Shown in pieces: positions 1 through 43,702 of a DNA stretch of 43,702 nucleotides; position 1 is the stretch's first letter, and every line of letters starts with the position of its first letter. The stretch comes from Woeseiaceae bacterium (GTDB lineage Bacteria; Pseudomonadota; Gammaproteobacteria; Steroidobacterales; Woeseiaceae), in assembly GCA_029246105.1 (NCBI GenBank), contig JAQWOA010000032.1:1-43702 (forward strand). The letters are read 5' to 3'. The position numbers and the translations under genes are program-made. The notes beneath the pieces were generated by a model. It did not search any database. It was not told the origin of the DNA and was given only the letters and a program-made list of their open reading frames with translations.

Positions 1-1178
<1,178 letters not shown>

Positions 1179-1307
1179 AAAGCTTGTAGCTTTTACTAAA
1201 GTGCGCAATCACCAGTACTCAATTACTTAAAACTGACTATTTGGTTCTTACGTCTTTTTTGCCTTCGCAAAGTCTAACGCAAGCACCCACACAAATTATC
1301 TGATCAA

Positions 1308-1321
1308 ATTGTTAAAGAGCG
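1308..1321 (-). promoter_or_regulatory. boxA antitermination element of the rrn leader
   Basis: Read on the minus strand the sequence is CGCTCTTTAACAAT, which matches the E. coli rrn boxA core (GCTCTTTAACAA). It lies about 130 bases upstream of the 16S 5' end. In bacteria boxA RNA is bound by NusB/NusE (S10) and makes RNA polymerase on rRNA operons resistant to Rho. Confidence 0.85.
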
Positions 1322-1382
1322 AGCCCTAAGTTTAAAGACAATCATGCGATTGCCTATTTATTAGGGCGGACCCACCATAATA

Positions 1383-1421
1383 CAGGCGAAAGAGGTATAA
1401 GCAATAAACCTCTTTTGCCTG
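1383..1421 (-). repeat. imperfect inverted repeat in the rrn leader
   Basis: Positions 1383-1396 and 1408-1421 can pair over 14 positions with one non-Watson-Crick pair (1388/1416) and an 11-base loop. No T-run follows on either strand, so it does not look like an intrinsic terminator. It sits in the transcribed leader, between promoter and boxA, so a leader RNA stem is the simplest reading. Confidence 0.5.
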
Positions 1422-1473
1422 CATGCTTCTTTAGGGGCCACTGAAGTACACCATGTTCTTCAGCGAGCCGCGT

Positions 1474-1525
1474 ATTATACGAGCGAATTAAATTGCGTCA
1501 ACACCTTTTTCAGGTTTTTTTAAGA
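1474..1525 (-). promoter_or_regulatory. sigma-70 type rrn promoter with A-tract upstream element
   Basis: On the minus strand there is a -35 TTGACG (1496-1501), a 16-base spacer and a perfect -10 TATAAT (1474-1479). The discriminator immediately downstream is GC-rich (CGCGGC), as in stringently controlled rRNA promoters. Upstream (1502-1525) the strand has A-runs resembling an UP element. Transcription should begin near 1467, giving a leader of about 290 bases. Confidence 0.8.
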
Positions 1526-1796
1526 ATAGCTGAAATGCCCGATTGGCGCGGCCTTGGCGAGGACTACTCAAAGCTTGAAAGGGTCAATTTTCTCCTGTGA
1601 GAATACCATTCCCTGGTTTGACGCCTAGGTCAGCCGGTAGACAATGAAGATGTCTGTACACTTATAATTGAGGGGGCAAAGCGAGGCTTCATGATGGAAT
1701 CCCGCAAATTCATAAAGACTAAAAGCAAAGCTTCCAGAAGGGATTATTTCATAAAAAAACCACATCAGGTTGACTAGAGGTGAATCCCGAGTGGCT

Positions 1797-2996
1797 TCAG
1801 GTGAGGCTAACTTTAGCAAACTTCCTCTTGCCAACCTGATACACATTGCTCGTACCAGCTTGTAATTCCAATGAGCGATCTTCAATTTTCTGACCATCAA
1901 TCTTGACGGCGCCCTGCTTGATCATTCTAAACGCTTCGGACGTACTTCCAACCAAACCAGCCCGCTTCAATAAATATGCGATACCTATTTTGCCATCGTC
2001 GCTCACTAGATTGATATTAGGAATTTTCTTGGGCAGCGCTCCTTGTTGAAATCTAGATACAAATTCCTGTTTTGCAACTTCTGCTTCTGCTTCATTATAA
2101 AATCTAGTAACAATTTCAACTCCAAGTTCAAATTTTGCGTCTCTAGGATTCATTCCATCATCGACCGATTTCCTCAAAGTGGTAATATCCTCAAAAGTTC
2201 TGAAGCTCAAAACTTCGAAGTAACGCCACATCAAATCATCCGAAATTGACATTATCTTGCCAAACATCTCTACTGGAGAATCTGTAATACCAATATAATT
2301 ATTCAGCGATTTAGACATCTTTTGGACGCCATCAAGGCCTTCAAGAAGCGGAGTTGTTATTACGATTTGTGGCTTCTGACCAAAGTCTTGCTGCAACTGT
2401 CGACCTACTAGCAAATTAAATTTTTGATCTGTGCCGCCCAGCTCTACATCAGCTTTCAAGATGACGGAGTCATAACCCTGCACCAACGGGTAGAGGAACT
2501 CATGTATCGAAATAGGTACGCCGCCTTTATAACGTTTGTTAAAGTCATCACGCTCAAGCATTCGAGCCACTGTATGTTTTGCTGCAAGCTTAACCAAGCC
2601 TCCAGAATCCATTTTATTCATCCAAGTGGAATTGAATTCAATTCGCGTTTTTTTCTCGTCAAGAATTTTGAATATCTGCTTTTCATAAGTCGTAGCATTC
2701 TTCGCGATTTGTTCGGTAGTCAGAGGTGGACGCGTAGTATTTTTTCCACTTGGATCACCAATCATCCCAGTAAAATCTCCAATCAAGAAAACAACTTCGT
2801 GACCGAGTTGCTGAAACTGACGCATCTTATTGATCAGTACGGTATGTCCGATATGTAGATCTGATGAGGTTGGGTCAAAGCCAGCCTTGACGATTAACGG
2901 CCTACCCTCCTCGAGCTTAGCTTTTAAACCATCCTCGGGTAAAACCTCGTCGATACCACGGGTTAATTCTATGATTTGTTCCTGAATACCTGCCAT
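1797..2996 (-). CDS. tyrS: tyrosyl-tRNA synthetase
   Basis: A cytoplasmic class I aminoacyl-tRNA synthetase that charges tRNA-Tyr with tyrosine. At 399 residues it has the usual length. The HIGH signature is at residues 48-51 and KMSKS at 226-230. KMSKS rather than the KFGKT-like form of E. coli TyrS indicates the TyrZ-type subgroup. The C-terminal 65 residues look like an S4 RNA-binding domain. The ATG start gives the expected N-terminus ahead of the HIGH motif. The gene runs toward the 16S gene on the same strand and is divergent from the M23 peptidase, an order I recall from Pseudomonas. Confidence 0.97.
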
Positions 2997-3085
2997 TCTA
3001 GGTTGCTCTGTTTTTTTACATCGATAGAGAAATGAACTGTAGCATTCATCTGCTGGTTAACACCATGAGTTATAACACTTTTTCT

Positions 3086-3114
3086 TTGACGCGAAAAAAA
3101 CTGCGCGGTAAAGT
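3086..3114 (+). promoter_or_regulatory. candidate sigma-70 promoter for the M23 peptidase-anmK pair
   Basis: TTGACG (3086-3091), a 17-base spacer and TAAAGT (3109-3114) lie in the tyrS/M23 divergent gap. The predicted start near 3121 leaves a leader of about 25 bases before the TTG start codon at 3147. Confidence 0.55.
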
Positions 3115-3146
3115 AGAGTCTTCCAATCGCTTATGAGACGCATGAC

Positions 3147-4535
3147 TTGAATCGTCCGGTCAGCAACCTGTTACACGATTACAAGCAGTCCGCTTCAGGC
3201 CAGCCTAAGAAATCTAAAGCTCTTCAATGGTTTGCAGTGGGCCTTGGCATTCCACTTATTGTTGTTTTATTGATGAATATGCTCAATACATCAGCTCCTA
3301 AAAAGTCTCCATCTAGCGCATCTATAGCAAGCCCCAATGTCGAAGAATCATTAATTTTAACGCCCATTGATCCGATGATTCTGCTGGAGCAGGCCGAAAC
3401 AACGATACCAACTATAGCTCCCATATTTAAACAACTAGTACTAAATGTGTCCTCCGGTGACACTATGGAAAAATTATTCCGCCAGAATAATTTAGATATA
3501 GGTCAACTCATGTTAATTGCTGAATTAGATGAAGCGCGAACTCAATTTCGTCGCATCAAGCCAGGTGATGTATTTAAGGTAAGCCATGATGATGGCCAAG
3601 TGATCAGCTTATACACGAAAATCGACCTTACTAGTGCCTTAATAATTGAAAAACAGGAATCGGGTTTCGTGGCCAAAATCATTGATGAGCCGATCGAGCG
3701 GCGCAAACGTATGGCATATGGAATAATTACCTCGTCTTTATTTGAGAGCGCTGCTGCTGCTGGCCTATCTGATAAAATCATCATGAAGATTGCTGAAATA
3801 TTCGCTTGGGATGTCGATTTTGTCCTAGATATTCGTCAGGGCGATAGCTATTACTTGCAGTTCGAAGAAATCTGGCAAAACGGTAAATATGTATCTGACG
3901 GCGATATCGTCGCTGCAGAATTCAACAATAATGGACGGACTATTCAGGCTATTCGATTCGTCGACGATAACGAGCGCAGTAATTATTTTATGCCAAACGG
4001 CGACAGCTTGCGTAAAGCCTTTATCCGTGCGCCTGTTGACTTCACGCGCATTAGCTCCAACTTCAATCCTAATAGAAAGCACCCAATTTTAAATACGATT
4101 CGAGCTCATCGTGGCGTCGATTATGCAGCTCCACGTGGTACACCTATCAAAGCGTCTGGTGATGGCAAAATTATCTTCCGTGGAACTAAATCCGGTTATG
4201 GAAAGACGGTTATCATCCAACATGGTGGAAATATCACAACTCTATATGCACATATGTCTAATTATGTCTCAAAGATTCGCGTAGGTACCAAGGTTCGCCA
4301 GGGTCAAACCATTGGATTCGTCGGCAGTACCGGATTAGCAACCGCAAATCACTTGCACTATGAGTACCGAGTAAATGGCGTTCACCGAAACCCACGCACA
4401 GTAAACCTCCCAGATGCAAAGCCAATCGATAAAAAATATCGAGATGAGTTTATGGTGAGAGCAAAACCGATTATGAAAGAATTTAAAAAATTTAAGAATA
4501 TGCAAGCAGCAGAAATTGCGTACAGTAAACAGTAA
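3147..4535 (+). CDS. membrane-anchored M23 family metallopeptidase (LysM-like/OapA + peptidase M23)
   Basis: A probable periplasmic peptidoglycan endopeptidase of the MepM/LytM type, 462 residues. A short basic cytoplasmic tail is followed by one membrane segment (about residues 28-46). A LysM/OapA-like region with a GDTMEKLF motif lies at about 95-160. The C-terminal M23 domain has its zinc and catalytic residues in place: H321 and D325 (HRGVD), H369, and H402/H404 (HLHYEYR). It should therefore be catalytically competent. The start is TTG with a GAG about nine bases upstream, and no ATG is nearby in frame. anmK follows after 5 bases, so the two are probably co-transcribed and both concern cell-wall turnover. 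Its exact cleavage site is inferred from the family only. Confidence 0.92.
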   Translation: MNRPVSNLLHDYKQSASGQPKKSKALQWFAVGLGIPLIVVLLMNMLNTSAPKKSPSSASIASPNVEESLILTPIDPMILLEQAETTIPTIAPIFKQLVLNVSSGDTMEKLFRQNNLDIGQLMLIAELDEARTQFRRIKPGDVFKVSHDDGQVISLYTKIDLTSALIIEKQESGFVAKIIDEPIERRKRMAYGIITSSLFESAAAAGLSDKIIMKIAEIFAWDVDFVLDIRQGDSYYLQFEEIWQNGKYVSDGDIVAAEFNNNGRTIQAIRFVDDNERSNYFMPNGDSLRKAFIRAPVDFTRISSNFNPNRKHPILNTIRAHRGVDYAAPRGTPIKASGDGKIIFRGTKSGYGKTVIIQHGGNITTLYAHMSNYVSKIRVGTKVRQGQTIGFVGSTGLATANHLHYEYRVNGVHRNPRTVNLPDAKPIDKKYRDEFMVRAKPIMKEFKKFKNMQAAEIAYSKQ

Positions 4536-4540
4536 CAACC

Positions 4541-5638
4541 ATGCCTGATTACTATGTCGGTTTAATGTCCGGTACTAGCATGGACGGTATCGATGCAGTT
4601 GTAGTCGAATTCGGTGATTCGAGCGCCAGAATTCATTCCGCATTATCACAACCCTACCCTAACAATCTCAGAGAATTATTGATTGCGGCTATTCGCAAAC
4701 CGCTTAATGTCAAATTAGACAGATCTGGTAAATTAGATTATTGGGTTGGTGAATGTTTCCGAGATGCGGCCATCGCCGTAATCGATAAAAGTAATTTCAA
4801 ATATAAAGACATCATTGCAATCGGCAGTCATGGCCAAACTTTACGCCATCAACCAAACGCAACGAATCCCTTTTCTCTTCAAATTGGCAACGCCTCAATT
4901 ATTGCCAATGGAACTGGTATAACTACGATTAGTAATTTTCGGAAGGCTGATATCACGGCAGGTGGGCAAGGTGCACCGCTTGTTCCACCATTTCATCGTT
5001 GGTTATTTACTCAAGAAGGTAAAGCACGCGTAATTGTTAATATTGGTGGTATTACCAATATAACGATACTGAACACTCATAGCACTGATATTCTCGGCTT
5101 TGACATAGGACCTGGTAATGTCCTAATGGATGCCTGGACTCGCTTGCAACTTGGTCAGACTTTTGATGAATCTGGAAAATGGGCAAGCCAAGGCTCAGTA
5201 ATTCCTGAGCTGCTTAACGAATTTCTCGCTGACCCCTATTTCAGTGCAGCACCGCCAAAGAGCACAGGATTTGAGTACTTCAATCTTACATGGTTACAAA
5301 AATTTGATATAAGAAAATATGATGCAGTTGACGTGCAATCAACATTATGTGAGCTAAGTTCAGTATCTATATCGCGTTCTATTAAGGAATTCGCTCCAAA
5401 CACTCAAGAAGTTTTCATTTGTGGTGGTGGGGTACACAATCTTGAATTAATGCATCGACTCAGCAGCTGCTCCTTCAAAACAGCGAGCACAGCAAGCATC
5501 GGCGTCAATCCTGATTGGATCGAGGCTTCAGCTTTCGCTTGGCTAGCTATGCGCACAATAAAAGGTCAACCCGGAAACCTACCTAGTGTGACGGGCGCTG
5601 CTGAATCTGTAGTGCTTGGCGACATAAATACGCCATAA
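4541..5638 (+). CDS. anmK: anhydro-N-acetylmuramic acid kinase
   Basis: AnmK phosphorylates and hydrolyses 1,6-anhydro-MurNAc to MurNAc-6-phosphate, a cytoplasmic step in recycling peptidoglycan fragments. The 365-residue product has the family's N-terminal nucleotide-binding motif GLMSGTSMDGIDAV at residues 7-20, IGSHGQTLRH near 90-100, DIGPGN near 188-193 and a late CGGGVHN loop. Length and start match the family. It follows the M23 peptidase by 5 bases and converges on erpA. Supply of the anhydro-sugar would depend on lytic transglycosylases, none of which is in this window, and on AmpD (14723-15319). Confidence 0.96.
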   Translation: MPDYYVGLMSGTSMDGIDAVVVEFGDSSARIHSALSQPYPNNLRELLIAAIRKPLNVKLDRSGKLDYWVGECFRDAAIAVIDKSNFKYKDIIAIGSHGQTLRHQPNATNPFSLQIGNASIIANGTGITTISNFRKADITAGGQGAPLVPPFHRWLFTQEGKARVIVNIGGITNITILNTHSTDILGFDIGPGNVLMDAWTRLQLGQTFDESGKWASQGSVIPELLNEFLADPYFSAAPPKSTGFEYFNLTWLQKFDIRKYDAVDVQSTLCELSSVSISRSIKEFAPNTQEVFICGGGVHNLELMHRLSSCSFKTASTASIGVNPDWIEASAFAWLAMRTIKGQPGNLPSVTGAAESVVLGDINTP

Positions 5639-5663
5639 TTATGAAATATTCTTATATTAATAG

Positions 5664-5686
5664 TGAGCTCTACATGCTTGAGCTCA
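5664..5686. repeat. inverted repeat between convergent anmK and erpA
   Basis: TGAGCTC (5664-5670) and GAGCTCA (5680-5686) form a perfect 7-bp stem with a 9-base loop between two converging genes. The position suggests transcription termination in both directions, but neither strand has a following T-run, so this is only a possibility. Confidence 0.35.
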
Positions 5687-5717
5687 ACAAATGCTTACCT
5701 AAGAAATCGCACTAATT

Positions 5718-6083
5718 TTAGACAGTGAAAGAGGATCCGCAGCCGCAAGTAGTTTGTGCATTCGGGTTTCTGATAATAAATTGAGCGCCTTGTAAGTCTT
5801 CTTTGTAATCAATCTCAGCACCCATGAGATATTGCACACTCATGGGATCAATCAAAAGCATAACGCCCTGATTCTCAATTTGACTATCACCATCTTCAAT
5901 ACTTTCATCGAACGTAAACCCGTACTGAAAACCTGAACAACCTCCTCCAGAGATAAAAACCCGTAATTTCAAATTTGGATTACTCTCTTCGGTGATTAAT
6001 TCACCAACTTTCTCCGCTGCAGCATCAGTAAATATGACGCTCGGCGCTGGTGAAACATTATTAACTGTTGTTGCTTCCATCAT
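5718..6083 (-). CDS. erpA: iron-sulfur cluster insertion protein ErpA (A-type carrier)
   Basis: An A-type Fe-S carrier delivering clusters to apoproteins in the cytoplasm; 121 residues. The three conserved cysteines are C49 ([11 protein letters not shown]) and C113/C115 (TTCGCG) near the C-terminus, with the usual [10 protein letters not shown] core between. ErpA rather than IscA or SufA is favoured by sequence flavour and by the bactofilin/DUF6776 neighbourhood seen in gammaproteobacteria. The first ATG (6083) directly abuts the bactofilin TAA stop, with a second ATG one codon later. It is the last gene of the minus-strand series starting at tyrA. Confidence 0.95.
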
Positions 6084-6512
6084 TTATTCATACTCACGGT
6101 ATTCTGCTACTTTCTCGTCCATTTGAACAACTTGCTTCAGAGATGATATCTGACCTTCGGGCTGATGAACCAATTTACCATTAATTTCGGCGCCTTCTGC
6201 CATCTGTATCAGATTATAGTACACATCACCTAAGACGCGCGCAGTCGAACCAAGCTCAACTCGTTGACTAGCAAATATATCACCTTTCACTATGCCATTT
6301 AGCACAACATAAGGTACTGTGACACCACCATCAACATTCCCTATATCACTAATGCTCAACGCAGAATCAGCGTCCGAGTCGGCGGTTAAGTTACCTATAA
6401 CTGTTCCATCAATATGGCAACCGCCCTGAAAGTGTAAGTCGCCATTAAGCTTGCTATTCGATCCGATGAGCGTCTCTACAACTGCGTGCCCCTTCTGTTT
6501 CTTATTGAACAT
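6084..6512 (-). CDS. bactofilin (polymer-forming cytoskeletal protein)
   Basis: Bactofilins self-assemble without nucleotide into filaments, usually at the inner face of the cytoplasmic membrane, and scaffold cell-wall enzymes. The 142-residue product has the typical short beta-helix core (about residues 15-120). Hydrophobic/glycine repeats such as LNGDLHFQGG, IDGTVIGNL and LNGIVKGDIF lie between flexible charged ends. Its stop touches the ErpA start and it lies 36 bases after the DUF6776 gene, so all three are probably co-transcribed. The nearby membrane-anchored M23 peptidase (3147-4535) is the type of enzyme with which bactofilins are partnered in other bacteria. Confidence 0.93.
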   Translation of the reverse strand: MFNKKQKGHAVVETLIGSNSKLNGDLHFQGGCHIDGTVIGNLTADSDADSALSISDIGNVDGGVTVPYVVLNGIVKGDIFASQRVELGSTARVLGDVYYNLIQMAEGAEINGKLVHQPEGQISSLKQVVQMDEKVAEYREYE

Positions 6513-6548
6513 CTTATTCTCCTTATACCGCTGTGCAGCAATAAGCTC

Positions 6549-7286
6549 CTAACTCTGATTTATCATCCAAACATAATCCTTTTCAAAGTCAGATTTCGAT
6601 TGATTTTTAGATCGTACCTCAACGTTTATATGGTTTGGAGTAAAGTTAACGGGTAATATGAACTGCCTATCGAAATCCTGAAAATACCGAAACGAAAATA
6701 TCCATGCCCTTTCGGCACCCTCCGGTAATAATTGCGTAATTGTATACGAAGTCTCAATTCCATCCTGATTGCCGAAGATCCTCAAATTCACATTACCGGA
6801 TACTTTGCGATCATGCTTCATTGACTGCGCAAGAACCAGTCGAATGTTAATTTCACGTTCCTTTTTGCCATGCGTAAGTTTCAAATCCTGAACGCGTAAA
6901 TTAGAATTTCCATCCGATGGCGATACGATTTCACGATAAAAGGCTATGGCATCTCGTTGCTCCTGAATTTTCACTTGCAAAGGAGCTAGATTAGCCTCAA
7001 CTACCCTATATGATTCTCGATCAACTTCAATATTAGTTGTCAGAACCGCAATTTCTTGTTTTAACTCGCTAATTTCAGCATTAAGCATAGTAATGCTATC
7101 AACATAGGTCTGCTCGATAATCCCAGCTTCAATAAAATTATAGCCTGCTTTAATTCGCCCAAACTCGAAAATAAGGTATGCAGTAATAGCAATTAATGAA
7201 ACAAGGACAAGGCGGAACAGGAAAGTTCTAGCCATGCTGTGCTGCCGATAAGGAGAATTAATTGTCAATTTGAAGTATCGCCTCAT
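6549..7286 (-). CDS. DUF6776-like membrane protein with coiled coil
   Basis: A 245-residue protein of unknown function. A basic N-terminus is followed by one membrane helix (about residues 22-42), a coiled-coil stretch (about 55-120) rich in Glu/Gln/Leu heptads, and a C-terminal beta-rich region of about 110 residues. Topology suggests a periplasmic bulk. The same kind of gene sits beside bactofilin and erpA in other gammaproteobacteria, and I matched it to DUF6776 on that pattern from memory. Two starts are possible (7286, or ATG at 7235, which leaves a shorter tail before the helix). Neither has a clear Shine-Dalgarno. Confidence 0.8.
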   Translation of the reverse strand: MRRYFKLTINSPYRQHSMARTFLFRLVLVSLIAITAYLIFEFGRIKAGYNFIEAGIIEQTYVDSITMLNAEISELKQEIAVLTTNIEVDRESYRVVEANLAPLQVKIQEQRDAIAFYREIVSPSDGNSNLRVQDLKLTHGKKEREINIRLVLAQSMKHDRKVSGNVNLRIFGNQDGIETSYTITQLLPEGAERAWIFSFRYFQDFDRQFILPVNFTPNHINVEVRSKNQSKSDFEKDYVWMINQS

Positions 7287-7332
7287 TATTCAAAAGAGAT
7301 TATTTTACGCAAGATGAAATTCTCCTAAACTA

Positions 7333-7905
7333 TTAGGATTTGTCCTCTAACTCAAAAATATCTTTATCGAAAGCAGAGATCCAACTCTTTGGCCATGAGC
7401 GTGGTCGCTCTGGCAAACCCTCTGGATGTACTGAATGACCCAATTCATATAAGGCGCGAGCGTATACGCGACGTTTGAAGTAAACAATTTCATTAACTGG
7501 ACACCAAAAATCAACCCATCGCACACGATCAAATTCTGGTTCATCACATTGATCAAATCTTATGGCACTGTTACCTGATAAAAGTCGCAATAGGAACCAG
7601 TGTTGTTTTTGACCAATGCAAAGCGGTTTACTATTCCGTCGGATAAATTTATCTGGTAGTTCGTAACGTAGCCAATCGCCTGTAACTCCCAACACTTCGA
7701 CGTCAGTCTCTACAAGGCCAATTTCTTCGAATAACTCACGAAACATAGCTTCAACAGGTTCTTCACCCTGCATCATCCCACCTTGCGGAAATTGCCAACC
7801 TTTAGAGTCGATCCGACGACCAAGCATGAGCCTCTTATCAGAATTCATAAGGATAATCCCAACATTAGCTCGATACCCTTCAGCATCTATCCAATCGTTG
7901 CTCAT
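7333..7905 (-). CDS. rppH: RNA pyrophosphohydrolase (Nudix)
   Basis: RppH removes pyrophosphate from the 5' triphosphate end of mRNAs and so triggers RNase E-dependent decay. The 190-residue sequence has the full Nudix box G-x5-E-x7-RELFEEIGL at residues 42-64. It also has the family N-terminus (EGYRANVGIIL) and the WQFPQGG entry to the box. Its ATG lies 6 bases after the tyrA stop, so it is translated from the tyrA transcript. The C-terminal 25 residues are variable in the family. Confidence 0.95.
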   Translation of the reverse strand: MSNDWIDAEGYRANVGIILMNSDKRLMLGRRIDSKGWQFPQGGMMQGEEPVEAMFRELFEEIGLVETDVEVLGVTGDWLRYELPDKFIRRNSKPLCIGQKQHWFLLRLLSGNSAIRFDQCDEPEFDRVRWVDFWCPVNEIVYFKRRVYARALYELGHSVHPEGLPERPRSWPKSWISAFDKDIFELEDKS

Positions 7906-7911
7906 ATATAT

Positions 7912-8997
7912 TTATCCACGTAATGAGAGGTAATCGCGTCCCTTTTGCATAAGCTCAACAAATGCTTCTTCATCACCCTCCGCAATTGTCTCACGTATTC
8001 TGACTGTGGCCTCACACAACGCTTCGAGGGGTCCTAATCCAAACTTATTCAAATTCTGGATTTCAAAATATAGATGCGGGTTATCCTCTGCAACAGCCGC
8101 CGACACCAACAATTGCGAATCAAATGTTGTTGATGACATTTGCGCAAGTTTTGGCGCAGCCTCACCGCTTTCTGCAAGCGCAGTAAAGAAAGCGATATTG
8201 AGCGCATGCGATAAACCCAATACATATGCAATTAAACGATCATGATCATCGAGTCCCATCTCGAGTTGCTCTACCATGGTCGCCGCAAACAATTCCTTTG
8301 CTGCGGCTGTAGCAGCCGCATCACCTACATCGCAAAAAATCAAATGGTGGCCAGATAAGAGTCGAGTATTCGGCCCAAACATAGGATGTAGCGATGTTAC
8401 GCTGCATCCAGCTTCCTTTAATTTTCTTAACCCATTAATTAGCGGTGACTTCAATGATCCAATGTCGAACACCAAACCCTTTGGCTTGAGAGTAGCAAGC
8501 TGCTTAAGAATCTTTCCCGAGTCGGCTAACGGTGCTGCGACGACAATATAATCGAAATCCACTCCAGCATCCGTCCAAGAACTGAATGATCCCGGCCCAT
8601 TCTCAACAGATGGATCCGCTATGGTGGTTGCAAAACTCTGCGACTCAAAAAAATCTACGAACCACTGACCCATATTACCCGCACCACCAATGATCAGAAC
8701 ACTACTCCCATCGCCCTTACCCTCTGCAACGACACGATCTCGCTCTTGGCTTTCCAGTGATGCCCGAATCAACATTTCCAACAAGCTTTCAATTAATTCA
8801 GGATCAATGTTCATTTCTTCAGCTTGCTTACGACCCATATTGAGTACATCCTTCTCACGGGCATAATCGCGAGTACTGGTACCTGAAGATCGCTTGGATT
8901 TACCAATCTGACTTACGATCTGTTGCCGCTTTGCAATAATTTCTACCAATTGTCTATCAATTGCCGAAAGATTTTTACGAAGATTATTGAGACTCAT
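7912..8997 (-). CDS. tyrA: bifunctional chorismate mutase / prephenate dehydrogenase (T-protein)
   Basis: Converts chorismate to prephenate and then, with NAD+, to 4-hydroxyphenylpyruvate for tyrosine synthesis. Residues 1-85 form an AroQ-type chorismate mutase helix bundle (LRKNLSAIDRQLVEIIAKR start). A dinucleotide-binding GGAGNMGQWF follows at about 102-111, then the prephenate dehydrogenase catalytic region with SLHPMFGP near 203-210. At 361 residues it matches the enterobacterial-type fusion rather than the stand-alone enzyme common in pseudomonads. It is first in a compact minus-strand series with rppH, DUF6776, bactofilin and erpA. No ACT domain is visible. Confidence 0.94.
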   Translation of the reverse strand: MSLNNLRKNLSAIDRQLVEIIAKRQQIVSQIGKSKRSSGTSTRDYAREKDVLNMGRKQAEEMNIDPELIESLLEMLIRASLESQERDRVVAEGKGDGSSVLIIGGAGNMGQWFVDFFESQSFATTIADPSVENGPGSFSSWTDAGVDFDYIVVAAPLADSGKILKQLATLKPKGLVFDIGSLKSPLINGLRKLKEAGCSVTSLHPMFGPNTRLLSGHHLIFCDVGDAAATAAAKELFAATMVEQLEMGLDDHDRLIAYVLGLSHALNIAFFTALAESGEAAPKLAQMSSTTFDSQLLVSAAVAEDNPHLYFEIQNLNKFGLGPLEALCEATVRIRETIAEGDEEAFVELMQKGRDYLSLRG

Positions 8998-9236
8998 TAT
9001 GAAGCGCTACTCATACTTGAAGATTATTCCTTTTACAGGACTGACGCACGTAGTGAAAGTCAACTTGATAAATTTCGAGGCGATATTTCTCTTAAATTAA
9101 GAATAGTTATATTTGTTAATGCCTCTGGTATCAACATCAAAAGATTTATTTTGCTTCTTAACATAAGATGAACAAGCTGAGTAATCGTGAGAATATAGTC
9201 ATCTTGAATCAGTTCAGATGGTCTGGAGATATTTAA

Positions 9237-10349
<1,113 letters not shown>

Positions 10350-10511
10350 AAATTAATCTCAGTGGTCAATATTGCAGTAGCTACAACTCATCCTTTCATT
10401 GGTGATATTACGCAAAAGTTTATAGTAGGCAGATTTGACAGAAGCTTTACGGCATTACAAAGAAATTCTAATCAATTTCTTATTGCTCAAGATAATAATT
10501 AAGGGTGTAAC

Positions 10512-12119
10512 ATGTATTTGCGCTCCCTGATTTACCTAATCCTGATTTTTTGTATGTCTGTCAATGCACAGGTACCCATTTCACAAGGCACAAATTTTTC
10601 TGTCGATGTGGCGAAAGACGGTCGCCTAGCAATTGATCTAAGAGGTAATATCTGGATAGTGCCGAGCAATGGTGGCAAATCATGGCAACTCACTCAGAAT
10701 CTAAAATCTGCAAAACGTCCTCGCTGGTCACCTAACAATAAACAACTTGCCTATTCCGATGTCATAGATGGTCGCCAAGGTATCTGGCTAATTGAAGTTG
10801 ATACTGGCCAAACAAAAAGCCTGAGCTTAAATTTCCAAATGGACATCTATCCTACTTGGCATCCAGATGCTCAACGGGTGTTATATTCATCGGACACCAA
10901 TGATGACGGATATGACTTGTGGGAAATTGATATTTCATCCGGCTTACGCTGGCAGGTCAGCAATCTTCCAGGCGATGAAATAGAAGGTGCTTGGTCACAC
11001 GATGGACGAGATCTCATATACGTACATCATCAGGATGGCCAATGGTCGTTGATGTTGAGGCGTCATGCACAACCTGATGAAACCTTACTTAGTACGAAAA
11101 ATAAAATTGCAGCGCCAACATGGCGTCCAGACGGTAGCTTAATTACTTTCTTCGAAACCAATGCAACAAGCACCAGCATTAAGATGGTTATACTATCCCA
11201 GCCTCGCCTAGTCCGGATGTATGCATCAAACGAACAATTCTTCGCATCACCGATCAAGTGGTTAGATCGTCAGCGAATGATCTACACAGCTGACGGTCAA
11301 ATTAAGCAACGACTATTTAACTCCAGGTCGTCAAATCCCTTATATTTTCAAACAACTATCTATCCAGATATCAATAAGATTGATCAACGCGAACGCCCAA
11401 AACTTCAATGGTTTGATGAGCCGCGAGGGCAACTCGTTATTCGAGCAGCCAGGTTGTTTGATGGCATCACTCCCGGATATCAGTACAAAAAAGACATACT
11501 AATATCAGGTGGCCGTATAACAGCGATAGAAGAATATAAAAATTGGCCAACATTAATTGTCATCGACATGGGCGATCTAACAATTCTTCCAGGACTTATC
11601 GATGCTGACGCCCTGTTACCAGAAAAGCTATCATCAAGTGATGGTCCAGACCTCTTAACAATGGGAATAACAACAATAGTCGGAAGCCACCCAGATCATA
11701 ATCAACTCAGTAAACTCTGGGCTGGAAAAGAAATTCCTGGTCCTCGATTTCTAAACGCTGAAAAATGGCAAATGTTATTGACTCTCAAATCCGAAATCGA
11801 TGTCACAGCAGCTGTTATTACAAGTAAAGAAGTAGAACTCCTGAGCGGTAAGGCGCTAGCAAAACAAATTAGAGCAATGCAGATTGCTGGCCTGACACCA
11901 GAACAAACCTTCCGTGGTATGGGAATTAACGCTGCAGCGGCCGTTCAAGCTGATCCTTATCTCGGTCGAATTGCAACTGGTACGGCTGCAGACTTTATAT
12001 TTGTAGATGGCGATCCTTTGGCCGACGTAATGAACGTACTAAATGTGCTTGCCGTATTGCGAAACGGTCGCTTGTACAGCATATCTGGATTGAATGATCG
12101 AGCAAAAAACGTAGAATAA
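10512..12119 (+). CDS. exported beta-propeller protein with degenerate amidohydrolase domain
   Basis: A 535-residue protein with a signal peptide (about residues 1-19, cleavage after VNA). Next comes a TolB-like PD40 propeller (about 25-290) with repeated SPNNKQLAYS, HPDAQRVLYSS and RPDGSLITF strands. The end is amidohydrolase-like: RAARLFDGI near 312-320, LPGLIDAD near 360-367 and AADFIFVDGDPLADV near 492-506. In active amidohydrolases LPGLID is followed by an HxH metal motif. Here it reads DADA, and the barrel is only about half the normal length, so metal catalysis is unlikely. A good Shine-Dalgarno (AAGGGTG) precedes the ATG, and the reading frame is long and intact. Function unknown; periplasmic binding or scaffolding is possible. 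Confidence 0.75.
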   Translation: MYLRSLIYLILIFCMSVNAQVPISQGTNFSVDVAKDGRLAIDLRGNIWIVPSNGGKSWQLTQNLKSAKRPRWSPNNKQLAYSDVIDGRQGIWLIEVDTGQTKSLSLNFQMDIYPTWHPDAQRVLYSSDTNDDGYDLWEIDISSGLRWQVSNLPGDEIEGAWSHDGRDLIYVHHQDGQWSLMLRRHAQPDETLLSTKNKIAAPTWRPDGSLITFFETNATSTSIKMVILSQPRLVRMYASNEQFFASPIKWLDRQRMIYTADGQIKQRLFNSRSSNPLYFQTTIYPDINKIDQRERPKLQWFDEPRGQLVIRAARLFDGITPGYQYKKDILISGGRITAIEEYKNWPTLIVIDMGDLTILPGLIDADALLPEKLSSSDGPDLLTMGITTIVGSHPDHNQLSKLWAGKEIPGPRFLNAEKWQMLLTLKSEIDVTAAVITSKEVELLSGKALAKQIRAMQIAGLTPEQTFRGMGINAAAAVQADPYLGRIATGTAADFIFVDGDPLADVMNVLNVLAVLRNGRLYSISGLNDRAKNVE

Positions 12120-12205
12120 TTTAAGTACAAAGGCTAGAAATAGGGACCATTTCATATCATATACATAAATTAGGGATTATTATATTTCATTAAACACGAA
12201 TTAAT

Positions 12206-13000
12206 CTAACTAACGAAACCATCCAGTTCGGACAAGTATTTTGCATGTAATGAAGGATTTGCCGCTAGTGCCGAACGAGTAGTTAAATCCAGCTTATCAC
12301 CATTGAGATTGGTAAAAACTCCGCCCGCCTCAGTCACAATTACCGACAAAGCAGCTATATCCAAGATATTGACGTCAGATTCTATTACTGCTTCAATTTT
12401 TCCAGCAGCTAACAGATGATAGTGATAAAAATCACCATAACCTCGAATTCGGTCTGCTCTCTGTACAATGCTTCCTAGTGCAGACCAGTAATCACTTTTT
12501 GCTAGAGATTTTAAATTACCTGTCGATACTGCAGCACGTTCAGGATCATCGATATTACTAACCTGAAGTCGCTGACCGTTTAACCATGCACCTTGTCCTT
12601 TTAAAGCCCATGCAAGTTCATCCATCATCGTGCCGCTGGAAACACCCAATATCAGCTCACCATTATGCATTAGCGCGATCTGAGTTGAGAAAAAAGGATA
12701 TTGACGAACAAATCCCTTAGTACCGTCGATCGGATCAATTAACCAGAGATATTCGGCATCAAGATTATTCTGGCCAGTTTCTTCTCCATAAAAGCCATGC
12801 TCCGGATAAGTCTTGATAATAAGGTCGCGAATGGCCTCCTCGCATTCAATATCTGCTTGTGTAACTGGCGTCATGTCAGCCTTAGTGGTGACTGTAAAAT
12901 TACCAGCGAAATAACTGCGACTTATATCAGCCGCTTTATTCGCTGCTACCAACGCAATTTTGAGAAATTCCGAATTGTTTTGTGTATTAATGACTTTCAC
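12206..13000 (-). CDS. inositol monophosphatase family protein, probably HisN-type histidinol-phosphatase
   Basis: A Mg2+-dependent, Li+-sensitive-type phosphatase of 264 residues. Metal-binding motifs are GEETG (about 75-79) and DPIDGTKGF (about 91-99), with a later LDIAALSVIVTEAGGVF block (about 212-226) in which the usual WD is LD. The GYGDFYHYHLLAAGKIEAVIE segment resembles histidinol-phosphatase HisN more than CysQ or SuhB, but the substrate cannot be decided by eye. The start is GTG. It is convergent with the gene at 10512-12119 and divergent from the corrinoid adenosyltransferase, so there is no operon context to help. Confidence 0.8.
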   Translation of the reverse strand: MKVINTQNNSEFLKIALVAANKAADISRSYFAGNFTVTTKADMTPVTQADIECEEAIRDLIIKTYPEHGFYGEETGQNNLDAEYLWLIDPIDGTKGFVRQYPFFSTQIALMHNGELILGVSSGTMMDELAWALKGQGAWLNGQRLQVSNIDDPERAAVSTGNLKSLAKSDYWSALGSIVQRADRIRGYGDFYHYHLLAAGKIEAVIESDVNILDIAALSVIVTEAGGVFTNLNGDKLDLTTRSALAANPSLHAKYLSELDGFVS

Positions 13001-13113
13001 CTTGTCACTCGATCCTAATATTCATTATATAAAACGTAACTATGGCCGCTACAGTCCAGAGAAACAAGCATCATGTCTTGACAGAAGATCAGGGCCTACT
13101 TATCGTCATGATT

Positions 13114-13662
13114 ATGGGCAATAGACTTAGCAAAATTTACACTCGCACCGGTGACGATGGAACAACAGGACTTGGCGATGGTAGCCGAGTTGCAAAAGAT
13201 TCCATTCGCGTCGAAGCCTTTGGCACTGTCGATGAAGCAAACTCAGCAATTGGTTTAGTATTAGCAAACAAGAATGTTCCTGATAAAATTTGTGATTGCC
13301 TTATCGAGATCCAGCATGACTTATTTGAACTCGGTGGCGAACTCTGTATTCCAGGTCACATTGCAATACATCAAAAATTCATTGATCGACTTGAGTCAGA
13401 CCTAGATGAATTTAATAAAGATCTGCCAATGCTCAAAGAATTTATATTACCAGGTGGCGGCCCAGCAGCAGCAAGCTGTCATCTTGCGCGGACGATTGTA
13501 CGTCGCGCAGAACGCCGCGTAGGTACGCTTGCGAATATCGAAGAAGTTCGTTTAGAAACAAGAAAATACCTAAATCGACTTTCTGACTTTTTATTCGTAA
13601 TTGCACGCGTACTTGCCCGTATCGAATCCGGCCAAGAAGTTCTATGGGACCGCAAAAGATAG
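13114..13662 (+). CDS. PduO-type cob(I)alamin adenosyltransferase
   Basis: Transfers the adenosyl group of ATP to cob(I)alamin, making adenosylcobalamin. The N-terminal ATP-binding loop reads KIYTRTGDDGTTGLGDG. The second signature LPGGGPAAASCHLARTIVRRAERR is split across about residues 110-133, with the usual helix ending NRLSDFLFVIAR. I chose the ATG at 13114 (182 residues) because family members begin MGxRLSKIYTRTGD. An in-frame ATG at 13042 would add 24 residues with no family resemblance. No cobalamin synthesis or transport genes are in this window, so salvage of imported corrinoid is a guess. Confidence 0.9.
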   Translation: MGNRLSKIYTRTGDDGTTGLGDGSRVAKDSIRVEAFGTVDEANSAIGLVLANKNVPDKICDCLIEIQHDLFELGGELCIPGHIAIHQKFIDRLESDLDEFNKDLPMLKEFILPGGGPAAASCHLARTIVRRAERRVGTLANIEEVRLETRKYLNRLSDFLFVIARVLARIESGQEVLWDRKR

Positions 13663-13790
13663 AGTTCACTCGTAGATTTGGATAAATTAAAGTTTACTGC
13701 TGAATCAAATCACATGTAATTTTTTTGTAAAAAATCTAAAAAACTAAGTCAGCCTAAAATAGACCAGCCTAATCCAATTTATCGTTATAA

Positions 13791-14723
13791 TTAACGCGTA
13801 AAACCATACAAGGTAAGCATTGCAATTATGACGGCCCAAATAAACAACAGGCGAAATACAAGCTTATTAGCCGCCATCGCACCACGAATTCCACGTTCAT
13901 TAATTGATTCATTGCTATTATCTTGAAGTGACAATGCTGCTATACCAACTCGAGCCAGAAGATGCTCACTATGTTCCGATATCGTTGCATTACGATCTTC
14001 CATTGGTGCGCGAAATGCCGCAATCGCATTATCCGCATGGCCCGCAGTCGCGTAGCCCAGAGCAGTAAGTCGAGCCGGCACCCATACTATGAGTCCATGC
14101 AAGAATTCCACTGCGTTACGAATTCGAGCCATATCACCACCAGATTCTTCTTCAAGTGCCATAATAATCACAGCTCGGCGACGAACGAGATCTGTGACGC
14201 GATAAGTCCAAGCGGCTAGAGGCCCGATCGAGCCCGCAAATGCGCCCATAAAGACGAACCAAAACACTACTGTGAATAAGCGATTATTTGCTTGCACGCA
14301 GATAGCTTCCTCAACACGAACGATCCGTTCATGTGAATCAGTAGGAACTTCATCTTCAATAATGGCTTTCACAGCAATTTTTATTTGTTTTTCATCCTCG
14401 GTCTTGAGTGCTTTACAGTACTCGTCAACTTCTTCACCAATATCTTTCGGTCCAATCGAGAAAAAAAGTATAATTACTGAGAGAATTAAATATGTAAAAC
14501 CTCTCAAAGTATCTCCAAGGCTATATACAATTATGAATATGGGCAGCGCCAACAGTATGATTATGATCATTACTAAAATAGTCGCGGGCCAACTTACTAG
14601 CTGACCTGCTCGACGAAATCCAACATCAATAATTCGATCTAGCCAATACATACGGCGCCAGTGAAAGAATCGTGTTGCCAGTCGCTCGATAATGAGTCCA
14701 ATAAGTAAAGCAATGAGATGCAT
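13791..14723 (-). CDS. ampE: AmpE-like membrane protein
   Basis: A 310-residue inner-membrane protein. It begins with a segment at residues 1-15 and an ER-LATRFFHWRR motif typical of AmpE, followed by a hydrophobic pair at about 45-90, a cytoplasmic loop and helices near 150-170, 205-220 and 285-308. In enterobacteria ampDE affects beta-lactamase induction, and the molecular role of AmpE is unsettled. Its ATG overlaps the AmpD stop (TAATG), indicating translational coupling. No ampC or ampR is present in this window. Confidence 0.88.
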   Translation of the reverse strand: MHLIALLIGLIIERLATRFFHWRRMYWLDRIIDVGFRRAGQLVSWPATILVMIIIILLALPIFIIVYSLGDTLRGFTYLILSVIILFFSIGPKDIGEEVDEYCKALKTEDEKQIKIAVKAIIEDEVPTDSHERIVRVEEAICVQANNRLFTVVFWFVFMGAFAGSIGPLAAWTYRVTDLVRRRAVIIMALEEESGGDMARIRNAVEFLHGLIVWVPARLTALGYATAGHADNAIAAFRAPMEDRNATISEHSEHLLARVGIAALSLQDNSNESINERGIRGAMAANKLVFRLLFIWAVIIAMLTLYGFTR

Positions 14724-15319
14724 TAGTTATTTTTCTCTTCTAATTTTTCAAATTCATCATATAAGCGTAACCAGTCAAAAGCAGGTCCCGGATCACTTTT
14801 CCGCCCTTGAGCAATATCTGAATGGCCAACAATTTCACGCATTGTCAGTTGTGGGTAGGTCACCATCAGAGCCTTAAGAACAGCAGACAAAACACTGTAT
14901 TGACGATCGTCATAGTTAGTATCATCCTCACCCTCCAACTCTATGCCAATCGAAAAGTCATTACATCTCGTACGGCCGCGAAAATGTGATTGGCCAGCAT
15001 GCCACGCTCGTTCATTAAAGGGTACGAACTGCAAAAGTCCGCCATCACGCCGAATAAGCAAGTGTGCAGAAACCTCCAATCCGCGGATCTCAGTAAAGTA
15101 CGAGTGTGCATCCCAATCAAGTCTATTTAAAAATAAATTCTCTATTTCTGGGCCGCCAAATTGGCCTGGAGGCAGACTAATGCCATGTAATACGATAAAT
15201 TCGATGGCTCCATCGCTTGGCCGCAAGTCTCTGTTTGGACTTAGGCACAACTTGGCTTGATTAATTAATCCAGTTTTCGGATTCAATATAAAGTCGCCAG
15301 TCATGATAACTTCAGGCAT
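14723..15319 (-). CDS. ampD: 1,6-anhydro-N-acetylmuramyl-L-alanine amidase AmpD
   Basis: A cytoplasmic zinc amidase that cleaves the stem peptide from anhydro-muropeptides during wall recycling; its product route leads to AnmK (4541-5638). The 198-residue sequence is an Amidase_2 domain with zinc/catalytic motifs VLHGIS (His, about 44-47), an ELEG segment in the middle and VGHSDIAQGRKSDPGPAFDW near 164-183. AmpD ends in the usual short tail. Start options are ATG 15319 and ATG 15304. The start codon lies only 12 bases (or 27) from the divergent rsmE start. It is co-transcribed with ampE. Confidence 0.95.
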   Translation of the reverse strand: MPEVIMTGDFILNPKTGLINQAKLCLSPNRDLRPSDGAIEFIVLHGISLPPGQFGGPEIENLFLNRLDWDAHSYFTEIRGLEVSAHLLIRRDGGLLQFVPFNERAWHAGQSHFRGRTRCNDFSIGIELEGEDDTNYDDRQYSVLSAVLKALMVTYPQLTMREIVGHSDIAQGRKSDPGPAFDWLRLYDEFEKLEEKNN

Positions 15320-15331
15320 GATTTCAAAAGC

Positions 15332-16066
15332 ATGAATACGAGGCTATTTGTTTCTGGCACATTGATCAACGATGCAGAGTTGAAACTTGACGGTGATCGA
15401 GCAAAATATCTCGGCAAAGTTCTTCGTGCACGCATCGGTGAAACATTGATAATATTCAATGGAGACGGCCCAGAATGGCCTGCCACAATTACAAAAATTG
15501 GCAAGAATAGTGTCAATCTTATGCTTGGGAAGAGTATTGAGCCAGGCACTGAATCGCCTCTTAAAATTCATCTTGTACAGGGCATATCGCGCAGTGAACG
15601 CATGGATTTCGTCGTGCAAAAAGCGACTGAGCTCGGTGTTAAAAGAATTACACCAATATTGACTGAATACGGCGTCGTCAAATTAAAATATGATCGGGCC
15701 GAAAAACGGCGAGACCACTGGCAAAAAATTGCAACAAGTGCATGCGAACAATCGGGTCGCACGCGTCAGCCGTTGATTGACGAACCAATTCCTTTGAAGC
15801 GCTGGCTCGAAAAAAAACCACTAAAATTCGATACTGAAGTTATTCTTTCACCTAATGCCACTTCACCACTAGCTCTGATTCCGGCACCTAAAACCAAAAT
15901 CTGCGTTCTAATTGGTCCGGAGGGAGGTTTTAGCGAGACAGAATACAAAAATGCCAAATCTTCTGGATTTCGTGCCGTATCTATGGGACCGCGAGTATTA
16001 CGCACAGAATCAGCAGCTATAACAGCGCTCTCAATTTTACAGTCAAGGTGGGGTGATTTGTGCTAA
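15332..16066 (+). CDS. rsmE: 16S rRNA (uracil-1498-N3)-methyltransferase
   Basis: A SPOUT-class methyltransferase modifying U1498 of 16S rRNA. At 244 residues it has the family length, an N-terminal PUA-like part (about 1-70) and a SPOUT domain with the SAM-binding knot loop IGPEGGFSETE (about 193-203) and LRTESAA near the C-terminus (about 224-230). It is divergent from ampD with 12 bases between start codons, so its promoter probably lies within ampD. gshB follows on the same strand after about 125 bases. Confidence 0.95.
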   Translation: MNTRLFVSGTLINDAELKLDGDRAKYLGKVLRARIGETLIIFNGDGPEWPATITKIGKNSVNLMLGKSIEPGTESPLKIHLVQGISRSERMDFVVQKATELGVKRITPILTEYGVVKLKYDRAEKRRDHWQKIATSACEQSGRTRQPLIDEPIPLKRWLEKKPLKFDTEVILSPNATSPLALIPAPKTKICVLIGPEGGFSETEYKNAKSSGFRAVSMGPRVLRTESAAITALSILQSRWGDLC

Positions 16067-16191
16067 AAAATAAGTCATGTTTGCAAGAATACACTCCAGA
16101 GTAACTTCATTATGAGAATTCCGATGCTTGCAACGGATTTCACGGTATAGTTGACTGCTTTCGTTTTAAATAACTCCTGAAGAACACCGCG

Positions 16192-17148
16192 ATGGTAGAA
16201 AATCCCTTAAAAGTTGGCATTGTTCTTGATCCGATCAAATCGATAACGCCAAAAAAAGACTCTTCACTCGCTATGCTGCTTGAAGCAACTCGTCGTGGCG
16301 CAGAACTACATTATTTTGAGCAAAGAAATTTGCGCATGCTCTCCGGAAAAGCTATCGGTATGTCAACGCGCCTCACAGTTCGTGACAGTGATAAAGATTG
16401 GTTCGATCTCGGCAAGCAGCAAGAAATTAATCTGGGTGATTTAGACGTGATTCTAATGCGCAAGGACCCGCCCTTTGACATGGAGTACATCTACACTACT
16501 TACATACTAGATCAAGCAAGCCTCGCTGGCGCACTAATCATTAATAAACCGCAAGCTTTACGTGATATGAATGAAAAAGCTTACACAGCCAGATTTCCAG
16601 AATGCACTCCAATAACGCTCGTTACGCAGTCTATAAATGAAATGAAATTCTTCCTCGCTGAGCATAAAAAGATTGTAGTTAAACCTCTGGATGGAATGGG
16701 TGGGAAATCTATTTTCGTAGTGCAAGAAGGTGATAATAACGCCAATGTTATTTTCGAAACGCTCACAAATAGTGGGCAATGCTTTGCAATGGCACAGGTT
16801 TTTATTCCAGAAATTACGGAAGGTGATAAGCGCATTTTATTAATCAATGGAAAACCAATCCCCTATGCACTCGCCCGTATTCCAGCCGGCGATGACAACC
16901 GTGGCAATATTGTGGCTGGGGCTAAGACAAGAGGTCAGGAGCTTTCGTCTACAGATCTTCAAATTTGTGAACGGGTGGGTCCAGTCCTCAAAAAACAAGG
17001 TGTATTATTCGCGGGCATCGATGTTATAGGTGACTATATGACTGAGATAAACGTAACAAGCCCAACGGGCATCCGCGAACTAGATCGGCAATTTAATCTC
17101 AATATTGCAGGTTTAATGTTTGATGCGATTGAACGCGCTCTTCCATAA
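16192..17148 (+). CDS. gshB: glutathione synthase
   Basis: An ATP-grasp enzyme joining gamma-glutamylcysteine to glycine, the last step of glutathione synthesis. The 318-residue protein has the family N-terminus KVGIVLDPI, MRKDPPFDMEYIYTTYIL (about 90-107), the ATP-grasp KPLDGMGGKSIF segment (about 163-174) and the ending EINVTSPTGIREL. Glutathione is also the cofactor for the formaldehyde dehydrogenase at 9240-10349. The order rsmE, gshB, yqgE, ruvX is an old gammaproteobacterial arrangement, though gaps here (over 70 bases) suggest separate promoters. Confidence 0.96.
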   Translation: MVENPLKVGIVLDPIKSITPKKDSSLAMLLEATRRGAELHYFEQRNLRMLSGKAIGMSTRLTVRDSDKDWFDLGKQQEINLGDLDVILMRKDPPFDMEYIYTTYILDQASLAGALIINKPQALRDMNEKAYTARFPECTPITLVTQSINEMKFFLAEHKKIVVKPLDGMGGKSIFVVQEGDNNANVIFETLTNSGQCFAMAQVFIPEITEGDKRILLINGKPIPYALARIPAGDDNRGNIVAGAKTRGQELSSTDLQICERVGPVLKKQGVLFAGIDVIGDYMTEINVTSPTGIRELDRQFNLNIAGLMFDAIERALP

Positions 17149-17221
17149 GCGGGCGACTAAATATGACATCATGTATTGCAAGTACAAATCGTTACTTAAT
17201 AACTAATAACTAAACTAACTT

Positions 17222-17818
17222 GTGTCTTGGGGCATGAGCGAAGATACTAAGATTATGGATTTAGGAAGATCACTTACAAATCAACTACTTATAGCCATGC
17301 CTGGCATGAAAGATCCTAATTTCAACTCGACAGTCACTTTAATCTGTGAACATAATGATGATGGCGCACTCGGAATTATCATAAACCGTCCACTAAATCT
17401 GAAACTCTCCAGCCTTCTCGATCAACTTTCAGTCAAAGACGTCGACCCAATCGTCGCAAATAACCCCATCGTGTCCGGAGGACCCATTGGCGCCGAACGT
17501 GGATTCGTCTTACATAATAAAACACAAAGCTTTAAAAATACGATTTCAGTTTCTGATGATATTCAATTAACCTTATCGCGTGATGTTATCGAAGCAATGG
17601 CGACGGGTGTTGGCCCACAAAAATCACTAATTGCAATTGGTTATGCCGGATGGGATTCAGGACAACTAGAAGAAGAAATACTGACTAACTTCTGGCTTAA
17701 CGTCACAGCAACTCCTGAATTGGTTTTCAATACACCATTTGTGGATCGATGGAATTCGGCAGCACATCTTCTGGGAGTTGATCTCGCAAGTGTTTCGCTG
17801 GAAGCTGGTCACGCCTGA
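17222..17818 (+). CDS. yqgE: YqgE/AlgH family protein
   Basis: A protein of uncertain function, 198 residues as drawn. The family core is clear: NQLLIAMPGMKDPNFNSTV (about 20-38), GALGIIINRPL, SGGPIGAERGFVLH and the late IGYAGWDSGQLEEEI. The start is uncertain: GTG at 17222, ATG at 17234 or ATG at 17255. None has a clear Shine-Dalgarno, and the 17255 start is nearest to the family's usual N-terminal length. It is tightly followed by ruvX, the standard pairing. A pseudomonad paralogue name, AlgH, refers to alginate regulation, which should not be assumed here. Confidence 0.9.
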   Translation: MSWGMSEDTKIMDLGRSLTNQLLIAMPGMKDPNFNSTVTLICEHNDDGALGIIINRPLNLKLSSLLDQLSVKDVDPIVANNPIVSGGPIGAERGFVLHNKTQSFKNTISVSDDIQLTLSRDVIEAMATGVGPQKSLIAIGYAGWDSGQLEEEILTNFWLNVTATPELVFNTPFVDRWNSAAHLLGVDLASVSLEAGHA

Positions 17819-17819
17819 T

Positions 17820-18245
17820 TTGTCGAAATACAGAACAATTCTTGTATTCGATTTTGGTATCCGCCGGATAGGTGTTGCTATTGGTCAAGATATTACTGGT
17901 ACTGGCTCTCCAGTTGGGGTAGTCAGTAATAGTAATGATGGCGTCGATCATGCAGCGATTAAATCTATCATTCAAGAATGGGATCCGACCAATATCGTTG
18001 TCGGCATGCCCATTCACACCGATGGATCCCCAAGTAAAATGCAAGAAAAAGTCGAATCCTTCATTGAGGAGCTGCGCCGCTACAAACTTGATATTGATAC
18101 AGTCGATGAGCGCTATACCTCAATTGAAGCAAAGAAAGCTCTAAAAATGGCGCGTGCTGCAGGTACGCGTGGCCGTGTATCCAAAGAAATGATAGATAGT
18201 GCTGCTGCAGTATTTATCGCTGAAAGATACCTCTCATCTGGGTAA
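17820..18245 (+). CDS. ruvX: Holliday junction resolvase-like protein RuvX/YqgF
   Basis: An RNase H-fold nuclease family member implicated in pre-16S rRNA 5' processing and/or junction resolution. It has the conserved VFDFGIRRIGVAIG N-terminus with the first catalytic Asp, DERYTSIEA in the middle and IDSAAAVFIAERYL at the end. I place the start at the TTG at 17820, two bases after the yqgE stop, because the 141-residue product then has the family length. An ATG at 17739 in the same frame would overlap yqgE by 80 bases and add 27 unrelated residues. pyrB follows after 11 bases. Confidence 0.85.
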   Translation: MSKYRTILVFDFGIRRIGVAIGQDITGTGSPVGVVSNSNDGVDHAAIKSIIQEWDPTNIVVGMPIHTDGSPSKMQEKVESFIEELRRYKLDIDTVDERYTSIEAKKALKMARAAGTRGRVSKEMIDSAAAVFIAERYLSSG

Positions 18246-18256
18246 AATGCCCTACG

Positions 18257-19231
18257 ATGCAGCCAGACCAAACTAAATTACAGTTCGATAAGAAAGGTAA
18301 CCTGCGACATTTGTTATCGTTAAAAGGTATTGGAGCAGAACTGTTAGTCCAGCTACTAGAGGATGCTGAAAGATACCTTACGGCGCCCGGCACTTTGGCA
18401 GCACGCAGTCAATCTCTTGCTGGTCGCACAATTGGCAATCTCTTTTTTGAGCCCAGTACTCGTACTCGCGCTTCATTTGATCTAGCAGGTCGGCGGCTTG
18501 GTGCTGATGTTTTAAATTTAGATGTGAACACTTCATCGCGTAAGAAAGGCGAGAGTATTCTTGACACGATTTACACTCTAGAGGCTATGCATGTCGATAT
18601 TATGGTTGTTCGTGACGCGAGTGATGGCGTGTCGGCCTATATAGCCCGTAATGTTAATGACCATATCAGCGTTCTAAATGCTGGCGAATCTGATATATCG
18701 CATCCAACACAAGGTTTGCTTGACCTGATGACGATTCGTCAGCATAACGATGACTTCAAAAATATGGCGGTAGCTATTGTTGGTGATATACAACATTCGC
18801 GCGTCGCTATGTCAGCATCTGAAGCGTTGCAGACAATGGGGATTGGAGAGTTAAGACTCGTATCACCAAAAGCTCTGGCGCCCAGTGCAGATCGCTTCCC
18901 AGGAGCTCGTATCGTCGACAATCTGGCAGACGGCCTGAAGGATGCCGATGTTGTCATGGCATTGCGGATACAACGCGAACGTATCGGCAATCTGGATGGG
19001 GTGCCAGGCATTGATGAGTATTTCGCCAACTATGGCATTAGTCATGAAAGCCTTGCATACGCAAAACCTGACGCGATCGTGATGCATCCAGGTCCGATGA
19101 ATCGTGGTATCGAAATTGAGGGCACACTTGCTGATGGCCCACGCTCGGTAATCACAAAACAAGTGACAAATGGCGTTGCAATTCGAATGGCCGTACTTAA
19201 TCACATAGGCAAGATGATGAACACACGGTGA
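18257..19231 (+). CDS. pyrB: aspartate carbamoyltransferase catalytic subunit
   Basis: Condenses carbamoyl phosphate with aspartate, the committed step of pyrimidine synthesis. The 324-residue product has the carbamoyl-phosphate loop FFEPSTRTRASF (about 62-73), HPTQGLLDL (about 152-160) and VMHPGPMNRGIEI near 274-286. It is of the pseudomonad/class A-like long-catalytic-chain type. No pyrI regulatory gene, pyrR or dihydroorotase-like pyrC is beside it. Instead the stop overlaps the PyrK-like start (GTGA), indicating coupling. It is 11 bases after ruvX. Confidence 0.96.
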   Translation: MQPDQTKLQFDKKGNLRHLLSLKGIGAELLVQLLEDAERYLTAPGTLAARSQSLAGRTIGNLFFEPSTRTRASFDLAGRRLGADVLNLDVNTSSRKKGESILDTIYTLEAMHVDIMVVRDASDGVSAYIARNVNDHISVLNAGESDISHPTQGLLDLMTIRQHNDDFKNMAVAIVGDIQHSRVAMSASEALQTMGIGELRLVSPKALAPSADRFPGARIVDNLADGLKDADVVMALRIQRERIGNLDGVPGIDEYFANYGISHESLAYAKPDAIVMHPGPMNRGIEIEGTLADGPRSVITKQVTNGVAIRMAVLNHIGKMMNTR

Positions 19232-20118
19232 TAACTGTTGAACAAAAAAATGCGCAGCGAAATCGCAACACGATTTTCAGCGAAAGTGGCGAAATAATCA
19301 GTGTCGATGAATTTCCTGGCAACCAGTTCATTATGCGTATCCGCGCACCAAAGTGTGCAGCAAAAGCAGAGCCTGGTAATTTTATACATGTAAAGTGTGA
19401 CGACTCATTTTCTATGCGTCGACCCTTGTCTATTATGCGCGTCGAAAATGACTGCCTCGATATTCTCTACAAAATTGTTGGTAATGGACTTCGAAACTTA
19501 TCGACAAAATATCCAGGAGATATTATCAGCCTACTTGGGCCGATTGGACAACCGTTTCGTCCAGATGAGAACCGACCAAAAGCATTGTTAATTGGTGGAG
19601 GCGTTGGAATTCCGCCAATGATCTATATCGCGGATCATCTTAGGCAGCTAGGAGGCAATTGGGCACCGCTCGTGATTCTCGGCTCTGAGCTACCTTTCCC
19701 ATTTAAACTACAAAACTCAAACATTAGGACACCATGGCTTGATGACAAAATCACTTCAACAATGCCACTTATTGAAAGCTGGGGGATTTCCTGTCGACTT
19801 GCAACTCTTGCTGGATTCAAGGGTTGCTTCGATGGCTATGTCACCGACCTCGCTGACCGATGGCTATCTACCTTATCAAGCGATGAGCTTGCCAAAGTAG
19901 AAATATTCTCTTGTGGCCCAATGATAATGCTGAGAGCCGTGGCAACACTTGCTGAAAAATACAGCGTGCCATGCCAGGTTTCTCTAGAAGAATTTATGGC
20001 CTGCGCTGTTGGAGGATGTGCAGGGTGCACAGTCAAAATTAATACTTCTAATGGAGACGCTATGAAGCGCGTCTGTGTTGATGGACCAGTTTTCGATGCC
20101 ACTACAGTAGTTTGGTAG
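19228..20118 (+). CDS. PyrK-type flavoprotein / dihydroorotate dehydrogenase electron transfer subunit-like
   Basis: A ferredoxin-NADP reductase-fold protein of 296 residues with FAD and a [2Fe-2S] cluster. It shows RRPLSIM (64-70, flavin), LIGGGVGIPP (121-130) and FSCGPMIML (227-235, nucleotide). The cluster cysteines are C259, C264, C267 and C283. In known class 1B dihydroorotate dehydrogenases PyrK passes electrons from PyrD to NAD+. Its GTG start overlaps the pyrB TGA by four bases, which supports a pyrimidine role. No pyrD of any class is in this window, so the partner is unknown and a different redox partner is possible. The first 15 residues precede the domain proper. Confidence 0.8.
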   Translation: MITVEQKNAQRNRNTIFSESGEIISVDEFPGNQFIMRIRAPKCAAKAEPGNFIHVKCDDSFSMRRPLSIMRVENDCLDILYKIVGNGLRNLSTKYPGDIISLLGPIGQPFRPDENRPKALLIGGGVGIPPMIYIADHLRQLGGNWAPLVILGSELPFPFKLQNSNIRTPWLDDKITSTMPLIESWGISCRLATLAGFKGCFDGYVTDLADRWLSTLSSDELAKVEIFSCGPMIMLRAVATLAEKYSVPCQVSLEEFMACAVGGCAGCTVKINTSNGDAMKRVCVDGPVFDATTVVW

Positions 20119-20184
20119 CAATAATAATAATTATATTTGTTATTCTATTGAGTCTTTATATAGCTAAAAAACGGAACTAAAAAC

Positions 20185-20868
20185 GTGATTAAAGTCACGG
20201 AAAACCTAGAAATAATAAGAGAGTTGCTGGCGACCTCTGCTATTGAAGCCGAACGTGATCCTCAAGCCATAAAATTGCTTGCTGTCAGCAAAAAGCAGTC
20301 TATTTCGAAGATTATCGATGCTGCCAGCGCCGGTCAGCGTGATTTTGGCGAGAACTTTGTTCAAGAAGGACTCGAAAAAATCACGCAGACAAGAAATATG
20401 AATCTCATCTGGCACTTTATCGGGCATTTACAGAACAATAAAACACGTAGCGTAGCTGAAAATTTTGACTGGGTTCATACTATTGATAATCCAAAAACGG
20501 CACGACGCTTAAGTGAACAACGTCCAGAATCACTCGGTCCATTGAATATTTGCTTACAGATTAAAGTTGATAAGGAACCGGAGAAATTTGGTGTCGATAT
20601 TTCACAACTGCCTGAGCTAGCCTCTATTTGTGCACAATTACCAAATGTCACGTTGCGTGGTTTAATGTGCTTACCAGCCGTGCGAACTAAGTTTATTGAT
20701 CAGCGAATACCTTTCAAACAGCTAAAAAAGTTGGCAGATGAGTTATGTTCTAGTGGAATAGATACTGACACATTATCGATGGGTATGAGTGGCGATTACC
20801 GAGCTGCTATTTTCGAAGGTTCAACCATAATACGAATCGGTACCGCACTGTTTGGCGAAAGACACTAA
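20185..20868 (+). CDS. yggS: PLP homeostasis protein, YggS family
   Basis: A cytoplasmic pyridoxal-phosphate-binding protein involved in vitamin B6 and amino-acid homeostasis, with no proven catalysis. The 227 residues form the alanine-racemase-like barrel: AVSKKQS with the PLP lysine (about 33-39), RDFGENFVQE (about 52-61), WHFIGHLQNNK (about 75-85) and the C-terminal SMGMSGDYRAAI near 196-207. The start is GTG with a GGAA eight bases upstream. The pair yggS-proC-yggT is conserved. Here proC starts 3-15 bases after its stop. Confidence 0.95.
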   Translation: MIKVTENLEIIRELLATSAIEAERDPQAIKLLAVSKKQSISKIIDAASAGQRDFGENFVQEGLEKITQTRNMNLIWHFIGHLQNNKTRSVAENFDWVHTIDNPKTARRLSEQRPESLGPLNICLQIKVDKEPEKFGVDISQLPELASICAQLPNVTLRGLMCLPAVRTKFIDQRIPFKQLKKLADELCSSGIDTDTLSMGMSGDYRAAIFEGSTIIRIGTALFGERH

Positions 20869-20883
20869 AGGATGGATGCAAGA

Positions 20884-21723
20884 ATGAACTATGGAAAAGT
20901 TGCTTTTATTGGTGGCGGAAATATGGCTCGCGCATTAGCTGGTGGTATGTATGTTGCAGGCTATAATCCTTCTAATATTCTAATTGCGGACCCACTCATT
21001 GAAACCCGCGATCGCCTGGCCAATGAATTCCCAGGAACTATCATACGAGCAGACAATCTAGATGTTGCAAAACAAGCTGAATGTCTGGTGTTAGCTGTAA
21101 AACCACAGATTTTATCTATGGTTTGCAAATCGCTGAAAGATGTCGTGCAAATTACAAAACCGCTAATTATCTCAATAGCTGCCGGAGTAAGAAGCAGCGA
21201 CATCGATTTATGGTTAGGGGGTGGACTCTCAGTCGTACGAACCATGCCTAACCAGCCAGCTTTATTAGGCTTAGGCGTTTCCGGTATGTATGCTAATGAA
21301 CAAACATCTAAAAAAGAACTACATATAGCGAATTGCATCATCAAAACCAGTGGGCCAGTTATATCTGTATCAAATGAAAGTGATATTGATTCAGTAACGG
21401 CTATTTCTGGAAGTGGGCCAGCTTATTTTTACCTGTTGATAGATATGCTAGCGACAATCGCAAAAGACATGGGTCTCGATCCTAAAGCAGCACTTGACCT
21501 CGCAATAGAAACTGCGAGAGGCGCGAGTGAAATAGCTAAACAATCAGACGAAACTATGGAAACGTTAATTTCCCACGTACGCTCACCAGGTGGCACCACG
21601 GCCGCAGCGCTTGATTACCTCGATAATTCCAATTTTCGCGACATCTTCACTGCTGCCGTTACTGCAGCACGTGACCGAGCGAAAGGTCTAGCGGATCAAG
21701 TTCATGAAGAAGCCAAGGATTAA
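20884..21723 (+). CDS. proC: pyrroline-5-carboxylate reductase
   Basis: Reduces pyrroline-5-carboxylate to proline with NAD(P)H. The N-terminal Rossmann motif is FIGGGNMARALAGG. The active-site segment SGSGPAYFYLL is near 175-185, and the helix ending HVRSPGGTTAAAL is conserved. I use the ATG at 20884 (279 residues, NYGKVAFIGG start), since the alternative ATG at 20872 has its GGA directly against the codon. It follows yggS within 16 bases and precedes yggT by 3, so the three are one operon. Confidence 0.95.
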   Translation: MNYGKVAFIGGGNMARALAGGMYVAGYNPSNILIADPLIETRDRLANEFPGTIIRADNLDVAKQAECLVLAVKPQILSMVCKSLKDVVQITKPLIISIAAGVRSSDIDLWLGGGLSVVRTMPNQPALLGLGVSGMYANEQTSKKELHIANCIIKTSGPVISVSNESDIDSVTAISGSGPAYFYLLIDMLATIAKDMGLDPKAALDLAIETARGASEIAKQSDETMETLISHVRSPGGTTAAALDYLDNSNFRDIFTAAVTAARDRAKGLADQVHEEAKD

Positions 21724-21726
21724 TAA

Positions 21727-22266
21727 ATGCCCATAAATATTTCCAACACTTTGGACTTTATCGTAGGCGCATTGACTAGCCTCTATTTACTCGTTCTACT
21801 ACTTAGATTTTGGCTGCCATTATTGCATGCTGATTTCAGAAACCCATTAGCACAGGGAATATTTGTGCTCACGTCACCTTTAGTAATTCCAGTGCGTCGA
21901 TTCATTCCTTCCATTGGCCGATTTGATACAGCCACTGTTCTCGTAATAATCGCTTTTCAATGCTTCGCAATTTTTTTACATTTGCTTATTCTTGGTAAAA
22001 ATATTAATGCACCGTTAATTTTTATTTCAGCACTACTTGAATTAGTGAGACTGTCGTTAGATATTTTTATTTTCGCGATTATAATTCGAGTCGTGCTTAG
22101 TTGGATTTCTCCTCCAGGTCATCACAATCCAGCTACAACAATCATAAACACGTTAACAAACCCTATATTGCGGACTTGGCAACAAATAATTCCACCATTA
22201 GGTGGAATGGATTTATCGCCAATATTCGCAATCATTGGCCTTATAGCACTCAAGATCCTTTTATAA
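21727..22266 (+). CDS. yggT: YggT family membrane protein
   Basis: An integral inner-membrane protein of 179 residues with two YGGT repeats (about 10-85 and 95-175). Each repeat has a hydrophobic helix followed by RFWLPLLHADFRNP- or RVVLSWISPPGHHNP-like motif and a second helix ending in RRFIPSIG or QQIIPPLGG. Function is not firmly established; links to osmotic tolerance and cell-division sites have been reported for relatives. Three bases separate it from proC. Confidence 0.92.
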   Translation: MPINISNTLDFIVGALTSLYLLVLLLRFWLPLLHADFRNPLAQGIFVLTSPLVIPVRRFIPSIGRFDTATVLVIIAFQCFAIFLHLLILGKNINAPLIFISALLELVRLSLDIFIFAIIIRVVLSWISPPGHHNPATTIINTLTNPILRTWQQIIPPLGGMDLSPIFAIIGLIALKILL

Positions 22267-22343
22267 ATTTTTAGTGTATCTTTGTCTGCAGAGCAATGGA
22301 GTGTGCTGGTTTATAGCGCTTTAAAATTTAGGAAATAGGCGTC

Positions 22344-22820
22344 ATCAATAAAAAAATACTATTAGTCTTTTTGCCTCTCCTCTGTTTGTTCTCAGCATGT
22401 GGTGGCCCTAGCGGACCAACTGACATACCTGAGGCACAGGTCGCAGATCCTACATCTGCTGATATTGGGAACCACATCATATACTTCAATGCCCAGTCGA
22501 CCGACCAGTTGCTCCCTGAAATTGCCCGTAAATACAATATTATGCGTGACAAAAATCGGGCAATGTTAAATATTTCAGTGATTCGAAAATCAGATTACTT
22601 TCCAGTAATTGCAAAAATTAATTTAAAAACAGTCAATCTTACTGGTCAATTAAAAAAAATCACCCTTCGAAAGATCGAAGAGCCTGGTATCGCTATTTAC
22701 TATATCGGCGACACTACCGTGGCTAATCATGAAGTATTAATTTTTGATATTAGCGTAAAGCCTGAAGGCGAAAATAAAACTTTCAAAGTACTATTTAAAC
22801 GCCAATTCTATAGCGACTAA
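22344..22820 (+). CDS. DUF4426 family lipoprotein with non-canonical start
   Basis: A periplasmic protein of unknown function. The body (YFNAQSTDQLLPEIARKY, LNISVI, GIAIYYIGDTTVANHE) matches the DUF4426 proteins found next to yggT in pseudomonads. The frame opens with an excellent lipoprotein signal (INKKILLVFLPLLCLFSAC, lipobox FSAC), but no ATG, GTG or TTG precedes the Lys-Lys. The closest in-frame candidate is ATC at 22344, with AGGAAATAGG upstream; in-frame TAG is at 22329. The first canonical codon is TTG at 22371, which would leave a signal of only about ten residues without charge. Either a rare ATC-type start or a sequence error is possible. Confidence 0.75.
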   Translation: MNKKILLVFLPLLCLFSACGGPSGPTDIPEAQVADPTSADIGNHIIYFNAQSTDQLLPEIARKYNIMRDKNRAMLNISVIRKSDYFPVIAKINLKTVNLTGQLKKITLRKIEEPGIAIYYIGDTTVANHEVLIFDISVKPEGENKTFKVLFKRQFYSD

Positions 22821-22876
22821 ACAAATCTTAAATGCCTAAAACGACCTAAATCTCTTTCAGCTTCTTATAAATATGA

Positions 22877-23533
22877 TTAAGCGACGAACCCTATGACCGC
22901 CTCCCGCAATTCAACCAGCTTGCCATGAAAAAAGTGCTCGGCGTTGGAGATAATTAATAATTCAGGTCCAGGTAGCAAGCTATTAACCCATTCAATGGTT
23001 TTCTCAATATCGATAAGCTTATCCTGATCACCCTGAACAATTAACCATGGGCACTCCAGTTGAACTAAAAGACCTGATGCTAATCGAGTAATTGAGGGTG
23101 CGACGCTAACGACACCATCTACAACATTATCAACAGCTGCATCTATAGCGACTGCAGCACCAAAAGAGAAGCCTGCAATCCATAATTTCGTTCCATAATT
23201 TCGAGCACGCATCCATGTGATAGCGGCTAAAGCATCATCAAGTTCTCCCACGCCGTCGTCGTATTCGCCTTCACTATTCTGCGTCCCACGAAAGTTAAAG
23301 CGAAGCGCAGCATATCCCAACTTTACAAATGTACGAGCTAAAGTATGGGACACCTTATTGTGCATGGTGCCTCCATGCTGTGGATGTGGATGACAAACGA
23401 CGACGCTACCTAGCGGCAATTGTGCAGCTGGAAGTTCTAAAATTGCCTCCAATCGTCCAACAGGTCCATCAATAAATAGTCTTTCTAAACGAGGTGGCTT
23501 ACACATTGTGCCTTCCAGATTGGATAGATCCAT
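22877..23533 (-). CDS. alpha/beta hydrolase (KANL2/KANL3-like, dienelactone-type fold)
   Basis: A cytoplasmic hydrolase of unknown substrate, about 209-218 residues. It has the CHPHPQHGGTMHNKV segment (about 47-61), the RFNFRGTQNSEGEYDDGVGE strand/loop typical of this subfamily, the nucleophile elbow GFSFG with S123, an acid loop QGDQD and the last histidine AEHFFHG. The triad is complete. ATG 23533 and ATG 23506 are both possible. The latter has GGAAGG four bases upstream and fits the family's N-terminal length. It converges with the DUF4426 gene. Confidence 0.85.
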   Translation of the reverse strand: MDLSNLEGTMCKPPRLERLFIDGPVGRLEAILELPAAQLPLGSVVVCHPHPQHGGTMHNKVSHTLARTFVKLGYAALRFNFRGTQNSEGEYDDGVGELDDALAAITWMRARNYGTKLWIAGFSFGAAVAIDAAVDNVVDGVVSVAPSITRLASGLLVQLECPWLIVQGDQDKLIDIEKTIEWVNSLLPGPELLIISNAEHFFHGKLVELREAVIGFVA

Positions 23534-23564
23534 GAATACTGCTGTAAAATTATGATCCAGTGTA

Positions 23565-23921
23565 ATGTTGGATCAATTGATGTCTGAACTCAATGTTCTA
23601 CATATTGCCGCAATTGCTGTTATAGCTGTAATCGGCATCTTCGTTAGATTAATCTTTCGAGGTCGTGACTCACGCGAGGAATTCCTTGTTAAACCTGTAA
23701 ATGAAATGCATGACAAGTTACAAGCTATAAAAGGTGTAGGGCCAGAGATCGAAAAGACGCTCAATGAGATGGGAATATTTCGATACCAGCAAATCGCAGA
23801 GATGAGTGAGTATGATATCAATCGTATCGCCAAGCAATTAAAAGGGCTTCGTAGCCGCATTTATCGCGAAGACTGGTTAGGGCAAGCACGGGAACTGCAT
23901 GACCAAAATATCAATAATTAG
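23565..23921 (+). CDS. membrane-anchored helix-hairpin-helix protein
   Basis: A 118-residue protein with one N-terminal membrane helix (about residues 12-31) and a cytoplasmic HhH domain. The domain (about 49-112) reads LQAIKGVGPEIEKTLNEMGI.. FRYQQIAEMSEYD.. GLRSRIYREDWLGQA. This resembles the small HhH module found appended to NuoE and some ribosomal-protein genes, whose function there is not clear to me. Its last 23 bases overlap the OmpA-family gene, so the two are translationally coupled. The start is ATG without a Shine-Dalgarno; the fifth following codon offers another ATG (23580). Confidence 0.75.
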   Translation: MLDQLMSELNVLHIAAIAVIAVIGIFVRLIFRGRDSREEFLVKPVNEMHDKLQAIKGVGPEIEKTLNEMGIFRYQQIAEMSEYDINRIAKQLKGLRSRIYREDWLGQARELHDQNINN

Positions 23922-24762
23922 GTATCTTTCTGTCGGCCTGGTTATTGGAGGCTTAATAACAGCTACAAATTTCAATTTTGCAGCTGTAACAGACAAATTA
24001 AGTAAACCTGTGCATGAGGCTCACATGTTACGTCTTGAATTTCGATGGCAGTATGAGGTGTTGCGACTTGTTGGCCATATAGCGACTGTAAATCATAAAA
24101 AAAATTTACTGAGCGTTGCAGCTTCATCCTTTCCAGGGAATTCACCTGAAATAGACTTCATTCTATTTAACGCTGCTCCTAGTCATTGGGAAGAACTGAG
24201 CATGAAAGTACTTTATCTGCTTGCTGAGTCAAGCTTCTCAGAGGCAGTGCTTTCAAATAATGAAATTATTATTAGAGGAGTAACAACAAAGGAAGTTATG
24301 TGGAAGAAAAAATTGAATGCACTCCAGAAAGTTCTTCCAGAAGGAATATCTATTAATGCGAACATGCTCTATATCAGTCCGACAATAAATACTAAAAAAA
24401 CCTGCATAATGGCAATCAAAGCATTTGCTGTTGGAGCCATAAATTTTGAAGAATCGAGCACTAAATTTCTGGACTCAGCTCACTCTCAACTTAATAGAGT
24501 CATTGCACTGGCTAACGTCTGTAAAATGATGACAATTTCCATCACGGGCCATACCGACTCATCTGGAAATAATAAATGGAATCAAGAACTTAGTCTAAAA
24601 CGAGCAACAACTGTTAGCGATTATATCGCCCAAGGTGGCATCGAAAGAGAGCGCCTATTCATATACTCAGCCGGCTCTTCTTATCCAATTGCCAATAACG
24701 CGACTAGCTACGGCCGCAGTCTCAATCGTCGAATCGACATTAAATTCCAAACAAAAAACTAA
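23899..24762 (+). CDS. OmpA family protein with BON-like repeats
   Basis: A 287-residue envelope protein. A single N-terminal hydrophobic segment (about 8-28) acts as signal or anchor. Two BON-like repeats follow (about 55-110 and 115-165), the first containing LVGHIATVNHKKNLL. The OmpA-like peptidoglycan-binding domain has GHTDSSGN near 217-224, LSLKRATTVSDYI and the RSLNRRIDI ending (about 274-282). Thus it should hold peptidoglycan through the C-terminus. It overlaps the HhH gene at its 5' end and the convergent FKBP gene by four bases at its 3' end. The N-terminus shows no lipobox. Confidence 0.85.
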   Translation: MTKISIIRYLSVGLVIGGLITATNFNFAAVTDKLSKPVHEAHMLRLEFRWQYEVLRLVGHIATVNHKKNLLSVAASSFPGNSPEIDFILFNAAPSHWEELSMKVLYLLAESSFSEAVLSNNEIIIRGVTTKEVMWKKKLNALQKVLPEGISINANMLYISPTINTKKTCIMAIKAFAVGAINFEESSTKFLDSAHSQLNRVIALANVCKMMTISITGHTDSSGNNKWNQELSLKRATTVSDYIAQGGIERERLFIYSAGSSYPIANNATSYGRSLNRRIDIKFQTKN

Positions 24763-25244
24763 TCTGGCGACGTCAATTTCAAGAGTTCAATTGTGAAAAT
24801 TAAAGTTGCATTGGGAGGGATCTCACCACGACCTAAGGGACCATATGCAAGGTCCCCAGCGACGATCAGTTCACGTGTTTCACCTTCGAGCATGCATGGA
24901 ACGCCAAGATCCCAACCCTTAATAACTTGTCCAGCACCGAGCTGAAACTGAAATACATTATCTGACTCCCAAATAAACATACCATGCTTATTTTCTGCCG
25001 ATTCGTCGTAAAGCCATAGCCAAACATTAGTATCGGCATAATCACCTGCAACCGCAGCACGGCCAAATCCTTTCTTAAGGACTCTCGCACTCAGTCCCGG
25101 GGCAACTTGAATTAAGCCGGACTCATCTGCAACTGGGCATTCTGCATTCATCGACTCATTGGTCATAACTTTATCCTCATTCATATCGCAAGAAACTAAC
25201 GTAAAAGAAATTAAAAAAATTATGGCTATAAATTGATTTTTCAT
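24759..25244 (-). CDS. FKBP-type peptidyl-prolyl isomerase lipoprotein
   Basis: A 161-residue lipoprotein with signal and lipobox LVSC (lipid Cys at 19), followed by a single FKBP domain (about 60-158). Characteristic segments are [18 protein letters not shown] (substrate pocket W), [24 protein letters not shown] at the end. It should act at the membrane surface, probably the periplasm, on proline peptide bonds. Its ATG overlaps the msrB stop (ATGA), so it is translated with msrB. It converges on the OmpA gene with a four-base overlap. Confidence 0.9.
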
Positions 25245-25633
25245 TCTTCAGAACCCTTAAAATTTAATGACGCAGAATTTATGCAATATCGTAAACCTGT
25301 AGGTTGTGGTCCATCCTGAAAAACATGACCAAGATGCGCACCACAGTTTTTGCAAACCACCTCACTTCGAGTCATACCATGGCTCATATCAACGTTAGTT
25401 CGTATGACATCATCCTTCAATGGCAACCAAAAACTTGGCCATCCAGAACCTGAATCAAATTTGTGCTCAGAGCTAAATAAGTTCTCACCACAGCAAACAC
25501 ACTCATATATCCCATCAGCTTTATGGTCCACATATTTGCCAGTAAATGCTCTTTCAGTACCTTTTTTTTGAGTCACCCAAAACTGCTCATTATCGAGTTT
25601 TGAACGCAGTTGACTTTCATCAAAATTACTCAC
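25241..25633 (-). CDS. msrB: peptide-methionine (R)-S-oxide reductase
   Basis: Reduces methionine-R-sulfoxide in proteins. It has 130 residues with a Zn site formed by C45/C48 and C94/C97, the GSGWPSFW motif (62-69) and catalytic C117 in RYCINSASL. The resolving Cys of other MsrB proteins is not obvious; the extra cysteine here is C47. No signal peptide, so cytoplasmic. It starts 8 bases after the htpG stop and overlaps the FKBP lipoprotein, forming a protein-repair operon htpG-msrB-FKBP. Confidence 0.96.
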
Positions 25634-25641
25634 GATTATCG

Positions 25642-27600
25642 TTATGATCCTTCGTTAGATTTAGGTTTTGCTACTTTCTTTTTAGCCTTTTTCTTAGCTT
25701 TTTGCTTAGTAGCTTTCTTTTTTGCCTTTTTCTTGCTTGCTGTTCCATTTAGCAAGAAACTATTAATGCTCTTTACATATTGTGCTGGATTTTCAAGCTG
25801 TGAACCTTCAGCTAATAATGCATGATCAAGTATGATGTTTGACAACGCTCTGAAACGACTGTCATCTTCCTCACTAGAAAGTTGCATTATGAGTGGGTGC
25901 TCGAGATTTACTTCAAGAATCGGTTTTGACTCTGGTAACTCTTGGCCGCTGGCTTCTAATATACGACGTACTTGAGTATTCAGATCCTGACCACTAGCAA
26001 CGACGCAAGCCGGAGAATCAACGAGCCTACTACTAATATTAACTGACGTGACACGATCGTCCAGTGCACCCTGCATCTTCTCTAGGAAATCCTTATTTTC
26101 ATCATTAGTTTTATCTTGTGTTTTTTCATCACCTTCCTTGGGCACATCAAGCGCTTCACGAGCAACATCGACAAATACTTTTCCCTCATACTCAGTCAGG
26201 CCATCTACCAACCAGGCATCTATTCGATCAGTTAACAACAGAACTTCGATATCACGGCTCCGTAACTGCTCAATATGTGGGCTGGCCAAAGCAGTCACAT
26301 AATTCTCAGCAAGAATGTAATAAATTTTATCCTGATCCTCTTTCATTCTTTCGAGATAATCATTTAAGAACTGGTCTTGGGTGTCGTTATCATTTTGCGT
26401 TGTCGCAAAACAAAGTAATTTGGCAAGCTTGTCCTTATTAGCATGATCTTCAACTATGCCCTCCTTGAGCACTTGACCAAACTCACCCCAAAACTTCTGA
26501 TATTTCTCCTTATCACTCGCAATCTTCTTCAGCATATCCAATGCACGACGCGTCAACGCAGAGCGCATCGACATGAGATCTGGATTCTGTTGAAGTAGTT
26601 CTCGCGATACATTCAAGGGAAGATCTGACGAATCCACTACACCTTTAACAAAACGTAGGTATAAAGGTAAAAATTGCTCAGCATCATCCATAATAAAAAC
26701 GCGTTGCACATACAATTTCAGCCCTTTGGGTGCCTCACGATTCCACATATCAAACGGAGCGGTGCCTGGTATGTACAGAAGGCTCGTATACTCACGTTTT
26801 CCCTCAACCCGATTGTGGCTCCACATCAGTGGATCTGCAAAATCATGCGATAGGTGCTTATAAAACTCTTTGTACTCGTCTTCTGTCACATCTGATCTTG
26901 AGCGTGTCCATAATGCAGTTGCAGAATTAACAATTTTGGTCTCCGCATCATCTTCACCGATTGCCGTAAGTGATACAGGAAAGCCAATATGGTCTGAGTA
27001 CTTTCGAATTAATGATTCGATCCGAAATAATTCAGCGTACTCAGTCTCATCTTTCTTGAGATGCAGAGTAACTCGAGTGCCTCGATCAGAGCGCTCGATG
27101 TTTTCAATCGTAAATTCACCCTTACCTTCGGACTCCCAACAAACCGCCTCATCAGCTGCTGATCCTGCACGGCGAGATTCAACCTTGACTCTATCCGCAA
27201 CAATGAATGCTGAGTAAAAACCAACGCCGAATTGTCCAATCAGTTGAGCATCATGCTGCTTATCACCTGTTATCTGATCCAAAAATTCCGCAGTTCCCGA
27301 TTTAGCAATCGTGCCAAGATTATCAATTAGCTCCTCTCGGGACATACCAATACCATTGTCAATCACTGATAGTGTCTGTTGTTTTTTGTCGACCTCGATC
27401 TTAATGCCAAGCTCAGTTTCCTTGGTCAGCAAATCAGGATTAGCCAGTGCTTCAAAGCGTAGCTTGTCCGCTGCATCAGAGGCATTGGAGATCAGTTCAC
27501 GAAGGAAAATTTCCTTGTTGCTGTATAAAGAATGAATCATCAGTTGCAGTAGCTGACGAACTTCGGTTTGGAACCCGAGGGTTTCTCTCTTATCGCTCAC
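25642..27600 (-). CDS. htpG: Hsp90 family chaperone HtpG with Lys-rich C-terminal tail
   Basis: An ATP-dependent cytoplasmic chaperone. The GHKL ATPase features include [17 protein letters not shown] (about 34-50), DNGIGM (about 82-87) and [11 protein letters not shown] (about 123-133). The middle and C-terminal dimer domains follow. At 652 residues it is longer than the usual ~625. The last 34 residues (about 619-652) contain 16 lysines in KKKAKKK-type blocks and follow the normal end of the dimerisation domain. The start is GTG with GGAG eight to nine bases upstream. No clear sigma-32 promoter was found before it. It is followed by msrB after eight bases. Confidence 0.96.
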
Positions 27601-27640
27601 TCAATCGTCTCCGAACATAGTAAAGGGGGACACACACGAT

Positions 27641-27658
27641 ATAGCCTTCGCTGGCTAT
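27641..27658. repeat. short inverted repeat between ldt stop and htpG start
   Basis: ATAGCC (27641-27646) and GGCTAT (27653-27658) pair perfectly around a six-base loop, immediately after the stop codon of the L,D-transpeptidase gene (27660). Only two T follow on the plus strand and none useful on the minus strand, so it is weak as a terminator. It could also be a 5' UTR stem for htpG. Confidence 0.35.
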
Positions 27659-27659
27659 T

Positions 27660-28160
27660 TCAAGGACGAATTTCTATGGGGGTGTTGTCGTTAACCATCA
27701 ACCAGAGGTCAATCATGTCGGAGTTCGAGACGGCGATACAGCCGTTAGTCCAATCTTGTGTTCTATAGTAGATTTCTGAGCGGCTAGGCTTATTAGGCTG
27801 ACCGTGAATCATAATCGCTCCACCCGGTGACACACCGTTACTCCTCGCTTCCTGAAGATCGGCAGCATTGGGATATGAAATATGAATCGACAAGAAGTAG
27901 TCACTTTTCGGATTACGCATATCCAAAAGGTATCGACCCTCAGGTGTTTTAAAATCGCCTTCTTGCTTTTTGTCACCCTCTGGAACCATACCCAAAGCAC
28001 TTTTGAAAGTACGAAAAATCTCACCCTCATTTAGTAAATATAACTCGCGATCTGACTTATCGATAATGACCTCGTCCGCAACAGGAAATTCTGCGGCTTG
28101 AATCAATTCAGGAAGCAGCAGAACTATAATCAGGAAAACTTTTTTAAAATAAATCCTCAT
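27660..28160 (-). CDS. L,D-transpeptidase family protein (YkuD domain)
   Basis: A 166-residue exported protein with a signal peptide (about residues 1-22) and one YkuD catalytic domain. The active-site Cys is C141 in DWTNGCIAVSNSDM, with H119 in MIHGQPN, so the catalytic core is intact. Family members make 3-3 crosslinks in peptidoglycan or attach lipoproteins to it. Short single-domain forms without a binding module are common and their exact role varies. It lies 59 bases upstream of htpG on the same strand and is divergent from lpxL. Confidence 0.9.
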   Translation of the reverse strand: MRIYFKKVFLIIVLLLPELIQAAEFPVADEVIIDKSDRELYLLNEGEIFRTFKSALGMVPEGDKKQEGDFKTPEGRYLLDMRNPKSDYFLSIHISYPNAADLQEARSNGVSPGGAIMIHGQPNKPSRSEIYYRTQDWTNGCIAVSNSDMIDLWLMVNDNTPIEIRP

Positions 28161-28286
28161 AAACCTAGATTAGCAAACCTTGCACCTGCAGAAAATGCTA
28201 TATATTTAATGAATTTTTTGACACATCTCACACTAACATTGGAAATAAAAATCAATGTCGCATGAAAAACAATCAATAATAGTTAC

Positions 28287-29258
28287 GTGGATAGCATGTG
28301 CGAGTACACTTCAGTTGCTATGATCGAAGATAGAAAACCCCTTTGTAACTATAGAGCCCCAAAATATTGGCCAATATGGTTTGCCATGGGAGTACTGCGA
28401 CTTATATGTTTACTTCCACACCAAAGTGTACTCGCAATAGGGCGAATATTAGGTAAGTTAGCATATTATATAGCCCATTCACGACGCCAAATCGTCAAGC
28501 GTAATATTGAGCTTTGCTTTCCTGAAATGAGCTCTTTTGAGCGCCATACTCTAGTCGTTAAACATTTCAAGTCGCTGGGCATAATGCTTGTTGAAATGGG
28601 TCTTGGCCGATGGGCCAGTGATAAATATCTCCAATCAATTACAGTTATCAAAGGCCTCGAGCACTTAAAAAAAGCCAATAAAGATGGTCGGGGTACTATT
28701 CTTCTGTCAGCCCATTTTACGACTCTGGAAATTAGTAGCCGCGTTCTTGCGGCCGTAAGCGAACCGTTCGATGGAGTTTATCGAAGAAACCGAAGTGATT
28801 TTATAACAGAAATCCTGCGCAGTGGTCGCGAACGTGCGGTTGCTAATTTAATTGAAAAACGCGACATCAGAAAAATGGTTCGTAATCTGCGTGCAGGTAG
28901 AACAGTCTGGTATGCACCAGACCAGAGCTACAATCGCAAAGGCGCAGAAATTGTAAATTTCTTTGGCATACCAACAATGCATACAACGGCTACATCAACT
29001 TTGGCTAGGCTGGGAAAAGCAGTTGTGATTCCATTTTTCTTTCAGCGATTACCAGATGGCACCTATGAAATCACAATACTAGCGCCACTCAATGACTTTC
29101 CTAGTGAAGATCCTATAGCCGATACGCGCCAGTACGTTAGTCTCCTTGAGAAACGAATACGTATATGCCCTGAACAATATTTCTGGATTCACCGCAAGTT
29201 CAAAAATCTACCTGATGACTACCCAGACTACTACGCAGATTTAGACGCGTCGAGGTAG
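28287..29258 (+). CDS. lipid A biosynthesis late acyltransferase (LpxL/HtrB family)
   Basis: A membrane-associated acyltransferase adding a secondary acyl chain to lipid A precursors. It has an N-terminal membrane-binding segment (about 30-50) and the catalytic HX4E motif HFTTLE at 143-148, with the following loop VYRRNRSDFI and YAPDQSYNRKGAE (about 211-223). The 323-residue length fits LpxL. The acyl donor cannot be read from sequence. Possible starts are GTG 28287, ATG 28296 and ATG 28320; none has a clear Shine-Dalgarno. Its last 28 bases overlap the end of the convergent kdkA, which acts in the same LPS pathway. Confidence 0.88.
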   Translation: MDSMCEYTSVAMIEDRKPLCNYRAPKYWPIWFAMGVLRLICLLPHQSVLAIGRILGKLAYYIAHSRRQIVKRNIELCFPEMSSFERHTLVVKHFKSLGIMLVEMGLGRWASDKYLQSITVIKGLEHLKKANKDGRGTILLSAHFTTLEISSRVLAAVSEPFDGVYRRNRSDFITEILRSGRERAVANLIEKRDIRKMVRNLRAGRTVWYAPDQSYNRKGAEIVNFFGIPTMHTTATSTLARLGKAVVIPFFFQRLPDGTYEITILAPLNDFPSEDPIADTRQYVSLLEKRIRICPEQYFWIHRKFKNLPDDYPDYYADLDASR

Positions 29259-29962
29259 CCCTTCAGTAACTCATTCCAGTTCGCCGTATGGAAGTTTATC
29301 TTGGGGTTCAATTCAAATATTTTTAACAACGATCGATGCAGGCGATTAAGTGTCTCTTGTTGCCAAGACCCTGGTGACTTCAATGAACTCTTATCGAAAT
29401 CAAGCATCCAAATATCTCCATCTTTATCGACCTGTACATTATAAGCGTTCATATCTGAATGATAGACGCCAGCTTCATGAAATTTCCAAATTGACCGGCC
29501 GACTGACCACCAGAACGCATCGTCGCAATCCTTAATTGCGATATATTGTGAAAGCGAAATCACGTCGGGTATACAAACTGTGATTAGATCTGCGGTGTAG
29601 AAAACGCCACTCCGACAAAATCTTGCAGCTGCTGGGCGCGGAACATTCATATTTTTCATGGCCAAAACTTCTAGCAATCGCCATTCCATGAATGAGCGTG
29701 TTAAGTCTTCACCTGTAAAAATATAGGAATCTTTAACAATTTTTCCAAGTAACCCGCCGCGCCTATAATGCCGCAGTACGAACTGGCGAGGAGTATTACC
29801 GACGAACATCGTATTACCACGACCTCCAGAACGCAGTGCTCCAGTCAATACTTCAGCATGCTCCCAGCCGCCCGCTGTAAATCGTTCGGGTGAAATCTGG
29901 TTGATAATCCCCTTATCATATAGGATAGCGCCATCCTTGGTTCTCTTGACGGTTTCGGTCAA
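29231..29962 (-). CDS. kdkA: 3-deoxy-D-manno-octulosonic acid kinase KdkA
   Basis: Phosphorylates Kdo in the LPS inner core (in known species at position 4 of a single Kdo). The 243-residue kinase-like protein has LRHYRRGG (about 63-70) and the catalytic loop HSDMNAYN (168-175), followed by the metal-binding DFD (188-190) within MLDFDKS. The start is TTG with an AAGGA eight bases before it. In Haemophilus the neighbouring gene is opsX; here a GT9 enzyme is divergently adjacent. It overlaps the end of lpxL by 28 bases in antisense. Confidence 0.92.
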   Translation of the reverse strand: MTETVKRTKDGAILYDKGIINQISPERFTAGGWEHAEVLTGALRSGGRGNTMFVGNTPRQFVLRHYRRGGLLGKIVKDSYIFTGEDLTRSFMEWRLLEVLAMKNMNVPRPAAARFCRSGVFYTADLITVCIPDVISLSQYIAIKDCDDAFWWSVGRSIWKFHEAGVYHSDMNAYNVQVDKDGDIWMLDFDKSSLKSPGSWQQETLNRLHRSLLKIFELNPKINFHTANWNELLKGYLDASKSA

Positions 29963-29980
29963 CGGGTCCGTCCTTCTCTC

Positions 29981-31033
29981 TTGTCAGATCTAATTTTAAA
30001 AATTCGGCCAGAAAAAATATGTGTTATTCGCCTTTCCGCGATTGGTGACACATGCCATGCACTGGCTGTTATACGCCGTATTCAGGATAACTGGCCAAAA
30101 GCTAGTATCACATGGATTATCGGTAAGACAGAAGCAAAACTCATGGCACATATCCCTGATATCGAGTTTATCATCTTCGACAAAAGCAAAGGATGGCAAG
30201 CATATAAAGATATTTACAATAAACTGGGCAATAGGGTTTTCGATATTGCTCTGTGCATGCATTCATCGATGCGCGTTAATTTTCTCTATCCAATTATTCA
30301 AACGCCGATCCGGCTTGGGTTTAATCGCGAGCGCGCAAAAGACTTACAATGGCTATTTACAAATTATCGCATTAAAGCGACTCATGGTGAGCATGCGCTA
30401 GAAGCTATGATGTCATTTGCATCAGCCATTGGGGCCACACCTCAGAAAATCCGCTGGGATATTCCGCTTGGCGATGACGAAAGAAAATTTGCTGCCAACC
30501 TTCAAAGCCCTATCAAGCCACTTGTCATCGTTAGTCCTTGTAGTAGCAATCGAAGTAGAAACTTTCGCAATTGGAGCATCAAAAACTATACAAAAACGAT
30601 TGAATATCTCAATAAGAAAAAATGCCATGTAATATTAACTGGTGGCCAAAGTAGCCTCGAAATTGAATATGGCATAGCGCTCTCGAAAAACACCATGGTT
30701 GAGAATTTGATCGGTATGACATCACTCAAGCAGCTCGCCGCACTGATCTCGGCTGCAGATTTAGTAATTTGCCCAGATTCAGGTCCAGCACATATAGCAA
30801 CTTCTTTCGGCACTCCCGTGCTTGGTTTATATGCTACCTCCAATCCTCAACGAACGGGACCGTTTGCCTCGCGCAAACTTACTGTCAACCGCTATCCTGA
30901 TGCTGCAAAAAAATTCCTAGGAAAATCCGTCGAGCAGCTACACTGGGGACAACGAATTCGTCATCCAGATGCCATGGCGCTTATAACTGTTGAAGAAATA
31001 ATGAAAAAAATCGATTCATTTCTCGATGTATAA
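29981..31033 (+). CDS. glycosyltransferase family 9, OpsX-like LPS heptosyltransferase
   Basis: A probable heptosyltransferase that adds heptose to phosphorylated Kdo of the inner core. It is 350 residues with the GT9 N-terminus CVIRLSAIGDTCHALAVI, ITWIIGKTEAKL (about 40-51), VIVSPCSSN, and the donor site LVICPDSGPAHIATSFGTPVLGLYA (split over about 261-285). The context beside KdkA and the sequence resemble Haemophilus OpsX, which acts on Kdo-phosphate; the exact linkage is inferred. The start is TTG with no recognisable Shine-Dalgarno, only 18 bases from the divergent kdkA start. It converges with rmlA. Confidence 0.87.
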   Translation: MSDLILKIRPEKICVIRLSAIGDTCHALAVIRRIQDNWPKASITWIIGKTEAKLMAHIPDIEFIIFDKSKGWQAYKDIYNKLGNRVFDIALCMHSSMRVNFLYPIIQTPIRLGFNRERAKDLQWLFTNYRIKATHGEHALEAMMSFASAIGATPQKIRWDIPLGDDERKFAANLQSPIKPLVIVSPCSSNRSRNFRNWSIKNYTKTIEYLNKKKCHVILTGGQSSLEIEYGIALSKNTMVENLIGMTSLKQLAALISAADLVICPDSGPAHIATSFGTPVLGLYATSNPQRTGPFASRKLTVNRYPDAAKKFLGKSVEQLHWGQRIRHPDAMALITVEEIMKKIDSFLDV

Positions 31034-31068
31034 TTCAAAAGTATAATTAAGACCTGTTCACATATATG

Positions 31069-31962
31069 TCATCGCGGCGTTTTTTCTTGAAGTACATCCA
31101 ACAGGTAATCTCCATAGCTATTTTTGCCTAAATTCTTCGCCAACGACCTGAGTTGGTGTGCATCTATCATACCGCCACGGTATGCAATCTCTTCCGGGCA
31201 GCACATTTTGAGTCCCTGACGTCGCTCAATAATTTGCACAAATTGCGCTGCTGCAAGCAAAGATTCATGCGTGCCAGTATCAAGCCAAGCAGTACCTCGA
31301 CCCATAATCTGAACCTTTAAATCACCTTGATTCAGGTATAAACGATTAATATCGGTAATCTCAAGCTCACCTCGAGCTGATGGTTTTAGATTCTTCGCCA
31401 TCTCCACAACGCGTGAGTCGTAAAAATAAAGGCCAGTTACAGCATAGTTAGACTTAGGTTTGACAGGCTTTTCTTCTATTCCGATTGCTTTGTTATCATC
31501 ATTAAAATTAACAACACCATAACGTTCCGGATCCTTCACATAATATGCGAATACCGTTGCACCAATTGAATTATCAGCAACAGATCGTAGTTGTTTTTGT
31601 AGCCCCTCTCTATAAAAAATATTATCCCCAAGTATTAATGCAACAGAATCTCCATCGATAAACTCCTCACCAATAATAAATGCCTGGGCTAAACCGCCTG
31701 GATCAGGCTGGATGGCATAGGAAATCGATATACCCCAATGGGTTCCATCACCCAACAATTTATTGAATGCACTTTGATCTTCTGCCGTTGTGATGACAAG
31801 TATGTCTCTAATGCCTGCCATCATGAGCGTTGATAAAGGATAATAGATCATCGGCTTATCGTAGATAGGCATTAACTGTTTGCTTACAGAGTGTGTAAGC
31901 GGATGCAACCGCGACCCAGTACCGCCCGCTAAAATAATACCCTTGGTAGTCTGTTTACTCAT
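31069..31962 (-). CDS. rfbA: glucose-1-phosphate thymidylyltransferase
   Basis: RmlA makes dTDP-glucose from dTTP and glucose-1-phosphate, the entry to dTDP-sugars such as rhamnose. The 297-residue product has the nucleotidyltransferase signature [16 protein letters not shown] (about 8-23), [21 protein letters not shown] (about 26-46, split), [11 protein letters not shown] and ERYGVVNF. Length matches RmlA. It stands alone here without rmlB, rmlC or rmlD. The neighbouring CHCC zinc-finger gene ends 14 bases upstream on the same strand. Confidence 0.96.
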
Positions 31963-31976
31963 GATGCATAAATAGC

Positions 31977-32192
31977 CTAATCATCGTCACTCAGCATTAC
32001 GTATAGCGCACCACAGTATGGGCACTTTGCTTCACCCGTCTCTTCAATTGGCAAGTAAACCTTGGGATGCGAATTCCACAAATACATTCCTGGCATAGGA
32101 CAGCTCAAAGGTAAATCCCTCGCACGCACTCCATATTTATTTTCAGCATTCGCCGAAATAAGTTTCTGTTCAATTGTACCTACTCTTACCAT
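31977..32192 (-). CDS. small CHCC zinc-finger protein
   Basis: A 71-residue protein with a CHCC zinc-binding pattern: C31, H42, C57 and C60, within [19 protein letters not shown] and [14 protein letters not shown]. This form is typical of proteins related to the Zn subunit of mitochondrial complex I (NDUFS6-like). The role in bacteria is unknown. I favour the ATG at 32192 because GAGAG lies seven bases before it and the length fits the family. A GTG at 32258 in the same frame would add 22 residues. It is co-directional with rmlA, 14 bases away. Confidence 0.85.
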
Positions 32193-32410
32193 CGCAACAC
32201 TCTCAATCATTTCATCAATTAGGTCCGAATTATAAGCTTTGAATTGGTTCCCGGCCACGATAATGCGCCTTATTCTTTCTATCTTTTAAGATCCATTCGA
32301 CAAAATCACGCTCCTTGAGAAATAATTATAGACTTATTCACATAATATCCCTGCAATACACAGCTCACTCTGAGACTATTACGATCGACTCACATCTATG
32401 GCAATATTTA

Positions 32411-32878
32411 ATGATTAATAAACACCTTCTCATTGTTTTTCACTCTCAATCTGGCTCAACAACCCGAATGGCGGATGCTGTCATCAGCGGTGCGAAGAAT
32501 ACCGACATAAATAATGTCGATATTCGAGTGAAATCAGCTCTTGAGGCAACCAGTCATGATCTTTTCTGGGCCGATGCATTCATTCTTGGCACACCTGAAA
32601 ATTTCGGATATATGAGTGGCGCTCTAAAATATTTCCTAGACCGTGTTTATTATGATTGTGAGGGAAAAATAAACGGTAAGGCCTTCGCGCTATTCATTAG
32701 AGCGGGCAATGATGGTAGTGGAGCTATATCTAGTATACGTAGAATATTGAGCGGATTGTCTGTAAAAGAAGTGCAAGAACCTATCTTAATTTCTGGAGAA
32801 TTTGACGAAATGCAGCTAGCAGATTGTGAGGAATTGGGCTTAACTTTAGCGGCCGGCCTTGAAGCCGGAATATTTTAA
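32411..32878 (+). CDS. flavodoxin family protein
   Basis: A small FMN-binding flavodoxin-like fold protein of 155 residues. The phosphate-binding loop SQSGSTTRMA lies at residues 12-21, GTPENFGYMSGALKYFLDRV near 60-80 and FIRAGNDGSGA near 95-105, as in NAD(P)H-dependent oxidoreductase/flavodoxin family members. An in-frame ATG at 32315 would add 32 residues with no family resemblance, so the ATG at 32411 is preferred. The partner and substrate are unknown. It is divergent from the zinc-finger gene and convergent with cysK. Confidence 0.87.
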   Translation: MINKHLLIVFHSQSGSTTRMADAVISGAKNTDINNVDIRVKSALEATSHDLFWADAFILGTPENFGYMSGALKYFLDRVYYDCEGKINGKAFALFIRAGNDGSGAISSIRRILSGLSVKEVQEPILISGEFDEMQLADCEELGLTLAAGLEAGIF

Positions 32879-32986
32879 ATCTCTGGTAAATCGACTGATA
32901 CTAAAACCAAAATTGCCCGCATTGACTGTAATCTCAATTTTAGTGATAAAAACATAAATTTCTAAATAATAAGTTTACTTATAACC

Positions 32987-33943
32987 TCAAGGAAAATTTT
33001 CCAGCCAATCGTCATCTGAACCTTCATTAACACCCTCGAATAACGGCGTACTCAAGTAACGCTCACCAGTATCCGGCAACATCGCTAAAATCACAGATCC
33101 CTTTGGAGCCTTCTTTGCTATAGCTAAAGCCGCTGCCAAAGTGGCTCCCGCCGAAATTCCAGTAAAAATACCTTCTCGACTTGCTAAATCTCGCGATACT
33201 TCGATTGCGTGTTCATCCGTTACAGTCAAAAGATCGTCATAAACTTCCCTATTTAAGATCTTTGGAATGAAATCCGGCGTCCAACCTTGAATTTTATGTG
33301 GCGCCCAATCAGAACCGGAGAGTAGTGATGCCGCTTCTGGTTCAACTGCAACTACTTTAATATTAGGGCGAGCTGCTTTTAGAATTTCCCCAACACCAGT
33401 CATCGTGCCTCCAGTTCCATAGCCAGTCACCCAATAATCAAGTCGCTCTCCTGCAAAATCTCGTAATATTTCCGGGGCTGTAGTTTGTCGGTGATACTCC
33501 GGATTTGCCTCATTTTCGAACTGGCGGGCAAGAAACCAGCCATATTTTTCGGCGAGCTCTTCCGCTTTTTTTACCATGCCCGTACCTCGCTCAGCCGCTG
33601 GTGTAAGAATGACCTTTGCACCCATACCACGCATGATTTTGCGGCGCTCTACAGAGAATGAGTCCGACATCGTCGCAACAAACTGATGCCCTTTAGCAGC
33701 ACAAACCATTGCAAGTGCGATACCAGTGTTCCCAGATGTTGCTTCGACTACCGTCTGGCCAGGCTTCAAAGTACCACGCTTTTCAGCGTCATTTATGATT
33801 GCGAAAGCCAAACGATCTTTAACCGAAGCCAGTGGGTTAAATGATTCAACTTTCACGTACATCTCTACGTGGTCTGGAGCCAACCGATTAAGACGCACAA
33901 TAGGTGTGTCCCCAATTGTTTCTAAAATATTTTTGTAAATCAT
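32987..33943 (-). CDS. cysK: cysteine synthase (O-acetylserine sulfhydrylase)
   Basis: A PLP enzyme that makes cysteine from O-acetylserine and sulfide. The PLP lysine is in NPLASVKDRLA (about 36-46), the TSGNTGIALAM loop follows, and the C-terminal IFTGISAGATLAAAL is typical. The sequence is CysK-like overall, though CysM (thiosulfate-using) activity cannot be ruled out by eye. The ATG at 33943 has AAGG eight bases upstream. An upstream TTG in frame (33964) is not needed. It begins four bases after the cysG stop, so the two are coupled in a siroheme-sulfide-cysteine unit. Confidence 0.95.
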   Translation of the reverse strand: MIYKNILETIGDTPIVRLNRLAPDHVEMYVKVESFNPLASVKDRLAFAIINDAEKRGTLKPGQTVVEATSGNTGIALAMVCAAKGHQFVATMSDSFSVERRKIMRGMGAKVILTPAAERGTGMVKKAEELAEKYGWFLARQFENEANPEYHRQTTAPEILRDFAGERLDYWVTGYGTGGTMTGVGEILKAARPNIKVVAVEPEAASLLSGSDWAPHKIQGWTPDFIPKILNREVYDDLLTVTDEHAIEVSRDLASREGIFTGISAGATLAAALAIAKKAPKGSVILAMLPDTGERYLSTPLFEGVNEGSDDDWLENFP

Positions 33944-33947
33944 TTTC

Positions 33948-35378
33948 TTAACCTTTCTGAGCAACCATATAGTTTGGTTTAATATATTTTACAGGCGCAT
34001 ATCGTTCATCATGCGCCCCTGCAGTACCGTAGGCAGTGACCTCACCAATAATGAGTGTGGTAGGAGGCACAATCCGGTGCGCCTCAGCCAGCAACGTCAA
34101 TTGTCCTAGTGTTCCATGGATAATTCGCTGCTCAGGTGTAGTACCCCTCTCAATAAAAGCAACTGGCGTACTCGCTGAGCGGCCATTTTTAATTAAATTA
34201 TTCATAAGTTCTGGCAAACGTTTAACAGACATATAGAAAACGAGTGTCTGCTTGTCTCGAGCAAGAGATGCCCAATCGAGATTATCAACTGAGTCTTTAC
34301 CGTGTGCAGTTATAAATGCGACTGATTGAGATACATCACGATGAGTCAAAGGAATGCCCGCAGCAGCAGCGCAACCAGCCGCAGCAGTAATCCCTGGGAC
34401 AACCTGATATTTCAAATTTTCTTTTGATAGCGCTGCAACCTCTTCGCCTCCTCGACCAAAAATAAAAGGGTCGCCTCCTTTTAAACGACAGACTCTTTTT
34501 CCAGAACGGACCAGACTTACCAACAGAGCATTAATTTGCTCTTGAGAATTAATATTACAGCCTGGGAATTTGCCAACCGAAATCAGATCTGCATCACGTC
34601 TAGCCAAATCCAACACTTCAGCTGAAACCAGTCTGTCATGAATAATGACATCAGCCGTTTGCATAATCTGCAATGCACACAAAGTTAAGAGACCAGGGTC
34701 TCCAGGCCCAGCCCCAACGAGCCAAGCTTCGCCATCTTGTTTGACGCTCGAGTCTTCAAGTAACGTCGACATCACAATTTCTGCTGCAGCAATATCGTCC
34801 GTCATGGCCAGCTGAGCTGATGGGCCCTCAAATACAGCCTCCCAAAAACGCCTACGAGCGAGAGCGTCGCTTAAGCGTTTACCGACTCGGTCACGCCAGT
34901 TTCGCGCCAATGTGGCAAGCTGCGAAATTCCATTTGGCAACATCATTTCGATTTGACTGCGAAGTTTTCTCGCGAGCACGGGTGCTGCGCCGCCAGAACT
35001 TATAGCAACAATGACTGGGTTTCGATCGACGATTGCTGGTGTGATGTAACTGCAATTAGTCACACTATCCACACCATTACAGAAAATATTTGCATCTTGG
35101 GCGCTTTTAAATACAGATGCCTCAACAGCAGTTTTGCCGGTAGCACTAACAACCAGCCAATTGCCGAGAACATCAGATGATCGAAACTTACGCTTAACCA
35201 ATCGGTGACCTTTTTCACCTGCAAAATTAAAAAGTAGATCATTTATGTCTGGCGCTACAATCGTAAGAGTGGCACCGGCCTTACTGAGTAATCGTACTTT
35301 TCGAAAAGCAATATCACCACCACCCACAATCAGGCAAGGTCGGCCTCGAATATCAAGAAAGGCGGGGAAATAGTCCAC
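33948..35378 (-). CDS. cysG: siroheme synthase CysG
   Basis: A trifunctional enzyme making siroheme, the cofactor of sulfite reductase: uroporphyrinogen III methylation, precorrin-2 dehydrogenation and ferrochelation. The dehydrogenase/chelatase half (about 1-155) has PCLIVGGGDIAFRKVRLL. The methyltransferase half (about 215-470) has VGAGPGDPGLLTL, RLKGGDPFIFGRGGEE and VVPGITAAAGCAA. I place the start at GTG 35378, giving the canonical DYFPAFLDIRGRP beginning and 476 residues. An in-frame TTG at 35432 would add 18 residues. Its neighbours cysK (4 bases downstream) and divergent cysB show it serves sulfur assimilation. Confidence 0.95.
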   Translation of the reverse strand: MDYFPAFLDIRGRPCLIVGGGDIAFRKVRLLSKAGATLTIVAPDINDLLFNFAGEKGHRLVKRKFRSSDVLGNWLVVSATGKTAVEASVFKSAQDANIFCNGVDSVTNCSYITPAIVDRNPVIVAISSGGAAPVLARKLRSQIEMMLPNGISQLATLARNWRDRVGKRLSDALARRRFWEAVFEGPSAQLAMTDDIAAAEIVMSTLLEDSSVKQDGEAWLVGAGPGDPGLLTLCALQIMQTADVIIHDRLVSAEVLDLARRDADLISVGKFPGCNINSQEQINALLVSLVRSGKRVCRLKGGDPFIFGRGGEEVAALSKENLKYQVVPGITAAAGCAAAAGIPLTHRDVSQSVAFITAHGKDSVDNLDWASLARDKQTLVFYMSVKRLPELMNNLIKNGRSASTPVAFIERGTTPEQRIIHGTLGQLTLLAEAHRIVPPTTLIIGEVTAYGTAGAHDERYAPVKYIKPNYMVAQKG

Positions 35379-35537
35379 AGATTTATCCACAAATAAAGGT
35401 AAGTCACTATATCTGGGATATGGATAGTCCAAAAGACGGGCTGTTTCTGCCTATATAGCGTATAGTTATATACAAAATCAACATATAGAGCTGAGTGATT
35501 TAATGCTGGCCCTATTAAAGAAAGACTTAGAAAGTAT
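35379..35537. promoter_or_regulatory. divergent cysG/cysB control region
   Basis: About 160 bases (if cysG starts at 35378) separate the two start codons. The middle is very AT-rich and includes the imperfect dyad GTATAGTTATATAC (35460-35473). LysR-type regulators such as CysB usually bind in such divergent gaps. CysB sites have a poor consensus, so the exact operator is not determined by reading alone. Confidence 0.45.
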
Positions 35538-36530
35538 ATGAAACTGCAACAACTTAAATATTTGCTCGCTATTGTCGATAACGGTTTAAACATCACCGCT
35601 GCCGCTGAGCGAATGTACACAAGCCAGCCAGGTGTCAGCAAACAACTCAAGCTTCTTGAAGAAGAACTCGGTATGCAGTTATTCACTCGCGAGGGAAAGA
35701 GTCTTGGGGGCATCACAGCAGGCGGTGATCAAGTTATTGAGCGTGCCCGCATTATCATGCGCGAAGTCGATAATATCCGTAGTCTCGCATCAGATTATTA
35801 TCAGGAAGAAACAGGCTCTCTATCAATCGCAACCACTCATACCCAAGCCCGCTATGTTCTGCCAGAAATAGTTGCTGAATTTCGTAAGCGGTTTCCCAAG
35901 GTAGGCTTGAATTTACATCAAGGTACGTCAGAACAAATCGCAGATATGGTTGCAGCAAATAACATCGATTTTGCTATTGCCACCGGTTCAGATGACCTAT
36001 TTGAAAATCTGCTGTTGGTGCCAAGCTATCGCTGGGACCGATCCATTATTGTCCCAAAAGATCACGCACTCACAGAGCTCCAACGTAAAATAACATTGAA
36101 AGATCTCGCTGAGTTTCCGCTAGTTACTTATGTATTTAGTTTCGGTGGCGAATCATCTCTCAAACGCGCATTCGCTGAAGAAGGCCTAGAGCCTGATGTG
36201 GTATTTACGGCGCGCGATGCAGATGTCATCAAGACATATGTACGCATGGGAATGGGTGTTGGGATAGTCGCCAGCATGGCGGCCGACTCTGATGATAAAG
36301 AAAGCCTTCAACTGATTGATGCTGAGGGCCTTTTTCCACGTAGTACAACCTGGATTGGCTATCGAAAGAATGCTGTCCTACGTCGGTATATGTTCGATTT
36401 CCTTCAGCTATTCGCGCCACATATATCGCCTCAGCAACTTTACGATATTCGACGCGCGAAATCACAAGAGGAAATTGACATTTTATTCGATGCTTCGAAA
36501 TTACCTCTACGCGGTGCTTGCGCTGAATAG
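35538..36530 (+). CDS. cysB: LysR-type cysteine regulon activator CysB
   Basis: The transcription activator of sulfur-assimilation genes, responding to N-acetylserine in enteric bacteria. The first 60 residues are the winged HTH, with KLQQLKYLLAI, AAERMYTSQPGVSKQLKLLEEEL. The inducer-binding domain spans about 90-300. The 330-residue protein resembles E. coli CysB (324) along its length rather than Cbl-type ones by eye. It is divergent from cysG/cysK and convergent with cysI, placing it among its likely targets. Confidence 0.95.
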   Translation: MKLQQLKYLLAIVDNGLNITAAAERMYTSQPGVSKQLKLLEEELGMQLFTREGKSLGGITAGGDQVIERARIIMREVDNIRSLASDYYQEETGSLSIATTHTQARYVLPEIVAEFRKRFPKVGLNLHQGTSEQIADMVAANNIDFAIATGSDDLFENLLLVPSYRWDRSIIVPKDHALTELQRKITLKDLAEFPLVTYVFSFGGESSLKRAFAEEGLEPDVVFTARDADVIKTYVRMGMGVGIVASMAADSDDKESLQLIDAEGLFPRSTTWIGYRKNAVLRRYMFDFLQLFAPHISPQQLYDIRRAKSQEEIDILFDASKLPLRGACAE

Positions 36531-36596
36531 TTAATAAGTTTTGAATCAGCGTAGCAAACGAATTAATTAAAGTGCAGCATTAAAGCCACTGATTCC

Positions 36597-38291
36597 TCAA
36601 TTATCATGAATATTTTTCCCTGCGGTTACTTCTCTCACGGTACCTATGCGTATCAGGAAATCACCAAAATGTTCATCATCATTTCGATCTGCCGCAAAAC
36701 GGGCAAATAATGGATCTAATGCTTTCAGCACTTCCGCCTCGTTTGCGTTTTCAAGGTAAGGTGCACTTAAGCGTTCGCCAGCGAACCCCGCACCCAAAAA
36801 TACCTTGTATCTGCCCGGTCCTTTTCCTACCAAGGCAATTTCAGCAATATATGGCCTGGCGCAGCCATTAGGACAACCAGTCATGCGTATAGTAATCGGA
36901 CTATCGGTCAGTCCATGTTGCTTCAAATTTGCATCCAATTTGTCGATCAATGTGGGAAGATAACGCTCACTTTCTGCCATTGCCAACCCGCATGTTGGAA
37001 ATGCTACACAGGCCATTGAATTGAGGCGTAGCGGAGTCGCGTATTGACTGTTCTGAATGCCAAATTTTGCCAATGTCTTGGTAATCCCTACTTTTTTTGA
37101 TTCATCTATTTTGCTAATTATTAGGTTTTGATTTGGTGTTAATCGAAATTCAACATTGTATTGCTCAGCAATCTTACGTAGCCCACTGAGAAGAAGTCTC
37201 TCGCCAAAATCACCTATGCGTCCATTTTCAACGAATAAACCATAGTGCCAAGCACCAACATCGTCCTGATGCCATCCATAAATATCTCCATTTGAGATGA
37301 ATGCAAATTTCCTTACTCCATCAAATTTAACTGCGGAGCGACGCTCAACTTCACCACGAAACCACTCCACTCCATGATTATCGATGGTGTATTTAAGTCG
37401 AGCATGTTTACGATTTGTTCGATCGCCATAGTCGCGCTGTGTGGTAACGACAGCCTCAGCGACTGCAAGTACATCTTTTGGCTTTATAAACCCAAGTACG
37501 TCACCTAAACGTGGGTAGGTATCTGTTTCTCCATGTGTCATTCCCATGCCGCCGCCAACACTAACGTTAAAACCAACCAGGACTCCATTCTCGACGATAG
37601 CTATAAATCCGAGATCTTGTGCATAAACATCCACATCATTTTGTGGTGGTACTACGAAGGCTGCTTTGAATTTTCGCGGTAAGTAAGTATCACCATAAAT
37701 GGGTTCAACTTCATTTTTTGATGATTCTATCTTTTTACTATCAAGCCAAATTTCATGGTAAGCACGACTTTTAGGCATCAGGTGTTCCGACAATAATTCT
37801 GCATGGCACTGCACTTGCCTGTGAATCGCAGATAGGGCCGGTAATGGCGGTGACATAACGTTCCTATTCACATCACCACAAGCAGCAATTGTGTCTAATG
37901 TTGCATGATTGATGTCAGCAATAGTTTGTTTAAGATCGCGCTTGATAACCCCGTGATACTGAATTGCTTGTCGAGTTGTTAGACGTACGGTCTGGTTCGC
38001 GTATTTTGTGGCGATACGATCCACGCCCAACCATTGCGAATTTGTTAGAAGGCCGCCCGGAATACGAGCGCGAATCATGAAGCTATAGGCAGGCTCTAGC
38101 TTTTGTCGTGTTCGCTCGCTTCGAATATCACGATCATCCTGTTGATAAATACCATGGAATTTTGAAAGCTGCGTATCTGACGGAGATATTGCACCAGTTA
38201 ACTGATCGACCAAACCCTCAGCAATCGAGCCTCGTAAATGACGACTTGCTGACTTGATAATTTCAACTTCTGTAAGTTCATTATCGCTCAC
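36597..38291 (-). CDS. cysI: sulfite reductase hemoprotein subunit (NADPH, beta)
   Basis: Reduces sulfite to sulfide with siroheme and a [4Fe-4S] cluster. The four cluster cysteines are C428 and C434 in ACVAFPTCGLAM, and C473 and C477 in TGCPNGC. GIYQQDDRDIR (about 47-57) and the RLTTRQAIQYHGV substrate region (about 103-115) are conserved. The 564-residue length fits CysI. Its GTG start directly follows the cysJ TAA (TAAGTG), so translation is coupled. No cysH, cysD, cysN or cysC is in this window. It converges on cysB. Confidence 0.97.
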   Translation of the reverse strand: MSDNELTEVEIIKSASRHLRGSIAEGLVDQLTGAISPSDTQLSKFHGIYQQDDRDIRSERTRQKLEPAYSFMIRARIPGGLLTNSQWLGVDRIATKYANQTVRLTTRQAIQYHGVIKRDLKQTIADINHATLDTIAACGDVNRNVMSPPLPALSAIHRQVQCHAELLSEHLMPKSRAYHEIWLDSKKIESSKNEVEPIYGDTYLPRKFKAAFVVPPQNDVDVYAQDLGFIAIVENGVLVGFNVSVGGGMGMTHGETDTYPRLGDVLGFIKPKDVLAVAEAVVTTQRDYGDRTNRKHARLKYTIDNHGVEWFRGEVERRSAVKFDGVRKFAFISNGDIYGWHQDDVGAWHYGLFVENGRIGDFGERLLLSGLRKIAEQYNVEFRLTPNQNLIISKIDESKKVGITKTLAKFGIQNSQYATPLRLNSMACVAFPTCGLAMAESERYLPTLIDKLDANLKQHGLTDSPITIRMTGCPNGCARPYIAEIALVGKGPGRYKVFLGAGFAGERLSAPYLENANEAEVLKALDPLFARFAADRNDDEHFGDFLIRIGTVREVTAGKNIHDN

Positions 38292-40106
38292 TTAATAAAC
38301 ATCTCTCTGATAACGACCTACAGCACGTAGTTCCTTTAATTTCTGCTCTGCCGACTGATAATCCAAATCGCCATAAGTTTTGAATACTTCAATTAATGCA
38401 TGATGCACATCAGATGCCATATGTTTCGCATCTCCACAAACATAAATAGCGGCCCCACGCTCTATCCAACGATACAGTTCCGCACCTCTCTCAAAAATTC
38501 TATCCTGAACATAAATTTTCTTATGTTGATCACGTGAAAAAGCGACATCTAAACGTTCTAAATTTCCCTGCTTAAGATATCGATGCCATTCCAGTTGATA
38601 AAGAAAATCACTACCAAAATTTCTATCACCAAAAAACAACCAGTTATCGCCACTCGCGTCCCTTTCAACTCGCTCTTCGACGAACGCACGAAATGGCGCA
38701 ATGCCAGTTCCTGGACCGATCATCACGATAGGCACATCATCCGCTGGCAATCGAAAACGACGATTCTTTTCAACATATACCGAAACTTTTTCGCCTTCCT
38801 TTACCCGGTCCGCCAGGTGTGTTGAAGCCGCACCCCAGTGATCTCGGCCAAATGCACCATAACGAACAGCAGCAACTGTGAGATGTACTTCATCAGGATT
38901 CGCCTCTAAGCTCGATGCTATTGAATATGATCGAGGGCTTAGTGGCCGCAGCATCTCGGCAAACTGCTGTTCACCAACAGTAGCTGGATATTGGCGTATA
39001 ACATCAATAATTTGATGTTGATCAATGAAGTCTGTTAATGCTACTGCATTTTCTTTTTCCAATAGTGAATGCAATTCACCCGCATCAGTCGAAGCCTCTG
39101 CCCATGCTCGCAAAAACCCAAGATTTAGCGTAGTAATCTCAAGCGACGATGAAAGTAAATTTTTAAGATTTAGCTGAGCATCCTTGATAATGACAGTTGT
39201 ATCGGCTTGAAATTTTAACTCAGTAAGTAACTCAGTAACCAGTTGTGGCGGATTGTCAGCAATAACAGCAAGTGAATCACCTGGATCATAAGTAAGACCT
39301 GACCCTTCCAATGATAATTCTATGTGTCGAACATCTTTACTTGATCCATTACCAGTGATTTTTTGATTAACGAGCACCTCTGCTGCGAACGGATTTGATT
39401 TACCAAATACGGATGTTGACTCAACTGCATGAAGAATCGGTACAGCTGAAACCTGCTCTGCATCAAGCAGTTCAGATAATCCATCGACGATACGTTCCCT
39501 CCAACCAGCTGCTAGCTCCTCATAGATAAGATCGCACTCAATAAACGCTTCAAAGCGATTTGCACCAAGCTCATTCAAACGCGAATCAAATTCTCGGCCC
39601 GTCTGGCAAAAATTTACATAACTACTGTCACCCAATGCGAGCACAGAGTATTTGAGATTTTCTAATTTTGGTGCTTTCTTTGAAAGTAAAAACTCATAAA
39701 ACAGCTCTGCGTCATCTGGCGGGTCACCCTCGCCATGCGTACTAATGACAAAAGTAACCAGCGATTCACGCTTCAAGTTGGCTGGTTTGTAATCCGATAG
39801 ATTGAACGCTTGTGCCGTGAAGCCTTTCGCAACCGCATCTTTGACCAATGAGTTTGCGATGTCCTCACCATTGCCAGTTTGTGATCCATATAATACGGTT
39901 AATTTTTCTTGATGAACCTTGCTGCTAATAAGTGCCGCAGAATCAGCATTTGCGACCTTCATAGCAGTCTCGCCGGCAGCAGCCAAGCCCGCAGTATAAC
40001 CAGATATCCACTGTAATTGCTCAGGAGATAATCCGCGTACAGCGTTCGTAATATTTAGTTTTTGTTCTAAATCCAATGGTAAAATGTCAGCAGAAAAACC
40101 ACTCAT
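38292..40106 (-). CDS. cysJ: sulfite reductase flavoprotein subunit (NADPH, alpha)
   Basis: Passes electrons from NADPH through FAD and FMN to CysI. The N-terminal flavodoxin domain has LYGSQTGNGEDIANSL (about 71-86) and HGEGDPPDD. The FAD domain RPLSPRSYSIAS is in the middle, and the NADPH domain has MIGPGTGIAPFRAF, FFGDRNF and the C-terminal VYVCGDAKHMA-type motif with the final Tyr. I place the start at ATG 40106 (604 residues), with a strong TTAGGAG eight bases upstream. A GTG at 40163 in frame would add 19 residues. A GCTT..AAGC dyad near 40207-40222 in its upstream region may be a CysB site. Confidence 0.96.
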   Translation of the reverse strand: MSGFSADILPLDLEQKLNITNAVRGLSPEQLQWISGYTAGLAAAGETAMKVANADSAALISSKVHQEKLTVLYGSQTGNGEDIANSLVKDAVAKGFTAQAFNLSDYKPANLKRESLVTFVISTHGEGDPPDDAELFYEFLLSKKAPKLENLKYSVLALGDSSYVNFCQTGREFDSRLNELGANRFEAFIECDLIYEELAAGWRERIVDGLSELLDAEQVSAVPILHAVESTSVFGKSNPFAAEVLVNQKITGNGSSKDVRHIELSLEGSGLTYDPGDSLAVIADNPPQLVTELLTELKFQADTTVIIKDAQLNLKNLLSSSLEITTLNLGFLRAWAEASTDAGELHSLLEKENAVALTDFIDQHQIIDVIRQYPATVGEQQFAEMLRPLSPRSYSIASSLEANPDEVHLTVAAVRYGAFGRDHWGAASTHLADRVKEGEKVSVYVEKNRRFRLPADDVPIVMIGPGTGIAPFRAFVEERVERDASGDNWLFFGDRNFGSDFLYQLEWHRYLKQGNLERLDVAFSRDQHKKIYVQDRIFERGAELYRWIERGAAIYVCGDAKHMASDVHHALIEVFKTYGDLDYQSAEQKLKELRAVGRYQRDVY

Positions 40107-40252
40107 CGCTGCAACTCCTAAATAAAATGATGCCTCGCTTAGATGCAAGGAATCTGGAGACACCTTAGGAGGATGCCATTACGGCGTGAACGGTTTGTTT
40201 GTTATTGCTTTATAACGCAAGCTTATATCCACGTAGAAGCAGACCTACTAAA

Positions 40253-40618
40253 TCAGTAGATTCGAATTCCACCATGACGTTGACGGCTGCGGTAATCTGA
40301 CCACCATATGCCAAATAAAAACCCGACTATAAGACAGACACCAATCACAGCTGCGATCCAACTCAACGGTAAATTGCCTCTATATTGTTCCTCTGCTTTC
40401 TGGTAGCCGGCTTTTTTATTCTGCAAATCAAGGATCCTCAAATCAGATTCAGAATTTATCGCCTGATTGCTTTTAAGGTATTGGAAAGCAAAATCACTGT
40501 TATCGAATGGCATATGTGACCTTAATTGCAAATTGTCTGTAAAGCGCGCCATATCAGCTAATGCCGTCATCTGCATCATCATCAAAAGCCCTAGTAATCC
40601 CAAAACCGCAGGACGCAT
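40253..40618 (-). CDS. small exported single-pass membrane protein, unknown function
   Basis: I do not recognise this 121-residue protein. It begins with a hydrophobic Leu/Met-rich signal segment with likely cleavage after ALA (about residue 21). A polar region without motifs follows, then one membrane helix (about 86-106, with WIAAVIGVCLIVGFLFGIWW) and a short Arg-rich cytoplasmic tail. The topology would be N-terminus out, C-terminus in. The frame is complete with an ATG start. It is 32 bases downstream of the exported aminotransferase on the same strand and may be part of that unit. A chance frame is unlikely because of the matched signal/TM design. Confidence 0.7.
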   Translation of the reverse strand: MRPAVLGLLGLLMMMQMTALADMARFTDNLQLRSHMPFDNSDFAFQYLKSNQAINSESDLRILDLQNKKAGYQKAEEQYRGNLPLSWIAAVIGVCLIVGFLFGIWWSDYRSRQRHGGIRIY

Positions 40619-40650
40619 TGCTTATCTCCCTAATCTTTAAGAGGGTATTA

Positions 40651-41814
40651 CTAACTCAAAGAATCGAGCACCCTAGGCATGGCAGCAATGTATTTCTCGA
40701 CGTCAGGTAGCCTACCAACACTTACACGAGACCAATGAGTGTAGTCCTGATATATACCTCTAATCATGACATTCTCCTTAGCCATCCCTTGGCGAAAATC
40801 TTCAGCATTAATGTCGCCTAGATTGACGAACATAAAGCTTGTTTGGGATGGCAGCGCAGTAAGTCCATTAGCTGCCACAGCTGTGGCAATCATTTCTCTT
40901 GCTTCCAGAATTTTTGATTTTGAATAATTTAAAAAAGCAGTGTCATTGTAACTTGCCACCGCAGCTGCAATACCTGCTTGGTTTAAATCATAGAAATGGT
41001 TATGGCCATATGTAGAGATCAATTGAGCCGTTTCCGGTGCAGCAATCATATAACCCACTCGCATACCTGCTAATCCATAGATTTTTGAAAACGTACGGGT
41101 AACTACAACGTTATAGCCATCCTTAATCAAGGAAATCATGCTGTTTTCTTCCGGATCATCGGTAATTTCGTTATAAGCTTCATCGACAAGTACCATGGTT
41201 TTCTGTGAAACTTTTTTACAGAATTCTTTAAGCTTTTGTGGCGATACGATTGATCCAGTAGGATTATTAGGGTTACAGATTTGTGCCAATGCAACACTGC
41301 CATCAACAGCAAAGTACATCGCATCTAAATCAACTGAAAGATCATTTGTTTTTGGTGTTCGCTTTATCCCATACTCACTGTTTCGAGTCCCCATTAGAGA
41401 TGTTGCATCCCAAAATAGATCAGAACCTAAAATAGAACCTTTATGCGAAGCCATCATCGCTAAGTTCGTCAGCATACTGCTTGAGCCAGAACTTAAGATA
41501 ATATGATTTTTAGTTAAACCATGTCGCTCAGCGATCATTGCCTTCAAAGTTTCGCCAGCTGGGCCAACATAATAAGCCCCTTTGCTAATTACTTCAGTCA
41601 TCGCCGCGATAGCTTTAGGACTTGGCCCATAAGGGTTCTCATTTGCATTGAGTTTTGCCACACCTGGAGCAGGCGCACCGAACAAAGAATTAGTGCTACT
41701 TATTAATTTTGGTTTAGCGATAGCTAAATGGGGAAAAGTTACCAAACCTGTACTAACTGCTGCTGTGCTCGCAGATAAAAACGCTCTGCGAGATAATTTC
41801 GTCTTAATGGTCAT
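40651..41814 (-). CDS. Tat-exported class I/II aminotransferase (HisC-like)
   Basis: A 387-residue PLP enzyme. The first 36 residues are a twin-arginine signal: SRRAFLSA (8-15) followed by an Ala/Val-rich h-region and IAKPK. The mature part has HisC-like landmarks: NANENPYGPSP (56-66), NPNNPTG (181-187), DEAYNE (211-216) and the PLP lysine K244 in RTFSKIYGLAGMRVGY. All required residues are present. HisC itself makes histidinol phosphate in the cytosol. An exported version must act elsewhere and the substrate is not known. Neighbours are a TVP38 protein (70 bases upstream) and the small membrane protein downstream. Confidence 0.88.
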   Translation of the reverse strand: MTIKTKLSRRAFLSASTAAVSTGLVTFPHLAIAKPKLISSTNSLFGAPAPGVAKLNANENPYGPSPKAIAAMTEVISKGAYYVGPAGETLKAMIAERHGLTKNHIILSSGSSSMLTNLAMMASHKGSILGSDLFWDATSLMGTRNSEYGIKRTPKTNDLSVDLDAMYFAVDGSVALAQICNPNNPTGSIVSPQKLKEFCKKVSQKTMVLVDEAYNEITDDPEENSMISLIKDGYNVVVTRTFSKIYGLAGMRVGYMIAAPETAQLISTYGHNHFYDLNQAGIAAAVASYNDTAFLNYSKSKILEAREMIATAVAANGLTALPSQTSFMFVNLGDINAEDFRQGMAKENVMIRGIYQDYTHWSRVSVGRLPDVEKYIAAMPRVLDSLS

Positions 41815-41884
41815 TTTTTAACCTCAAGTTTCAGATATTCATGGATTTTAAAATCATTTGATAGATTCTTGGAGTGTTAAGCCC

Positions 41885-42589
41885 TCATTCTGCTTTTTCC
41901 TGATTATTTAAATGTTTTTCTAATGCACGTGTAGCTGTTTTATGAATAATCCAAGTTGCAAAGACAATAGCTATAACGCCAACAACTATAATCCAATAGC
42001 CTAACTCAGATGGTGTTGCTTCATTAGATAGAATTTGACCAAGATCGCGAGCGAGAGTGCCAAAATAAACATATAAAGTGATAGCGGGCAGCATACCAAC
42101 AGCAGTAGCAATAAAATGAACACTCGCTTTAACTGAAGAGGCACCATACGCATAGTTGAGTAAATTAAACGGAATGATTAACGATAGCCTTGTCAGGGCT
42201 ACAATAATGAAAGCCTCTTCGTGAAGAGCGGCCTCAATAGCTTGCATTCGATCATGGGTGGCTACTTTTTGCTGCACCCAGGGTCGCGCAAACCATCTCC
42301 CAAATTTAAATGCTGCTTGAGCGCCAAGCGGAACTGCTACTATTGCAAAGACAAGACCCGGTAAAAATCCAAATAAAAATCCACTGATCATCATTGCTAC
42401 CGAACCCGGCAAGAATAATACAGTCGCTATGATCACGAAAAAGATATACACCACTGGACTTGCGATAGGATGTTGATATCCCCATACCACTAAAGCACTG
42501 ACCCAACTGTCTAAAGGCACGTAATAGGCGCCTATCATCAAAACTGTGAAAACTACAAAGTAGCTAATTCGACGCATAACCACTTTCAT
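41885..42589 (-). CDS. TVP38/TMEM64 (DedA-like/VTT domain) membrane protein
   Basis: An inner-membrane protein of 234 residues with about five or six hydrophobic segments (about 8-27, 45-85, 85-105, 155-178, 195-215). The VTT core is visible: FGRWFARPWV near 112-121 and INLLNYAYGAS near 151-161 (printed as PFNLLNYAYGAS), with the GMLPAITLYVYFGTLA block. Relatives are linked to lipid movement and envelope stress; the exact role here is unknown. Its ATG overlaps the stop codon of the sigma-54 activator (ATGA), so it is coupled to it. Confidence 0.88.
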   Translation of the reverse strand: MKVVMRRISYFVVFTVLMIGAYYVPLDSWVSALVVWGYQHPIASPVVYIFFVIIATVLFLPGSVAMMISGFLFGFLPGLVFAIVAVPLGAQAAFKFGRWFARPWVQQKVATHDRMQAIEAALHEEAFIIVALTRLSLIIPFNLLNYAYGASSVKASVHFIATAVGMLPAITLYVYFGTLARDLGQILSNEATPSELGYWIIVVGVIAIVFATWIIHKTATRALEKHLNNQEKAE

Positions 42590-43702
42590 CGAGAAACCGG
42601 TCTTTTAAATTTATATGTTTTAATTCTATCAGCGAGCGTTGTCGGACGTACACCGAGAAGCTCAGCTGCTCCTCCAGCTCCAGAGACCTTCCAATTCGCT
42701 TGCTCAAGAGCCTTTTTGATATTTTTTTTCTGAAAATCTTTCATTTCCCTTTCACTCATCACTTCGTCACTAGCCGCAATCACATCAGTAACCGTATCAG
42801 TATCAGATTTGAGTTCAGGCATAGATAAATCAAGTCGAAGAACCTTGCCAGTCGAGAGAATCACTGCACGTTCTATAACATTTTTCAATTCACGAACATT
42901 TCCCGGCCAATTGTAAGATCGAAGGTTAGCCGCCTGCGTTTGGGTCAGCGTAAGGACTTCTCGACCAAAATCCATACAAGTCTGCTCGAGAAAGTGTTGC
43001 GCAAGTTGCAATACATCTTCTCCACGCTCTCGTAGTGCAGGCACATCAACTGGAAATACACTGAGTCTATAAAAAAGATCTTCACGAAATTCACCTTCAT
43101 TGATCGACTTCTTGAGATCTCTGTTTGTCGCCGCGATAACGCGTACATCAACGCTGCGAGTCACATCATCACCAACTCGCTCAAATTCACTCTCTTGGAG
43201 TACACGCAACAATTTACCCTGCAACTCCATCGGAATTTCACCGACCTCATCGAGAAATATACTGCCCCCATCAGCAAGATGAAAACGACCAATTCGATCA
43301 CGATGGGCTCCAGTAAAAGCACCTTTAAGATGACCAAAAAATTCACTTTCAAATAATTCTTTTGGAATTGACGCACAATTAACTTTGACAAGAGGGCCAT
43401 CAGCTCGAGGGCTTTGAACATGAATTGCATGTGCGACCAACTCCTTACCTACACCGGATTCACCCTGTATGAGTACGTTGGCGGGAGTCTCAGATACCGC
43501 TTCTACTCTCTTCATCATTCGGCGCAACGCCGGACTTCTGCCGACAATTCGGCCAAAGTTCATCGCAACATTAACTTCCTCTCGAAGATAATCACGCTCC
43601 TGCTCCAACTCATCACGAAGACGCGCATTTTCTTCGAGCGTGCGACGCAACTCTCTTTCGGCTCTTCGTCGCTCTGTTACATCCTTTGAGGCAACAAGCA
43701 TA
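42586..43702 (-). CDS. sigma-54 dependent transcriptional activator (N-terminus beyond window)
   Basis: At least 371 residues; the true start lies outside because the first residues (ASKDVTERRRAE) look like the end of a PAS/PAC sensor domain. A coiled-coil linker (about 12-45) leads to an AAA+ domain with Walker A GESGVGKE (80-87) and the sigma-54 contact loop GAFTGA (127-132). DGGSIFLDEVGEIP and the R-finger region follow, and a Fis-type HTH lies at the end (AAELLGVRPTTLADRI). It should activate a -24/-12 promoter. Its target is unknown; the coupled TVP38 gene and exported aminotransferase are candidates. No sigma-54 promoter was found within the window. Confidence 0.93.
   Translation of the reverse strand, partial: MLVASKDVTERRRAERELRRTLEENARLRDELEQERDYLREEVNVAMNFGRIVGRSPALRRMMKRVEAVSETPANVLIQGESGVGKELVAHAIHVQSPRADGPLVKVNCASIPKELFESEFFGHLKGAFTGAHRDRIGRFHLADGGSIFLDEVGEIPMELQGKLLRVLQESEFERVGDDVTRSVDVRVIAATNRDLKKSINEGEFREDLFYRLSVFPVDVPALRERGEDVLQLAQHFLEQTCMDFGREVLTLTQTQAANLRSYNWPGNVRELKNVIERAVILSTGKVLRLDLSMPELKSDTDTVTDVIAASDEVMSEREMKDFQKKNIKKALEQANWKVSGAGGAAELLGVRPTTLADRIKTYKFKRPVSR

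Follow-up and report, generated by a model that had tools for sequence, protein, structure and literature searches.

A gene in the window, that is, in the whole 43,702-nucleotide stretch of DNA analysed here (contig JAQWOA010000032.1 of a Woeseiaceae bacterium), encodes a β-propeller joined to the two ends of an amidohydrolase, and little lies between these ends. Is its product an enzyme, the translation of a dying gene, or a protein that has taken up another task? The host genome (58 contigs, 88% complete) is small, at 1.35 Mb. For comparison, Woeseiaceae MAGs from the water column average 1.7 ± 0.7 Mb and those from sediment 3.1 ± 0.8 Mb (PMC12175321). Because of these sizes, the host likely belongs to a small-genome, water-column lineage.

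The initial annotation described an intact frame of 535 residues with a Shine-Dalgarno sequence, in which a TolB-like propeller is followed by the head and the tail of an amidohydrolase. Both the frame, which has no internal stop, and the order of domains were borne out (Table 1). The protein begins with a helix (residues 2-15 in the model) followed by VNA-Q, and this resembles the start of a signal peptide. Pfam recognised PD40 (4.4e-14) and, for Amidohydro_1, matched the tail alone (residues 458-520, 34.1 bits against a cut-off of 25); sequence matches in the PDB were chiefly to TolB at residues 64-228 and to amidohydrolase tails at about 450-520. The AlphaFold2 model of the protein is confident (mean pLDDT 86.9, pTM 0.69), with pLDDT of at least 80 in most ten-residue blocks of the propeller. 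In fold comparison, the best match of residues 22-282 is the E. coli TolB model (Z 27.5, 248 residues aligned), and TolB crystal structures match at Z 27.2. By its PD40 repeats, its model and its fold match, this part is a PD40/TolB-like propeller. TolB has a propeller of six blades, through which it contacts its partners; TolB-Pal and TolB-colicin entries were among the fold matches of the 535-residue protein, as was a propeller lactonase. The protein differs from TolB in that it is unmatched over the TolB N-terminal domain, its score against the TolB equivalog (TIGR02800 of NCBIfam) is 82.8 bits, below the cut-off of 343.15, and the locus, judged by neighbours named by recognition, is not tol-pal.

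Table 1. Features of the propeller-amidohydrolase gene and of the relic upstream of it, in positions of the window.
Feature	Position	Strand	Basis
GGT (gamma-glutamyltranspeptidase) gene relic, 46 codons + stop	10362..10502	+	Match by eye
Shine-Dalgarno-like AAGGG	10501..10505	+	6 bases 5' of ATG, from sequence
Gene for 535-residue propeller-amidohydrolase pseudoenzyme, predicted exported	10512..12119, stop included	+	Frame and full-length homologues
Signal-peptide-like N-terminus, residues 1-20	10512..10571	+	Sequence; model helix 2-15
TolB-like β-propeller, residues 22-285	10575..11366	+	PD40, TolB Z 27, pLDDT
β-sandwich, N-terminal half (amidohydrolase), residues 303-358	11418..11585	+	Model strands, 3mtw match
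Barrel stub β-1 to β-3, residues 359-420	11586..11771	+	Model strands, alignment to relatives
D-A-L replacing metal-binding HxH, residues 366-368	11607..11615	+	Alignment
Deletion scar, residues 421-445; β-4 to β-7 region gone	11772..11846	+	Spacer lengths, pLDDT
Last barrel unit, helices, residues 446-480	11847..11951	+	Model; identity 0.74 in class A
β-sandwich, C-terminal half and last helix, residues 481-535	11952..12116	+	Class-A identity; Amidohydro_1 tail

The second part of the protein is a homologue within the amidohydrolase superfamily, with which it shares fold and sequence in sandwich and barrel. Residues 305-525 resemble Cc2672 (PDB 3mtw), of the carboxypeptidase/prolidase group, at Z 21.4 (218 residues aligned, rmsd 2.5 Å, 27% identity), but the metal ligands and β-4 to β-7 of that protein are missing. 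In the model, the N-terminal half of the sandwich has strands at 307-315, 324-332, 335-341 and 349-352, and the barrel stub at 362-364, 386-391 and 412-415; helices follow these three barrel strands, and pLDDT falls below 50 at residues 423-430 of the deletion scar. LPGLID (359-364) and AADFIF (492-497) lie about 127 residues apart, close to the 125 or so first estimated between head and tail. Within the host genome, the only full-length match to the protein is the gene itself, and there are seven other Amidohydro_1 matches.

The search for homologues covered 99 genomes, namely 98 of relatives and the window's own. A colinear and nearly full-length homologue was found in 15 of the 60 other genomes of the same genus (one with a TAG codon), and open-frame versions of 581-731 residues, with an extra stretch near residue 420, in 36 of the 45 remaining genomes. 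The alignment consisted of 68 Woeseiaceae rows (64 of them different) and 14 longer relatives of 836-1003 residues, the shortest of which is cut by a contig end. The named relatives are MAGs called Woeseiaceae, or only Gammaproteobacteria or Proteobacteria; the whole set is termed Woeseiaceae, since in the genome collection its contigs are found within the family of the window. By identity, the nearest relative is in G004 (75%), and the nearest named one is L071 (74%, isolate SI072_bin142). Close homologues of about 1000 residues, as a recent deletion would leave behind, were looked for; the two nearest relatives have 538 residues each.

Active amidohydrolases carry an HxH motif on β-1 together with additional His, Asp and, in many cases, Lys ligands. 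When the window protein is aligned with relatives whose sequence is PGLFDMHAHQ, residues 366 and 368 take the places of the two histidines. The initial annotation was right that HxH is lost; its reading of the replacement as DADA did not hold, since the window has D-A-L here, and D-A-R is found in 14 of the 68 rows from Woeseiaceae, each of them in the window's size class. The stretch from β-4 to β-6 with its ligands is gone and the β-8 Asp is replaced, so that no working ligand set is present. Same-length homologues with an intact HxH were sought, and the motif occurs in none of the 68 Woeseiaceae rows: the first histidine is kept in seven and the second in one. Both are present in 10 of the 14 longer relatives. 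In the 26 Woeseiaceae rows inspected, with the register read by eye, β-5 His, β-6 His and β-8 Asp are replaced or deleted. Nine derived residues are near-invariant (W147, R148, I227, S229, P231, F269, G471, N473 and S523), and they form no recognisable catalytic set. Thirteen further family loci were also read, at least six of them already counted, and HxH is found in none of the 13; L167 and L168 belong to the window's size class, and L175-L177 are 577-residue rows of genus g29 (L176 is L102 and L177 is L098). Separately, genome G038 has a 1001-residue paralogue with an intact HxH (L062, PGLWEAHMHQ) besides the shrunken form.

The extent of barrel loss is graded. It was followed by a spacer, counted as the residues from G410 to S438 in window numbering, and rows were assigned to classes by spacer length and inspected sequences. 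In class A, to which the window belongs, the spacer is 28 in 16 of 16 rows. It is 64, 65 and 68 in 20, 1 and 1 of the 22 class-B rows, 99 in all nine rows of class C, and 136-146 in all 21 rows of class D. Spacers are 144-198 in the longer relatives as a whole and 157-198 in the ten that have HxH. L065 served as reference for the strands (β-3 PRLF, β-4 LLKTY, β-5 SSHE, β-6 VEHL, β-7 VPTL, β-8 AGTD), and missing strands were named from the sequence register, read by eye, and predicted strands, without superposed coordinates. In this register, class D retains the eight strand positions with the ligands gone, class C lacks β-4 and most or all of β-5, class B lacks the β-6 stretch in addition, and class A also lacks β-7 and its helix. 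The window protein retains about three of the eight barrel strands. In the model of a 659-residue class-D protein (pLDDT 85.1, pTM 0.80), strands occupy eight positions, and the model matches 3mtw at Z 30.3 (22% identity); the residues aligned to 3mtw drop from 305 in this relative to 218 in the window protein, which has no eight-stranded barrel. A second propeller stretch, seen in the longer relatives inspected, is missing from the Woeseiaceae rows. As a minor observation, the class-A homologue of G049 (L018/L080; DDIP01000364.1) has one in-frame TAG after about residue 421, which is either real decay or a sequencing error.

The classes share ancestry, as can be followed on a quick tree with SH-aLRT support, built without the spacer columns. 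Class A is a single clade (99) nested in an A+B clade of 35 rows (100), and class D rows are scattered over the base. The 577-residue L098 and L102 fall within a separate D-type clade. Constraining all A and B rows to one clade was rejected (p 4.8e-68, for a group named after the tree had been seen, and on a quick tree), and thus the 64-65 stage had at least two independent origins. A single origin of A+B that includes L051 and leaves out L098/L102 was not rejected (p 0.20), nor was a single origin of C including L049 (p-AU 0.148), so that neither a third origin of the former stage nor a second origin of C is needed. Only the origin of L098/L102 is clearly separate. A strict ladder from D through C and B to A was considered and is unsupported, for on the tree the A+B clade is not derived from C, which branches off to the side. 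The deletion suspected in the initial annotation is shared by orthologues, with the same spacer in every row of one clade; the shrinkage is old and common to this whole clade. Fresh deletion and assembly error are ruled out by that identical length in separate genomes.

The direction was loss, because relatives with longer barrels and HxH exist at the same chromosomal position. The neighbouring genes are named by recognition of their sequences, and we take them to be tyrA, adhC, cysQ, pduO, ampE and ampD. In other families of the order, longer relatives stand by tyrA (L058), by cysQ (L059 and L061) and near ampD (L063). HxH is kept in L063 and L064, its first histidine only in L059-L061, and its second only in L058. 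In another family, the 969-residue L183, encoded in a genome of one contig, has lost HxH; the orthologue decays in more than one family. The two-propeller amidohydrolases of about 1000 residues in other taxa (L108, L109 and L139) have the same domain order and a propeller 29-31% identical, but they retain what the window protein does not: an HxH motif, the two halves of the propeller and 197-198 residues of spacer. Beside these, L171-L174 (genus g48, another family of the order) have 686-701 residues and keep HxH, and they match colinearly in one stretch; therefore half of the propeller seems to be missing there too. The β-6 His is kept in L171 and L173 and is Lys in L172.

Selection on the gene is purifying. 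Across 15 unsaturated pairs, ω (Nei-Gojobori) is 0.109-0.236; one saturated pair and two that repeat a protein already used were left out. Comparing the window with its two nearest relatives gives ω of 0.208 and 0.174 at dS 0.68 and 0.85. Together with the clade-wide shortening, these values agree with the earlier judgement that this is a stable derivative rather than a fresh pseudogene. The regional ω of the same two comparisons is highest at residues 367-445 (0.305 and 0.219); for L005-L006, the closest pair, the peak is in the tail (0.299, with few changes). Against L071, five neighbour genes have ω of 0.049-0.126, and constraint on this gene is weaker than on them, since its 0.174 is 1.4 to 3.6 times theirs. 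Since the metal site and most of the barrel are lost and selection yet keeps the protein, it probably acts by binding and not by catalysis. We consider it likely, on the whole, that the product is an exported, probably periplasmic, pseudoenzyme, and most likely a binding or an adaptor/scaffold protein. Its start, the model and its conservation suggest that it is exported, and they likewise suggest that it folds alone and binds something. We infer that the 535-residue protein is not catalytic; it cannot build the ancestral metal site.

Conservation within class A bears on which parts are in use. Among its 16 rows, mean pairwise identity is 0.81 at residues 481-530, the top of eight regions, and 0.74 at 446-480; it is 0.67 in the head, 0.66 in the propeller, 0.65 at 421-445 and 0.62 at 367-420. 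The sandwich tail and residues 446-480 thus outdo the propeller, and even the scar comes near it, which makes it unlikely that the propeller alone works while the amidohydrolase remnant shrinks beside it and needs only not to misfold, as might be supposed from the repeated shortening of the barrel and from TolB, the best fold match of the propeller, binding its partners through that domain. Much less probable is continued catalysis at a site newly formed in the propeller or the sandwich, perhaps completed in a dimer: not one barrel metal ligand survives in the window and the nine derived near-invariant residues suggest no recognised catalytic set, even if some propellers catalyse, the lactonase matched here among them, and an atrophied GH10 barrel is reported to have kept slow activity (PMC4432964). 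An ageing pseudogene whose frame is open by chance would account for ω above that of five neighbours, the stop in G049 and clean losses of the gene elsewhere, but it is strongly disfavoured by the low ω at such dS and by the identical spacer throughout class A, and the adjoining GGT gene did decay in the same lineage while this frame remained open.

For the binding pseudoenzyme that we prefer, the steps from enzyme to stub can be read from sequence and predicted structure. The ancestor would have been a two-propeller amidohydrolase in which the propellers may have governed entry to the metal site of the TIM barrel, much as a propeller serves as a gate in S9 peptidases. Carboxypeptidases and prolidases are among the solved barrels that match best, so this ancestor may have cut short peptides. 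In this lineage, the metal ligands and the second propeller half would have been lost first, ahead of any barrel strand, and the barrel would then have shed strands, one or two β-α units per step. What remains is one propeller and, from the amidohydrolase, a composite β-sandwich formed by its two ends, three strands of the barrel and the final barrel helices. The propeller face and the sandwich would hold a ligand or partner. More tentatively, it is possible that a TIM barrel is here dismantled by one or two β-α units at a time, with the stages alive in one family; that the fold itself sets the endpoints, given that separate lineages came to rest at 64-65 residues at least twice; and that the barrel ends as a sandwich and a three-strand stub which form, with the propeller, a new exported binding module.

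Loss of core elements within a domain is known as domain atrophy, and 75 cases, TIM barrels included, have been described (Prakash and Bateman, 2015; PMC4432964). The window protein resembles them in losing core elements of the barrel. Unlike the cases given there, it has lost every metal ligand and a larger number of strands, and a graded series survives on one tree. According to another report, most partial domains are artefacts (PMC4443539), and clade-wide evidence is important for this reason. Here the intact frame, the spacer identical clade-wide and purifying selection mark a core loss in a gene that is neither a fragment nor misannotated. A second parallel is the PHP domain of E. coli Pol III, a metal-binding domain that lost ligands and is retained for structure; its structure is well conserved (PMC3666897), whereas the barrel of the window protein is dismantled. 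Among the literature titles found on amidohydrolases with TolB or β-propellers, pseudoenzymes, TIM-barrel deletion and inactive amidohydrolases, none reports this protein. Domain atrophy itself is already known; what is new is the surviving intermediates and the repeated endpoint. These, as well as the missing second propeller half, also go beyond the initial annotation. How a globular domain can shrink without ever being unfolded is mostly deduced from single examples. In this family a ligand-free barrel, two partly dismantled forms and a stub all belong to one tree, and dozens of genomes carry them at one chromosomal place. How stable each form is can be measured directly, and the recurring endpoint offers a test of whether the permissible cut sites in a barrel are determined by its fold.

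The gene is dispensable, and some relatives lost it cleanly. It is missing between adhC and cysQ in G001 (L166), of the same genus, and in G150 and G217 (L194 and L195), of the streamlined genus g27 in the same family; none of the nine g27 genomes listed has a match to it. Among 38 loci, 35 have adhC upstream and 30 have cysQ downstream, and the exceptions are mostly cuts at contig ends. A GGT frame without stops, either full or cut by a contig edge, is found within 4.2 kb upstream in 33 of the 38 (Pfam G_glu_transpept 2.1e-69 in L074). An intact upstream GGT is missing in L071, L076, L100, L103 and L105. The relic in the window, which is situated between adhC and the propeller-amidohydrolase gene, was missed by tblastn at 1e-4 and recognised by eye, reading VVNIAVATT where the intact GGT starts with VTNIAVATT; in L071 the relic is another one and shorter (7924-8019, 31 codons and a stop), and by eye it matches both the start and the end of GGT. 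As a neighbour, GGT hints at glutathione or γ-glutamyl peptides, and this hint was set aside because GGT is missing in five loci and a relic in the window. The host genome also has another GGT-like sequence (G000:C42, 29-31%). The distance between GGT and the gene tracks the tree (L071-L107 and L121). In the A+B clade, GGT ends within five bases of the assumed start of the gene or runs into it by as many as 28 bases; in classes C and D and in the two B rows of separate origin, the genes lie 0.7-1 kb apart. In L089, this gap contains a frame resembling pyridoxamine-phosphate oxidase.
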